A stretch of 55,699 nt of DNA from an uncultured Chlorobiaceae bacterium (GTDB lineage: Bacteria; Bacteroidota; Chlorobiia; Chlorobiales; Chlorobiaceae), in the NCBI GenBank assembly GCA_903836465.1, contig CAILRB010000062.1, forward strand, positions 1 to 55,699, read 5' to 3'. How positions within the stretch are numbered: the stretch's first letter is position 1; the number at the start of each line of letters is the position of its first letter. A program made the translations under genes and the position numbers. Of the stretch, positions 1-55,699 are shown piece by piece. The notes under the pieces were generated by a model. The model did no database searches, had not been told where the DNA came from, and worked only from the letters and a program-made list of their open reading frames with translations.

Positions 1-202
1 GACACCTTTTCTCAGTCAAAAATGACTCTAATGGGGTGTTATTACGCTTTTGTTCAGGGGTACGCCAAATCTTTCGATCTTTATAAAGCAATATAAGCTA
101 TTATTTTATAATATCATAACGACTTTTCGTTCAACCACTACTTATCAGTTTGTGCATACACCGTCCAGAATTGAGAAGGGGGGAATAACTTTCGATGCGG
201 TT

Positions 203-514
203 CTAACTGGCTTCTCCTTCACCTACAGGTTCCGCAGTCGTCTTGATTCCATTTTCAAATCCACCACCAGAACCAGAGTAAAGCAGATACATGGGCTTTT
301 CGTTTCTGAGCAGATCAAGGGTGTTCTGAAAGTCGTCCAGGTGGTAATAGAGGTTTACTTGCCCGCCAGACATTCCATCCGCAGGCAAAGCCGACCCATT
401 GGGCTTGAAGATAAGTTGACCGATAAATTTGCCGGCACTCGTCAGCCAGATGCGAGGAGCAAATGTATTTGCAGAATACATAACCTCATAGGCGTCGATT
501 TTTGTGATAGCCAT
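203..514 (-). CDS. Conserved hypothetical protein, 103 aa
   Basis: I do not recognise a named family. The protein is small, soluble and without Cys; it has a Gly-rich stretch near residues 80-87 (LYSGSGGGFENG) and an acidic end. It has no signal peptide or membrane segment. The start is well supported: the minus strand carries AGGAGGAGG a few bases upstream of the ATG, one of the best ribosome binding sites in the window. A longer plus-strand reading frame (50-541) lies opposite but has low-complexity, basic composition and no ribosome binding site, so I take this minus frame as the gene. No neighbour on the same strand suggests a role. Confidence 0.75.
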   Translation of the reverse strand: MAITKIDAYEVMYSANTFAPRIWLTSAGKFIGQLIFKPNGSALPADGMSGGQVNLYYHLDDFQNTLDLLRNEKPMYLLYSGSGGGFENGIKTTAEPVGEGEAS

Positions 515-848
515 AACCGTTCCTCCTCCTTTTATTGTTGATCAGGTTTTGCTTGGAGCTGAAAAAATTGATTTTGCCTCTCTTTTTACACAGTAATTTA
601 CTTCTTTTTCATTGAAGCTCATGTGGATTAATACAAATTGTTTTGTTAAAAAGGGAGATTCGGCATTTAATTCTGAAAATAATCTGTGTTGGTGAGCTTC
701 ATACAGAGAAAGTGAAACGTGCAAGAGGCAGGAGAGTGCCATAATTTGTTGAATACTTGGTATCTTCTTCTCAAAAGAATTTATCAGTCACAATGGTGTC
801 GTCATTATAATGCGGTCATGCACGCCACCACACAAAACAAGGCAACTC
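515..848. other. Intergenic region between divergent genes
   Basis: This 334-base gap separates the 5' ends of the small minus-strand gene and the exported TPR gene. Short open frames here have no ribosome binding site and no protein-like composition. Apart from the promoter-like element at 781-811 I see no repeat, RNA gene or clear operator. Confidence 0.6.
781..811 (+). promoter_or_regulatory. Putative sigma-70-type promoter of the exported TPR gene
   Basis: A perfect TATAAT at 806-811 is preceded at 781-786 by TTATCA, a 4/6 match to the -35 consensus with a rather long 19-base spacer. Transcription would start near 818, giving a leader of about 30 bases to the ATG at 849. An alternative ATG at 810 overlaps the -10 box, which argues for the downstream start. 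Confidence 0.45.
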
Positions 849-2126
849 ATGAAAAGAGCACTCTCCATCATACGTATTGGCTTGTTTGCCTTCATGACGA
901 TGCTGGTTTTTAATCCTGACCCTGGATTGTGTGCTTCATCGCACAGGAAGGCAAATAAAAGACAGAGCATACGTAAAGCCAAGTCATCAAGTCGTACTCA
1001 TTCCCGTGTGGTTAAACGAACCGGTGGACGTAAAACCGTTGTATTAAGCGTCGTATCTCCTCCGGATGAATCACTGAGCTTGAACAATCAGGCTTTGTTG
1101 CTGTATGCTCAGGGCAAATATGCTGAAGCTGAGCCGCTTTATCGTCGTGCTCTGGCGATTCGAAAAAAGCGTTTGGGCGCTGAACATCCACTGGTGGCCA
1201 CAAGTCTGAACAATCTGGCGTTGTTGCTTGATGCCCAGGGGAAGTATGCCGCAGCCGAGCCGCTGAGTCGTCGCGCTCTGGTTATCGACGAAAAAGCGCT
1301 TGGTGCCGGGCATCTTGATGTGGCAACCGACGTGAACAATCTGGCGGCATTGCTGCAGGCGCAGGGCAAGTATGCTGAGGCTGAACCACTCTATCGCCGT
1401 TCTCTTGCTATCCGCGAAAAGCAATTGGGCGGTGATCATTCCGATGTTGCACAGAGTATGAACAATCTTGCCTCATTACTGCAAGATAAGGGCAAGTACG
1501 CCGAAGCAGAACCACTCTATCGGCGTTCTCTTGCGATCAGGGAAAAGTTGATGGGTAATGAACATCCTGATGTGGCGCAGGGCTTGAACAATCTGGCCTC
1601 TTTGCTGAAAACTCAGGGCAAGTATGCCGAAGCTGAACCGCTCTATCGGCGTTCTCTTGCGATCAGGGAAAAGCAGTTGGGAGCTGATAACGCTCTGGTG
1701 GCCACAAGTCTGAATAATCTGGCTGAGCTGCTGCAGGCGCAGGGCAAATATACCGAAGCAGAGCCACTCTATCGGCGTTCTCTTGCGATCAGGGAAAAGC
1801 TGTTCGGTACTGATCATCCTCAGGTTGCTACAAGCCTGAACAATTTTGCGGGATTGCTGCAAGCTCAGGGCAAATATGCAGAGGCCGAGCCTCTTTATCG
1901 CCATTCGCTCGCCATCAACAAAAAAGCTTTGGGCGTCAATCATCCCTCTGTGGCCATGAGCCTGAACAATCTTGCAGGATTGCTGCAAGCGCTGGGCAGG
2001 TCTGCTGAAGCCCAACCACTCTATCGCCGAGCGCTGTCCATCGACGAAAAAGTTCTGGGCAATGAACATTCGCAAACCATAACTATCAGAAATAATTTCA
2101 ACGAACTCAACAAGAAATTGAAGTAG
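849..2126 (+). CDS. Exported TPR-repeat protein (kinesin-light-chain type), 425 aa
   Basis: The N-terminus (MKRALSIIRIGLFAFMTM, then a Cys-Ala end near residue 29) looks like a Sec signal peptide, so the protein probably acts outside the cytoplasm. A short basic Ser/Arg/Lys linker follows (about 30-75). Then come eight tandem 42-residue TPR_12-type repeats with the core NNLA-LL-GKYAEAEPLYRRSLAI-EK-LG--HP-VA. Such repeats form protein-binding superhelices; no catalytic domain is present. The ATG at 849 is preferred over 810 because it starts the signal peptide directly and follows a likely promoter. Several repeats share long identical DNA stretches, showing recent internal duplication. The same repeat family forms the C-terminus of the NLR-like protein at 5091-7664. 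Partner unknown. Confidence 0.8.
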   Translation: MKRALSIIRIGLFAFMTMLVFNPDPGLCASSHRKANKRQSIRKAKSSSRTHSRVVKRTGGRKTVVLSVVSPPDESLSLNNQALLLYAQGKYAEAEPLYRRALAIRKKRLGAEHPLVATSLNNLALLLDAQGKYAAAEPLSRRALVIDEKALGAGHLDVATDVNNLAALLQAQGKYAEAEPLYRRSLAIREKQLGGDHSDVAQSMNNLASLLQDKGKYAEAEPLYRRSLAIREKLMGNEHPDVAQGLNNLASLLKTQGKYAEAEPLYRRSLAIREKQLGADNALVATSLNNLAELLQAQGKYTEAEPLYRRSLAIREKLFGTDHPQVATSLNNFAGLLQAQGKYAEAEPLYRHSLAINKKALGVNHPSVAMSLNNLAGLLQALGRSAEAQPLYRRALSIDEKVLGNEHSQTITIRNNFNELNKKLK

Positions 2127-2194
2127 AGTGCTGAGGATTGAAATCGGGCAAGAGGCATATTGCCTGTTTTTTTATTACCATACCACAAGAAGTT

Positions 2195-3100
2195 ATGCGC
2201 CAGGTAATATGTTCAGATATAGTCAGACTCATGCTTTTTTTCTGCGTTATTGTGCTGACGACTTGCCAGAAGAGCGACAAGTCCGACGGCTATGGTAATT
2301 TTGAGGCAACGGAGATCATTGTTTCTTCCGAAGCGAACGGCAAGCTGGAGCTGCTGGAAGTTGAAGAGGGGAGACGAATGGCGGTAGGCAGCGTTGTTGC
2401 CGTTGTCGATACCACTCAACTGCACTACAGCCTAAGCCAGCTTCAGGCAGAGCGTGAGTCGCTTCAGGCAAAGCGGCCAAGCCTTGGCGCCCGGATCGGG
2501 GTGCTGCTTGAAGAACGGCGAAACCTCAAGCGCGATGATGATCGCTATCGGAGGCTGGTGAAGGAAGGTGCGGTTCCCTCAAAACAGCTTGAGGATATTG
2601 ATAACCGGCTCGGCGTTATCGACAAACAGATTGGCTCTCTCGAAACCGAAAATCCCGGTATTGCCGGGGAGATCAGCGCCAAGGAGGCACGCATAGCGCA
2701 GCTCAACGATCAGATCAAAAAGAGTGTTGTTCGCAACCCGGTTGATGGCGTTGTGTTGACCAGGTATGCCGAAAAGGGTGAGTTGACCTCCTACGGCAAA
2801 CCGCTCTACAAGATTGCCGACCTGCAGACCATGTTTTTGAGAGTCTACCTGAGTGGCGCGCAGGTGCCGCAGGTGAGGATTGGCGAGGAGGTTGAGGTGC
2901 TGATTGATGGTGGCAAAAGCCTGAAAGGCAGAATCACCTGGATCTCTGCGAAAGCTGAGTTTACCCCGAAAATTATCCAGACAAGGGAAGATAGGGTGAG
3001 CATGGTCTATGCCGTGAAGATTCAGGTCAACAATCAGGATGGTCGCCTTAAAATCGGGATGCCCGGAGAGATGAGGTTGCCCGCAAAACTTGGCTCATGA
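2195..3100 (+). CDS. HlyD/YbhG-family periplasmic adaptor of an ABC exporter
   Basis: Membrane-fusion (adaptor) subunit linking an inner-membrane ABC exporter to the outer membrane. From the start used here the protein has about 301 residues. It has an N-terminal hydrophobic segment ending in VLTTC, which may be a lipobox, and a biotinyl-lipoyl half-motif (NGKLELLEVEEGRRMAVG). A long charged coiled-coil hairpin follows, then the second lipoyl half (VRNPVDGVVLTRYAEKGE) and a beta-barrel domain. The start is uncertain: an upstream ATG (2138) gives a poor leader, and an ATG at 2231 would give a short lipoprotein signal. The gene overlaps the first ATPase gene by 4 bases (ATGA), so the two are co-translated. 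Order and type match E. coli ybhG-F-S-R, but the exported substrate is unknown. Confidence 0.8.
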   Translation: MRQVICSDIVRLMLFFCVIVLTTCQKSDKSDGYGNFEATEIIVSSEANGKLELLEVEEGRRMAVGSVVAVVDTTQLHYSLSQLQAERESLQAKRPSLGARIGVLLEERRNLKRDDDRYRRLVKEGAVPSKQLEDIDNRLGVIDKQIGSLETENPGIAGEISAKEARIAQLNDQIKKSVVRNPVDGVVLTRYAEKGELTSYGKPLYKIADLQTMFLRVYLSGAQVPQVRIGEEVEVLIDGGKSLKGRITWISAKAEFTPKIIQTREDRVSMVYAVKIQVNNQDGRLKIGMPGEMRLPAKLGS

Positions 3101-4029
3101 AGGAGTCGGTGCTGATCGCCGGTGTTGGCAAGCGCTTTGCGGCAATTCAGGCGCTTCAGGAGGTGACTCTTTCTGTTGGCGAAGGGGAGTTGTTCGGCTT
3201 TATCGGCGCTGACGGAGCAGGCAAGACCACTCTTTTCCGGATTCTCGCAACACTGCTCCTTCCCGATGAGGGGAGGGCAGAGGTGCTCGGACTGGATGTG
3301 GTGCGCTCTTACCGAGATATTCGCAAGCGCATAGGCTACATGCCGGGCAAATTTTCCCTCTATCCCGATCTGAGCGTCGCAGAGAATCTCCGCTTTTTTG
3401 CCTCGGTTTTTGGCACAACGGTTGAAAAAAATTATGAGCTGATTCGCGATATCTACAGCCAGCTTGAGCCCTTCAAAACGAGACGGGCAGGCAAGCTGTC
3501 GGGCGGGATGAAGCAGAAGCTTGCCCTCTCCTGCGCGCTGGTGCATCGGCCCGAAGTGCTCTTTCTTGATGAGCCGACAACCGGCGTCGATGCCGTATCA
3601 CGCAAGGAGTTCTGGCAGATGCTTGGTCGCCTCAGGGAGCAGGGGATGACCATTCTCGTCTCAACCCCCTACATGGATGAAGCGGTGCTCTGCGACCGGA
3701 TTGCCTTCATGCAGGAGGGGAGGATGCTTGCCCTCGATACCCCGACCGGCATTACCACCCTCTTCCGCAAACCGCTCTTTGCCATTCGTGCCCGGGAAAC
3801 ATGGCGGCTGCTCTGCGCCTTGCGAGCCTCTCCTCATGCCGCCTCCGTTTATGCATTCGGCAGCGCCCTGCACTATACCGACAACCGCCCCGCCGTCAGG
3901 GTCGATGAGCTGCTTGCGGCTCTTCAGGCTGAAGGGTTCACGGATGTCTCGGTGTCGGTGATTCAACCCGGCATTGAAGATACCTTTATTGCACTTATGG
4001 AAGAAAAACAGGGGAGCGCTCATGTATGA
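3097..4029 (+). CDS. ABC exporter ATPase 1 (YbhF N-half-like), 310 aa
   Basis: Cytoplasmic ATP-binding subunit. Walker A is GADGAGKTT near residue 37, the signature is LSGGMKQK and Walker B is VLFLDEPTTG. The switch His is missing: the usual TTHYMDEA motif reads STPYMDEA, with Pro at the His position. The Asp in Walker A is typical of the YbhF N-terminal half. About 80 residues beyond the nucleotide-binding domain form a C-terminal extension. In E. coli the two YbhF halves are one protein; here they are separate genes 54 bases apart. With the H-loop His lost, this subunit may be the degenerate site of a heterodimer with the ATPase at 4084-4821, which keeps TTHYMDEA. Confidence 0.88.
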   Translation: MKESVLIAGVGKRFAAIQALQEVTLSVGEGELFGFIGADGAGKTTLFRILATLLLPDEGRAEVLGLDVVRSYRDIRKRIGYMPGKFSLYPDLSVAENLRFFASVFGTTVEKNYELIRDIYSQLEPFKTRRAGKLSGGMKQKLALSCALVHRPEVLFLDEPTTGVDAVSRKEFWQMLGRLREQGMTILVSTPYMDEAVLCDRIAFMQEGRMLALDTPTGITTLFRKPLFAIRARETWRLLCALRASPHAASVYAFGSALHYTDNRPAVRVDELLAALQAEGFTDVSVSVIQPGIEDTFIALMEEKQGSAHV

Positions 4030-4083
4030 ATTGGAGATTCTTTTGCGCCTTGACCTTACTCTTGACCTGAAAAGTGTGCCCTT

Positions 4084-4821
4084 ATGAGTGAGCCGGTGAT
4101 TCATACCGACAAACTGACCAAGCGGTTTGGCGATTTCGTGGCGGTCGATGCGCTCTCACTCACCATCTCCGGGGGAGAGATTTTCGGCTTTCTCGGAGCG
4201 AACGGGGCAGGCAAAACCACCGCCATCAGGATGCTGACCGGTCTTCTCGCTCCCACGTCCGGCAAGGCCACTGTTGCAGGGTTTGACCTCTACACTGGAG
4301 CAGAGGGAGTGAAACGGAATATCGGCTACATGAGCCAGCGCTTCTCCCTCTACGACGATCTGACGGTGCGCGAGAACATCCGGTTTTTTGCCGGTATCTA
4401 CGGGCTCACCAATCAGGCAATCAAGGAGAAGAGCCGACAACTGCTTGAATCGCTCAAGCTTGTGGATGTGGCTGACACAAGGCTTGCATCGCTTCCCCTT
4501 GGATGGAAACAGAAGCTCGCCTTTTCTGTGGCCATCCTCCACGAGCCGAAGATTGTCTTTCTTGACGAGCCAACCGGCGGTGTTGATCCGGTGACACGGC
4601 GGCGCTTCTGGGACATGATCTATGAAGCTTCAGAGCGGGGATTGACCATCTTTGTAACCACTCACTACATGGATGAGGCCGAATATTGCGACCGTCTCTG
4701 CATCATGGGGGACGGCAAGGTGGCGGCGCTGGACCGACCGGAGGCGATGAAGCGCCAGTTCGGGGTGGAGAGCATGAACGAGGTGTTTCTTCAGCTTGCC
4801 AGACCGAAGAAAACGGAGTGA
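4084..4821 (+). CDS. ABC exporter ATPase 2 (YbhF C-half-like), 245 aa
   Basis: Second ATP-binding subunit of the exporter. Walker A is GANGAGKTT (about residues 37-45), Walker B is IVFLDEPTGG and the H-loop is TTHYMDEAEYCD. The signature motif is atypical: the usual LSGG reads LPLGWKQK. Paired with ATPase 1, whose signature is canonical but whose switch His is lost, the two could form a complementary asymmetric dimer. The gene ends at the TGA that forms the left edge of the 3.9-kb insertion. In the inferred ancestral operon the first permease gene would have started five bases after this stop. Now the permeases lie almost 4 kb away. Confidence 0.88.
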   Translation: MSEPVIHTDKLTKRFGDFVAVDALSLTISGGEIFGFLGANGAGKTTAIRMLTGLLAPTSGKATVAGFDLYTGAEGVKRNIGYMSQRFSLYDDLTVRENIRFFAGIYGLTNQAIKEKSRQLLESLKLVDVADTRLASLPLGWKQKLAFSVAILHEPKIVFLDEPTGGVDPVTRRRFWDMIYEASERGLTIFVTTHYMDEAEYCDRLCIMGDGKVAALDRPEAMKRQFGVESMNEVFLQLARPKKTE

Positions 4822-5090
4822 ACGGAAGGCAAAGTTGTAGGTTTTTTTCTGGCGACCTGGCTGGTTGGCTAAGAGGAGGTCATGGTTCCGCTAGCGGTAA
4901 ACAGGTGCCGGAAGGTCGCTGTTTAAGGAGATATACACTGCGATACAGTTATCGGAGGCACATTCCTTTCACTCGATAACGCAATGTTCTGAAATATTTT
5001 GCTGGGCTTTTCGGCATCAGTATTATTGTTATTATCGTATGTCAGGGTTATCTTTACTGAAAATCTTTTCATTGTACCTCATCTGCTGTT

Positions 5091-7664
5091 ATGAAAAAAG
5101 ATTTCTTCATCAGTTATACCGGTATTGATCAGCGATGGGCAGAATGGATAGCCTGGCAACTTGAGTCCTCCGGCTATACTACTGTTCTGCAGGCTTGGGA
5201 TTTTCATGCAGGAGGGAACTTTGTACTCCAAATGCAAGAGGCGCTTGTAACTTCAGAGCGAACGATTGCTGTGCTATCTCCGGGTTATCTTGAAAAAGCG
5301 TATACAAAACCGGAATGGGCTGCGGTTTTTGCTGAGGATCCAACAGGAGAAAAAGGGCTGCTAATCCCTGTTCGAATTAAAGAGTGTGAACTGCAAGGAC
5401 TGCACAAGGCTATAGTCTACATCGATTTGGTCAATCTGCCAAACGACAGGGCAAAAACAGCTCTGCTTCAGCGAATAGAACAAACCACAAAACATACTCG
5501 TCTTAAACCGGAAAAAGAGCCCGACTTTCCCGCTTCGCCTTTGCATTCCATGAAGAACGAACCCCGTTTTCCTGGCACACTTCCATCTGTATGGAATCTT
5601 CCACGGCGCAATCCAAATTTTACTGGTCGCGTTCAGGTACTGGAGGATATTCGCGAATCCTTGAATAAAGAGCACAATACTGCATTGACGCAGCAGGCGC
5701 TCTATGGGCTTGGCGGAATTGGCAAGACGCAGCTTGCCATGGAATACGCCTGGCAGCAGAGCGCATCATACGAACTTGTCTGGTGGCTTCGGGCAGAAGC
5801 ACCCTCAAGCCTTATTGCTGATTACATCGCACTGGCAACTGAACTGCAATTACCGGAAAGGAATGAGTCAGAACAGGAGCTTGTTGTTCGGGGTATGCGG
5901 AAGTGGCTTGATAAGCACAAGGGCTGGTTGCTCATTTTTGACAACGCCAAAGATGCAAAGAGTATCCGTGATTATCTTCCCGAATCTACGGGTGGGCATG
6001 TGCTGATTACCTCACGGAATCAGGACTGGAGAGCGTTCGGTAAGCCATTATCAATAGAAGTATGGAATAGGAATGAAGCCATTGCCTTTTTGCAGAAACG
6101 CACGGGGCAATCGGATGAAAAAGTTGCTGATAAACTTGCAGTGGCCCTTGGCGACCTCCCGCTTGCCCTGGAGCAGGCTGCGGCCTATATCGAAACCAGA
6201 ACAAAAACGTATGCTGAATATCTTTACCTGTTCAACTCCCGACGACAAGAGCTGTGGAAAAAAGAAACACCACCAGACGGCTATCCCGATACCATCGCAA
6301 CAACATGGAGTCTTGCCTTTGATGAGATAAAGAGAATCTCCATGGCCAAAGAGCTGCTCTCGCTCTGCAGCATGGCGGCTCCTGACACTATTCCCAAAAG
6401 CCTTTTAGAGAATGCATTGGAGCATTATGAGAAGAGTACAGTTGTAGACAGTTTTGCGCTTGATGATGCTGTTGTAGCACTTCGCTCCTATTCACTCATC
6501 ACACCTGACACTGAAAAAGTTTCCACTCATCGGCTTGTTCAGGCAGTGGTTCGTGACTGGATGAGTAAGGATGAGCTGGCACGCTATCGGGATGCGATGA
6601 TAGACGCGCTGAGTGTTCGATTTCCGGATAAAGCATACAACAACCCCTCATGCTGGCCTGAATGTGCTAGCTTGCTGCCTCATGCTCATGCAGTGCTTGA
6701 TGATACAGATTATGATCAGGATGGATGCTGGCAGGAACGTGCCATATTGTTGAACAATATTGGGGAGTATCACTATGGGCGGGCAGCATACGCTGATGCG
6801 GAGTCCCTCTTTCATCATGCATTGGAGATTAGGGAAGAGCATCTTGGGCCAGAGCATCCTGATGTAGCTTATAGCCTGAACAATCTGGCAGTGGTGCTTG
6901 AAGCAAAAGGGAAATATGCAGAAGCGGAGCCACTCTACTATCGCGCATTAGGGATTAGAAAAGAAAAGCTTGACTCGGATCATCCTGATGTCGCCACAAG
7001 CCTGGACAATCTGGCTGGATTGTTGGAAACAAAGGGGAAATATGCAGAAGCGGAGCCACTCTACCGTCGTGCGTTGGCGATCAAGGAAGATAAGCTTGGG
7101 TCGGAGCATCCTGAAGTAGCTTATAGCCTGAACAATCTGGCAGGATTGTTGAAAACCAAAGAGAATCTTGCCGATGCTGAGCTACTCTACCGTCGTGCAC
7201 TACAGATCAATGAAGATAATCTTGGCCCAGAGCATCCTGATGTCGCCACAAGCCTGGACAATCTGGCTGGATTGTTGGAAACAAAGGGGAAATATGCAGA
7301 AGCGGAGCCACTCTACCGTCGTGCGTTGGCGATCAGGGAAGATAAGCTGGGCCCTGATCATCCTTATGTAGCTTCTAGCCTGAACAATCTGGCTGGATTG
7401 TTGCAAAAAAAAGGAAAATATGCAGAAGCGGAGCCACTCTACCGTCGTGCATTGGCGATCAGGGAAGATAAGCTTGGACAGGAACATCCTGATTTTGCCA
7501 TAAGCCTTGGTAATCTTGCGATATTATTGGAGGCGCGGAAAAAGTTTACAGAAGCGAAGCAGCTTTACAGTCGCGCACTGAGAATTATGGAGAAAACTTT
7601 AGGGGAAAATCATCCTTCTACAGTTACACTTCGAAAGCATTGTACCAGACTTCGGATTAAATAA
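5091..7664 (+). CDS. TIR-NB-ARC-TPR protein (bacterial NLR-like STAND NTPase), 857 aa
   Basis: Three modules are visible. Residues 1-130 form a TIR domain: it starts KKDFFISYT and has SPGYLEKAYTKPEWAAVF, where E75 is the likely catalytic Glu of NAD-cleaving TIRs. Residues 165-400 form an NB-ARC switch ATPase: P-loop GLGGIGKT (206-213), Walker B WLLIFDN (279-285), TSRN (307-310) and GDLPLAL (354-360). A winged-helix-like region follows. From about 570 there are seven 42-residue TPR repeats. By analogy with known TIR-STAND proteins, TPR sensing would drive oligomerisation and TIR NADase activity in abortive defence or signalling; that is inference. The ATG at 5091 begins the TIR core directly, with no clear ribosome binding site. 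The gene sits alone in the cassette, upstream of a toxin-antitoxin pair. Confidence 0.9.
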   Translation: MKKDFFISYTGIDQRWAEWIAWQLESSGYTTVLQAWDFHAGGNFVLQMQEALVTSERTIAVLSPGYLEKAYTKPEWAAVFAEDPTGEKGLLIPVRIKECELQGLHKAIVYIDLVNLPNDRAKTALLQRIEQTTKHTRLKPEKEPDFPASPLHSMKNEPRFPGTLPSVWNLPRRNPNFTGRVQVLEDIRESLNKEHNTALTQQALYGLGGIGKTQLAMEYAWQQSASYELVWWLRAEAPSSLIADYIALATELQLPERNESEQELVVRGMRKWLDKHKGWLLIFDNAKDAKSIRDYLPESTGGHVLITSRNQDWRAFGKPLSIEVWNRNEAIAFLQKRTGQSDEKVADKLAVALGDLPLALEQAAAYIETRTKTYAEYLYLFNSRRQELWKKETPPDGYPDTIATTWSLAFDEIKRISMAKELLSLCSMAAPDTIPKSLLENALEHYEKSTVVDSFALDDAVVALRSYSLITPDTEKVSTHRLVQAVVRDWMSKDELARYRDAMIDALSVRFPDKAYNNPSCWPECASLLPHAHAVLDDTDYDQDGCWQERAILLNNIGEYHYGRAAYADAESLFHHALEIREEHLGPEHPDVAYSLNNLAVVLEAKGKYAEAEPLYYRALGIRKEKLDSDHPDVATSLDNLAGLLETKGKYAEAEPLYRRALAIKEDKLGSEHPEVAYSLNNLAGLLKTKENLADAELLYRRALQINEDNLGPEHPDVATSLDNLAGLLETKGKYAEAEPLYRRALAIREDKLGPDHPYVASSLNNLAGLLQKKGKYAEAEPLYRRALAIREDKLGQEHPDFAISLGNLAILLEARKKFTEAKQLYSRALRIMEKTLGENHPSTVTLRKHCTRLRIK
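6981..7335 (+). repeat. 103-bp perfect direct repeat within the NLR TPR region
   Basis: Bases 6981-7083 are identical to 7233-7335, exactly 252 bases apart (two 42-codon TPR units). The base before each copy differs and the first mismatch after is A/G at 7084/7336. The perfect identity points to a recent duplication or gene conversion of TPR units in the putative sensor. Confidence 0.9.
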
Positions 7665-7942
7665 TGGTAATCTATCCCAAGAAAATTCAGGATTTGTCAC
7701 CAATTTCCACTATCGGTTCACCTGCATGTATCAGTTCCAGAGTCTTTTTACGTGAAGCGAAGCATTAAGTCGTTAGTTCAAGAGCAAAAAACCGGCACCT
7801 ATTAGCAATAGAGCAACAATGTTTGCGTTTAATCTCAGCGATTCAATATAACCCTTGATTGAAAACCCTACACGCTTTTTGTCATGACAATGTCTGGCAT
7901 TTCTGTTATATTTGTTTTTCAATATAAACAAGACCTTTTTTT
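7665..7942. other. Intergenic region between NLR and DUF1778 genes
   Basis: This gap of about 278 bases has no terminator-like hairpin after the NLR gene. Its right third carries the promoter/operator described at 7879-7912. A minus-strand open frame with a hydrophobic C-terminus lies here but has no start codon, so I do not call a gene. Confidence 0.5.
7879..7912 (+). promoter_or_regulatory. Promoter with overlapping palindromic operator of the DUF1778-GNAT pair
   Basis: ATGACA (7884-7889) and TATATT (7907-7912) each differ from the -35 and -10 consensus at one base, with an ideal 17-base spacer. The -35 box lies inside a perfect 12-base palindrome, TTGTCATGACAA (7879-7890). This is a good candidate site for autorepression by the ribbon-helix-helix antitoxin encoded 52 bases downstream. 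Repression through such palindromes is known for DUF1778/GNAT systems. Transcripts could continue into the permease genes. Confidence 0.6.
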
Positions 7943-8224
7943 ATGACGCCACAAACTGCCAGAACCGAAAAACTTGACCTTCGCTTGTCACGGCAGGCCA
8001 AGCAGGTGTTGCGTAGCGCAGCTATAGCCGCACATCGATCCGTCAGTGAATTTGTGCTTGAGAGTGCTCTGTCACGTGCAGAAGAGACACTGGCCGATCG
8101 ACGTTCATTTAGCCTTGATGACAAACAATGGACGGTATTTATGGAAGCGCTTGATGCATCGCCACGTGAGTTGCCAAGGCTTAAAAAGCTTTTTCAGGAA
8201 CAAAGTATTTTCGAGAACGAGTAA
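7943..8224 (+). CDS. DUF1778 (TacA-like) antitoxin, 93 aa
   Basis: The N-terminal half (TEKLDLRLSRQAKQVLRSAA, then SVSEFVLESAL) is a ribbon-helix-helix DNA-binding fold of the DUF1778 family. The C-terminal tail (about 60-93, rich in Glu, Lys and Leu) would wrap and block the toxin. The gene ends six bases before the GNAT toxin ATG, the standard antitoxin-toxin order. Known relatives repress their own promoter and neutralise tRNA-acetylating GNAT toxins. The palindrome at 7879-7890 is a fitting operator. Confidence 0.88.
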   Translation: MTPQTARTEKLDLRLSRQAKQVLRSAAIAAHRSVSEFVLESALSRAEETLADRRSFSLDDKQWTVFMEALDASPRELPRLKKLFQEQSIFENE

Positions 8225-8230
8225 CACGCC

Positions 8231-8734
8231 ATGTCAACACGCTTCTCGATTGAAAAGCTGCGCAGTGATCATGCCATAGATGATTTTGATTGTGGTAGCA
8301 AGGAACTTAACAGATTTCTTGTTCGCCATGCCCTTGCCAATCAACAGGCTTGTTCATCGCAAACCTATGTCGGGTTGGCAGATCTGTCGGTTGTTGGTTT
8401 CTACACCCTTGCTGTTGGTCAGGTAAATTATGAGGATTCCCCGCAACGCCTGACCAAGGGACTTGCGCGGCATCCAGTTCCGATCATGTTGTTGGCTCGT
8501 CTGGCTGTGAGCAAAAACTGGCAAAATCGTGGTATTGGTTCTGGTCTTTTGAAAAACGCAATGCGGAGAACCTTGCAAGCCGCTGATATTGCAGGTATCC
8601 GAGCCTTCGCCGTCCATGCCAAAGACGATGCTGCTCAGCAATTTTATGCCCATTTTGATTTTATTCCCTCACCGGTTGACCCTTATCATTTGTTCCTTTT
8701 ACTGAAAGATGTTCGTCGGATCATCGAAGTGTAG
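8231..8734 (+). CDS. GNAT-family toxin (TacT-like N-acetyltransferase), 167 aa
   Basis: Characterised DUF1778 partners acetylate aminoacyl-tRNA and stop translation. Features seen: the family N-terminus (DFDCGSKELNRFL), the acetyl-CoA motif RLAVSKNWQNRGIGSGLL (about 90-107, with Q98-N-R-G-I-G) and the catalytic-type Tyr139 in QQFYAHFDF. The length is normal and no key residue is missing, so the toxin looks intact. The stop codon is five bases from the right-hand AACGGAA repeat, so the gene marks the edge of the inserted cassette. The permease ATG follows 11 bases after the stop, possibly placing permease expression under the toxin-antitoxin promoter. Confidence 0.88.
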   Translation: MSTRFSIEKLRSDHAIDDFDCGSKELNRFLVRHALANQQACSSQTYVGLADLSVVGFYTLAVGQVNYEDSPQRLTKGLARHPVPIMLLARLAVSKNWQNRGIGSGLLKNAMRRTLQAADIAGIRAFAVHAKDDAAQQFYAHFDFIPSPVDPYHLFLLLKDVRRIIEV

Positions 8735-8745
8735 CCAATAACGGA

Positions 8746-9843
8746 ATGCACAGTTTCAGAGGCTTTTTGCTCAAGGAGTTTTATCACATTTTCCGTGACC
8801 GCAGAACGGCGGCCATTCTCTTCGGGATGCCACTCATCCAGTTGCTTCTCTTTGGTTTTGCCATTCGTAACGAGATACAGGAGATCAATCTCGGAATATA
8901 TGACCAGTCGCATGATGCTGTTACCCGGGAGATTACCGACAAGCTCGCCTCTTCGGGCTACTTTGTCATGACGCAGGAGCTGCATTCCACCAAAGAGATT
9001 GAGCATGCTTTTGCGGAGGGGAGCATTGCCGAAGCGATTGTTTTCGAACCGGGTTTTGCTGCACGCATGATACGGGAAGGGAGGTCGAACGTCCAAGTGT
9101 TGACTGACGGATCGAATCCCAACATCTCGAAAATTATTACCGGCTATACCTCCTCGGTGTTGCAGGATTATCGGAACACGGCACTCAAAACGTCAGAGGT
9201 GGGCGTTGAGGCTGTGCCGCTGATGATGTTCAACCCTGAGCTGAAAAGTGTCAACCTTTTTGTGCCGGGTCTGATGGCGCTTATTCTCATGCTGGTCTCC
9301 GCGCTGATGACCTCCATCAGCATTACACGGGAGAAAGAGAGCGGTACCATGGAGGTACTGCTGGTCTCGTCGCTCAGGCCGGTGGAGATCATTATCGGCA
9401 AGGTTGTGCCTTACTTTTTGCTCTCCTTCGTGAATGTAGTGACCGTAGTGGCGCTTGCCTCGTTTGTTTTCGGTGTGCCCTGCAGGGGAAGTGTACTGCT
9501 GCTCATGCTTGAGTCGCTGCTTTTTATTGTGACGGCGCTCTCGCTTGGCATCTTCATCTCCACCATTACCAGCTCACAGCAGGTGGCCATGATGATTTCA
9601 CTTGCCGGGCTCCTGCTGCCAACGATTCTCCTTTCCGGCTTTATCTTTCCTGTGGCAAGCATGCCGTTGCCTCTGCGGATGATCAGCAACCTTATTCCGG
9701 CTAAATGGTATCTGATTATTGTCCGGGGGATTATGCTGAAGGGGACAAGCTTCGGTTATATCTGGAAAGAGACACTGGTGCTTGCCTTGATGGCGACGGT
9801 GCTGATGGCGGCAAGTATCAAAAAGTTCAAGACAAGGCTTTAA
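8746..9843 (+). CDS. ABC-2 type exporter permease 1 (YbhS/R-like), 365 aa
   Basis: Integral membrane subunit with the ABC-2 layout: one N-terminal membrane segment (residues about 20-40), a large extracytoplasmic domain (about 45-170), then five or so C-terminal membrane segments from about 175. The family signature TREKESGTMEVLLVSSLRP lies near residues 195-215. It should pair with the permease at 9869-10990 and the two ATPases at 3097-4821 to form the exporter. The ATG lies 11 bases after the GNAT toxin stop, with ACGGA as the only upstream ribosome-binding-like sequence. That short sequence is part of the cassette-flanking repeat. Confidence 0.85.
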   Translation: MHSFRGFLLKEFYHIFRDRRTAAILFGMPLIQLLLFGFAIRNEIQEINLGIYDQSHDAVTREITDKLASSGYFVMTQELHSTKEIEHAFAEGSIAEAIVFEPGFAARMIREGRSNVQVLTDGSNPNISKIITGYTSSVLQDYRNTALKTSEVGVEAVPLMMFNPELKSVNLFVPGLMALILMLVSALMTSISITREKESGTMEVLLVSSLRPVEIIIGKVVPYFLLSFVNVVTVVALASFVFGVPCRGSVLLLMLESLLFIVTALSLGIFISTITSSQQVAMMISLAGLLLPTILLSGFIFPVASMPLPLRMISNLIPAKWYLIIVRGIMLKGTSFGYIWKETLVLALMATVLMAASIKKFKTRL

Positions 9844-9868
9844 GAGCGGTAAACAGGGGAGCGGGCTG

Positions 9869-10990
9869 ATGCGTACAATATGGTTTCTGGTGCAGAAAGA
9901 GTTCCTGCAGATATTCCGCAACCGGGGAATGCTGCCGATCATTATTATCATGCCTTTTATTCAGTTGGTGATTCTCTCCAATGCGGCCACCTTCGACATC
10001 AAACAGGTGCCGCTGCATCTGCAAGACAGGGATCGCTCAATCCTCTCGGAAAAGCTGGTCAAACGATTTACCGCTGGTGACTATTTTCGTCTGACAGGCT
10101 ACTCCTTTTCTGATCGGGAGAGCATCGGAGAGTTGCTTTGCAGGAACGCCGACCTGGTGCTTGTTATTCCGCACGACTTTGAGCGTGACCTCACCACATC
10201 CGGCCATGCCAAAGTGCAACTGATGATCAACGCCGAAGACGGCTTTTCAGCAGGCGTTATTCAGGCCTATGCCAGTGAGATTATTCGAACCTTCAACCGC
10301 GAGGAGCTGCCGAAATCAGGAGTTAACGCAACCGTTCAGGCTCCTCCGGAGATCGACATTATCTCTTCAGGCTGGTACAATCCCGAATTGGAGTATACTC
10401 ACTACATGGTGCCGGGCATCCTCGTCATTCTGGTTACCCTTATCGGCCTCTTTCTCTCCGGTATGAATGTGGTGCGGGAGCGTGAGATCGGCACTATCGA
10501 CCAGATCAACGTCACCCCGATCAAGCGCTACCAGTTCATAACCGGCAAGCTCGTCCCGTTCTGGATTATCGGCCTTGCGGAAATGAGCATCGGTCTCCTG
10601 ATTGCCCGACTCATCTTTCATGTTCCGATGCTTGGCGGTTACTGGCTGATCTATCTTGTTTCAGCGATCTTTATGCTTGTCGTGCTTGGTATGGGGCTTT
10701 TCATCTCCACTATCACTGAAACCCAGCAGCAGGCCATGTTTGTGGCATGGTTTTTCATGGTCATCTTCACCCTGATGAGCGGTCTCTTCACCGCCATCGA
10801 AAGCATGCCTCACTGGGCACAAACCATGACACTGTTCAACCCCGTTCGCCACTTTGTCGACATCATGCGACGAGTCATGCTGAAAGGGTCAGGATTGCTG
10901 GAGTTCCGGGAGCAGTTGCTCTGGCTGATCGGCTATGCCGTGGTGATGGTGACGCTGGCGGTGAACCGGTACAGGAAGGTGGCGGTGTGA
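9869..10990 (+). CDS. ABC-2 type exporter permease 2 (YbhR-like), 373 aa
   Basis: Second membrane subunit, homologous in layout to the preceding gene: N-terminal membrane segment, extracytoplasmic domain to about residue 175, then a membrane bundle. The ABC-2 signature VREREIGTIDQINVTPIKRY lies near 204-223. The ribosome binding site CAGGGGAGCGGGCTG precedes the ATG, and the gap to permease 1 is only 25 bases, so the two are one transcript. The substrate is unknown; E. coli relatives have been linked to drug and cation export. The gene ends the operon and converges on a minus-strand gene 18 bases later. Confidence 0.87.
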   Translation: MRTIWFLVQKEFLQIFRNRGMLPIIIIMPFIQLVILSNAATFDIKQVPLHLQDRDRSILSEKLVKRFTAGDYFRLTGYSFSDRESIGELLCRNADLVLVIPHDFERDLTTSGHAKVQLMINAEDGFSAGVIQAYASEIIRTFNREELPKSGVNATVQAPPEIDIISSGWYNPELEYTHYMVPGILVILVTLIGLFLSGMNVVREREIGTIDQINVTPIKRYQFITGKLVPFWIIGLAEMSIGLLIARLIFHVPMLGGYWLIYLVSAIFMLVVLGMGLFISTITETQQQAMFVAWFFMVIFTLMSGLFTAIESMPHWAQTMTLFNPVRHFVDIMRRVMLKGSGLLEFREQLLWLIGYAVVMVTLAVNRYRKVAV

Positions 10991-11008
10991 GCGGGGGCGA
11001 TTCCTGAT

Positions 11009-11431
11009 TTACGATGCATGAATCTGATGAAGAATTTCCAGCAGTGTGCCTGACGTTGACAGCTTCTCCTCGTCAGTGGCGGAATTGTAAAAAGCGATAA
11101 TTGCTTTGCCACCGATACCAATCGGGGGATACTTCTTTTCGGCAAGCATCGGCATCAGTGTAAGGAATTTGGAAACACTCTCCCTCTCCATACCGTTTAT
11201 TCTGCTGATGACATCTTCAGCGATAACGGCAGATGCCGTCTCGTCCAGACCGGCAACATAAGCGGCGCTCTGCACGGCACCGTACTGGAAACCAAGTACA
11301 GCAAAAACGATATCCCTGTTCGTGCTGCTTTCGATTTCAGCCGGGCATTGCCCGATCGCTTCAGTAAGGAACTGCAGTGACATTTTCGTTACTGCGACGA
11401 TGTTTTCTTCATGATTGTTATGCATAACCAT
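11009..11431 (-). CDS. Hypothetical protein, 140 aa
   Basis: No family recognised. The sequence is mainly helical, lacks a signal peptide or membrane segment, and has one Cys near residue 29. Two in-frame ATG codons (11431 and 11425) are possible starts; neither has a strong ribosome binding site. It lies 34 bases downstream of the rubrerythrin gene on the same strand, so it is probably the last gene of that short operon and may share its oxidative-stress context. Confidence 0.6.
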   Translation of the reverse strand: MVMHNNHEENIVAVTKMSLQFLTEAIGQCPAEIESSTNRDIVFAVLGFQYGAVQSAAYVAGLDETASAVIAEDVISRINGMERESVSKFLTLMPMLAEKKYPPIGIGGKAIIAFYNSATDEEKLSTSGTLLEILHQIHAS

Positions 11432-11465
11432 TTATTTCTGTACCATGAAATGATCAGGGTTCTGT

Positions 11466-11966
11466 TTATCTGATTTCAATGAACTTGCTTCCAGGAACAT
11501 TGCAGATGGGACAGGTTTCCGGTATAGTGTTCTCGACGGTGTTACCGCAGACCGGACAGATATAGATCTTTCCGGAGGGCAGGTCTCTGCCGCCTTTTAC
11601 CGCTTCAAGTGCTTTTGCGTAGAGCCCGTGATGGATCTCTTCTACAGCCAGCGCATTCTTGATGGAAAACTCGGCCGGTTTATTGCCTTCCTGCTGTGCT
11701 TCAACAAGATAGTCGGGATACATCTCGGTAAATTCAAATTCTTCGCCCTTGATGGCTTCCTGAAGGTTTTCATTGGTGCTTTTTATTCCTCCCATTACCC
11801 GAAAGTGCGCAAGGGCGTGAACGGTTTCCGCTTCAGAAGCGGCACGAAAAAGCTTTGCTACCTGGAGCATCCCTTCTTCTTCCGCTTTTTTCGCGAAAGC
11901 AAGATATTTCCGGCTTGCCTGACTTTCTCCTGCGAAAGCATTCTGCAGATTCTCTATTGTTGACAT
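11466..11966 (-). CDS. rbr: Rubrerythrin, 166 aa
   Basis: Non-haem di-iron peroxidase that reduces hydrogen peroxide in anaerobes. Residues 1-125 form the ferritin-like four-helix domain, with ligand-type residues in AGESQASRKY (E14), EAETVHA (E47, H50) and VEEIHH. Residues 133-166 form a C-terminal rubredoxin domain with CPVC and CPIC pairs (C137, C140, C152, C155) that binds one iron. Length and domain order are typical of the short rubrerythrin class. A strong AAGGAGAACAACACC precedes the ATG. It sits 60 bases downstream of a rubredoxin-glutamate-synthase fusion gene, a plausible electron-donor neighbour. Confidence 0.95.
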   Translation of the reverse strand: MSTIENLQNAFAGESQASRKYLAFAKKAEEEGMLQVAKLFRAASEAETVHALAHFRVMGGIKSTNENLQEAIKGEEFEFTEMYPDYLVEAQQEGNKPAEFSIKNALAVEEIHHGLYAKALEAVKGGRDLPSGKIYICPVCGNTVENTIPETCPICNVPGSKFIEIR

Positions 11967-12026
11967 GGTGTTGTTCTCCTTGGGATTTTATGCCTCTCCT
12001 TGTTTTTGTCGGGAGACTATGGTTGG

Positions 12027-13616
12027 CTATACGTGCTCAAGAGAGGTATGATTGGAAATTTCGGAATTGGTGGTACATAAATCAGCCTGCGAGAGATGGT
12101 GAACATTATCATTGCCGGTCAGGCGTGCAAAGTCCCGAAGCTCTTCGGTGACGACGTTGAAAAAGTTAGCAACGCGGATGGCGGATGTATCGACATCCAG
12201 ACGGGAACGAAGGGCCGGATCCTGTGTGGCGATGCCGACGGGACATTTGCCTGTATTGCAGACACGGTACTGCTGACACCCTGCAGCCATCATGGCTGCA
12301 GTTCCGACAGCTATGGCGTCGGCCCCCATTGCCAGAGCCTTGGCAAAGTCTGAAGAGAGGCGCAGGCCACCGGTTATAATCAGCGAAACGGTATCGGCTC
12401 CTCTCGAATCAAGTATTTTTCGTGCTTTTGCCAGAGCAAAAATGGTTGGCACTGACGTAGCGTTTTTGACAACCTTGGGAGAAGCGCCGGTTCCTCCTGC
12501 ACGGCCGTCGATAGTGATGAAATCCACACCTGCATAGAGAGCGATATCGATATCGCTTTCGATATGGCCAGCCGCAAGCTTGATGCCAATCGGTTTCCCC
12601 CCGGTTCTCTGTCGCAAATGAGTGACTGTGGCTTTCAGATCCTCTTTTGAGCGGATGTCGGGGAAGTGCGACGGGCTGATGATATCCTGTCCTTCCCGAC
12701 ATCCCCGGATTGCAGCGATTTCACGGGTGACCTTGCTCCCCGGAAGATGTCCTCCCATTCCCGGTTTTGCGGACTGTCCGATTTTGATTTCCACGGCATC
12801 GACCAGCTTCAGGTTCTCGTCGGTTACACTGTATTTGTTGGGAACATATTCAAAAATGTAACGGTAGGATGCCTCAAGTGATTCGGGCAGAATTCCCCCT
12901 TCACCCGAGCACATGGCTGTTTTTGCCAGCGCGCTGCCTTTGGCAAGAGCGAGCTTTGCTTCTCTCGACAACGCGCCGAAAGAGATATGGGAGACAAAAA
13001 CCGGGGTTTCGAGCATAAGTGGCAAGGCTGCAGCGGGACCGATCATCGTTTGTGTGGCAACCGGTTGTGTCTTGTTGAGCGGCATTTTTGCAAGCTGCGC
13101 ACCTTTAATGAGGATTTCATCCCAGGAGAAGGTGGGAATGCGTGTCCGCATGGGTTCGATAATTGACTTTCCCGTCATGGCAAGGCGGTGAATATCGGCC
13201 ATGTTAACCTCGAAATCGTCAGCCAGCCGGCGCCATTCCGCCAGATACTCTTCTCCCGAACCTGTTTCGGTGCCAATCGAGGCGGGGGTTGGGCGGCTGG
13301 ATTCTGCAAGGTGGAAACTCTCTTTGCCTGAGCCGCAGACAGGACATGTCCAGTTGCCAGGAAGAGCTGGCCACAGGGTGCCTTCTCTTGCTTCATCATA
13401 GGTATAGGAGCAAAGAGTGCATTCATAAATGTTTGTAGAAACGGATTCGCTCTTGACTGCCGGAGTAACGGGTTCTTGATCTTTCAGAGGGAAAAATGAG
13501 GATTTTGGCGAACCGCAGACAGGGCATATCCATTCATTCGGGAGGGCTTCCCAGGCGACGGATTCTTTGTTTTCATCGTAGATATACGAGCATAGCCCAC
13601 ATTGCCATTTTGCCAT
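12027..13616 (-). CDS. Double rubredoxin-FMN glutamate synthase-like fusion protein, 529 aa
   Basis: Two rubredoxin domains in tandem open the protein: C6/C9 with C31/C34 and C66/C69 with C91/C94, each in CxxC-type pairs. From about residue 125 it is an FMN-binding glutamate-synthase-like alpha/beta barrel (GEGGILPES, KPGMGGHLPG, DGRAGGTGASP). Near its end, CQQYRVCNTGKCPVG supplies the Cys set of a 3Fe-4S cluster. There is no N-terminal glutaminase domain, so it is not a full GltB and may use ammonia or another substrate. The rubredoxins could feed electrons to the flavin or, by proximity, serve rubrerythrin. True glutamate synthase activity is not shown by the sequence. Confidence 0.9.
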   Translation of the reverse strand: MAKWQCGLCSYIYDENKESVAWEALPNEWICPVCGSPKSSFFPLKDQEPVTPAVKSESVSTNIYECTLCSYTYDEAREGTLWPALPGNWTCPVCGSGKESFHLAESSRPTPASIGTETGSGEEYLAEWRRLADDFEVNMADIHRLAMTGKSIIEPMRTRIPTFSWDEILIKGAQLAKMPLNKTQPVATQTMIGPAAALPLMLETPVFVSHISFGALSREAKLALAKGSALAKTAMCSGEGGILPESLEASYRYIFEYVPNKYSVTDENLKLVDAVEIKIGQSAKPGMGGHLPGSKVTREIAAIRGCREGQDIISPSHFPDIRSKEDLKATVTHLRQRTGGKPIGIKLAAGHIESDIDIALYAGVDFITIDGRAGGTGASPKVVKNATSVPTIFALAKARKILDSRGADTVSLIITGGLRLSSDFAKALAMGADAIAVGTAAMMAAGCQQYRVCNTGKCPVGIATQDPALRSRLDVDTSAIRVANFFNVVTEELRDFARLTGNDNVHHLSQADLCTTNSEISNHTSLEHV

Positions 13617-13822
13617 AAGAAACGGTAGATGATGATTACTGCAAAATACGATTAATCATTATAATAGGAATTTTTCCTGATGGAGATCAGGAAAAGAGGC
13701 TAATGATTGCCAGTACACTCGGTTTTATTCCGGGTGATCTTGGCTTATCAGCGTTCGGATGTGATCCTCATGGGTTGAAGAAGCCTGTCAGTAAACCGGT
13801 ATCGGAAAGTCATCGTCCCAGG

Positions 13823-16800
13823 TTAACGATTTTTGTTAAACATTGCGAATAAGTAGACGGTTAAATATCCCAGGGTTCCCAAGGTACCGAAGGCAACAGG
13901 ATCTGGCGGGGCGTCACTCCTTCTCGTTTTCTTTGAAGCGGCATTGAAACGTTGCTTGCCAAACACCGGAGTTCCATTCGATAAAGAAAGTTGATCAGGG
14001 CTGGAAACGAATTCGGCAAGGCTGCTTGTTGCAAAGGTATTCTCTGTGATCTGAGCGATGGTTCCAAAATTGAACGCAGATCCCGGCATGGCACTTGCCA
14101 AACCTGGTCTCATTGATCCGGCATCCATTTGCGCCCTGGTGGCTGCGGTATTAGATCCTTCTTTGCTACCCGTGTTAGCGGCTGTCTCCGCATTTGTTGC
14201 CGCGCTGCTACTGGCAGCGGAACTGCTCTCGCCCGCCACTGTTGTTGTTGCTGAGCTGCTTTCTCCCGCCACTGTTGTTGTCGCCGAGCTGTTTTCTCCT
14301 GTCTCTGATGTTGTTGCTGAGCTGCTGATCGCCGAGCTGTTTTCTCCCGTCTCTGATGTTGTCACCGAGTTGCTGATCGCCGAGCTGCTTTCTCCCGCCT
14401 CTGATGTTATGACCGGGCTGCTGGTCGGCGAGCTGCTGTTTCCTGTTCCAGATATTGTCGTTGATGTGCTGGCCGATTGTATACTGCTGACCACTGAGCT
14501 GCTCACTATGTTGGCTAAACTATAAAGACTTGTTTGATCAGTGATTATAGTCACTGGCGCAGTCGCACTACTCAGCGTCGGCAACTCATAGTTGCTTGCC
14601 AGCCCAGTACCATCAGCAAGCGTTATCGTGCTGATGGAATTGTTTGCGGTGTCAACATTGGTATTACTCGCCAAAGCGTTTGTATAGGTCAAGGTCTCAC
14701 CGCCGACACCGGTCACAATCGTCACCGCACCTGCCAGACTTGATGTACCATCATAAATCTTTGTTGCCGAAAGTGTAACTGTCTTCGGGGTGATGGTCAG
14801 TGGTGCAGTCGCACTGCTCAGCGTCGGCAACTCATAGTTGCTCGCCAGGCCGGAACCATCACCAAGCATGATTGTGCTGATTGATTTGTTCGCAGTGGCA
14901 ACATTGGCATCACTGGCAACGGCGTTGCTGTAAGTCAGCGTCTCACTGCCGACACCGGTCACAATCGTCACCGCACCTGCCAGACTTGCTGTGCCATCAT
15001 AAATCTTTGTTGCCGAAAGTGTAACTGTCTTCGGGGTGATGGTCAGTGGTGCAGTCGCACTGCTCAGCGTCGGCAACTCATAGTTGCTCGCCAGGTCTGA
15101 ACCATCAGCAAGCATGATTGTGCTGATTGATTTGTTCGTAGTGGCAACATTGGCATCACTGGCAACGGCGTTGCTGTAAGTCACCGTCTCACTGCCGACA
15201 CCGGTCACAATCGTCACTGCACCTGCCAGACTTGCTGTGCCATCATAAATCTTTGTTGCCGAAAGTGTAACTGTCTTCGGAGTGATGGTCAGTGGCGCAG
15301 TCGCACTGCTCAGCGTCGGCAACTCATAGTTGCTCGCCAGGCCTGAACCATCAGCAAGTATGATTGTGCTGATTGATTTGTTCGTAGTGGCAACATTGGC
15401 ATCACTGGCAACGGCATTGCTGTAAGTCAGCGTCTCACTGCCGATACCGGTCACAATCGTCACCGCACCTGCCAGACTTGCTGTGCCATCATAACTCTTG
15501 GTTGCCGAAAGTGTAACTGTCTTCGGGGTGATGGTCAGTGGTGCAGTCGCACTGCTCAGCGTCGGCAACTGGTAGTTGCTCGCCAGGCCTGAACCATCAG
15601 CAAGCATGATTGTGCTGATTGATTTGTTCGCAGTGGCAACATTGGTATCACTGGCAACGGCATTGCTGTAAGTCAGCGTCTCACTACCGACACCGGTCAT
15701 AATCGTCACCGCACCAGCCAGACTTGTTGTGCCATCATAAATCTTTGTTGCCGAAAGTGTTACTGTTTTCGGGATTATAGTCACTGGTGCAGTCGCACTG
15801 CTCAGCGTCGGCAACTGGTAGTTGCTTGCCAGGCCTGAACCATCAGCAAGCGTGATTGTGCTGATTGATTTGTTCGCTGTGGCAGCATTCGTGTCACTGG
15901 CAAAGGCATTGCTGTAAGTCAGTGTCTCACTGCCGACACCGGTCACAATCGTCACCGCACCTGCCAGACTTGTTGTGCCATCATAGATCTTTGTTGCCGA
16001 AAGCGTTACTGTCTTCGGGTTCACAGCCAGCTCGTTGATGCTTGAGACGTTATCAGTAAAACCGTAGCCAAGACTGCTTCCCCATCCGCTGCTATAGGAT
16101 ACGTCATAGCTTCCCGCTGTATAGGAGGCTGACGGTGCGCTTCCATTTATCGTCCACGTTGCAGTTCCAGTAACCGTTCCAGGCGAGGTGTCGCCATTTG
16201 CATAAGAGCCAAAACTGCCAGCTAAACCAGGTGTTGTATCACCATAAGTAATGGTATTGCTTCCTGGCGTTACAGTTAACAACGGCTGTTCGCGGTAGAT
16301 GGCATAGGTTCCGGCAGAAAGTGCGAGTGAATAATTTGTGGTTGATTCGTCGCTCGCATAGCGGAATTGGCTGCTGCCAGACCCGATGAGCGACGTCAGT
16401 CCTATACTGCCACTGATGCTGCCGGTATAGAGCTTGGCCAAACCGCCTGACCCGACAGTGATACTGGCACCGCTGATAATAATATCTCCACCTGTGGATG
16501 TTTTTACCGCAGTATTACTGCCAGCATTCAATGTAACAGCACTCAATGAAGCGTTGGTGGTGGCGATAGGTTGCAAGATGGTCAAGTTGCCCGTTACTGT
16601 TGCCACGTTCACGGTGCCATTTGCGTTGATTCCAGCGATACCTCCGGCAGTGCCAATATTCAGTACATCGCTGTTGAGGTAGGTGAGATTGTCAACGCCA
16701 ATGGCGGCAAGCGTGGTAACCTTATTGCCGGTTTTATCCAGAGTGACATTGCCTCCGAGCAGTACCAGTTTATCTGCAACCAGAGAGCCACTCGCGCCTT

Positions 16801-19501
16801 CGGTGACAGTGCCTGCTCCCTTAAGGGCAATGGTGTTGTTTCCTGTCGCAGTCAGTGCTCCATTGATGGTGACAGAGCCTGCACTGATCAATGAGAAATT
16901 ATCATTGAGGGTGATATCGCCACCGATGGTTATGTTATCTGTTGTTGCGTTGCCGATGGTAATATCAGAAAACCCGTCAACGAAATTGGATGAGAAATAG
17001 CTGGCCGGCAATGCCAGGGTGCCACTTCCTCCGGCTATACCGATGGTTGCACCTGTGGTTTTCGGAAAGATGATAAGCGAGCCCGCACTGGACAGGGTCG
17101 CTGTACCAGAAAGTGTGAGAGTATTAGTCGAGATGGTGATGGCCCCTGAAGAGCTGAAGACCTTGTCAGCAATAGTTATGACATCTCCCACCAGTGAAAT
17201 CGCCCCGGTTTTAGTTTCGAGACTCTGGTTGATTGACAGGGCTCCACCGGCAATAAACGTCAATTGTGCGTCGGTTGTAGAAATCGGATTGTCTATAACC
17301 ACTGAGCCACCGGACCCACCCGACCGCAGAATGATTGAACTTGTAAACGTGTAAGGAGTTTTTGGAGTTGGGCCACTAAGAGTTACCGTCCCGGTACCGT
17401 TGGTACGACCAAACGTAAGAGAGGTGAAATTGCTGATATTGGAAAGATCTATGTTTTCACCTGTACCGATGGTCATATTGCCGGAAACATTGTAGGGCAT
17501 CAGCGTTATCTGCTGGGTATTGTTTCCTGTCACACTTCCATTAAACAAAAAGTCATTGGCCTCAAGGATAGTATCTGAGAAGTCTGATAGCGTTACTGTA
17601 CTGTTGAAGGTCAGCAATCCATTACAGGAGATCAACGGGTTGTTGCTGAGGAGTACTGGCTGGTCGAAAGTAATACCGCCAGCGGAGGCGGTTATGGAGC
17701 TGCCAATGGTATAAGCTCCTGTACCTGTTTCAGAGACAAACGAGACAGATCCGCTGTTCAGAGTAATCGGTGACGTGGTTATAATGACATTATTGCCAGA
17801 GGTATTTTCCGAAATTTGAAGCACAAGATTGCCCGGGCCGGTTATGGAGATTGGGCCATCTACATGTAATTCTTCTTTTGCTCGCAGGGTGACATTGCCG
17901 GTAGCAGTTACTCCTTCTGGTTGAATATGAAGAGAATCAGTGTTTTCATAAAGATTTATCGAACCGTCAACAAGTGCTGTAAATTTATCAAAATCACTGG
18001 CATTACCTGTAAAATTAAGATTAAAAGCACCTGTTCCGTATAATTCGAGCAATCCATAAGCCTGGATTTCCGCATAAGATTGGACTCCGCCAGTACTGGT
18101 GATTTTCAGGTTGCCGTCACCACTAAACAAAATAGAGCTGTTGATTATAACCGGTTTGTTGGCGGCACCGTTTGTTCCGCTTTGAAGCACAAGTTGTCCG
18201 CCGCTACCCGAAATGCTGGCATTGATTGTCACTGCGCCATCAGCCAGAAGCGACAGAGTATGAGAGGAAATATTGACTGCGCTGTTGACAAAGATATCCC
18301 CATTTTCGCCAATCAAAGGATTCGGATCCGTAGCAATAATGACGTCTGTGTTTGACAAACTATTGGTAAGGGTCGTGCCTCCAATGCCGCTGCTGGTCAA
18401 TGCTCCAACTCCTGCACTGACAGTGAAATCGACAGGGTCGATGAGCCATGTGCCGGCATTACCGAAGGGCGCCAGAGTGGTGATTGTGGCTCCGTCGATA
18501 ACGGTGAGTTCTCTGCCTGAGGTTTCAATAAAGCCGCCATTGCCTCCGTTTGGGGCGGAGGCATCAAGTGTGCCGCTGATGGTTGTCTGGCCGTTCTCCA
18601 TGTCGGAGATGAGCATAATGCGTCCGCCCTTGTTCTGAATGGTTTGGGCCTCAATGACACCGTTGTTGCTGACCGTCGCCATCTGCAGGGCGGCGGCGGC
18701 TTTTGCCGTCATAACAACCAATCCGCCGTTGGCCTTGATGAGCCCCTTGTTTTCCACAAGAGCGTCGATCGTTCCACGATCGACGGTGTAGGTGATAAGC
18801 CCGTCACCGTTGAAGTCAAGCGAAACCTGATCGCCTGCGGCAAGAAGGACGTTGCCGCTGTTGGCGGTAATGCTCCCTTCGTTCGTAACTTTTGGTGCAA
18901 TAAAGGCGAAAACGTGGCCATCAGTAACATTGATGGCGCCCTGATTGAGAATGGGACCTGCACTGCCTCCATTGGTGAACTTGTATTTGCCAGCAAGAAA
19001 ATCACTGTCGAGCATGTTGAGTGACGAGGCGACAAGTCCGCCGACATTGACCATTGCGTTTTTGCCGAAGATTATGCCTGCCTGATTAAGCAGAAAAACC
19101 AGACCATTGGCCGAGAGCGAACCCATGATTTGCGAGGGGTTCTGGTCGCTGATGCGGTTCAGCGCAACGGCGGAACTGTTCGGCTGGTTGAAGCGGACTG
19201 ATGCATTTTCGCCAATGTTAAAGCTTTGCCAGTTGGCAATCATTTTCTGGCTGGACTGATTCACCGTCATCCGGTTGCCGCTGATTGCGATGCTGCCAGT
19301 GCCGGAGGTTATCTGGGCACCGGCGGGAAGTGACCCGGGATCAAGGGCATAAGCCTGCCCGGAAGAGGCAAACATTGCAGCCAGAAAAGCTATGCTCCGA
19401 AGGGGGGATGAGGGGACTTTTCCATTCCCCTTTACCTTTTCAGAAACAACAATCCATCTCTCCTTTGCTTTGGACCAGATGATGTTGTATATCCTGTTCA
19501 T
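13823..19501 (-). CDS. Filamentous-haemagglutinin-type TpsA adhesin with YDG/MBG repeats, 1892 aa
   Basis: Large secreted surface protein of the two-partner secretion (type Vb) class. Residues 1-52 form an extended signal peptide (MNRIYNIIWSKAKERWIVVSE, then a hydrophobic core and a SGQAYA cleavage site). Residues about 55-300 are the haemagglutination/TPS secretion domain (TVNQSSQKMIANWQSFNIG; LLNQAGIIFG). A long beta-helix follows, then an MBG-type domain and six 82-residue repeats of type ATKIYDGTTSLAGAVTI. A Ser/Thr/Glu-rich low-complexity stretch comes next. The last about 20 residues are hydrophobic and end NKNR, perhaps a C-terminal anchor. No TpsB transporter gene is in the window, so the partner must lie elsewhere. 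Role in adhesion or cell contact is inferred from the family. Confidence 0.9.
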   Translation of the reverse strand: MNRIYNIIWSKAKERWIVVSEKVKGNGKVPSSPLRSIAFLAAMFASSGQAYALDPGSLPAGAQITSGTGSIAISGNRMTVNQSSQKMIANWQSFNIGENASVRFNQPNSSAVALNRISDQNPSQIMGSLSANGLVFLLNQAGIIFGKNAMVNVGGLVASSLNMLDSDFLAGKYKFTNGGSAGPILNQGAINVTDGHVFAFIAPKVTNEGSITANSGNVLLAAGDQVSLDFNGDGLITYTVDRGTIDALVENKGLIKANGGLVVMTAKAAAALQMATVSNNGVIEAQTIQNKGGRIMLISDMENGQTTISGTLDASAPNGGNGGFIETSGRELTVIDGATITTLAPFGNAGTWLIDPVDFTVSAGVGALTSSGIGGTTLTNSLSNTDVIIATDPNPLIGENGDIFVNSAVNISSHTLSLLADGAVTINASISGSGGQLVLQSGTNGAANKPVIINSSILFSGDGNLKITSTGGVQSYAEIQAYGLLELYGTGAFNLNFTGNASDFDKFTALVDGSINLYENTDSLHIQPEGVTATGNVTLRAKEELHVDGPISITGPGNLVLQISENTSGNNVIITTSPITLNSGSVSFVSETGTGAYTIGSSITASAGGITFDQPVLLSNNPLISCNGLLTFNSTVTLSDFSDTILEANDFLFNGSVTGNNTQQITLMPYNVSGNMTIGTGENIDLSNISNFTSLTFGRTNGTGTVTLSGPTPKTPYTFTSSIILRSGGSGGSVVIDNPISTTDAQLTFIAGGALSINQSLETKTGAISLVGDVITIADKVFSSSGAITISTNTLTLSGTATLSSAGSLIIFPKTTGATIGIAGGSGTLALPASYFSSNFVDGFSDITIGNATTDNITIGGDITLNDNFSLISAGSVTINGALTATGNNTIALKGAGTVTEGASGSLVADKLVLLGGNVTLDKTGNKVTTLAAIGVDNLTYLNSDVLNIGTAGGIAGINANGTVNVATVTGNLTILQPIATTNASLSAVTLNAGSNTAVKTSTGGDIIISGASITVGSGGLAKLYTGSISGSIGLTSLIGSGSSQFRYASDESTTNYSLALSAGTYAIYREQPLLTVTPGSNTITYGDTTPGLAGSFGSYANGDTSPGTVTGTATWTINGSAPSASYTAGSYDVSYSSGWGSSLGYGFTDNVSSINELAVNPKTVTLSATKIYDGTTSLAGAVTIVTGVGSETLTYSNAFASDTNAATANKSISTITLADGSGLASNYQLPTLSSATAPVTIIPKTVTLSATKIYDGTTSLAGAVTIMTGVGSETLTYSNAVASDTNVATANKSISTIMLADGSGLASNYQLPTLSSATAPLTITPKTVTLSATKSYDGTASLAGAVTIVTGIGSETLTYSNAVASDANVATTNKSISTIILADGSGLASNYELPTLSSATAPLTITPKTVTLSATKIYDGTASLAGAVTIVTGVGSETVTYSNAVASDANVATTNKSISTIMLADGSDLASNYELPTLSSATAPLTITPKTVTLSATKIYDGTASLAGAVTIVTGVGSETLTYSNAVASDANVATANKSISTIMLGDGSGLASNYELPTLSSATAPLTITPKTVTLSATKIYDGTSSLAGAVTIVTGVGGETLTYTNALASNTNVDTANNSISTITLADGTGLASNYELPTLSSATAPVTIITDQTSLYSLANIVSSSVVSSIQSASTSTTISGTGNSSSPTSSPVITSEAGESSSAISNSVTTSETGENSSAISSSATTSETGENSSATTTVAGESSSATTTVAGESSSAASSSAATNAETAANTGSKEGSNTAATRAQMDAGSMRPGLASAMPGSAFNFGTIAQITENTFATSSLAEFVSSPDQLSLSNGTPVFGKQRFNAASKKTRRSDAPPDPVAFGTLGTLGYLTVYLFAMFNKNR
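14543..16018 (-). repeat. Six tandem 246-bp repeats in the adhesin gene
   Basis: The period is exactly 246 bases (82 codons), each unit encoding one YDG-type domain. Units 2-5 are nearly identical in DNA; the outer ones have diverged more. The unit starts PKTVTLSATK and ends SATAPxTI. Such arrays readily change copy number by recombination and can collapse in assembly. Confidence 0.92.
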
Positions 19502-19630
19502 AATTCAAATTCTTGAATATGGAAAAAAGCCACCTTGAGGCCATTGTCAGCATTTGACGGGTCTCTGTTGCTCTTCCCCGGCAGGCAAATTTGCTGGAAT
19601 GATTTATAAAGGCCATAAGATCCTGACCTG

Positions 19631-21787
19631 TCAATAAAAGCTGACCAAGGTAATAAGATATAAAATGCCTGAGTATAAAGGCCAGTACAGATACCTGTAA
19701 AATATTCCATGCTTGTAAGTAAACAGAAATCCGCTTTGCTTCGTAATGGCGACTACAAAAATCACATTAATCAGCATTGCGAAATAAATCATGAAATAAA
19801 TTTTTTCGATATAGAGAATACCCTGTGGTATCACCTGTATCCTGACACTTTGTATGGTGACCACCAAAAACATCGTAAAGGCAGTTCCTATAGCTGTTGC
19901 CTCATTGGCATCAAAGCTGAATGATTCTGCATCGTTTTCGTGAGTGATCATATAGACACCGGAAAACAGGATTACCATAATGATGAATATTGGTATCATC
20001 ATGGTAATAACGCTGCTGAGCCAGTCGCGCTCAATGGTGATGTTCAAGGTAAGGTCTTTGACAATGGGGCTCTCCATAAGTGTACGGCGTCCAAAATCTA
20101 TATTGTCTGGTTGTTCTGAAAAATTAAAATAGGTATTGTTAACATTCCAGCCGGAAATGGAGAAACCATCAGACACCATAGGATTGGCTGTCGGGGAGGT
20201 GATTTTGTAGGATGCGATATCGGGAACGAAAATAATGGATTCGAACTTCTTTGGTTGACACATCCTGATTTTGATACTGTACCTGTCGAAAGGGTAGAGG
20301 GAACTCTTTAAATCCTGCTGCAGCCGAGTACAGAAATTCCATCCAATAACCTGAAAACCATTTTCTTCCATTCGGTAACTTTCATACATCTTGGTTTCTA
20401 TCTGATCAGGAAACAGTATTCCCCCAAATTGCTTTGCATCCATACCCGCAGGAATCCGTTGCCACATCGTCCCGTACACCTCGGCCATTTCATTTGGCTC
20501 TGAAACAGAAAGAGAATTGACCGTAATACCTGTCTGGATAAATTGCGGTGGCGAAGACTGAGTATGAAGCGCCTTGTCTGTTTGTTCTTTCTTGTACTGC
20601 TCAATTTGAGAGAAGGTGGTAATACAGTTATCTTCATAAGGAGAATTTGCACCTCTTGTTATATATATAGCAAGTATACAAACAAGGCCGGCTATAAATA
20701 TACAACTGACAAACCATGAATATTGCTTGATCCGTTTATGGAAAACTTCAGATGATGAAGATAAAAGAACGAAATAGAGCCCCAACAGGAGCAGGAAAAA
20801 AATAAATATTGAAATCAATTCCATCAACTGTTGTTTCAGCAAGCCATTCGGCACTGTTAGTTCATCGACAATCAGTGCAATGCCTGTAAACCATCCTGTT
20901 GATGCCACGGGTTCAAACCTGAAAATGGTTTTCTGGCCGTTAATGATGCTTTTTTCAAAAATACTGACACCAGCTTTAGCCTTAAATGCGTTCAGCAGGT
21001 TATTGCTGTTCTCTGCCGTATAAGTACTCTTGGCATAATCCAGCAGTTTGAAATTATTGATAACAAGATTCTTGTCAGGATGGTCAAGCATCACTCCATC
21101 ACCAGCAACAAGAAAACGATAGCCATACTGTCCCAACGACTGAAAGTCAAGCGATTTCTGAAAATCATCGATAGAGATTTTCGCTGAAACAATTCCGATA
21201 AGTTTTTTTTCGCCAGAACCCGAGGTTGTGTAAAGTCTCTGTTGATAGTTCAGTATAACAGCCTTGTCACTCTTGTGCCATGCAGCTTTTTGCCACCCAT
21301 CTTTCATTCCGGCCGGTTCCGCATTCGGCAATCCTCCGCTGGCATCGGAATTGCCTGAAAGCGTCATTTCTATCATACGATTAATGCTGCCTATACTCGA
21401 CAGTCTCTTGTATACTGCAGATGATTCAGAGTCAGATAAAAATCTGATGGAATACCGACATGGAACATTATTACTCTTGTCTGAAAGAATATCAATCAGG
21501 TTATTCTCATTAAACTCTTTATTTCCTGCCACAAGAGAGATATCTCTGACCTTTCGCTCGATGCCCCTGGCCATGGTATCGATTTTGCGGGAGCCAGACT
21601 TGGCGGCAATGATAGCCTTGTTTTTTATACTATTGTTTGTTGAAGAATATAGAAAAGCGAAATTGATAGAAAAATACACCAGAACAGCAAAGGCTATACC
21701 TATCAGCGATATCAAAAAGGCTTTAACTCTTTGATAGAAAACCTTGTTGTAGTTTTTTGTCCATTGTTTAATTTGATCTAATGACAT
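19631..21787 (-). CDS. Cache sensor - pentameric ligand-gated ion channel-like fusion, 718 aa
   Basis: A membrane segment at about 23-47 is followed by an extracytoplasmic dCache-type sensor to about 310, with the hallmark GYRFLVAGDGVMLDHPDKN (222-240). Two more membrane segments follow (about 321-343 and 356-377). Residues about 380-586 look like a ligand-gated-channel extracellular domain: YPFDRY (498-503) matches the Pro-loop (Cys-loop) core FPFDxQ, and LNITIERDW carries the pre-M1 Arg (R587). Four membrane segments then match M1-M4: about 589-613 with P599, 629-652, 659-681 and 700-717. Cache domains bind small ligands in chemoreceptors; pentameric channels gate ions. The joint architecture is inferred from motifs only. 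It is transcribed toward the adhesin gene, 129 bases upstream of it. Confidence 0.7.
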   Translation of the reverse strand: MSLDQIKQWTKNYNKVFYQRVKAFLISLIGIAFAVLVYFSINFAFLYSSTNNSIKNKAIIAAKSGSRKIDTMARGIERKVRDISLVAGNKEFNENNLIDILSDKSNNVPCRYSIRFLSDSESSAVYKRLSSIGSINRMIEMTLSGNSDASGGLPNAEPAGMKDGWQKAAWHKSDKAVILNYQQRLYTTSGSGEKKLIGIVSAKISIDDFQKSLDFQSLGQYGYRFLVAGDGVMLDHPDKNLVINNFKLLDYAKSTYTAENSNNLLNAFKAKAGVSIFEKSIINGQKTIFRFEPVASTGWFTGIALIVDELTVPNGLLKQQLMELISIFIFFLLLLGLYFVLLSSSSEVFHKRIKQYSWFVSCIFIAGLVCILAIYITRGANSPYEDNCITTFSQIEQYKKEQTDKALHTQSSPPQFIQTGITVNSLSVSEPNEMAEVYGTMWQRIPAGMDAKQFGGILFPDQIETKMYESYRMEENGFQVIGWNFCTRLQQDLKSSLYPFDRYSIKIRMCQPKKFESIIFVPDIASYKITSPTANPMVSDGFSISGWNVNNTYFNFSEQPDNIDFGRRTLMESPIVKDLTLNITIERDWLSSVITMMIPIFIIMVILFSGVYMITHENDAESFSFDANEATAIGTAFTMFLVVTIQSVRIQVIPQGILYIEKIYFMIYFAMLINVIFVVAITKQSGFLFTYKHGIFYRYLYWPLYSGILYLITLVSFY

Positions 21788-22087
21788 GATGGGGCTTCAA
21801 TGGATAGAGTTTTGGAATACAGTAAAGAAAACAGTGAAAATCACGCCGATCTGTTTTCTGTTTCGCTATAATACTCATTTTGCATAAACCTGACCTGATC
21901 GATTTGTCATTAGGAAAACCTTCCTGTCCAAGGTTAAAGTTTCATATTGAAATGAGTAACATGTCATCGCAATATGTAATGCAATACAAACCAAAATGTT
22001 TTAATCGTTTGTTATTAAACATACAAAAAAATCCTCAAAAAAGAACTCGATAGCCGACCCATTAATGTATATACACGCTGGATGGAC
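21788..22087. other. Intergenic region upstream of the Cache-channel gene
   Basis: This 300-base AT-rich gap lies between the end of the ParA gene and the start of the channel gene, both on the minus strand. A small inverted repeat (AACCTT/AAGGTT, 21917-21922 with 21930-21935) could be a weak terminator for the ParA unit. No gene or clear promoter was identified. Confidence 0.4.
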
Positions 22088-22831
22088 TTACCGCTCAAGG
22101 TACGAGCGAAGCTCATCCCAAAGGTTACGGTAGGCCTTTGATGCTGGAGCGTTTGGCAGAACAGCATTCAGTGGAGCCCGGTAAATGCCCATTTTTTCAA
22201 CTTCAGAATTGTAGGGAATCATCTGGGTGAGCAATTCCGGTGTTTTGCCGAATTCATTGATAATGTCTCGGTGCAGCTTTTTCTGCTTTTCCACCATACT
22301 GAAAAATGGCCGGATTTTCGAGCTGTCCAGTTTATTTGCTTCAAAAAAATCCTTCAACTGAACGAAGGTGCGAATTGACAAAGTAGTGGGAATCAATGGT
22401 ACCAGAATAAGATCAGAGGCAGCAAAGACACTTTCCGAGAGCAGTGTCAGGTTCGGCGGGCAGTCAAGAAAGATAAACCGATAGTCATCGCTTAGCTCTT
22501 CAAGGTTTTTCTTGAGCCTTTTTTGAGGCTTTTTCTCTTCAGCGAGTTCGATATCGAGATTTCTGTAGGAAAAGTCGGAAGGAAGCATATCAAGGTTTTC
22601 AAAATCGGTTGCCTTGATATTGCGGTATATCTTTTTGTTCCCCTTGAGAAATTTGTCGCTGTTGTACTTTTTGGATGCAGCAATCCTGAAATAGTAAGAG
22701 CTTGCTCCCTGCGGATCAAGGTCACAGATCAGAGCTGGTGGCGAGAGCAGGGAAGAAAGATAGGAGAGGTTGACTGCCGCAGCCGTTTTTCCAACACCTC
22801 CCTTTATACTGTACAGGGCTATTGTTTTCAT
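22088..22831 (-). CDS. ParA/MinD-like partitioning ATPase, 247 aa
   Basis: The N-terminus [20 protein letters not shown] holds the deviant Walker A (KGGVGKT). DLDPQGASS (switch I, about 37-45) and [11 protein letters not shown] (Walker B, near 117) follow, making this a ParA-type ATPase of the orphan class. There is no N-terminal helix-turn-helix and no ParB gene beside it. The gene begins two bases after the stop of the CHAD-domain gene at 22834-24399, so the two are almost certainly co-translated and act together. Since CHAD proteins bind polyphosphate, a role in positioning polyphosphate granules is a reasonable inference, not shown by sequence. ParA relatives position plasmids, carboxysomes and other cargo. 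Confidence 0.9.
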
Positions 22832-22833
22832 GG

Positions 22834-24399
22834 TCAGGTGCTTGTTAAAAGGTCGTGAAACAGTTGACTGGTTTGTTCATGGTCAAACGACCTGAAGGTT
22901 TTGTGGAACTTGAGCCGTGCCTCTTCCTGTTTTTGAAAAAGAATCGCGATAAGGCCGCCTGTTGATGCGGCAAGTAACTTGTCTGCGGGCATCAGTGTGA
23001 GTTGTTCATGCAAAAAACGAAGTTGAACAGTAAAATCAACAAAGTCACCAAGATTGTCCTGCAGTTCTTTCAGTTGCCGGATAACAGGGTTAATAGTTTT
23101 ATAAGGAAAAATCGAAGCGAAAAATTCAAGCAGATAGCGGAGTTTCTTGCAATAGATACGTAATCCATGAAGTTCAGCATCAGTTGTCTCCTGGCTGACA
23201 AGACGGCCATGACGGATTACTTTTTTCCATGCTTTTTTTATAGTTTCTATGGCAATACTCCTGGTTGAAAGGGATGCGTATGGTATTTGTTCTGGTTCAG
23301 TATGCGACGGGCGGTTGAGGTATGTTTCCCACTCTTCAAGAAATGACTTGTAGGCATCGGATGAAAGATAACGGGAAAATTGTCTGTGCAGCATTTTTCT
23401 GGATGCGGCAATGTTATCGAAAAATATCTTCAGTGAAGGCTGAAGGGAAGGGGTGAGATATTGGCAATAGGTTGCCTGCTGAAGCAGATAAACATCCTTG
23501 TCGCGTAATTCATTGGTTCGTTTGCCGAGATCCCTGAAAAGGTTGAGATAATGTGCGGTTTCACCTGCGTCAAAAACTCCCTTGAGCTGCTTGAGAATCG
23601 AACGAGTCCGGCGTATGGCTACCCGATAGTCATGCAGAAACTCGGAATCGATATTTTTTTTGATCCCCGCTTCATTCAGACGCATGACAGAAAAAGTGAA
23701 ATGCAGCAGGCGTCTGGCGCTCTCATGAATTGGAGCATTTGGATCAAGGGTGAGACTGATTTTCGAAGAGTAATCCTGAACAGTATGTCCGGCGGCATGC
23801 ATCATTTCCTTGAAAAGCTCCCTGAACTCAAGAATACGGTCAATATCTTTGTTGTTCATCAAGGACTTTTCAATGTGTGCTATCTCATCTTCATATCCCC
23901 TATAGGCAGAGAGAGCAAAAAAATGAGTGAAGGGTTCTCGAACACGATGATCAATAATGCGTAAGGATTCAGATGTCAGAATGGCTATAGTTTTTTCGTT
24001 TTCATCAAGAATTCGGTATGAACGCATAAGTGCATCAACTGAGCAAAGCTTCATGAATGCCCTGATAGTGCTGCATGAGCAAAGCTTTTCTTTCAGTTTA
24101 CAAGGGGTAAGAGCGTCTGAAAAAAAAAAGGAAAGGTTCCCGGGGAAGGGGAGAGAAGCTGTTTCCATGCCGGTATCGAGGTCAGCAAGAAAGAGAGTTC
24201 TCTTTTTTTTATCAATGATAATCCCTTTTTCGAAAGCTTGCCACTCGAACGTATCGTAGAACTCACGACGTTCTTTCGATGAACCAAGGGATTTAAGCCT
24301 CCATCCTGCAGGGAAATAATTAAGGATGTTTTCGGGTAACGCCTCGACTGAGGCGGCACCATTGAGTTTGAAGTATACTGTTTTGGGGATGGCGCGCAT
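22834..24399 (-). CDS. CHAD-domain protein with degenerate CYTH-like N-terminus, 521 aa
   Basis: Residues about 215-505 form a CHAD domain: an all-helical fold with conserved His/Arg/Lys, seen in [17 protein letters not shown] and [21 protein letters not shown] domains are known to bind inorganic polyphosphate and to localise to granules. The first about 200 residues resemble a CYTH (triphosphate tunnel) domain ([16 protein letters not shown]), but the ExExK catalytic motif is not visible, so it is probably inactive. The protein is cytoplasmic. It heads a two-gene unit with the ParA-like ATPase; the phosphate uptake operon begins about 1.4 kb away on the other strand. Confidence 0.85.
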
Positions 24400-24508
24400 T
24401 CGTTGCTTGCGTTAAATGGAACAGTCCTTATTCCAGGGGGTTCAAGCTTTATATGTCATAATAGTTAGAAAAATCATATTATTGTTCTTGATATCGAAGA
24501 ATATCGTA

Positions 24509-25189
24509 TCAGCGAGCAATTCGTATCCTCTTCGGGCTGAAATAGTTGTCGATAATTTCTTCAGGGTGTTGAACCAGAGCTTTTGCTCCGGACTCAACAA
24601 GTTCGCTTTCTGGCCTGAAACCCCAGAGCACTCCAAGCGGAAACATTCCAGCTCTTGTTGCAGTCAGCATGTCAATGCCGCTGTCTCCGACATAGAGAAT
24701 TGATGAAGGCTCTTCTCCAAGCATTCGGGCGACAAGTAAAGCACCTTCAGGATCGGGTTTGTGGGCGATGCCGCTGTGATGTCCCATGACAACATCAAAC
24801 TTCCACTCTTTCAGCAGAAATTCTGCACAGAGACGGGTGAAGTGATCAGCTTTGTTCGAAAGAATAGCTGTTTTTATTCCCTGTTCTGCAAGAGTGTCGA
24901 GCATGGCGCCGATGCCTGGATAAGGGCGTGAGTTCATGTTCCAGTTGTCAGTATAGTGTGCCATAAATTCCGGCAAAAGAAGGTCAATAGTTTCCGGGGT
25001 ACCTACTCCTTCAGGAAGTGCTTTTCTGACCAGCTCTTTCATTCCGTGTCCGACAAGAAAACGGCACTCATCGATGGTATGCACGGGATAATCGTGCAGG
25101 GCAAGCACCGTATTGAGGGTATTGACAAGATCCTGAAGGGTATCAAGAAGGGTTCCGTCCAGGTCAAAAATAACAGCATTGCAGGTCAT
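24509..25189 (-). CDS. gph: HAD-superfamily phosphatase, phosphoglycolate phosphatase-like (Gph), 226 aa
   Basis: HAD hydrolase with motif I FDLDGTLLDT (about 8-17), motif II SNK (about 116-118), the motif III Lys in KPDPEG and motif IV GDSGIDM. The cap insertion between motifs I and II is of the helical C1 type used by Gph and beta-phosphoglucomutase. The best guess is 2-phosphoglycolate phosphatase, but substrate cannot be fixed from sequence. It lies between csmB and the CHAD gene on the same strand. The terminator at 25246-25279 separates it from csmB, so it probably has its own promoter in the short gap after that hairpin. Confidence 0.8.
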   Translation of the reverse strand: MTCNAVIFDLDGTLLDTLQDLVNTLNTVLALHDYPVHTIDECRFLVGHGMKELVRKALPEGVGTPETIDLLLPEFMAHYTDNWNMNSRPYPGIGAMLDTLAEQGIKTAILSNKADHFTRLCAEFLLKEWKFDVVMGHHSGIAHKPDPEGALLVARMLGEEPSSILYVGDSGIDMLTATRAGMFPLGVLWGFRPESELVESGAKALVQHPEEIIDNYFSPKRIRIAR

Positions 25190-25245
25190 GAAAAGGCTCT
25201 GGTTTTAAGAGTAAAGGGTTGTCGTGGTCTTCATTTGTGGCATAA

Positions 25246-25279
25246 AAAAAGCACCCTGTGCATGTACAGGGTGCTTTTT
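25246..25279 (-). terminator. Strong intrinsic terminator after csmB
   Basis: A 14-bp perfect stem (left arm 25246-25259, right arm 25266-25279; core GCACCCTGT/ACAGGGTGC) with a 6-base loop is flanked by A- and T-runs on both sides, so it can work in both directions. It lies 20 bases after the csmB stop and should insulate the abundant csmB transcript from gph. Confidence 0.9.
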
Positions 25280-25298
25280 GAACTTCAACTGCAGCCGC

Positions 25299-25523
25299 TT
25301 ACTTTTTTGGAGCAATTGCTGATGAGATGCTCTGCAATGCCTGTCCAACAGTGTTTGAGGCACTTCCGACAAGATCAATTGCTGTTTTAGCAAGAGGTTC
25401 CACAATCTGTGTGGCGGCTTTGACTCCGCTGCTCAAGAGATCAATCTGCTGCTGGACAAGTTTACCGGCGGTATCCAGAAGGTTGCTGAGCGCGACCGAG
25501 AAATCATTTGTTTCGTTTGCCAT
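25299..25523 (-). CDS. csmB: Chlorosome envelope protein CsmB (CsmB/CsmF family), 74 aa
   Basis: Small amphipathic protein of the chlorosome envelope, the lipid monolayer around the bacteriochlorophyll antenna. The sequence shows the family pattern: a polar N-terminus, then alternating hydrophobic stretches (LLDTAGKLVQQQIDLLSSG; PLAKTAIDLVGSAS) and the ending SSAIAPKK, which I recognise from CsmB. CsmF is a close paralogue of similar length, so the exact paralogue is not certain. Single-gene transcription unit: its own promoter-like element (25554-25582) and a strong terminator (25246-25279). It is the clearest marker that the host is a green sulfur bacterium. Confidence 0.75.
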   Translation of the reverse strand: MANETNDFSVALSNLLDTAGKLVQQQIDLLSSGVKAATQIVEPLAKTAIDLVGSASNTVGQALQSISSAIAPKK

Positions 25524-25553
25524 GGATGATATTATTTAGGGTTATGGATGAAG

Positions 25554-25582
25554 AATGTATTGGTAAAAATATCTTTGTTCAA
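25554..25582 (-). promoter_or_regulatory. csmB: Putative csmB promoter
   Basis: On the minus strand TTGAAC (25582-25577) and TACATT (25559-25554) are each 4/6 matches to the -35 and -10 consensus with a 17-base spacer. Transcription would start near 25547, giving a leader of about 24 bases to the csmB ATG. No other candidate in the gap is as good. Confidence 0.4.
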
Positions 25583-25622
25583 TAGGTTAATGGTAACGCA
25601 GAGATCATTCAACTCACCATAT

Positions 25623-25649
25623 TTAAAGTAACTTACTAAATTAAAGTAA
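25623..25649. promoter_or_regulatory. 18-bp-period direct repeat in the csmB-pstS divergent region
   Basis: TTAAAGTAA occurs at 25623-25631 and again at 25641-25649, a 9-base direct repeat with an 18-base period. It lies between the divergent csmB and pstS genes. Tandem direct repeats with regular spacing are how OmpR/PhoB-type regulators often bind, but this does not match the E. coli Pho box. It is a candidate operator only. Confidence 0.3.
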
Positions 25650-25755
25650 TAGATACCAACACAAAACGTCGCCTTTAATGTTGTTAATCCGATTCTATTT
25701 CAAAGTTAACCCGCTGGTGATTATCTTTCCAGGAAATAAAACAATATCCTGACCT

Positions 25756-26568
25756 ATGATAAATAAACTTCTGCTGCTTGTTTTTCTTCTTGCATTTGCC
25801 GTCAATGGCACAGCAAATGCTGACGTGAAGACTCTTGTTTTGGACGGTTCAACGACTGTTGGTCCTGTTGCGAAATCTCTCGCAACCTATTTCACTAAAA
25901 AATACGGTATTCGTGTCACGGTGAGCGAGTCGGGAAGTGGTAATGGCGCTAAAAGCCTGATTAACGGTTCATGCACAATTGCGGCAATGTCGCGTGCCAT
26001 GAAAGATGCAGAGATTGCGGCGGCCAGAATAAAAGGAGTTAATCCTGTTGCTCATGTTATTGCTCTTGACGGTCTTGCCATGGTAGTTCATCCTGCAAAT
26101 CCTGTTCGTTCACTTTCAAAAGCTCAGATCAGCAGTATTTACCATGGTACCATCACCAACTGGAAAGAGGTTGGAGGAGCCAATGCCCGTATTGTTGTGA
26201 TTCAGCGTGAATCCAACAGTGGAACTCAGGATTCTTTTAAAGAACTGGTTACCGGCAAGAGTATGCAGATCACAGGAGGTGCTGAAACCCAGTCGAGTAA
26301 CGGCGCAGTAAAAACCAGAGTAAGTACAACTCCTTCCTCTATCGGCTTTCTTGGCTTGGGGTTTGTTGATCGCTCGGTAAAGGTAATTGCTGTAAATGGC
26401 GTCTTGCCCAGTGTTAAGACGGTAAAAAACGGCTTTTATTCGGTATCAAGGCCTCTTTATCTTTATACCAACGGCCAGCCATCGGGGCCTGTAAAACAAT
26501 TTATCGATTTACCGAACACTGTTGAAGGCAAAGCAATAATAAGTGAACTTGGTTTTGTTAACCGCTAG
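25756..26568 (+). CDS. pstS: PstS phosphate-binding periplasmic protein, 270 aa
   Basis: Captures inorganic phosphate in the periplasm for the Pst ABC transporter. A Sec signal peptide is clear (MINKLLLLVFLLAFAVNG, cleavage after TANA). The mature protein shows the PstS binding-site motifs: DGSTTVGPVAKSLA near the start, SESGSGNGAKSL, AMSRAMKDAE and QRESNSGTQDSF. Its length of 270 fits the short PstS class. It is the first gene of pstS-pstC-pstA-pstB-phoU; a terminator at 26599-26626 separates it from pstC, which would give more binding protein than channel. Phosphate-starvation control is expected from the family. Confidence 0.93.
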   Translation: MINKLLLLVFLLAFAVNGTANADVKTLVLDGSTTVGPVAKSLATYFTKKYGIRVTVSESGSGNGAKSLINGSCTIAAMSRAMKDAEIAAARIKGVNPVAHVIALDGLAMVVHPANPVRSLSKAQISSIYHGTITNWKEVGGANARIVVIQRESNSGTQDSFKELVTGKSMQITGGAETQSSNGAVKTRVSTTPSSIGFLGLGFVDRSVKVIAVNGVLPSVKTVKNGFYSVSRPLYLYTNGQPSGPVKQFIDLPNTVEGKAIISELGFVNR

Positions 26569-26598
26569 GGTTTTTCCTGTACAGATGCTCTTATTTAC

Positions 26599-26626
26599 AA
26601 AACCGGTTGATCACTGAACCGGTTTT
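26599..26626 (+). terminator. Intrinsic terminator/attenuator between pstS and pstC
   Basis: A 10-bp perfect stem (AAAACCGGTT at 26599-26608 and AACCGGTTTT at 26617-26626) with an 8-base loop is followed by TGTTTTTTCT. It lies 30 bases after the pstS stop. It probably lets pstS be made in excess, with readthrough or a second promoter for pstC. Confidence 0.85.
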
Positions 26627-26775
26627 TGTTTTTTCTCTTTTATACAAATGTTTCATACTTGTAACATAACCGGTGTTGGTTTCTATCCTGAAAGCCCATA
26701 GATTAGCATCATCAAAATTGAGTCACAGTGATGCTGCGGCTAACTGGTAATTGATCAAAGAAATCATTCAAGACT

Positions 26776-27939
26776 ATGGCTGATGAGAGTGTAGGGGAGC
26801 GTAACCGTTCGAATGCCTTTGTGGTAACCGCTCGCAAACGCACCTTGCAGAAGGTTGCAAAAACAGCCGGAGAAGGGATGCTCTTTTCGGTAGCCTTTTT
26901 TGTGGCCGTGATTGTCCTTTTTATTTTCTATTTCGTGGCACGCGATGCCATTCCTTTTTTTCAGATCCGCGGATTCAGCGAATTTTTTACCAGCACAAAC
27001 TGGTATCCTGCCGATGAGCCCGGTGAGTTTGGTGCGCTTGCCATTATCTACGGAAGTTTGATGGTGACACTCGGTTCCGCCATGATTGCTGTCCCGATGG
27101 GGGTTGCCGCCGCAATATGCCTGAGTGATATCCTCCCGTTTTCGATTCGACAGTACGCCAAACCGGTCATTGAAATGCTTGCCGCAATTCCATCGGTAGC
27201 ATTCGGTTTTTTTGCCCTCGTTGTTCTGGCTCCGCTTATGCAGGATCATGGAGGACCCATGCTGATGTGGGGCTGGTGGATTCTCGTCTCACCCTTTCTG
27301 CTTCTTTCCGTTATTGTTATTGCTGATCTCTTGACTGCGAACATCAAGGATGAAAAGCGTCGTCAGCAACGTCACTGGATGTTGTTGATTGCTCTTGGCC
27401 TTTTCTCGATTTTTCTTTTGTTCAAGGTTGGTTCTGTGCTGAATGGCATACAGATTCTGACCGGTACCAACGCACTGAATGTTTCTATTATACTGAGTTT
27501 TATGGCACTGCCGACTATTGTCAGTGTTTCCGAAGATGCCCTTCAGGCTGTCGGTCGCGACATTCGTGAGGGCAGTTATGCGCTTGGAGCCACAAGAGCT
27601 GAAACGATTATAAAAACTATTCTTCCTGCAGCAAGCAGCGGTATTCTTGCTGCGGTTATTCTCGGTATTATGCGGGCTCTTGGTGAAACGATGGTGGTCT
27701 GGATGGCTTCGGGCAACTCTTCTCATATTCCCGAGCCATGGTTCAACTACCTCGAAGCAATCCGTACCCTGACGGCTACCATTGCCGGTGATATGGGAGA
27801 AGCCGATCAGGTGACTGGATCTGCCCGTTTTCATGTGCTGTTTGCCATGGGTCTGCTGCTCCTGATTATCAGCTTTATCAGCAATCTTGTCAGTGAGCGG
27901 ATTGTCGTTCGCCAGCGTAAAATTCTGTCCGGGCAGTAA
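26776..27939 (+). CDS. pstC: PstC phosphate ABC transporter permease, 387 aa
   Basis: Inner-membrane channel subunit. It has an N-terminal membrane segment at about 35-58 and the binding-protein-dependent permease core. The EAA loop reads REGSYALGATRAETIIKTIL (about 268-287), where it contacts PstB. A charged insertion (about 190-205, KDEKRRQQRH) followed by an extra hydrophobic segment makes it longer than E. coli PstC (319). Residues MRALGETMVVWMASGN match the PstC family. It pairs with PstA, 24 bases downstream. Confidence 0.93.
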   Translation: MADESVGERNRSNAFVVTARKRTLQKVAKTAGEGMLFSVAFFVAVIVLFIFYFVARDAIPFFQIRGFSEFFTSTNWYPADEPGEFGALAIIYGSLMVTLGSAMIAVPMGVAAAICLSDILPFSIRQYAKPVIEMLAAIPSVAFGFFALVVLAPLMQDHGGPMLMWGWWILVSPFLLLSVIVIADLLTANIKDEKRRQQRHWMLLIALGLFSIFLLFKVGSVLNGIQILTGTNALNVSIILSFMALPTIVSVSEDALQAVGRDIREGSYALGATRAETIIKTILPAASSGILAAVILGIMRALGETMVVWMASGNSSHIPEPWFNYLEAIRTLTATIAGDMGEADQVTGSARFHVLFAMGLLLLIISFISNLVSERIVVRQRKILSGQ

Positions 27940-27963
27940 TATTTTTCCCTCAAACCCTTTGTT

Positions 27964-29310
27964 ATGAATATCGGAACCAGGAAGATACTTGATCGGTCGT
28001 TTACTGCTGTTGGTATCGGCTCCATCGTTGTCATGGCTTTGGCCCTGATGATTGTTGTGGTGCCGATAGTCTACAATGGTATTGGCGCAGTATTTTTTAC
28101 CGGTACGGTTGAACATCGCAAGATGCTACATGCTGAATTCAGGAGAGGCGACAGTCAGTATCTTTCGAGTGAGGTTGCTTCTTCAAATCGATACCGGGCT
28201 AAAGTATACGATATGCTTACCGGTTTCGAGGCGGAACTTGAAACCATGGCGCCCGAAAAAAAGGCAGAATACCAGGCAAAATATTCCCAGGTTAGGACGG
28301 CCTTGCAGGCCCTGCTTGGTCCCCTCCCGGGTGATCCTGAACCGATGCTGACAAGGTTCAAATATGGTCAGACCCGATGGGAAAAAGCGGAGGAAAAGTT
28401 GCATGATCTGCTTTATGAGTCAAAGTGGGATAACACCAATCCCAATGTTATGGGCAAGGAGTACTTTGTAAGCCGTGCCATTGGCTTTGAGGGCACCTCT
28501 CTTGCCAGGCTCTTTCCTTATGTCAAGGATAATCTTGAGAACATGCTCCTTCCCGAGTTTACCTTCTATTGGGGATTTATCACCGACAGCTCTGTTGATT
28601 CACACTTTTTCGGGGGAATCTGGCCGGAAATTCAGGGGACCTTTTTTCTTGCCATCGGTGCGATGCTTTTTGCTTTTCCTCTCGGTGTTGTTGCGGCGGT
28701 TTATTTTACAGAATATGCCAAACCGGGATTTTTAAACAGTATGCTGCGCAGTGCCAACAGCACTCTTGCTGGTGTGCCGAGTATTGTTTTTGGCATGTTC
28801 GGCCTTGCTTTTTTTATCAATACCATGAAAGTTTCCGAATCAAAAAGTGTGATTGCCGGTGCTCTGACGCTGGCTATTATGATTCTTCCGACCATTATCC
28901 GTGCAGCCGAAGAGGCGATTCTTGCGGTTCCTAAAACGTACAGAGAGGCATCGCTCAGCCTTGGTTCCACCAAATGGAATACTATCGCGACCGTTATTCT
29001 TCCTGCCGCGCTTCCCGGTATCCTGACAGGAGGAGTTATAAGCCTCGGCAGGGCAGCAGGCGAAACTGCTCCAATTATCTTCACAGCGGCAGTCAGCGTC
29101 GGTTCAGCTATAGGTCTTGCTGATGTTTTTTCCTCTCCGACACCAGCTCTTTCATGGAACATCTATAATCTTGCCAGTGAACATGAAGCGGCCACTCAAA
29201 TCCGCCATGTCCAGTATGGCATGGTACTTGCCTTGGTCACTATTGTCCTGTTGCTGAACTTGTCAGCAATAGTTCTGCGGGCTCGTATTTCAAAAAAATT
29301 AAAAGGCTAA
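27964..29310 (+). CDS. pstA: PstA phosphate ABC transporter permease with periplasmic insertion, 448 aa
   Basis: Second channel subunit. After the first membrane segment (about 18-40) there is an unusually long hydrophilic, partly coiled-coil insertion to about residue 215 that E. coli PstA (296) lacks. The permease core then follows (AFPLGVVAAVYFTEYAKPG), with the EAA loop YREASLSLGSTKWNTIATVI near 321-340 and the family motif GRAAGETAPI. Six bases separate its stop from pstB. The long insertion is on the outside by topology and might contact PstS or the cell envelope; that is inference. Confidence 0.92.
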   Translation: MNIGTRKILDRSFTAVGIGSIVVMALALMIVVVPIVYNGIGAVFFTGTVEHRKMLHAEFRRGDSQYLSSEVASSNRYRAKVYDMLTGFEAELETMAPEKKAEYQAKYSQVRTALQALLGPLPGDPEPMLTRFKYGQTRWEKAEEKLHDLLYESKWDNTNPNVMGKEYFVSRAIGFEGTSLARLFPYVKDNLENMLLPEFTFYWGFITDSSVDSHFFGGIWPEIQGTFFLAIGAMLFAFPLGVVAAVYFTEYAKPGFLNSMLRSANSTLAGVPSIVFGMFGLAFFINTMKVSESKSVIAGALTLAIMILPTIIRAAEEAILAVPKTYREASLSLGSTKWNTIATVILPAALPGILTGGVISLGRAAGETAPIIFTAAVSVGSAIGLADVFSSPTPALSWNIYNLASEHEAATQIRHVQYGMVLALVTIVLLLNLSAIVLRARISKKLKG

Positions 29311-29316
29311 CAACCA

Positions 29317-30177
29317 ATGCTCATGATAACTGATGTGAGAAATACTTCAGAGAGTGTGCCACTGCAGAAAACAACACGGGAGATCTATCTTCCTCCTCAA
29401 CGCAGCACAATAACTGGAGGAGGAACCGCTCATATCGCGGCCAGGGAGTTTTCCGTCTACTATGGTGAGTTTGAAGCGGTAAAGAAGGTCAGTGCCGATA
29501 TTCTCTCAAAATATGTCACCGCTATTATTGGCCCGAGCGGCTGTGGCAAGAGTACTTTTTTACGTGCTATAAATCGAATGAATGATCTGATTCCAAGCTG
29601 TCATACAACCGGTGCTCTACTTTTTGACGGTGAGGATATCTATGGAAAATTCACCGATGAAGTGCTGCTTCGCAAAAAAGTCGGCATGGTCTTTCAGAAA
29701 CCAAACCCCTTTCCGAAATCCATTTTTGATAATATTGCCTACGGGCCGCGTTTGCATGGGGTGAACGACAAGAAGAAGTTGATGGAAATTGTCGAACGCA
29801 GTCTGAGAAAAGCGGCAATATGGGATGAAGTCTGCGACCGTCTCGACAAAAATGCTCTCGGATTGAGTGGCGGGCAGCAGCAGAGACTCTGTGTTGCCCG
29901 TACGCTTGCCGTTGAGCCCGAGGTGCTCCTGCTTGACGAGCCGACCTCTGCTCTTGATCCCAAAGCGACCGCAAAAATAGAAGATCTTATCCAGGAGTTG
30001 CGCGGAAGTTATACTATCATGATTGTTACGCACAATATGCAGCAGGCATCACGGGTATCAGATTCCACCATGTTTTTCTATGAAGGAATTCTGGTTGAAC
30101 ATGCGCCGACCGCGCAGCTTTTCGTCAATCCGAAAGATCCGATGACGGAAGATTATATCACCGGAAGATTCAGCTAA
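29317..30177 (+). CDS. pstB: PstB phosphate ABC transporter ATPase, 286 aa
   Basis: Powers phosphate import on the cytoplasmic side. It carries Walker [10 protein letters not shown] near residue 71, the family strings MNDLIPSC and [14 protein letters not shown], the signature [16 protein letters not shown] and Walker [14 protein letters not shown]. The switch His is in [10 protein letters not shown]. All catalytic residues are present. The N-terminal about 40 residues are longer than in E. coli PstB (257), so the true start could be internal, but no strong alternative ribosome binding site is seen. Confidence 0.95.
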
Positions 30178-30195
30178 CGAAACCATAGTAATTGT

Positions 30196-30882
30196 ATGTC
30201 ATCACGTCCGGTTCATGAGCTTATCAAAGAACTTTCGCAGGTTCTTGTCCAACTCTCCAACAAAGTAGTGGAGAATTTGTTTAGTGCCCTGGATGCGGTG
30301 AAGCATCAGGATGAGCTGGGGGCTCGCCAGATCAGGATTATAGATCATGAAATTGATGTGGCTGAGGTCAATCTTGAAGAGCGTTGTCTGGCATTTCTTG
30401 CTCTTCAGCAACCGGTAGCCAGAGATCTGCGTACCATCGTCACTATTATCAAGATCAACGATGATCTTGAACGTATCGGTGATCTTGCGGTCCATATTAT
30501 TGACCGTATGCCGGAAATCAGTCCGGAAATGCTCGACTCTTTTGCCTTTGAGGATATGGGTATGCATGCCGCCGAGATGGTTAAAAAGTCGATTGAGGCA
30601 TTCATCTCAAAAGACCGTCTGCTCGCAGATCAGGTTTGTGCCCTTGATGAAGAGATTGATGTGATGCATCGTTCGGTCTTTAAAAAGGTGACCACCTTAA
30701 TGAAAAGTTCGGATTCGGATGTTGACCAGCTCATCGCTGCCTTGAGCATCTCAAGATATATCGAACGTATGGCTGACCATGCGTCAAGAATTGCCCATGA
30801 AGTCATTTATCTTGTGACGGGTGAAATTGTCCGTCATAAGGGAGGGTTTTATGAAAAGCTTATAGAGTCAATTAAAGAGTAG
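30196..30882 (+). CDS. phoU: PhoU phosphate signalling protein, 228 aa
   Basis: Cytoplasmic all-helical protein that links Pst activity to the PhoR/PhoB kinase-regulator pair and limits phosphate uptake. Two PhoU repeats are present: the first with ALDEEIDVAE-type and ARDLRTIVTIIKINDDLERIGDLA strings (about 75-100), the second with ALSISRYIERMADHASRIAHE (about 176-196). The E/DxxxD metal-binding motifs are kept in both halves. It lies 18 bases after pstB. No phoR or phoB gene is in the window. Confidence 0.93.
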   Translation: MSSRPVHELIKELSQVLVQLSNKVVENLFSALDAVKHQDELGARQIRIIDHEIDVAEVNLEERCLAFLALQQPVARDLRTIVTIIKINDDLERIGDLAVHIIDRMPEISPEMLDSFAFEDMGMHAAEMVKKSIEAFISKDRLLADQVCALDEEIDVMHRSVFKKVTTLMKSSDSDVDQLIAALSISRYIERMADHASRIAHEVIYLVTGEIVRHKGGFYEKLIESIKE

Positions 30883-30981
30883 CGGGGGGTTTTTTGTTTT
30901 TTTCTTGCATTTTACCTTGCAGGTCTGCTAAATTAAGGTCACTTTGTATCTTTTAAATCATAAGCATGGTGTTTGAACTCT

Positions 30982-31713
30982 ATGGCTAACCTGTTAGGAA
31001 AAATTTTCGGCGATTCACCGAAAACAGCAGAAACTCCGCAAGCTTTTACCATCAAGATTGATCCCGCAAAATTTGCTCTTTCCATAAAACCCGAGGGAAC
31101 AGTCTATGTGCAGCTTGAATCACTCAAGCAGAAGCTTACCAAACTTTCATCGAATGTTGAAAATAATCTGATGCTTAGTATTCGGGCATCAACAAAAGGA
31201 AATATTGAACTTGCCTCTTCAGCATTCAAGTTTGATGAGGCCTATATCAGGAAAGGGAAATTTGAAGTTGAATATCTTACCCTTGCCTACGCATCTTTCC
31301 AGAATCTGGGCGCAGAGGATCTTCAGGCGATCAAATATGCCCGGATGATTCTCCGTGATCTTGAACGACTCGCCCAGTTGGCGCTCAATATTGCAGACAA
31401 GGCTGAGTATGTGACGTTTGCCAATGTTGAGGATCTCCACAAGGATGAGTACGGACTCAAGCCGATGGGTGATATTACGGCTGAAATGATCAAGAAAGCG
31501 GTTGAGGCTTATGTGAGCGGCAACTCGAAACATGCCAGTGAAACCCTGGTGATGATGAATGAGATTCAGGCGCTTTATGACGCTGCGGCAGCAAAGATCA
31601 AGGCATCGGTGAATGACCAGAATATTATTAATCTTACCGGGATTCTTTCGATTATTGAACATGTCAAGGCATCGGCTGATATTTCCTGTTCCATTGCCAG
31701 TAACTTCTGCTGA
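30982..31713 (+). CDS. PhoU-like domain protein, 243 aa
   Basis: A second protein with PhoU-like helical architecture: ESLKQKLTKLSSNVENNL near the start, LGAEDLQAIKYARMILRDLERLAQLA in the middle and LSIIEHVKASADIS at the end. The conserved acidic metal-binding motifs are less clear than in PhoU, so it may be a diverged paralogue with a separate function. I use the ATG at 30982; a TTG at 30973 would add three residues. It is 99 bases after phoU, same strand, and is followed by a terminator, so it probably ends the Pst operon. Confidence 0.7.
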   Translation: MANLLGKIFGDSPKTAETPQAFTIKIDPAKFALSIKPEGTVYVQLESLKQKLTKLSSNVENNLMLSIRASTKGNIELASSAFKFDEAYIRKGKFEVEYLTLAYASFQNLGAEDLQAIKYARMILRDLERLAQLALNIADKAEYVTFANVEDLHKDEYGLKPMGDITAEMIKKAVEAYVSGNSKHASETLVMMNEIQALYDAAAAKIKASVNDQNIINLTGILSIIEHVKASADISCSIASNFC

Positions 31714-31733
31714 GATCGCCATTGTTTTATGAT

Positions 31734-31762
31734 AAAAAAGCGAGCCTCGGTTCGCTTTTTTT
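31734..31762 (+). terminator. Intrinsic terminator ending the Pst operon
   Basis: AAAAAAGCGAGCC pairs with GGTTCGCTTTTTT (one G-U pair), with the inner bases opening as a tetraloop, followed by more T residues. It lies 20 bases after the PhoU-like gene and about 40 bases before the RND adaptor ATG. Confidence 0.85.
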
Positions 31763-31803
31763 GTCGTATAGCCTGCTCTCATTTTACCGTAGAATTCTTG
31801 ACA

Positions 31804-32883
31804 ATGAAGAAAATTCAGAAGTTTGTTTTTCCTGTGCTTTTGCTGCTGATGCTTCTTTTGGGATTTTTCTGGATGACCCATCGTCCTGAAACACACAAAA
31901 AAGTGGAAGCCAGGGTTCTTGACCGTATTCCGGTCTCGGTTGCCTGTGTCTCGAAAGCGGCCGTTCGTGACAGTTTCAGCATCACAGGAACAGTTGAGGC
32001 CTTCAGGGAGGCGGATATCTTTTCTGAGTCTGCGGGTCTGGTTCGAAGGGTTTCAGCAGAACCGGGAGAGCAAAAAAAGGCGGGAGAAACATTGTTGATT
32101 CTTGATAATGAACTTGCTACTGCCCGGCAGCAAAGGGCGGAGGCACATTTCAGGCAGGCGAGAAGGGATGTTGATCGCTACAGAAACCTCTACAAAGAAG
32201 GTGCTGTGGCACTTTCAGCTTATGAAACAGTGCAGTTGCAGCGTGAAGAGGCTGAAGCAGAGTTTGTTGCGGCTGATAGAAAATTCAATGACACAAGAGT
32301 CAAAGCGCCTTTTTCCGGTGTTGTAACTTCGCGTCTTGTGGAACAGGGAGAACTTGTTCACGAAGGTATGAAGGTGGCGCATATTGTCGATATGTCGCGA
32401 GTTAAGATCATCATTTTTGTGCCTGAAAGAGAGATGAGGAGGTTTGTAGAAGGCACATCCCTGACAGTAACCAACGATCTTTATCCTGGTGAGATCTTCA
32501 AAGGCAAGGTCACTTCAGTGAGCGACAAGTCAGGTCGTGATCATACTTTCAGGATAGAAGTGCTGTTGCAGAATACCGGTAAAGTCATCTTCAGGTCGGG
32601 AATGTTTGCCAGGGTACTCTCTTCGGGCGAAAGGGAGCGGCAGGCTGTTCTGGTTCCACGCGTCGCTCTTGTTTCAGGAATACGAAAACCTGAACTCTTT
32701 GTTGTCCGTCGCGGCAAGGCATATTTAAAGTCATTTCTTGCAGGTGTGGAGCGGCAAAAGCAGGTTGAAGTTCTTGGTGGACTGGCCCCCGGCGACAGTG
32801 TGGTGACCAGTGGCCAGAATGAGCTTCATGACGGGGCCGATGTGCTTGTCATCGACCAGCAGAAGAGTTCTGCACGACCATGA
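31804..32883 (+). CDS. RND efflux periplasmic adaptor (membrane fusion protein), 359 aa
   Basis: Joins the RND pump encoded next to an outer-membrane channel. A single N-terminal membrane anchor (KKIQKFVFPVLLLLMLLLG) is followed by lipoyl halves (EADIFSESAGLVRRVSAEPGE and TRVKAPFSGVVTSRLVEQGE) flanking a short coiled-coil hairpin, then beta-barrel and membrane-proximal domains. The ATG at 31804 starts the anchor; the upstream in-frame ATG at 31729 would run through the terminator hairpin, so it is rejected. The stop overlaps the pump ATG by four bases. No TolC gene is adjacent. Substrate unknown. Confidence 0.9.
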   Translation: MKKIQKFVFPVLLLLMLLLGFFWMTHRPETHKKVEARVLDRIPVSVACVSKAAVRDSFSITGTVEAFREADIFSESAGLVRRVSAEPGEQKKAGETLLILDNELATARQQRAEAHFRQARRDVDRYRNLYKEGAVALSAYETVQLQREEAEAEFVAADRKFNDTRVKAPFSGVVTSRLVEQGELVHEGMKVAHIVDMSRVKIIIFVPEREMRRFVEGTSLTVTNDLYPGEIFKGKVTSVSDKSGRDHTFRIEVLLQNTGKVIFRSGMFARVLSSGERERQAVLVPRVALVSGIRKPELFVVRRGKAYLKSFLAGVERQKQVEVLGGLAPGDSVVTSGQNELHDGADVLVIDQQKSSARP

Positions 32884-35800
32884 CGCTTACAGAGCTCTCC
32901 ATAAAAAGGCCGACGCTTATTGTTGTGCTTTTTACCGTTCTTGGTATTCTCGGTCTCTTCAGCTACCAGCAGTTGCAGTATGAGCTGTTGCCGAAGATGA
33001 CCCCTCCAGTCGTTACCGTTTCCATCCGCTATCCCGGTGCGTCGCCGGGAGAGGTAGAAACATCGCTGACCAAACCCGTTGAGGAAGCTGTTTCGGCCAT
33101 TGAAAAAATATCATCCATTACCTCTACCTCGACTGAAGGGCTGTCGGTGGTTGCCATTGAGTTTTCCAATTCGGCCAATATTGAAAAGGCTCTGCAGGAT
33201 GCCCAGCGCAAGATCAATGAGGTGCGCGATCGCTTTCCCAACGAAGCTAAAGCACCGGTTATTACCCGTTTTGCTCTCGATGAGGTTCCGGTGCTGCGCA
33301 TCGGGGCAACCTCATCATTGCCGGATGCGGAGTTTTACCAGATGCTCAAAGATGACATCAAGCCGCTGCTTGCAAGTGTCGGCGGGGTTGGGCAAGTCTA
33401 TTTGCTCGGAGGCCGGGAGCGGGAAATCAGGGTTAATCTTGATCTGGCAAGGCTTCAGAGCTATGGTTTGACCGTCACCGATGTCTTCAAGGAGGTTGGA
33501 AAGGCCAACAGTGATTTTCCGACCGGGAAAATTGATGACCGCGACAAGCAGTTTGTAGTCAGGCTTGCCGGCAAGTTTTCCAGTCTGGAAGAGCTGAAAA
33601 ACCTTGTGTTACGTTCTTCTGCTTCCGGGATGGTTGCACTGAGGGATGTTGCTGAAGTTGAGGATGGCTTCAAGGAGATCACCACCCTTACCAGGGTCAA
33701 CGGTCGAAGTGCGGTGGGTATTATGGTCATGAAGCAGAGCGATGCCAACACCGTTGATGTCAGTCGTCTGACAAGAGCGGCGCTCTCAAAGCTCGAGAAA
33801 CTTTACAGCGCTCGCCATCTCCACTTTGATATTGCACAGGATGCTTCGACCTTTACGCTTGAAGCCGTTACCGCTGTGCAGCATGATCTTCTGCTTGCCG
33901 TGCTGCTTGTTGCGCTCGTCATGTTGCTCTTTCTCCACAGTCTGCGGAACTCACTGATTGTGCTTGTTTCCATTCCAACCTCGCTTGTGACGACCTTTAT
34001 CGGGATGTACCTTTTCGGTTTTTCGCTGAACCTCATGACGCTGCTTTCACTTTCACTGGTCGTGGGCGTTCTGGTTGACGATTCCATTGTGGTGCTTGAA
34101 AATATCTACCGCCATCTTGAACGCGGCGAAGAGCCACGAAAGGCCGCCCTTGCCGGCAGAAACGAGATTGGCTTTACCGCTCTCTCTATTACGATGGTTG
34201 ATGTGGTAGTTTTTCTGCCGCTCTCGCTTGTCAGTGGCATTGTTGGAAATATTCTGCGGGAGTTTTCCGTTGTTATGGTGATTTCTACTCTGGTCAGCCT
34301 TTTTGTCTCGTTTACTTTGACACCGCTGCTTGCATCGCGCTTTTCGACTGTAGAAAAGTTTACCGGAAAAAATGTTGTAGAAAAGTTTGCTCTTGCTTTT
34401 GAACGCAACTTCCAGCGTCTGCGCCAGATCTATATTGATCTCCTTCAGTGGAGCCTCCAGAATCCCCGAAAAGTTTTTTTCAGCGCTATACTTCTGTTGT
34501 TTCTCTCTTTCCTTCTTCCGTTTTTCGGCTTTATCGGTGGAGAGTTTATCTCCGTGTCTGACCGGGGGGAGTTTGCCGTCAAGCTGGAGCTTGAACCGGG
34601 AACCCCTCTTCAGGAGACCAACCGCTTGACCAGAAGTGTGGAACGTCGTCTCACCTCAATGGCAGAAGTGCAAAAGGTGATGGTGAATGTCGGGGCTTCA
34701 ACTGAAGGCTTTTTCAACCAGAGCGCTGACAATATTTCCGAGATCAATGTGAGGCTTACTCCCAAAGAGGAGCGTACCCGATCGACAGATACTATTATGC
34801 AGGCAATTCGGGTCAATCTCCAGGATATCGCGGGCCTCAAGGCAAGCATCAACCCAATCGGAATTTTTGGAACCGCCAATGAAACGCCGGTTGCGGTTAT
34901 TATCAGCGGGCCACTGAGAAGTCAGGTAACCCTTGTGGCCGAAGCATTGCGAGACAGTCTCAAAACCATTTCAGGAACAGCCGATATTAAATTAACCTCA
35001 GAGATCGGGAGTCCTGAAATGCGCATTATTGTCGATCGTGAAAAAATGGCCACTTTCGGCATCTCTATTGCCGATGTGGGAGCCGCATTGCGGACGGCTT
35101 ATGCCGGTGATGAAGCTGGCAAATACCGTGATGGAGGAGATGAATACGATATCAGGGTGATGCTCGACAAATACTATCGTCAGGACACCTCGACGCTTTC
35201 CGAAATTACCTTCCGTACTCCGCAGGGTGATCTGGTCCGTCTCGGACAATTTGTCACTTTTGAACAGGATCGGGGCTATACGCAGTTGCAGCGGAAGGAT
35301 CGAAACAATGCGGTCTGGGTCAAGGCTCAGGTTGTTGGTCGTCCAGTCGGCAGCATTGGCAAGGAGATTGAGCGGATCATGGCAAACATGAAAAAAAGTG
35401 CTCTCATGCCTTCGACGTTGAGCTATGCTTATGAATCTGATCTCAAAAGGCAGGGGGAGTCAAACTCAACCCTTCTGCTCTCTTTTCTTGTTGCCATTAT
35501 CTTTGTCTATCTTATCATGGTTGCACTCTACGATTCCTGGATCTGGCCGATGGTGGTGATGTTTTCTATTCCGCTGGCCATTATCGGGGCGCTTTTCGCT
35601 CTGGCCATTACCGGTAAATCACTGAGTATTTTCACTATTCTTGGTATGATCATGCTTGTCGGGCTTGTTGGAAAAAACGCTATTCTGCTGGTTGATTTCA
35701 TCAACAAGTTCCGCGAAGAGGGGATGGAGCTTTCTGAGGCAATTCTTGAAGCCGCAAAAGAGCGGTTGCGTCCAATTCTCATGACCACGTTGACCCTGAT

Positions 35801-35990
35801 TTTCGGGCTTCTCCCTATTGCGCTCTCTCAAAGCTCCGGATCTGAATGGAAGTCCGGGCTTTCCGTTGCTCTTATCGGCGGTCTCTTTAGTTCAATGTTT
35901 CTGACACTGCTGGTTATTCCAGTCGTTTATGTCTGGTTTGACAAGATGCAAAGCAAGTTTTCAAAGCGGAAAAGGAAACAGGCGGTATAG
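32880..35990 (+). CDS. RND-family efflux pump (HAE1/AcrB-like), 1036 aa
   Basis: Proton-driven inner-membrane exporter. It has the full RND length and two-fold layout: a first membrane helix (about 12-30), a large porter domain, a block of helices around 335-560, a second porter domain, and a final block from about 855. Membrane helix 4 carries VGVLVDDSIVVLENIY, including the Asp pair of the proton relay. The C-terminal half has GMIMLVGLVGKNAILLVDF. The gene is translationally coupled (ATGA) to the adaptor. Substrates could be drugs, lipids or metals; the HAE1-like helix 4 argues against the metal-pump (CusA) class. Confidence 0.93.
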   Translation: MTLTELSIKRPTLIVVLFTVLGILGLFSYQQLQYELLPKMTPPVVTVSIRYPGASPGEVETSLTKPVEEAVSAIEKISSITSTSTEGLSVVAIEFSNSANIEKALQDAQRKINEVRDRFPNEAKAPVITRFALDEVPVLRIGATSSLPDAEFYQMLKDDIKPLLASVGGVGQVYLLGGREREIRVNLDLARLQSYGLTVTDVFKEVGKANSDFPTGKIDDRDKQFVVRLAGKFSSLEELKNLVLRSSASGMVALRDVAEVEDGFKEITTLTRVNGRSAVGIMVMKQSDANTVDVSRLTRAALSKLEKLYSARHLHFDIAQDASTFTLEAVTAVQHDLLLAVLLVALVMLLFLHSLRNSLIVLVSIPTSLVTTFIGMYLFGFSLNLMTLLSLSLVVGVLVDDSIVVLENIYRHLERGEEPRKAALAGRNEIGFTALSITMVDVVVFLPLSLVSGIVGNILREFSVVMVISTLVSLFVSFTLTPLLASRFSTVEKFTGKNVVEKFALAFERNFQRLRQIYIDLLQWSLQNPRKVFFSAILLLFLSFLLPFFGFIGGEFISVSDRGEFAVKLELEPGTPLQETNRLTRSVERRLTSMAEVQKVMVNVGASTEGFFNQSADNISEINVRLTPKEERTRSTDTIMQAIRVNLQDIAGLKASINPIGIFGTANETPVAVIISGPLRSQVTLVAEALRDSLKTISGTADIKLTSEIGSPEMRIIVDREKMATFGISIADVGAALRTAYAGDEAGKYRDGGDEYDIRVMLDKYYRQDTSTLSEITFRTPQGDLVRLGQFVTFEQDRGYTQLQRKDRNNAVWVKAQVVGRPVGSIGKEIERIMANMKKSALMPSTLSYAYESDLKRQGESNSTLLLSFLVAIIFVYLIMVALYDSWIWPMVVMFSIPLAIIGALFALAITGKSLSIFTILGMIMLVGLVGKNAILLVDFINKFREEGMELSEAILEAAKERLRPILMTTLTLIFGLLPIALSQSSGSEWKSGLSVALIGGLFSSMFLTLLVIPVVYVWFDKMQSKFSKRKRKQAV

Positions 35991-36024
35991 CTATTTTTTT
36001 AATTTCATTAACCTGCGGCCGGTA

Positions 36025-36423
36025 ATGCGCTTTTTTTCAAACCAGACTCCGGTTCTGTTGTTGTGCCGTGCTGCACTATCCTTTTCATGGGTTTACCAGG
36101 GAGCTGTTCCCAAAATAGTTTGTCAGAGCAGTGGAGAAACAGAGCTGCTTGGCCACGTCATTCCGGTTTATCAGTGGGCGTGTGAAGCGGTACTATGGAT
36201 GGGGATAGCAGAGATTGTCTTCGGACTTTTCCTGCTTGTGGCCCGATGGAGCTGGGTCTTCTGGTTCAATGCAGCGGCTTTAGTCGGGCTTCTTTGTTTT
36301 GTCGCTTTGTTTGAACCAACAATGTTCTCTTTGCCATTCAATCCCCTGACATTGAATGTTTCGTTGATAGCGCTCTCTGTGATTGCCATACTGGAATTGA
36401 ATAAAATAAAAACCCTGCGCTGA
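36025..36423 (+). CDS. DoxX-like four-helix membrane protein, 132 aa
   Basis: Small membrane protein with about four hydrophobic segments and the DoxX-type start (LLLCRAALSFSWVYQGAVPK), where an early Arg and GxxxK-like turn are typical. The ATG at 36025 is used; an upstream in-frame start inside the RND gene would add 32 non-hydrophobic residues. Its stop abuts the ATG of the next membrane gene, so the two are co-translated. DoxX-like proteins occur with quinone/thiol redox enzymes; no specific reaction is visible. Confidence 0.7.
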   Translation: MRFFSNQTPVLLLCRAALSFSWVYQGAVPKIVCQSSGETELLGHVIPVYQWACEAVLWMGIAEIVFGLFLLVARWSWVFWFNAAALVGLLCFVALFEPTMFSLPFNPLTLNVSLIALSVIAILELNKIKTLR

Positions 36424-37701
36424 ATGAAACCGAACCGTTTTGATGGAGAACTGAGCAGTGTTGCCAGGCTTTTCCTCTCTGTTTCAGTCACCGTTGTGGC
36501 TCTTGCCTCTCTTATGGGAGCGGCTGGAGCTGCGACAGGTAATATGCTTCTCCTGAAGCTTCATCCGTATCTCTTTTTTATTGGATTCGGCAACCTTGCC
36601 ATACTTATTCTCAATCGCTACCTGACTGCGGCAATCTATCCTGAACTGAAGATTGATCCAGCAAAGCAGTTGCGCTACATCTTGACCGTTCAGCTCTCTC
36701 TCGTCATGATTACTGTTGCTGTTACCATGGATTGGCCGATACTGAAAGCTATGACAGGCTTACTGCTCATGATTGTTGTTACTGGTCCCCTCAGGGAGAT
36801 TTTCACGACACTTTCAGTTCCGAAAATCTGGAAAGAAGTTTCGGTGCGCTACTATATTTTTGATGTTCTTTTTCTGCTCGTTGCCAACCTTGGGCTTTTT
36901 ACACTCGGTCTTAAAGAGGCTTTTCCTGATCAGAAAATTATTCCTTTTTTTGTTACCCAATCATCCTATTTTCTTGGCTCTTCATTTCCACTCAGTATCA
37001 GTGTGATGGGGTTTCTCTATACCTACGCATGGAGCCGGTCATCAAAACGGGAACTGGCAAAACGGCTTTTCAGTCTCTGGTTTTATATCTTTGTCGGTGG
37101 TGTTCTCGTTTTTCTGATTGTTATTCTTGCAGAGTACTATCTGGGCATGATGCTGCTCAGCCATTTTCTGTTGTTTGGTGTGATGGCGCTGCTTGGCAGT
37201 TTTGCTATTTACCTCAATAACTTTTTCCATACCAAATTTCATCATCCGGCACTGGCATTTCTGTTGAGCGGCCTTGCCCTTCTTTTTGCAACAAGCGGTT
37301 ACGGTATCATGAATATCTATTTTCTCAAGGGGATTCATTTTGGTACGGTTCCTCCCTTGCGTTTCGACAGGATGTGGATTTATCACTCCCATACTCATGC
37401 GGCTTTGCTCGGCTGGATTACCTTTTCTTTTATTGGGATGATCTATATCGTTATCCCGTCAATTGTCCGCACCAATTCTCTTGAAACGCTCAGAAGCGAG
37501 ATGGCGCTTTCTGCGCTGCTTGGTGAGCCGGTGATGAAAAAAGCCTTTAAACAGCTTACGGTGCTCCTTCTCTCGGCGACCGCAATTCTGCTTGCATTTT
37601 TTCTTGAAAACAATCTGCTGCTTGGCGTTGCAGGTTTTTTCTACGGATGTTCGGTTTATTATGTGACCTTCAACCTCCGGGGCGACATAAAAACAGTTTA
37701 A
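36424..37701 (+). CDS. Polytopic membrane protein, haem-copper oxidase subunit I-like, 425 aa
   Basis: About twelve hydrophobic segments. Late in the protein YHSHTHAALLGWITFSFIG resembles the metal-site helix motif HxHxALLGW of haem-copper oxidase/NO-reductase-like proteins, and HPYLFFIGFGNL near residue 47 could supply another His. The usual full set of six His ligands is not obvious, so it may be a degenerate relative rather than an active terminal oxidase. The gene follows the DoxX-like gene with no gap. NnrS-like haem-copper membrane proteins are another option. Confidence 0.5.
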   Translation: MKPNRFDGELSSVARLFLSVSVTVVALASLMGAAGAATGNMLLLKLHPYLFFIGFGNLAILILNRYLTAAIYPELKIDPAKQLRYILTVQLSLVMITVAVTMDWPILKAMTGLLLMIVVTGPLREIFTTLSVPKIWKEVSVRYYIFDVLFLLVANLGLFTLGLKEAFPDQKIIPFFVTQSSYFLGSSFPLSISVMGFLYTYAWSRSSKRELAKRLFSLWFYIFVGGVLVFLIVILAEYYLGMMLLSHFLLFGVMALLGSFAIYLNNFFHTKFHHPALAFLLSGLALLFATSGYGIMNIYFLKGIHFGTVPPLRFDRMWIYHSHTHAALLGWITFSFIGMIYIVIPSIVRTNSLETLRSEMALSALLGEPVMKKAFKQLTVLLLSATAILLAFFLENNLLLGVAGFFYGCSVYYVTFNLRGDIKTV

Positions 37702-37728
37702 TAACGAATCAATTTATTCATAAATATT

Positions 37729-38094
37729 ATGCAACTCACCGCAAAGCTATCGACAATTCTTCCAGAACAGACGGGTACTGGAAAGAATGGAACATGGAAA
37801 AAACAGGACATTATTGTTGAAACTGAGGGGCAGTATCCTAAGAAAGTCTGCATCTCATTGTGGGGCGAGAAGTATGACAGAAATTTGCTGAAGGTGGGAT
37901 CGAAGCTTACGATCTCGTTTGACATTGAAAGCAGGGAGTTTAACGGGAAGTGGTATACCGACGTCAAGGGATGGAAAGTTGAGGGAGTAAATCAGTCGGA
38001 TACATCTTATTCCGAGGAATCTGTATCTTGGGAACCACCGGTTTTTGAGAGTCACAGCGAGAGCGTTATTGCCAATGATGATTGTCCGTTTTGA
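37729..38094 (+). CDS. DUF3127 protein with SSB-like C-terminal tip, 121 aa
   Basis: Residues 1-88 fit DUF3127, a small beta-rich family that I read as OB-fold-like (CISLWGEKYDR; KLTISFDIESREFNGKWYTDVKGW). A flexible Ser/Glu-rich tail follows and the protein ends NDDCPF. This resembles the conserved acidic tip of single-stranded-DNA-binding proteins (DDDIPF), which recruits repair enzymes. The gene lies 27 bases before a DnaQ-type exonuclease gene on the same strand, which fits a DNA-processing role. The function of the family is not established to my knowledge. Confidence 0.75.
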   Translation: MQLTAKLSTILPEQTGTGKNGTWKKQDIIVETEGQYPKKVCISLWGEKYDRNLLKVGSKLTISFDIESREFNGKWYTDVKGWKVEGVNQSDTSYSEESVSWEPPVFESHSESVIANDDCPF

Positions 38095-38121
38095 GAGTGT
38101 TGTGTAATGTTTTCATAAAAA

Positions 38122-38694
38122 ATGTATCTATTTTTTGATACCGAAACCACAGGGCTTCCCCGCAACTGGCGGGCACCGGTGACAGATGTCGATAATTGGC
38201 CAAGGCTGGTGCAGTTGGCATTTTCATACTCTGCTGCTGATGGAAAGATCCTGTCTTCCGGCGACTATATCATCAAACCAGAAGGCTTTGTGATACCGTC
38301 AGGCGCTTCTCGCATTCATGGTATTTCAACACAGCGCGCCCATGCCGAGGGCCACCCAATACAGGAGGTTCTTCAGATATTTCAGGAACTTGCAATTGAG
38401 GCGGAGGTTCTTGTGGCGCACAATCTGAGTTTTGATGAAAAGATTGTCGGCAGTGAATTGATTAGAGCAAGAATGCGTAATATTCTGCCATCAAAAAAGA
38501 AGATATGTACAATGGAGAGCAGCACTGATTTTTGCGCTCTTAAAAGCCCTTATGGCAATAAATGGCCGAAATTGAGTGAACTGTACAAGATATTGTTCGG
38601 CACAGAATTTGAGGAAATGCACAATGCGGCAAATGATATTCAGGCTACAGCGAAATGTTTCTGGGAATTGAAAAGAAGAGGTGTCATAGCATAA
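38122..38694 (+). CDS. DEDDh 3'-5' exonuclease (DnaQ-like), 190 aa
   Basis: Metal-dependent exonuclease fold with all five catalytic residues visible: D6 and E8 (FFDTETTGLP), D105 (HNLSFDEKIV), and H167 and D172 (HNAANDIQAT). It is a stand-alone protein without a polymerase or UvrC-type fusion, so it may proofread or trim DNA or RNA. The preceding DUF3127 gene, with an SSB-like tail, is likely co-transcribed and may present single-stranded DNA to it (inference). Confidence 0.9.
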   Translation: MYLFFDTETTGLPRNWRAPVTDVDNWPRLVQLAFSYSAADGKILSSGDYIIKPEGFVIPSGASRIHGISTQRAHAEGHPIQEVLQIFQELAIEAEVLVAHNLSFDEKIVGSELIRARMRNILPSKKKICTMESSTDFCALKSPYGNKWPKLSELYKILFGTEFEEMHNAANDIQATAKCFWELKRRGVIA

Positions 38695-38721
38695 TGACAA
38701 TCTCTGTAAACATCGACGACC

Positions 38722-39480
38722 ATGCGGCTTATTGAGAAAATTGCGCTCGTTACCGGAGCAGCAGGAGGAATCGGCAGGGCAGTGGCACTCTGTTTTGCAG
38801 CGGAAGGAGCTGTGGTTATTGCCACCGATATCAATGTTTCTGGATGTGCGGAAACGCTTGAGCTTTTTGAACAGAGAGGCGGAAGCGGGATGTCGGTACA
38901 GGCCGACGTAACGCGGGAGGAGGAGATAGAGGCGCTCTACCGGCAGATAGCCGAGCGGTATGGAAAACTTGATATTGTGATGAACATTGCCGGTGGTGAC
39001 GCCGAACCGTCAGCCGATGTCGAGGAGATTGACTATCTTAAAATGAGCGTCAATCTTGATCTGAATCTCAAATCCTGCATTATCTCCTGCCGTGAAGCTG
39101 CCAGGATGATGAAGCCTCAGAGGTTTGGAAAAATAGTGAATATGAGTTCGCTGGCTTATCGGGGGAGTCCGAACCAGTTTTCCTACTCAGCGTCGAAAGG
39201 CGGCATATACTCATTTACCCGTTCGCTTGCCATGTCGCTCGGTCGTTACGGTATAACGGTCAATGCTCTTGCGCCTGCTCTTGTGGAGGTTCCTGCCTTT
39301 GTCAGGGCTCTTGGGCCCGAGCGGTGGGAGATGCTTCGCAATGAGTGCGCACAGCGTTACCCGCTTGGCCGGATCGCAACACCGGACGACGTTGCCCGGT
39401 GTGCACTGTTTCTTGCTTCCGATGATGCTGCGTTTATCACCGGTCAGATTATCGAAATTTCCGGTGGCGCAAGGCTTTAA
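38722..39480 (+). CDS. Short-chain dehydrogenase/reductase (SDR), 252 aa
   Basis: NAD(P)-dependent oxidoreductase of the classical SDR type. The cofactor motif TGAAGGIG (11-18), the NNAG-equivalent NIAG (88-91), the Ser in MSS (141-143) and the catalytic Y155-x3-K159 (YSASK) are all present. The Asp after the second beta strand (TDIN) suggests NAD(H) preference. It resembles 3-oxoacyl-ACP reductases and sugar or glucose dehydrogenases equally, so the substrate is not assigned. It starts 28 bases after the exonuclease gene and may be transcribed with it. Confidence 0.88.
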   Translation: MRLIEKIALVTGAAGGIGRAVALCFAAEGAVVIATDINVSGCAETLELFEQRGGSGMSVQADVTREEEIEALYRQIAERYGKLDIVMNIAGGDAEPSADVEEIDYLKMSVNLDLNLKSCIISCREAARMMKPQRFGKIVNMSSLAYRGSPNQFSYSASKGGIYSFTRSLAMSLGRYGITVNALAPALVEVPAFVRALGPERWEMLRNECAQRYPLGRIATPDDVARCALFLASDDAAFITGQIIEISGGARL

Positions 39481-39514
39481 ATCGATGTGGGATATATTCC
39501 CCGAAGCTGAGCAT

Positions 39515-40252
39515 TTAGTATTCCATTGTTGTTGAAATCGCATTGATTTCAACAGTTGCTCCGGGCATAATAACAAATTCACTTAACCCTATGTGACGAC
39601 GTTTATCTCCCCAGTCATACGTATAACCCAGTCTTGTCCAAGGATAGCCCTTGTCTCCATAAGATTTGATCTTCAACTCATTGTACCATTTTACATAGTC
39701 ATCGCTCACCGTAACAAATTTGTTGGCTGTCCGAAACTCTGTTTCTGCCTCACTGTCACTAATCTCCGGGTCCGCACTTGGTCTGAAGAGATCACCCGGC
39801 TTAACCCACATTTCCACAAATTTCGTTTTTCCGGCTTTCGCTGGAAGCCCCAAAAGCTGTTCAAGTCGCAACACTCTGTTTTCTTTCAGGGTTTTACAAA
39901 AATTCTTGACTTCAGGTGCGGTTGTTACCCATATCTCTCTCGACAGATTGATAGATTGACCGATTTTATCATCATAGCCATTATAGTCAGTCCAGGTGAC
40001 AACCAATATTCTTGCATTCTGAGCATCATTCTTGTTTTTCCACACCAACTGCGGGTTTGACGGAACAACAGCTACAAGATTTTTCGATATCTCGGATGGC
40101 TCTGCTCTTTCTGCATCAAGTACAGCGCTATGATACGCTTTTTCCAGGTCGGCCTGATAAAGCGTCGGACTCTGGGAGGCACAGGCTGAAAAGAGATACG
40201 ATACAAGCAGAAAAAGAGTGAGCTTCTTTACATCAGAAAAGCTGTTTTTCAT
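39515..40252 (-). CDS. Hypothetical lipoprotein, 245 aa
   Basis: The N-terminus has a lipoprotein signal (KKLTLFLLVSYLFSAC, lipobox FSAC), so the mature protein is probably lipid-anchored in the envelope. The body is soluble, with Trp-rich strings (VVTWTDYNGYDDKIG; ELWVKPGD-type) and no catalytic motif I recognise. The gene follows another exported protein on the minus strand, 158 bases upstream, which may be its operon partner. Function unknown. Confidence 0.7.
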   Translation of the reverse strand: MKNSFSDVKKLTLFLLVSYLFSACASQSPTLYQADLEKAYHSAVLDAERAEPSEISKNLVAVVPSNPQLVWKNKNDAQNARILVVTWTDYNGYDDKIGQSINLSREIWVTTAPEVKNFCKTLKENRVLRLEQLLGLPAKAGKTKFVEMWVKPGDLFRPSADPEISDSEAETEFRTANKFVTVSDDYVKWYNELKIKSYGDKGYPWTRLGYTYDWGDKRRHIGLSEFVIMPGATVEINAISTTMEY

Positions 40253-40409
40253 CTTGATTGATTTGTCAAGTCAAGGAAGAAACGAGTTACTTGAGAGTTT
40301 GTGTTTTGAGGAATATACAGCTTACATCGGGATGTTCTGAACCCGAAGTTTGGAGTAAGGTATCGGAGGTATTGAGTAAACAGGGGATAACGTATAACCT
40401 GCCCTCTCT

Positions 40410-40865
40410 TTATTTTTCCATTGAAACATCAATACTGACTATATCGGCATTGTCATTAAAGAGACTGATTCCTCTCCCAAACGCTTGTCGACCAGAGTGA
40501 ACAGATACTTGCCGGATGTTGGGGCGTGGACTCTCAAGTCGTACAGTGACCACTTTATTTTGAGGCACATGTATTCTTTTGTCAATAATTCCAATTGGAA
40601 TTGTGGCCTTGGCACCTTCGGGCAGCAATCTGACATAAACCCACCTTGCTTTGCCCCTGAGCGTAATTTTTAGTTGCTCTCCTTTCAGAAAGTTGCGAGG
40701 AGTATCCAGGTTCATATAACTGGAATACCAAAGGATACCACCTAATGAATTGACACCTCCACTTGCCCCAATGATTTTGCCTTCCAGGGGCACGGCATAA
40801 GCCGACACGCAACCCATTAAAGTAATTGAGGTAAAAATTATAGCGAGAAAAATGTTTTTCATCAT
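40410..40865 (-). CDS. Hypothetical exported protein, 151 aa
   Basis: Signal peptide MMKNIFLAIIFTSITLMGC; the Cys suggests a lipoprotein, although SAYA just after it is also a possible signal peptidase I site. The body (about 25-151) is beta-rich with conserved-looking Gly and Pro and no recognised domain. The ATG at 40865 is backed by AAGGAG at a good distance. It is the upstream member of a two-gene minus-strand set with the lipoprotein at 39515-40252. A terminator-like hairpin sits in its leader (40921-40953). Confidence 0.7.
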   Translation of the reverse strand: MMKNIFLAIIFTSITLMGCVSAYAVPLEGKIIGASGGVNSLGGILWYSSYMNLDTPRNFLKGEQLKITLRGKARWVYVRLLPEGAKATIPIGIIDKRIHVPQNKVVTVRLESPRPNIRQVSVHSGRQAFGRGISLFNDNADIVSIDVSMEK

Positions 40866-40920
40866 AAGAGACTCCTTTCCATTCGTGACAGTAAAAAATG
40901 AAAAAGACTGAGAACTCTTG

Positions 40921-40953
40921 AAAAAGAAAAATATCGCTCGTTGAAGCGAGCGA
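40921..40953 (-). terminator. Terminator-like hairpin in a leader region
   Basis: On the minus strand TCGCTCG-CTTCAA-CGAGCGA forms a perfect 7-bp stem with a 6-base loop and is followed by TATTTTTCTTTTT, a good intrinsic terminator. It lies about 55 bases upstream of the gene at 40410-40865 and downstream of no known gene. It may be an attenuator for that gene or the end of a small RNA. Confidence 0.55.
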
Positions 40954-41222
40954 CACTTGCAACGAATAAAAAAATTCTGACCAAGATTAAGCGAATTACT
41001 AAAATTATTTACTAATACGGAACTTCTACCTGCTCATTACAACATAATAAGAGCATGAAAAGTTTTCCTATACGTGCTTTTTCTTGAAGCAACTCTTTTG
41101 CAAACCTGAATTTCAGCTATAAATTTTTTACTGAGGTTGTGCTCTGTAATTCGTACCACGGCAGATCTGTTCGTTTTCTGTGGCAACCTGATTTTTGTAT
41201 CAAAATTTTTGAACCTATACCC

Positions 41223-41287
41223 GGGAACGCCGAGTTCCAGCTCGGCATTTTATAATCCCTTTTGCCGAGCTGGCGCTCAGTGTTCCC
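41223..41287. repeat. REP-like palindrome, 65 bp
   Basis: Two 25-base arms (41223-41247 and 41263-41287) start GGGAAC and end GTTCCC, share the inner core CCAGCTCGGCA, and match at 21 of 25 positions plus two G-U pairs. The loop is 15 bases. This looks like the extragenic palindromes mobilised by REP-associated transposases. Confidence 0.7.
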
Positions 41288-41505
41288 AAGACGCTTTGGC
41301 TTTTTCTAACGATTTTTAAATCAGGCATAAGATTGGTTATTACGACATAACGGAAGCCCAAGAGCGTAAGCCATTGGAAATGAAGATTTAGAGCATTTTT
41401 AGCCTTGTCAGGGTGGAGAATTGTTTTTATTATGAATGCAGCAAAAAGCTAAACTTTTCAAACGCCGGTCAGAATGCGGCTGAAACTCGTTATCGATTAT
41501 ATGCA

Positions 41506-42546
41506 ATGAAGATACTGGTGACCGGCGCTGCCGGATTTATAGGGTTTCATGTCTGCAAACGGCTGCTTGAAAGGGGAGAGCAGGTGACTGGCATCGATAA
41601 CCTGAACGACTATTACGATGTTTCGCTCAAACATGCTCGGCTGGCACTGTTGGATCCTTATGAAGGGTTCACGTTTGTGAAGACTGATATCGCTGACCGG
41701 CGTGCCATGGAGGAGCTTTTTAAAACAGGAGCGTTTGAACGTGTGGTCAATCTTGCTGCCCAGGCTGGAGTTCGTTATTCAATTGAGAATCCTCATGCCT
41801 ATATTGAAAGTAACATTGTCGGGTTTCTCAACATTCTCGAAGGGTGTCGCCATTATGGCGTGAAGCATCTTGTCTATGCCTCTTCAAGCTCGGTGTACGG
41901 CGCAAACGAAACCATGCCTTTTTCTGTCCATGACAATGTCGATCATCCCCTTTCACTTTATGCAGCAAGTAAAAAGTCCAATGAGCTTATGGCGCATACC
42001 TACAGCCATCTCTACAATCTGCCCACAACCGGGCTCCGATTTTTTACCGTTTATGGTCCATGGGGAAGACCTGATATGGCGCTCTTTCTGTTTACCGATG
42101 CCATTCTGAAAAACAAGCCGATCAAGGTGTTCAATTATGGCAAGCATCGTCGTGATTTTACCTTTATCGACGATATTACCGAGGGGGTTCTGAGAACGCT
42201 CGATCATATTGCCGAATCTAACCCCGAGTGGTCAGGCCTCAAGCCCGATACCGCGACAAGCAAGGCCCCATGGCGGGTCTACAATATTGGCAACAGCAAT
42301 CCAGTCGAGCTGATGGATTACATCAAAGCTCTTGAAGAGGAGCTTGGTCGCACGGCCATAAAAGAGTTCCTGCCACTCCAACCCGGAGACGTGCCCGACA
42401 CTTATGCTGACGTTGACCAACTGATGCAGGATGTTCACTACAAACCAGAGACCACCGTGCCGGAAGGTATCAAGCGTTTTGTTGCCTGGTACCGCGAGTA
42501 TTACCCTACTCCGGCTTCAAATGCGGGAAAAAAATCACGTCCCTGA
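41506..42546 (+). CDS. NAD-dependent epimerase, UDP-glucuronate 4-epimerase-like, 346 aa
   Basis: Extended SDR enzyme of sugar-nucleotide metabolism. NAD-binding motif GAAGFIG (7-13), Ser-rich ASSSSVYG (125-132) and catalytic Y152-x3-K156 (YAASKKSNE) are present. DNLNDYYD and [14 protein letters not shown] are typical of the CapI/LspL UDP-glucuronate 4-epimerases used for surface polysaccharides. The ATG at 41506 begins the NAD-binding strand; the upstream in-frame start at 41413 adds a Cys-rich leader unlike the family. Its 3' end overlaps the convergent lysS gene by 41 bases. Confidence 0.88.
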
Positions 42547-44041
42547 TGGAATCCTGACCGGTAAGAATCATCACCAACCGGTCAATGCCGATGCCAAGGC
42601 CCGCGCATGGCGGCATGCCGTATTCGATGGCGCGGAGGAAGTCTTCGTCGACAATCATGGCCTCTTCGTCACCTCGTTGCCTCAGCTTCGCCTGCGACTC
42701 CAGTCTTTCACGTTGAATGACAGGATCGTTCAGTTCAGAGAATGAGTTGCAGACCTCTTTGCCTCCGATGATGAGCTCAAATCGTTCGACAATGCCCGGC
42801 AGTGAGGGGTGCTCCTTGGCCAGGGGCGACATTTCAGTGGGGTAGTCGGTGATAAAGGTCGGCTGAATGAGTTTTGGTTCTACAAATTCGCCGAAAATCT
42901 CGTCGATTATCTTGCCGCTGCTGATTTTTGGATCGAGTTCAAGCCCGAGATCCTTGGCCGTATAGCGAAGCTCCTCTTCAGATTGTCCTCCAATATTTTT
43001 GCCGGTGTATTCGGCAATAGCGTCGATAATGCTCAGGCGCCGAAATGGAGTCTGAAGGCTGATCTCGTTGCCGAGAAAAAGGGTGGTATCGCTCTTGTTG
43101 ACTTCCATTGCAGTCTGGTAGAGCAGCTCCTCGACCAGCTTCATCATCCAGTTGTAATCCTTGTAGGCGACATAGAGCTCAACCTGGGTGAACTCCGGGT
43201 TGTGAAAACGGTCGATGCCTTCGTTGCGGAAATCCTTGGCAAATTCAAACACTCCGTCAAAACCTCCGACAATCAGCCGCTTGAGGTAGAGTTCGTTTGC
43301 TATGCGCAGGTAGAGCTGCATGTCGAGCGCATTGTGATGTGTGGTGAACGGGCGGGCGGCTGCGCCCCCGTAAATGGGCTGTAAAATTGGAGTTTCAACT
43401 TCAAGCCAACCTTGCTGTGAAAAGAAATTTCGCATGAAAGAGACAATGGCGGAGCGCTTGAGAAAGGTCAGCTTGACCTCCGGATTGACAATCAGGTCAA
43501 CATAACGCTGGCGGTAACGAAGCTCCTTGTCGCTGAAGGCATCAAAAATAACTTTTTCGCCATCAACCTCTTTCTCTTTGGCGACGGGGATTGGTCGAAG
43601 GGACTTGGTGAGCAGCTCCAGCGATTCGGCATGAACCGATATTTCACCGGTTCTTGTTTTGAAGGTGAATCCCCTCACACCAACGATATCGCCGATGTCG
43701 AGCAGCTTGAAGGTGTTGTAGGTTACCTCACCGACCTCATCTTTTTTCATATAGATCTGGATCCTGCCTGCCGAGTCCTGAAGATGAAAAAAGGAAGCTT
43801 TTCCCATTTTTCTGATGGTCATGATTCTGCCAGCGACAGCGACCGGCGTTTTAGCCTCATCTTCAAAATCGTCGATGATCTCCACAGAAGAGTGTGTTAC
43901 CTCGAAGTGGTTTGGATAGGGGTTGATCCCGGCCTCCATAAGGTGCTGACGCTCTTCAAAACGGCGCTGCATCTGGTCATTCAGGGATATCTGGGCTGGC
44001 TGTTCCTGGCTATTGTTGTTCTGTCCGTTCTCTTTCTGCAT
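42506..44041 (-). CDS. lysS: Lysyl-tRNA synthetase, class II (LysS), 511 aa
   Basis: Charges tRNA-Lys. An N-terminal OB-fold anticodon-binding domain (about 60-165, [21 protein letters not shown]) precedes the class II catalytic domain. Motif 2 is in [21 protein letters not shown] (near 270) and motif 3 in [14 protein letters not shown] near the C-terminus. Length is normal. The stop lies inside the end of the convergent epimerase gene. A purine-rich AGAGAT upstream of the ATG could be the ribosome binding site. Confidence 0.97.
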
Positions 44042-44110
44042 GATAGTTATCTCTTTCTCAATTCTGTGTGTGAATGAATATGGGCAAACCCTGCGGAGTT
44101 TTTTAAACTC

Positions 44111-45034
44111 TTAACGGGTTTTGTACAAGACATAAGGAATGGTGCTGATTTTCTGAAAAAATGAGCGATAGGCCCTTTTTGAGAAAACGTCGTAGTTGTT
44201 TTTTTCGATAGCAGTTAAAATATTACCGTAGTTGATGCTGCTGATGGCAACCCCGAAGCGGCTTCGCCGCTCCAGCATTGGAATCCCTTTATCCGACAAG
44301 CGGTAGTAGTTTCTTGCTCTTTCAAGCTGAAACTTCATCAACGCAATGAAGTTGCTGTTGATTTTTTTCTGCATCAGCTCCTCACTTGAATAGTTGAAGC
44401 GGCGCAGATCTTCAAGTGGCAGGTAAATTCTGCCTCGGTTGACATCTTCACCGACATCGCGCAGAATGTTGGTTAACTGCATGGCTATTCCCAGTTCAAT
44501 GGCATGTTGCAGTGCCTGTTTATCGCTGTAGCCGAAAATTTCGGATGTCATCAGTCCAACCACTGCGGCCACTTTGTAGCAGTAGACGTAGAGTTCATCA
44601 AAAGTTTCAAAAGGTTTGAACTCAATATCCATGGCGACGCCATCCATCAAATCAAGAGGGAGCTCTATCGGGATTGTGAAGCTTTTCAGCGTATCATGCC
44701 AGGCCATCATAATCGGATCGTTCTCAACTTTTCCGCCGTAGCAGGCTTTGAGCTTTGATTTCCATCCCTCAAGCATCCGACTGATCTCGTCTTTGGTGAT
44801 AAGTCCGTTTGCAAGTTTTTCCTCCGCCATATCGACAACGTCATCGACAGTTCGCAGCAGGGCGTAGATGGCAAAAATAGGTTTCTGCTGTTTTTTAGGC
44901 AGAAACAGGCTTGCAAGATAAAATGTTTTTGCGTGTTCTTTAGAAATCTGGCGGCAGTATGCATAAGCATCTTCAAGCGTTATCAGCTTTTCCGTCTCCA
45001 GGTCAGCAGAGTTCCGGTTATCGTTCTGATTCAT
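44111..45034 (-). CDS. crtB: Phytoene synthase (CrtB), 307 aa
   Basis: Condenses two geranylgeranyl diphosphates to phytoene, the first step to the carotenoids of green sulfur bacteria. Both Asp-rich motifs are present: DDVVD (64-68) and DVGED (193-197), within QLTNILRDVGEDVNRGRIYLP. The length and RTVDDVVDM motif fit bacterial CrtB; squalene-synthase-type enzymes are the alternative but less likely here. It lies 69 bases upstream of lysS on the minus strand. No other carotenoid gene is adjacent. Confidence 0.87.
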   Translation of the reverse strand: MNQNDNRNSADLETEKLITLEDAYAYCRQISKEHAKTFYLASLFLPKKQQKPIFAIYALLRTVDDVVDMAEEKLANGLITKDEISRMLEGWKSKLKACYGGKVENDPIMMAWHDTLKSFTIPIELPLDLMDGVAMDIEFKPFETFDELYVYCYKVAAVVGLMTSEIFGYSDKQALQHAIELGIAMQLTNILRDVGEDVNRGRIYLPLEDLRRFNYSSEELMQKKINSNFIALMKFQLERARNYYRLSDKGIPMLERRSRFGVAISSINYGNILTAIEKNNYDVFSKRAYRSFFQKISTIPYVLYKTR

Positions 45035-45248
45035 CTGACATGCGCTTATATTTTGCCTGTTTGGGCCATTACAATATTATTCGCCTTCTTTGGGTAGGGG
45101 GTGAAAGCAAAAATGTGTACCTTTTTGAACGGCTCGAATCTGAATCGAGAATGAACCGCCAAGATAAAACAATGGTTGTAATATAGCAATATGCCAGATT
45201 ACAGATCACTATTATTCATTTTTTTTACGTAATTTATTTACTGCCCGA

Positions 45249-46538
45249 TTGAATACTGTTACTCCTGAAAATAAAAGGGAAAAGGCCTTTCTTGTCGGTC
45301 TTTGTTCTCCTCCCGAAACACCCCGTTCACTTGTTGAAGAGTACCTTGATGAACTTGCTTTTCTTGCTGATACGGCAGGAGCGGATGTCGTCGACTCGTT
45401 TATTCAGGACAGAAAACTGCGTGATCCTGCCTATTGTATTGGAAAAGGAAAGGTTGAGGAGCTTGTGGCGTTTGTAAAGGAGCATGAAATAGATCTGGTG
45501 ATTTTCGATGACGACCTGACACCTGCCCAGGCCAGAAACCTTGAACAGGCGCTGGAGTGCAAGGTTATCGATCGTACAGGTCTCATCCTGCAGATTTTTG
45601 CTATAAGAGCCCAATCGGCGCAGGCTAAAATGCAGGTGGAGCTTGCCCAGCTTGAATATATGCTTCCCCGTCTTTCCGGTAAGTGGACTCACCTCTCGAA
45701 GCAGAAGGGTGGTATCGGCAACAAGGGGCCTGGTGAAACACAGATTGAGACTGACCGACGTCTTGTTCGTAACCGTATCGCCCTTCTGAAGAAGAAGTTG
45801 CGTGAGGTTGCACTGCAGCATGATACCCAGACTCGCAGTCGCCAGACGGTGCAGCGCGTCTCTCTTGTGGGGTACACTAATGCGGGCAAGTCAACATTGA
45901 TGAACGCACTTTGCCCTGAGGCTGAGGCTTTTGCAGAGAACAGGCTTTTTGCGACGCTCGATACCAAAACCCGGCGTCTTGAACTGAACATCAACAAGCT
46001 TGTCTTGCTATCGGATACGGTTGGTTTTATACGCAAATTGCCGCACACTCTTGTGGAAAGTTTTAAATCGACTCTTGACGAGGTACTGCAGGCTGATTTT
46101 CTCCTCCATGTGGTCGATATCAGCCACCCCGGTTTTGAGGAGCAGATGACGGTGGTGCGCGATACGCTGAAGGAAATCGGGGTCATTCACGACAATATTA
46201 TTGAGGTTTTCAACAAGATTGATGCTCTCGAAGATCCTTCGCTCCTGCGGGAGCTTGGTGAAAAATATCCTGATGCGGTTTTTATCTCTGCGGTTCGGGG
46301 AATCAATATTGCTCTTCTCAAGGAGAGAATTAGTCAGCAGGTTGCGCGTGAATACACAGAACGTCATATCAGTGTGCATGTCTCCAACTATAAACTGATA
46401 ACCTATCTGTACGAACATACAGAAGTTATTGACAAGCGACATGTTGATGAAGAGGTTGAGCTTACCTTCAGGGTTCGCAATACCGAACTCAAACAGATTG
46501 ATGCTTTTATCAATGCTTCTCAACATATCCCATTCTGA
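45249..46538 (+). CDS. hflX: GTPase HflX, 429 aa
   Basis: Ribosome-associated GTPase that splits stalled or stressed ribosomes. The HflX N-terminal domain (DEYLDELAFLADTAGADVV-type, then DDDLTPAQARNLE and the IFAIRAQS region) is followed by a coiled linker with GPGETQIETDRR. The G domain has G1 GYTNAGKST, G3 DTVGF and G4 NKID. The start is a TTG at 45249; no ATG, GTG or TTG lies upstream before an in-frame stop, and the next Met is well inside the domain. Its stop overlaps the ybeY ATG by one base (TGATG). Confidence 0.94.
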   Translation: MNTVTPENKREKAFLVGLCSPPETPRSLVEEYLDELAFLADTAGADVVDSFIQDRKLRDPAYCIGKGKVEELVAFVKEHEIDLVIFDDDLTPAQARNLEQALECKVIDRTGLILQIFAIRAQSAQAKMQVELAQLEYMLPRLSGKWTHLSKQKGGIGNKGPGETQIETDRRLVRNRIALLKKKLREVALQHDTQTRSRQTVQRVSLVGYTNAGKSTLMNALCPEAEAFAENRLFATLDTKTRRLELNINKLVLLSDTVGFIRKLPHTLVESFKSTLDEVLQADFLLHVVDISHPGFEEQMTVVRDTLKEIGVIHDNIIEVFNKIDALEDPSLLRELGEKYPDAVFISAVRGINIALLKERISQQVAREYTERHISVHVSNYKLITYLYEHTEVIDKRHVDEEVELTFRVRNTELKQIDAFINASQHIPF

Positions 46539-46945
46539 TGCTGGAAATTTACAATTCGACGAAAAAGACTATCCCTGAGCAGTTGCTCGAAAAGGCTGTT
46601 TTGTTGGTTATTGAACATGAGGGTTATACGGTTGAATCTGTTGTCGGTGTTTATTGTGGTAACAAAATGATACATCGAATTAATCGGGAGTTTCTTGGTC
46701 ATGATTACCCTACTGACACCATAACATTTCGCTACAACAAGGGAAGCGAAATTGATGGTGAGTTTTATGTTTCACTTGATGCGGTCAAGGACAATGCAGC
46801 AAAGTTTTCTGTTGATTTTCAGGAGGAACTTTTGCGTGTCACCTTCCATTCAGCGCTTCATCTTATTGGTTATGATGATCAGTCTGTGGAAGATCGTGCG
46901 CTGATGCAGGAAAAAGAGAACTTCTTTCTCAAGAGTTTCGGTTAA
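46538..46945 (+). CDS. ybeY: Endoribonuclease/rRNA maturation factor YbeY, 135 aa
   Basis: Metallo-RNase needed for 16S rRNA 3'-end maturation and ribosome quality control. The family signature DYPTDTITF (about 56-64) and the metal motif FHSALHLIGYDD (103-114) are present. The usual H-x3-H-x5-H ligand set has H104 and H108, but the third position is D114 instead of His. Related Bacteroidota proteins seem to carry an acidic residue here too, so this is probably a lineage variant rather than inactivation. Translationally coupled to hflX; both act on ribosomes. Confidence 0.93.
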   Translation: MLEIYNSTKKTIPEQLLEKAVLLVIEHEGYTVESVVGVYCGNKMIHRINREFLGHDYPTDTITFRYNKGSEIDGEFYVSLDAVKDNAAKFSVDFQEELLRVTFHSALHLIGYDDQSVEDRALMQEKENFFLKSFG

Positions 46946-47018
46946 AAACAGAAGTGACGTTCAGGGGAGCACCTCTCAACAAGACTTGTTCTCAATTATT
47001 AGCTAACCTATTACTGTA

Positions 47019-48002
47019 ATGAATCTTATTATTAATGATATCCCCTGTGATGCATTACCCGGCCAGACAATCGTCAAAGCGGCTCAAATAAACCATAGTC
47101 ATGTCGGCCACCTTTGCGGAGGTCGTGGCATCTGCCAGACTTGTTATGTAACCGTTCGGGAAGGGGGCGAATCCCTTTCACCGCTTTCCGACATTGAAAA
47201 AGCTTTTTTATCTGAACGGCAGATCCAGAGTGGCGGACGTCTTGCGTGTCAGGCGACCATCGAACATGATGGAGTTCTCAATGTTTTCTCGCGCCCTGAA
47301 GAGATTCGCCGACTGCTGCTCAGCAATCCCGTTGCACTTTTTCCTTTCGTTGCGACAATGGCAAGTGATACGGCGTCGAGAATCCTTCCTGGTATTGGCA
47401 ATCTGGCAGGGCGTATAATCAGGGGAGAGGTGAGCGTCAAGGGTGATTTCCGGGAGATGTTGTCGGGGGTCACTCCTGTTCCGCAATCGGTGGTACTTTC
47501 TCAATCGGCACCAGTTAAACTTGAACCGGTTGTGCTGAAAGTGAGTGCTCCGGTTGTTGTGCCGGTACCTGTTGCAGTAAAAGAGAGTAATGCACCAGCG
47601 GTCAGGGCGGTCACTCTTGAAGGAATTGATGAAGTACATACGGAGAAACTGGTTGCGGCAGGTGTGAAAAGTCTTGAACAGCTTCTTGAAAGAGGGCGGG
47701 ACAAGAGTGGACGCAAGGAACTTTCCGTTGCTACCGGTATCAGTGATGCGGCTATACTCAGGATGGTTAATCGTGTAGATCTTGCAAGGGTTAAAGGGAT
47801 AGGGACGGACACCGTTGAACAGCTTGAAGCGGCAGGAGTTGGCACACTCTTTGACCTTGTTCAGCGTAACCCGTCGAATCTCTACGCAAAAATGCAGGCG
47901 ATCAACCAACAGAAAAAATTGGTTCAACTGGCACCTTCCGTCGACCAGATCAAGGAGTGGATCGTGGTGGCAAAAAAATTGCCTCGCAAGGTTCTCTATT
48001 GA
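47019..48002 (+). CDS. Chlorosome-type [2Fe-2S] protein with C-terminal helix-hairpin-helix domain, 327 aa
   Basis: Residues 1-85 form an adrenodoxin-like [2Fe-2S] ferredoxin domain: C33, C39, C42 (CGGRGICQTC) and C77 (GRLACQ). This resembles the N-termini of the chlorosome envelope proteins CsmI, CsmJ and CsmX, as does the following stretch with LPGIGNLAGRIIRG (about 121-134). From about 150 a Pro/Val-rich linker leads to two helix-hairpin-helix units (about 195-300, LEGIDEVHTEKLVAAGVKS and VKGIGTDTVEQLEAAGV), the DUF4332 type. Csm ferredoxins are thought to gate energy transfer by redox state; the HhH extension is not a feature I know from them. Role is inferred. Confidence 0.75.
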   Translation: MNLIINDIPCDALPGQTIVKAAQINHSHVGHLCGGRGICQTCYVTVREGGESLSPLSDIEKAFLSERQIQSGGRLACQATIEHDGVLNVFSRPEEIRRLLLSNPVALFPFVATMASDTASRILPGIGNLAGRIIRGEVSVKGDFREMLSGVTPVPQSVVLSQSAPVKLEPVVLKVSAPVVVPVPVAVKESNAPAVRAVTLEGIDEVHTEKLVAAGVKSLEQLLERGRDKSGRKELSVATGISDAAILRMVNRVDLARVKGIGTDTVEQLEAAGVGTLFDLVQRNPSNLYAKMQAINQQKKLVQLAPSVDQIKEWIVVAKKLPRKVLY

Positions 48003-48015
48003 TAGTAATCGTTTT

Positions 48016-48687
48016 TCATAAGCCCCCCTGTGCATCAAGAGGTGGATATGGGGCTCCTTTTTCTCGGAGTTCCCGGCTCAGGCGTGGGTAGCAAAACTCA
48101 AAAAGCATCCTTTCAATATTCTCGGGTTTGAGCTGTGGTTTGCTGTACATCCCTTTTTGTGCTCTCTGGCGCTGTGCTTCAAAAAGAATGACTGCGGTGG
48201 CTACAGAGACATTCAGCGATTCTCCCATGCCAAGCATTGGCACCATAATAGCGTGGTCAGCCCCTTTGATGGCCTCTATTGATATCCCGTCCCACTCAGC
48301 GCCGACGACAAGAGCGGTTGGGATGGTATAGTCGACATTTCTGAAATCCAGGCATTCCTCACTGTTTGTTGCAACGAGGATCTGCATTCCGGATGCCGAT
48401 AATTTGTTGTATACCGTTTCAATATCAGGGTATAAGTTCATGGAGACCCATTTGCTTGCGCCAGCCGCAGCATTTTGTTCGGTATAAATTGATTTACGAT
48501 ATGAAACGGCATGAATTTCACTTATTCCGATACCATCACAGCTTCGGATTATGGCTGACAGGTTGTGAGCCTTGTTGACATTATCCATGACAACCGTTAG
48601 ATCAGGTTGGCGATGGTGCAGCATATTGCGGATTTTACGGTACCTTTCGAGGGAGATCAACGTGATTGAGGATTGTGGATAAATCAT
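48016..48687 (-). CDS. trmH: tRNA (guanosine-2'-O-)-methyltransferase TrmH, 223 aa
   Basis: SPOUT-class enzyme that methylates the ribose of G18 in tRNA. The trefoil-knot motifs are clear: NKAHNLSAIIRSCDGIGI with the catalytic-type Arg, ALVVGAEWDGIS, and PMLGMGESLNVSVATAVIL. The C-terminal basic extension is like TrmH rather than RlmB. I use the ATG at 48687; the longer TTG start at 48738 adds 17 residues of Lys-rich sequence not typical of the family. It converges on the [2Fe-2S]-HhH gene, 13 bases away. Confidence 0.9.
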   Translation of the reverse strand: MIYPQSSITLISLERYRKIRNMLHHRQPDLTVVMDNVNKAHNLSAIIRSCDGIGISEIHAVSYRKSIYTEQNAAAGASKWVSMNLYPDIETVYNKLSASGMQILVATNSEECLDFRNVDYTIPTALVVGAEWDGISIEAIKGADHAIMVPMLGMGESLNVSVATAVILFEAQRQRAQKGMYSKPQLKPENIERMLFEFCYPRLSRELREKGAPYPPLDAQGGL

Positions 48688-48894
48688 GATTTTTTCAGGG
48701 ATGGATACAAGAAAGCTCTTTTTTTCCGTTTTTCTCAATCGTCATCCAATATGATGACCGTTATTCTTGTCGTAGAGTTGTAATAACCTGAATCTTGCGA
48801 GGGTTACTTTTTTTAAGTATATCTCAATAAAGAAGATCCGCTCTGGAGCGGCAAAATATACTGAACGGAGCTTGAGGCGCACGGTTGCCATGTT

Positions 48895-49968
48895 ATGAGG
48901 CCACATAATAAAAAACATCCCTATCTTGAACGTTTGTTGAAAACAGCAACGTCGGTAAACCTTGATCAATTCTCAAGGGTTCTGATTCTCAGTGATCTTC
49001 ATATGGGTAATGGCGGCAGGCGGGACGAGTTCAAGCGGAATGCTGAACTGGTTAAAACCATGCTCGGCAGCTATTATTTACCTGAAAAATATAGCCTTGT
49101 TCTTAATGGGGATATTGAGGAGCTCTTCAAGTTTCCTCTTGACAGCATTGTAACTGAGTGGGGCGACTTGTATAACCTTTTTCTCAAATTTGAAGAGAAC
49201 GGCTTTTTCTGGAAAACCTATGGGAACCATGATGCCTCTTTGCTTGACGAAAAAGGGTATCAGCTGGCTTCTTCGATGGTCAATTCGCTGAAATTTCTTT
49301 ACGGCCATGAAACCATGCTGCTCTTTCATGGACATCAGGCATCGGAGCTCTTGTGGGAAACCTACCCAATGGTCAGTCGTTCCGTCATCTTTTTCATCAA
49401 ATATATTGCCAAACCTGTTGGCATAAGGAACTTTTCCATTGCATACAACAGTCCCAGAAGGTTTGCTATTGAAAAATCAATTTATGAGTTTTCAAATCAG
49501 GCAAAAATAGTATCTATCATTGGGCACACCCACCGTCCTCTTTTCGAATCCCTTTCAAAAGTGGATTTTCTGAATTACAGAATAGAGGAACTCTGTCGGG
49601 CTTATCCATCAGCAGATAGTGAAAAACGAACCGTTATCAAGCGGAAAATTGCTTCGTTGAAAATCGAGCTTGATGCTTGCTACAAGCAGGGCAAGAAAAT
49701 CGGTCTCAGGAGCGGTCTGTACAATAACATCACCATTCCAAGCATCTTCAACTCCGGTTGCACCATTGGAAAACGTGGGATTACGGCCCTTGAAATTGAA
49801 GGAAACAAAATCAGACTTGTTTACTGGTATAACGGCAAGCAGAGCCGCAAGTTCACCAGTGACAGGGACAACAGGCCCATGGATCTTGGTACGACAGGTT
49901 TTTCGAGGGTTGTTCTGAACGAAGACTCTCTCGAATATGTTTTTTCCCGCATCCATCTTCTGGCCTGA
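48895..49968 (+). CDS. Calcineurin-like metallophosphoesterase, 357 aa
   Basis: Two-metal phosphoesterase core with all motifs: DLHMG (D34, H36), GDIEEL (D73), GNHD (N111-H112-D113), HGHQ (H145, H147) and GHTH (H211, H213). Residues about 225-300 form a Lys-rich helical insertion. Substrate is unknown; the HGHQ and GHTHRP pattern is similar to UDP-diacylglucosamine hydrolase-like and nucleotide phosphodiesterases. Monocistronic by position, with a weak ribosome binding site. Confidence 0.85.
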   Translation: MRPHNKKHPYLERLLKTATSVNLDQFSRVLILSDLHMGNGGRRDEFKRNAELVKTMLGSYYLPEKYSLVLNGDIEELFKFPLDSIVTEWGDLYNLFLKFEENGFFWKTYGNHDASLLDEKGYQLASSMVNSLKFLYGHETMLLFHGHQASELLWETYPMVSRSVIFFIKYIAKPVGIRNFSIAYNSPRRFAIEKSIYEFSNQAKIVSIIGHTHRPLFESLSKVDFLNYRIEELCRAYPSADSEKRTVIKRKIASLKIELDACYKQGKKIGLRSGLYNNITIPSIFNSGCTIGKRGITALEIEGNKIRLVYWYNGKQSRKFTSDRDNRPMDLGTTGFSRVVLNEDSLEYVFSRIHLLA

Positions 49969-50030
49969 AGTGGAATTTTGTCCATAAAGCGTCATAATCG
50001 AATAATTTATAACATTAAATACTGTAACCT

Positions 50031-51035
50031 ATGCGAATTCTCTCTATTGACGGTGGCGGTATCCGGGGGATAATTCCCGGAAAAGTACTGGTTGTACTTG
50101 AACAGAAGTTGCAGGAAATATCAGGAAAGCCAGAAATGCGCATTGCTGATGCGTTTGATTTGATTGCAGGAACCAGCACTGGCGGTATCCTCACGTGCCT
50201 CTATCTTTGTCCTGACAAGAAGACCGGCAGGCCAAAATTCTCCGCAAAAGAGGCTGTAGGGCTATATCTGCAGGACGGTAGCAAGATTTTTGATCTTCCA
50301 ACTTCCAGGCGTTTTCAATCTCTTGGGGGATTTAGTGACGAAAAATACTCAGCAGATGCCATTGAAAAAGTGTTGAAAAATTACCTTGGCGATTTAAAGT
50401 TAAGCGATCTTTGTAAACCCTGTCTTATTCCGGCTTATGATATAACCCGACGTCAGGCCCACTTTTTCAATGGTGCCAATGTTGCTAAAAATGGGAGTGG
50501 ATGGGATTTTTATCTTCGTGATGTTGCACGAGCGACCTCAGCAGCACCGACCTATTTTGAACCTGCAAATGTTTCAGCCAGTGACCAGGAAATCTATCCA
50601 CTTGTTGATGGTGGCGTTTTTGCGAACAACCCGACCATGTGTGCTTGCATTGAAGCGTTCAGCCTGCGTCCGGATTTGAAATTGACCGATCTGAAAGTGC
50701 TTTCACTTGGTACGGGAAATGTGGAGAAGCCTTATCAGTATTCTGAAGCCAAAAACTGGGGGAAAATTTCCTGGGCTATTCCTGTGCTTGATATTATGAT
50801 GTCAGGTGTTTCAGAAACTGTCGATTTTCAACTGCAACAGCTCTTTAAAAGCGCCGGATGTTCCTCTCAATACCTGAGGCTACAGCTTGACTTCAAGGAT
50901 TTTCCGGGTGTAGACAGCGAAATGGACAATGCTTCACAAAGTAATATGAGTGCATTGGAGAAGGCCGGGAAAACTTTGGCTCATGATTCGGATGCTCAAT
51001 TAACGACATTTGCGAGAATGTTATTGGAGAGTTAA
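50031..51035 (+). CDS. Patatin-like phospholipase, 334 aa
   Basis: Lipid acyl hydrolase with a Ser-Asp dyad. The oxyanion-hole string DGGGIRG (7-13), nucleophile S49 in GTSTGG and D193 in DGG are present, and the protein starts directly with the first beta strand. There is no signal peptide, so it should act in the cytoplasm or on the inner leaflet. The compact form resembles the patatin effectors of bacterial CBASS defence (CapV class), but no cyclic-nucleotide synthase lies nearby, so a housekeeping role is as likely. Its 3' end overlaps the convergent lolD gene by 15 bases. Confidence 0.9.
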   Translation: MRILSIDGGGIRGIIPGKVLVVLEQKLQEISGKPEMRIADAFDLIAGTSTGGILTCLYLCPDKKTGRPKFSAKEAVGLYLQDGSKIFDLPTSRRFQSLGGFSDEKYSADAIEKVLKNYLGDLKLSDLCKPCLIPAYDITRRQAHFFNGANVAKNGSGWDFYLRDVARATSAAPTYFEPANVSASDQEIYPLVDGGVFANNPTMCACIEAFSLRPDLKLTDLKVLSLGTGNVEKPYQYSEAKNWGKISWAIPVLDIMMSGVSETVDFQLQQLFKSAGCSSQYLRLQLDFKDFPGVDSEMDNASQSNMSALEKAGKTLAHDSDAQLTTFARMLLES

Positions 51036-51725
51036 GCTAAGGCTGGGATGCAAATGCCCATCCTCCATGCGAAGGCAGCGGTCGGCGAGGGCGGCATACT
51101 CTTCATTGTGGGTAACAATTATAAAGGAGGTGCGTCGCTCTTTGCTCAGTTTTGCCATCAGTTCATAGAGGATGCGGCTGTTCTGGTTGTCGAGGTTCCC
51201 GCTTGGTTCGTCGGCAAGCACCAGCTTCGGGTTATTCATAAGGGCTCGGGCAATGGCGACCCGTTGCTGTTCGCCTCCGGAGAGCTCTGAGGGGAGGTGG
51301 TCGAGCCGCTCCGAGAGGCCAAGGTTTTCAAGCAGTTCAGCAGCCCTTTTTTTTGCCGGAGGCAGTTTGCTGGTGGCGATGAATTCGGGCATTGCTACAT
51401 TTTCGAGGGCGGTGAAGTCAGAGAGGAGATGGTGGAACTGAAAGACGAAACCTATTTTCTGGTTCCTGAACCTGGCAAGCGCTTTTTGGGAGAGGGTGTA
51501 TTTGGTATCCTTGAATAAAAGCTCCTTGTCGAACATGATCTCGCCACTGTCTGGGGTGTCGAGGGTGCCGAGCAGGTTCAGCAAGGTTGTTTTGCCGCTT
51601 CCCGAGGCTCCGATGATGGTCACCATCTCACCTTCACTAACAGTGAGATCGACCCCGCGAAGGATCTGTATAGTGCGCTTGCCCGGTATGGTGTATGACT
51701 TGCTGATATTTTTTGCTATGAGCAT
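51021..51725 (-). CDS. lolD: Lipoprotein-releasing ABC transporter ATPase LolD, 234 aa
   Basis: ATPase of the LolCDE complex that extracts lipoproteins from the inner membrane. Walker [10 protein letters not shown] (about 39-47), the family string [19 protein letters not shown], the signature LSGGEQQR and Walker [13 protein letters not shown] are present; the switch His is in VTHNEEY. The MacB-type ATPases are close relatives, but the HHLL..FTALENV string favours LolD. No lolC/E gene is adjacent. It is 60 bases downstream of hicB on the same strand. Confidence 0.88.
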
Positions 51726-51785
51726 TATTCCGTTGGTATGGTTTTGCTGTTTCCTACTAATACGTCATCAATTTTTCGTTACATC

Positions 51786-52136
51786 TTATTTGCGTTTGCC
51801 CAAGCTCTCTGCCAACATGGATGTTACAAGAGAGTTCATGCTGACACCCTCTTGTTTTGCTCTCATAACCAAACGGGAATGAATGGTTTTAGGTACCCTT
51901 TGAATAAACTTGCCACTATACGTGCCGCCACTACCTGGTTCTGGAACAGGCATGTTCAAGCTTTCCAGGGCAGCTATTGTTTCTTGTAAGGCATCCATGC
52001 CATTTTCAATTGCCGCCGCTATGGTTTCGCCATCTGAAATACATTCAGAAAAGTCAGTAAATGAAATCATATAACCACCACCCTCTTCTTTTGAGAGGGG
52101 ACGAATTTCAAATGGGTATTTGCTTAAATTTTTCAT
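51786..52136 (-). CDS. hicB: HicB-family antitoxin, 116 aa
   Basis: Antitoxin of the HicA mRNA-cleaving toxin. Residues about 1-65 form the partially degraded RNase-H-like fold (YPFEIRPLSKEEGGGYMISF, DGETIAAAIENGMDAL). Residues about 80-116 form a ribbon-helix-helix-like DNA-binding tail (RVPKTIHSRLVMRAKQEGVSM), so it should repress its own operon. It follows hicA by three bases, the toxin-first order typical of this class. The pair looks intact. Confidence 0.88.
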   Translation of the reverse strand: MKNLSKYPFEIRPLSKEEGGGYMISFTDFSECISDGETIAAAIENGMDALQETIAALESLNMPVPEPGSGGTYSGKFIQRVPKTIHSRLVMRAKQEGVSMNSLVTSMLAESLGKRK

Positions 52137-52139
52137 AGC

Positions 52140-52364
52140 TCAATCCATTATAAAATCAACAAATTTCTTGATGTATATCGGTTTAATTGGCCTATGAGCA
52201 GGGACAGGTAACGTCCGACCATCAGTGCGTATAAAAACGACGTGACTTGTACCACGTTGTCGCCATTCAATATTGTAAGCGCTGGCAACGGTTTTCAGAC
52301 TATCAATCCGCCAATCAAGGGGATTGTTTTGCATTTGCTGGAGGATTTTATCTGCTTTGCTCAC
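52140..52364 (-). CDS. hicA: HicA-family mRNA interferase toxin, 74 aa
   Basis: Double-stranded-RNA-binding-fold toxin that cleaves mRNA. The active His lies in RGTSHVVF, followed by the family ending VPAHRPIKPIYIKKFVDFI. I choose the GTG at 52364, because the protein then begins SKADKILQQMQNNPLDWRI, matching the usual HicA start in this subfamily. A TTG at 52400 would add 12 residues without family likeness. An 8-bp palindrome TGATATCA (52385-52392) lies just upstream and may be the HicB operator. Confidence 0.85.
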   Translation of the reverse strand: MSKADKILQQMQNNPLDWRIDSLKTVASAYNIEWRQRGTSHVVFIRTDGRTLPVPAHRPIKPIYIKKFVDFIMD

Positions 52365-52411
52365 AAGATGAATGATACTAAATGTGATATCATAATGCAA
52401 GTGGGGAAAAG

Positions 52412-52556
52412 AAAATGAAGAGATTTATCTGGTCTTTCTGCGTTCAATTCCCGAAATTTTTTTTCGCAGGAACTGATTTCAGCTTAGATGTCGTCTGGTT
52501 TCATGAGGCAGGTTGGCATAGTACTTCCAGAAGCGTTCATTTGTCAGCGATTTCAC
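52412..52556 (-). pseudogene. Remnant of a RelE/ParE-like toxin gene
   Basis: Starting at a GTG that overlaps the antitoxin remnant stop (GTGA), the frame reads KSLTNERFWKYYANLPHETRR, the start of a familiar small toxin type, then meets a stop near 52479. A second frame continues with FRELNAERPDKSLHF, like the RLFxENPxHPSLHF of the family, so a frameshift has occurred. The similarity ends at about 52412, near the hicA leader, and the C-terminal half with the catalytic residues is missing. The gene is dead. Confidence 0.65.
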
Positions 52557-52771
52557 AGGCGACTATGGTCAAGGGGAGTCGTCTTGCCTTTTTGTTTCTC
52601 TTCCAGTGCCTCATCGGCGAGCATCTCAAGAATGTCTTCCGATTCTGCAAACGTTTTTTGCCATTTCGCTTCAGAATGGAGTTCGTCAAGAAGCCATTAT
52701 GCCAATGCGTTCTGCTCTACCTCTGGGAGGTTTTCTGCAGTTTTAAATGCCTTGGTGAGCAATGTGGTCAT
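52553..52771 (-). pseudogene. Antitoxin gene with internal stop codon
   Basis: The minus strand encodes MTTLLTKAFKTAENLPEVEQ followed by NALA, then TAA at codon 25 (52699-52697), then continues in frame with WLLDELHSEAKWQKTFAE and a tail rich in Glu and Lys to a TGA at 52553. This composition and the ALA-WLLDEL joint match small RelE/ParE-associated antitoxins. One point mutation would restore the frame. The stop overlaps the GTG start of the toxin remnant, the usual coupled layout. I judge the pair inactivated. Confidence 0.7.
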
Positions 52772-52914
52772 GCTGTTTTTCCTCTGTCTGCTGGTGCTTT
52801 TCAGCGTAACGGTTTATGATACTATCTTGTTCTTTGGGGTAAATCGTCTTGTATTATTGAAAGAACAGCGTAGTATACGAAATTATTAGTTCTCAAAACC
52901 CGTACCCATGACAA

Positions 52915-53166
52915 TTACAATATTGTTTTTCCGTGAACCCATAACTCATGCTCACTGATATCAATATCCTTCCGCCAAACAACCGCGTAGCCACCCACAT
53001 CCACTCTCACATCTCTGAACAGTGCTGCGTTTTTCAACGGAGCAAACATCTTCTTCTCAAGCAAGGGGGTAATGTCATAGGTTTTCTTCTGATAATTATC
53101 GAATTCAACAAGAAGTGAATGATCATCAATCGCTGAAGCATTTATGATTTTCGGATGATTCATCAT
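52915..53166 (-). CDS. DUF2442 domain protein, 83 aa
   Basis: Small soluble protein with the DUF2442 pattern: DDHSLLVEFDNYQKKTYDITP near residues 14-34, the middle FRDVRVDVGGYAVVW and the end ISEHELWVHG. DUF2442 proteins often sit in toxin-antitoxin-like pairs with DUF4160 proteins; no DUF4160 gene is here, so this is an orphan. Two adjacent ATG codons (53166, 53163) are possible starts. It lies among other toxin-antitoxin genes. Confidence 0.8.
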   Translation of the reverse strand: MMNHPKIINASAIDDHSLLVEFDNYQKKTYDITPLLEKKMFAPLKNAALFRDVRVDVGGYAVVWRKDIDISEHELWVHGKTIL

Positions 53167-53265
53167 GCTCTGGCTATTTCAGGCATATTCTCGTCAATGT
53201 TTTTGTTTCAAGTTTTTCTGTCTCACTCTGTGCATGGATGCAAATGTATTCCAATTTCCCCCTCA

Positions 53266-54522
53266 TCACACCGGCCTCACTTGCCCGTTTCCCTCAATAA
53301 TCCACTTATACGTCGTCAACTCTTTCAGCGCCATAGGCCCCCGAGCGTGGAGCTTCTGGGTACTGATGCCGATCTCTGCGCCAAGGCCGAATTGTGCGCC
53401 GTCGGTGAATGCGGTTGAGGTGTTGGCATAGACCACGGCGGCATCAACGCGTTTCAGGAAGGTGGCGGTTGTGGCGGCATCGGTGGCGATGATGGCTTCG
53501 CTGTGGCGGGAGCTGTAGTGGGCGATATGTTCCAGCGCCTCGTCAAGGGATGAGACGGTTTTTACTGACATTTTCAGGGAGAGGAATTCTGTCCCGAAGT
53601 GCTCCGCGTCGGCTAACTGAAGGAGCGCATCAGGGTAGTGGCCGTGCAAGGTGGTAAAAGCAGCCTCATCGGCAAAGAGCAGCACCTGCTTTTCCAGAAG
53701 TGGAGTAACAAGGGCAGGGAGGTCGCCAAGGCGGTCGCGGTGGATGATGAGGGTATCGAGCGCGTTGCAGACGCTGGGGCGGCGCGTTTTGGCGTTGAAG
53801 ATCACCTGTTTGCCAAGCTCAAGGTCGCCGCTTTTGTCGAAATAGGTGTGCACAATGCCTGCGCCGGTTTCGATCACAGGAACCTTGGCGTTGTCGCGCA
53901 CAAAGTCGATCAGCTTCTGGCTCCCTCTGGGGATGATCATATCAATATAGCCAACCGCATTGAGCATGATGGCGGCGGCCTCCCGCTCAGCAGGGAGCAG
54001 GTAGATGGTATCGGGGTTGATGCCGTGCTCTTTCAGGACGCTATGGATAAGCTCGACAATGGCGATGTTAGAATACATAGCGTCGCTGCCGCCCTTGAGC
54101 ACGGTGGCGTTACCCGATTTCAGGCAGAGGGCGAAGACGTCGAAAGTGACATTTGGCCTCGCTTCGTAGATGATGCCAATGACGCCTATGGGCACCGTCA
54201 CCTTTTTCAGGCCAAGTCCGTTCTGAAGCATTCGCTCTTCAAGCACCACATCGAGCGGGGAGGTGAGCGAAGCGACGTTGCGGATGTCGGCGGCAATGGC
54301 TTCGAGCCTTGCCTGGTTCAACAGCAGCCGGTCAACCATTGGATCTGCCGGATCCATTCGCTCCACATCTTTTTTGTTGGCGGCGAGAATGGCCTCCTGG
54401 TGAGCAGGTATTCTGTCGGCAAGGTCACAGAGCAGACGGTTGATCGCCTTATCGGTCAGGGTGATGAGCTCACGGCTTGCCTGCAAGACCGCTCCAAGCT
54501 GTTTTGTTATCGTTTCCTTCAT
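53266..54522 (-). CDS. proA: Gamma-glutamyl phosphate reductase (ProA), 418 aa
   Basis: Second step of proline synthesis: reduces gamma-glutamyl phosphate with NADPH to glutamate semialdehyde. Aldehyde-dehydrogenase fold with [18 protein letters not shown] (111-128), [13 protein letters not shown] (136-148) and the catalytic Cys252 in RRPSVCNA. Length is normal. It is 12 bases downstream of proB, so the two enzymes, which work in sequence on an unstable intermediate, are co-expressed. Confidence 0.96.
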
Positions 54523-54534
54523 GTCGAACGGAGT

Positions 54535-55617
54535 TCAGGTTGTTATATAGAGATAATCGTAATGAACCAGAGGCTTCTGATCTTTCTGCCCCATGAGCGC
54601 AACTGTTTTTTCTGAGCCATACTGAGCCATTCCGTAGCCGATGATGGTTCCGTCGGTGGCGCACACCTTGATAATGTCGCCCTTCAGGAAGCGCCCTTCA
54701 ACCGACACAATTCCCACCGGCAGCAGGCTGTTGGCTCGCTCTCCCGCCACCAGCGCCATTTCAGCGCCCATGTTGACGGTGACCGCCCCCTTCTCCATCC
54801 CTTCGCTGTTGGCAATCCATCGTTTCGGGCCGTGCGTCGGTTTTTGCGGCAAAAATGTTGTGCCCGTCTTTTCTCCCTCAAGAATCGAGAGGAGAATATC
54901 CGGCTTGCCTCCGTTGGCAATGTGGACAGTAATGCCAAGCTTTGAAAGCTTTTGCGCGATGTGGCATTTGGTCAGCATCCCGCCTCTGCCAAACTCCGAT
55001 TTTCCCGGATTGATGTACTGGTGGAAATGTTTGGTTGAGGGATCAATGACCGGAATGATGGCGCCGTTGCCTGTTTTCATGTCGAAAAGACCGTCAACAT
55101 GTGACAAAATAATATAGCCCTCAACATCCATCATGGAGGCGATAAGGCCGGAGAGTTCATCATTATCGGTAAACATCAGCTCCGTGACCGAAACAGCATC
55201 GTTCTCATTGACGACGGGGATGATGTTCTGCTGGAGCAGGGAGGTGAAGCAGGTCTGCATGTTGAGGTAGTGCAGGCGGTCGCTGAAATCACTCTTGGTG
55301 ACCAGAATCTGTGCGGTGATGAGTCCGTGCTGCAAAAAGAGGTCATTATAGGTGCTGATCAGCTTGATCTGTCCGGTGGAGGAGAGCACCTGCCGGGCGG
55401 CAACGGGCGCGATGGTACCCGAGAGCTTGACAAGTGAACGTCCGGCCCCAACTGCTCCTGATGAGACAAGAATAACCTGGATTCCCTGTTTTTGCAGTGT
55501 GGCTATCTGGTTAGTAAGGCTGCTGAGGATCTCAAGGTCGAGTTCTCCGTTTTTTCCGGTAATGACGTTGGTGCCGACCTTGACGACAATTTTTTTATAA
55601 ATGTGTTGCTGTTTCAT
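54535..55617 (-). CDS. proB: Glutamate 5-kinase (ProB), 360 aa
   Basis: First step of proline synthesis: phosphorylates glutamate; proline normally inhibits it. The amino-acid kinase domain has KIVVKVGTNVITG (about 9-21), VSSGAVGAGR (about 51-60) and NENDAVSV (about 136-143). The last about 85 residues form a PUA domain (GAVTVNMGAEMALVAGERA region). Length is that of the two-domain form. The ATG lies three bases after the stop of the upstream gene, so proB and proA share a transcript with it. Confidence 0.96.
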   Translation of the reverse strand: MKQQHIYKKIVVKVGTNVITGKNGELDLEILSSLTNQIATLQKQGIQVILVSSGAVGAGRSLVKLSGTIAPVAARQVLSSTGQIKLISTYNDLFLQHGLITAQILVTKSDFSDRLHYLNMQTCFTSLLQQNIIPVVNENDAVSVTELMFTDNDELSGLIASMMDVEGYIILSHVDGLFDMKTGNGAIIPVIDPSTKHFHQYINPGKSEFGRGGMLTKCHIAQKLSKLGITVHIANGGKPDILLSILEGEKTGTTFLPQKPTHGPKRWIANSEGMEKGAVTVNMGAEMALVAGERANSLLPVGIVSVEGRFLKGDIIKVCATDGTIIGYGMAQYGSEKTVALMGQKDQKPLVHYDYLYITT

Positions 55618-55620
55618 AGG

Positions 55621-55699
55621 TTAGTGAAGCTGTTCCTGACCATAGTGTAACCCTGCAACGCCGATAATAATCAGCAGCAGGGAGATAAGTTTGATGGCA
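55621..55699 (-). CDS. C-terminal end of a probable SMR-type membrane transporter (partial)
   Basis: The last 26 codons of a minus-strand gene run off the window end. They encode IKLISLLLIIIGVAGLHYG and a short polar tail. A final hydrophobic helix with LIIIGVAGL is like the last segment of small multidrug resistance proteins (SugE/EmrE). The stop is three bases before the proB ATG, implying one operon. The call is tentative because only one helix is visible. Confidence 0.5.
   Translation of the reverse strand, partial: AIKLISLLLIIIGVAGLHYGQEQLH

Follow-up and report, generated by a model that had tools for sequence, protein, structure and literature searches.

A chemoreceptor-type dCache sensor fused to a pentameric ligand-gated ion channel core in the Chlorobiaceae

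The window analysed here, a 55,699-nucleotide stretch of DNA from an uncultured Chlorobiaceae bacterium, contains a gene whose two halves resemble quite different proteins, a chemoreceptor sensor and a ligand-gated ion channel. The question raised by this locus is whether both resemblances are real and, if so, how a single chain of this kind might work.

19631..21787, minus strand: dCache-pLGIC fusion gene, entire (718 aa; 14 of the 86 family genomes have an orthologue)

The 718-residue open reading frame fills this interval exactly, and the plus strand has no long open reading frame there. The source genome is a draft (2.77 Mb, 99% complete, 107 contigs), and this is the one point in favour of an assembly or annotation artefact that joined two genes. 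Such an origin is scarcely credible, since the same stop-free fusion occurs in 14 independent genomes, including the single-contig G025, and complete Vibrio replicons encode a protein of identical layout. The orthologues, drawn from 86 Chlorobiaceae genomes, are approximately full length, share 35-89% identity, have zero internal stops and preserve the complete TM1-dCache-TM2-TM3-pLGIC layout, which from the alignments is conserved far beyond chance. Among close orthologues, Ka/Ks is 0.24-0.39 over residues 1-379 (the Cache half) and 0.11-0.14 over residues 380-718 (the channel half); the channel half is under strong purifying selection and the sensor half under a weaker form of it, a pattern that points to a working gene whose core is conserved and whose sensor evolves faster. 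An assembly chimera is rejected on the strength of these 14 stop-free orthologues under purifying selection. A contig binned as Chloroflexi opens with a fragment (L038:3-716) that is 99% identical to residues 337-574 of the fusion protein, and is probably a chimeric contig or a binning error.

The N-terminal half was assigned through comparison with solved chemoreceptor structures.

20846..21637, minus strand: periplasmic dCache domain, residues 51-314 (PDB profile E 7e-7 with 6pxy, 1.7e-5 with PctB)
21068..21124, minus strand: Cache hallmark strand and loop, residues 222-240 (residue-by-residue alignment with PctA, PctB and 6pxy)

A sequence-only reading of this DNA had described this half as a membrane-anchored dCache domain with its hallmark at 222-240, and the profile match, together with a TM1 helix evident from hydropathy, bears it out. 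Residues 193-250 match solved chemoreceptor dCache domains at a single-sequence E of 1.4e-4 and a profile E of 7e-7, and the hallmark itself (GYRFLVAGDGVMLDHPDKN) falls inside the stretch aligned with PctA, PctB and 6pxy. The Pfam dCache_1 model is matched by 13 of the 14 family members (best 1.7e-5), with the window protein alone scoring under the curated cut-off; scans of that protein with Pfam and NCBIfam returned weak Cache matches only and no channel family. Matches to the Cache half in related genomes that proved to be ordinary histidine kinases, PP2C-type phosphatases or MCPs were set aside. The dCache_1AA sensors of amino acids have a reference motif of Arg, an aromatic residue and Asp (R126 and others in PctA). 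The Asp of the 'GGDLSL' segment of PctA and 6pxy aligns with K203, and the position two residues ahead of W165 varies among D, E, N, S and A across the orthologues; the distal pocket was placed in register by eye. The suggestion of an amino-acid ligand is weakened accordingly, as the canonical motif residues appear not to be conserved in these alignments.

The channel half required a less direct route, and its assignment rests on a fold search and an intermediate sequence.

20024..20557, minus strand: pLGIC extracellular beta-sandwich of the ligand-binding type, residues 411-588 (Foldseek and VIA matches to GLIC and DeCLIC)
20279..20296, minus strand: Pro-loop YPFDRY, residues 498-503 (P499 and D501 unchanged across 13 diverse sequences)
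20027..20029, minus strand: pre-M1 Arg, R587 (invariant; paired by hhalign with the Arg of other pLGICs)

None of the Pfam channel models matches the window protein, and a profile of the channel half finds no PDB sequence even at E 10, so that fold comparison and a bridging sequence were needed. Residues 411-718 of the full-length AlphaFold2 model match GLIC with a Foldseek E of 4.2e-10 and a VIA Z of 15.8 over 274 residues, and they also match DeCLIC, sTeLIC, and the GABA-A and glycine receptors. When folded alone, the channel half gives the same fold matches at 2.7-3.0 Å over ~160-176 residues, comprising the extracellular domain (ECD) and the start of M1. Model confidence (pLDDT) is about 80 in the ECD and below 50 in the transmembrane part of both the full-length and the channel-half models, and details of the pore are therefore unreliable. 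The bridge is provided by a second Chlorobium pLGIC (L118), which is found by a channel profile that took in Vibrio and Acaryochloris homologues (E 3.6e-8; hhalign 96.7%, E 4e-10) and whose own hits to structures of GABA-A receptors and ELIC have E values from 5.6e-14 to 1e-12. In the hhalign alignment of the fusion channel with L118, the Pro-loop, pre-M1 Arg and M1 Pro fall in register; against the sole Bacteroidota pLGIC found by Pfam the alignment is also in register, and weak (hhalign 14.5%). The L118 protein (L118:3-827; G032:C29) is a separate pLGIC, represented by its C-terminal part, cut at the contig start and under the Pfam cut-off.

Sequence homology to known pLGICs is thus detectable through profiles and an intermediate only, and residues 411-718 belong to the pLGIC, or Pro-loop (Cys-loop), receptor superfamily. 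The Pro-loop and pre-M1 Arg that the sequence-only reading had singled out are present where expected. No substitution of P499, D501, R587 or the M1 Pro (P599) occurs across 13 diverse sequences, among them Vibrio and Acaryochloris homologues of 20-25% identity. That reading had staked its proposal on a channel match and a channel-like fold for residues 380-718, and both were found. The core fold, Pro-loop, pre-M1 Arg and M1 Pro are shared with GLIC and ELIC, whereas those channels lack an accessory sensor, have ~15% identity to the fusion channel and, by counting, have a spacing between the M1 Pro and the M2-M3 Pro that is ~12 residues shorter. Relatives of the channel half outside the Chlorobiaceae were sought in phylum-wide searches and none were retained, weak matches in G285 and G262 being dropped as fragments, one of them (G285) with stop codons; a scan of viral contigs likewise returned no relatives.

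Seven membrane segments are predicted in the chain, three around the sensor and four in the channel.

21638..21742, minus strand: TM1, N-terminal anchor ahead of the Cache domain, residues 16-50 (hydropathy)
20738..20845, minus strand: TM2, exit from the Cache domain, residues 315-350 (hydropathy 2.99; model helix 315-342)
20642..20731, minus strand: TM3 or TM0, re-entry to the periplasm leading to the channel ECD, residues 353-382 (hydropathy 2.61)
19940..20023, minus strand: M1 helix, residues 589-616, with conserved P599 (model, hydropathy, conservation)
19835..19909, minus strand: M2 pore helix, residues 627-651 (model; orthologue alignment)
19742..19813, minus strand: M3 helix, residues 659-682 (model, hydropathy)
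19637..19705, minus strand: M4 helix, residues 695-717, C-terminal end of the protein (model helix)

The four channel segments stand in the order anticipated for this superfamily, with M1-M3 apparent from hydropathy (587-618, ~630-654 and 657-690) and M4 from the model. The Cache part is, by prediction, a chemoreceptor-like TM1-dCache-TM2 module, and two membrane segments do link the halves, as had been proposed. Positively charged residues (K/R) number four in the N-terminus and three in the TM2-TM3 loop, which would suit a cytoplasmic location for both and thereby make the Cache domain and the channel ECD periplasmic.

This arrangement is not peculiar to the Chlorobi. A 692-residue homologue from Vibrio sp. 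THAF191d (L098:2687-4765) has an identical TM1-dCache-TM2-TM3-pLGIC order, and a single BLASTP alignment between it and residues 198-715 of the window protein spans both linking helices (21% identity, E 4e-22). The Vibrio dCache domain is far clearer to Pfam than that of the window protein (6.8e-9), and the two proteins differ in their M2 charges as well as in sequence at large. The Vibrio Cache-pLGIC is unannotated in complete replicons, one of which is 1.8 Mb. On an Acaryochloris plasmid, a Cache-less pLGIC anchored by a single TM (L097:3818-5278) is annotated as a 'hypothetical protein', and the position of TM3 in the fusion protein matches this one N-terminal helix.

Residues of the putative pore were numbered backwards from the M2-M3 Pro, a placement that is itself inferred, under the convention that sets the GABA-A receptor Arg at 0'. 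By this count, the -2' position, the place of the Glu in GLIC, is occupied by E629 in the window protein and by Arg in four divergent orthologues (35-42% identity). The Glu hints, weakly, that the window version is the more likely to pass cations, and it is possible that ion selectivity differs within the Chlorobiaceae fusion family. The predicted pore residues are unusually bulky, with F637 at 6' and F640 at 9' by the same count.

The surroundings of the gene provide a further context, and in the window a large exoprotein gene lies immediately downstream.

13823..19501, minus strand: TpsA exoprotein of a two-partner secretion system, 1892 aa (Pfam TPS 4e-34, ESPR 5.9e-9)

Two-partner secretion genes follow the channel gene in nine of 14 loci (the window, L102, L103, L108-L112 and L031). 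Seven of the 14 have TpsB and TpsA directly downstream on the same strand, in some cases joined by a UPF0114 membrane protein; the window and L031 have TpsA alone behind the channel gene, with no adjacent TpsB, and the TpsB homologues of the window genome are located elsewhere. The contig edge is reached just past UPF0114 in L101, and the four divergent loci (35-42% identity) have no secretion block. Upstream genes vary, being ParA-CHAD in the window, L031, L111 and L112 and M20-type peptidase, CBS-type and polyphosphate kinase genes in L109 and L110, and this variation suggests that the channel and secretion block is kept as a unit. That the closer orthologues sit beside two-partner secretion genes has possibly not been reported before. 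Near its C-terminal part, the window's TpsA bears a long array of near-identical repeats (VTLSATK.YDGT.SLAGAVTIVTG..).

Directly upstream of the channel gene in G025 and G030, two of the four divergent genomes, is a conserved membrane-anchored protein of ~315 residues with weak Cache similarity (L105:6948-7889 and L107:7142-8098; mutual identity 52%), an arrangement reminiscent of the Rhodopseudomonas operon in PMC549065. In G057 the same place is taken by a bestrophin-like channel gene (L104:12405-13181). A role in phosphate or polyphosphate metabolism was considered because CHAD, Pst and polyphosphate kinase genes occur near some loci, and is not claimed, as their adjacency is inconsistent. 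Identity as a chemotaxis receptor was rejected, since the MCPsignal domain is absent from the fusion protein and from the whole window genome. The same absence makes flagellar chemotaxis an unlikely output in that genome, where the fusion protein is the sole dCache_1 match at E<0.01.

The reading that best accommodates these observations, and that we hold to be reasonably probable, is of a homomeric and probably pentameric channel of the pLGIC superfamily in which an MCP-type dCache domain serves as an accessory periplasmic sensor. The chain would cross the membrane outward at TM1, fold into the dCache domain in the periplasm, return at TM2, make a short basic turn in the cytoplasm and cross outward again at TM3 to form the periplasmic ECD of the channel, before ending in M1-M4. 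Five such chains would make a single pore. A small periplasmic solute would occupy the dCache pocket, and the signal would be relayed through the TM2-TM3 hairpin, by contact with the ECD, or by both, and change how the M2 pore opens; ion flow and a changed membrane potential or ion content, not phosphorylation, would then result. It is plausible, as the sequence-only reading had supposed, that the sensor is coupled directly to ion flux without kinases, with gating by the Cache domain being the inferred step. Chemoreceptor dCache domains act as dimers, and this has no obvious fit to five-fold symmetry.

The channel ECD may indeed have a ligand site of its own and be the true trigger, and the foremost alternative, judged possible yet distinctly less probable, is that the channel is opened through this ECD by a solute or by pH, in the manner of ELIC or GLIC, with the dCache domain only modulating it or concentrating ligand near the pore. 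In its favour, the channel has a complete ECD that is more tightly constrained by selection than the sensor, the Acaryochloris type of relative exists with one N-terminal TM and no Cache domain, and the extra N-terminal domain of DeCLIC alters gating kinetics and is no gate (PMC9897478, PMC12664993); PMC549065 also proposes that such domains help to concentrate or sense ligand. Against this stands the retention of the Cache domain, together with its own pair of membrane helices, by every one of the 14 orthologues and by the Vibrio protein, a hint that its role is not merely passive. It is very unlikely that the protein is a non-conducting receptor with a channel fold that acts through some other output, such as secretion of the TpsA encoded next to it: the TpsB/TpsA block of the closer orthologues and the bulky Phe residues at 6' and 9' would agree with it, but the secretion genes are absent at the four divergent orthologues, the gating hallmarks are invariant, and TpsA crosses the outer membrane via TpsB with no known need for a channel.

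Fusion of a Cache domain to a pLGIC is not in itself a new kind of architecture, having first been described in 2004. Tasneem et al. (2004; PMC549065) report Cache-fused pLGICs in Methanosarcina, Cytophaga and Microbulbifer as proposed chemoreceptors, define a 'third architectural theme' of MCP-N and Cache domains fused to pLGICs, and place the extra domains between the signal peptide and the ligand-binding domain (LBD); the Chlorobi are not among the lineages listed there. The fusion protein shares with this class an N-terminal Cache-type sensor and a complete LBD and 4-TM core in one chain, a patchy distribution and a proposed role in sensing small solutes, and the window protein is a further member of it, in an unlisted lineage. 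The window protein has a TM1 anchor and a TM2-TM3 pair between Cache and ECD, the 2004 description mentions no such hairpin, and the two-helix linker is possibly unreported. Within the literature collection searched, no report of Cache and pLGIC fusions was found beyond PMC549065.

Two better-characterized systems bracket the fusion protein. PctA/PctB-type chemoreceptors have the TM1-dCache-TM2 module and hallmark segment in common with it, but their output is HAMP and MCP signalling instead of an ion-channel fold, and their amino-acid-binding motif is apparently unconserved in it. DeCLIC, from Desulfofustis, likewise joins a large periplasmic N-terminal accessory domain to a pLGIC and is a strong fold match to the channel half, although its extra domain consists of two beta-rich lobes that bind calcium and is not a dCache (PMC9897478, PMC12664993); it is described as the only pLGIC with an extra N-terminal domain that has been characterised even in part (PMC12664993). 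A more speculative proposal, offered with considerable doubt, is that the Chlorobium/Vibrio form constitutes an undescribed subclass with seven membrane helices, in which a complete TM1-dCache-TM2 chemoreceptor input module drives a pLGIC through a two-helix hairpin. In green sulfur bacteria this form would act as one gene block with the co-inherited UPF0114 membrane protein and the two-partner-secreted exoprotein, and would give cells that lack chemoreceptors an electrical response in place of a chemotactic one.

The pLGIC superfamily comprises the relatives of the neurotransmitter channels of nerve cells, and dCache domains are normally found on chemotaxis receptors. To our knowledge, a dCache-bearing pLGIC has never been the subject of laboratory work. 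The proteins described here form a small, well-conserved family of natural sensor-channel fusions, in this case in a genome without chemotaxis receptors, and with this family the old question of the stimuli and functions of bacterial pLGICs would become directly testable. Its members would be ready-made modules for studying the gating of a five-fold pore by a two-fold sensor.
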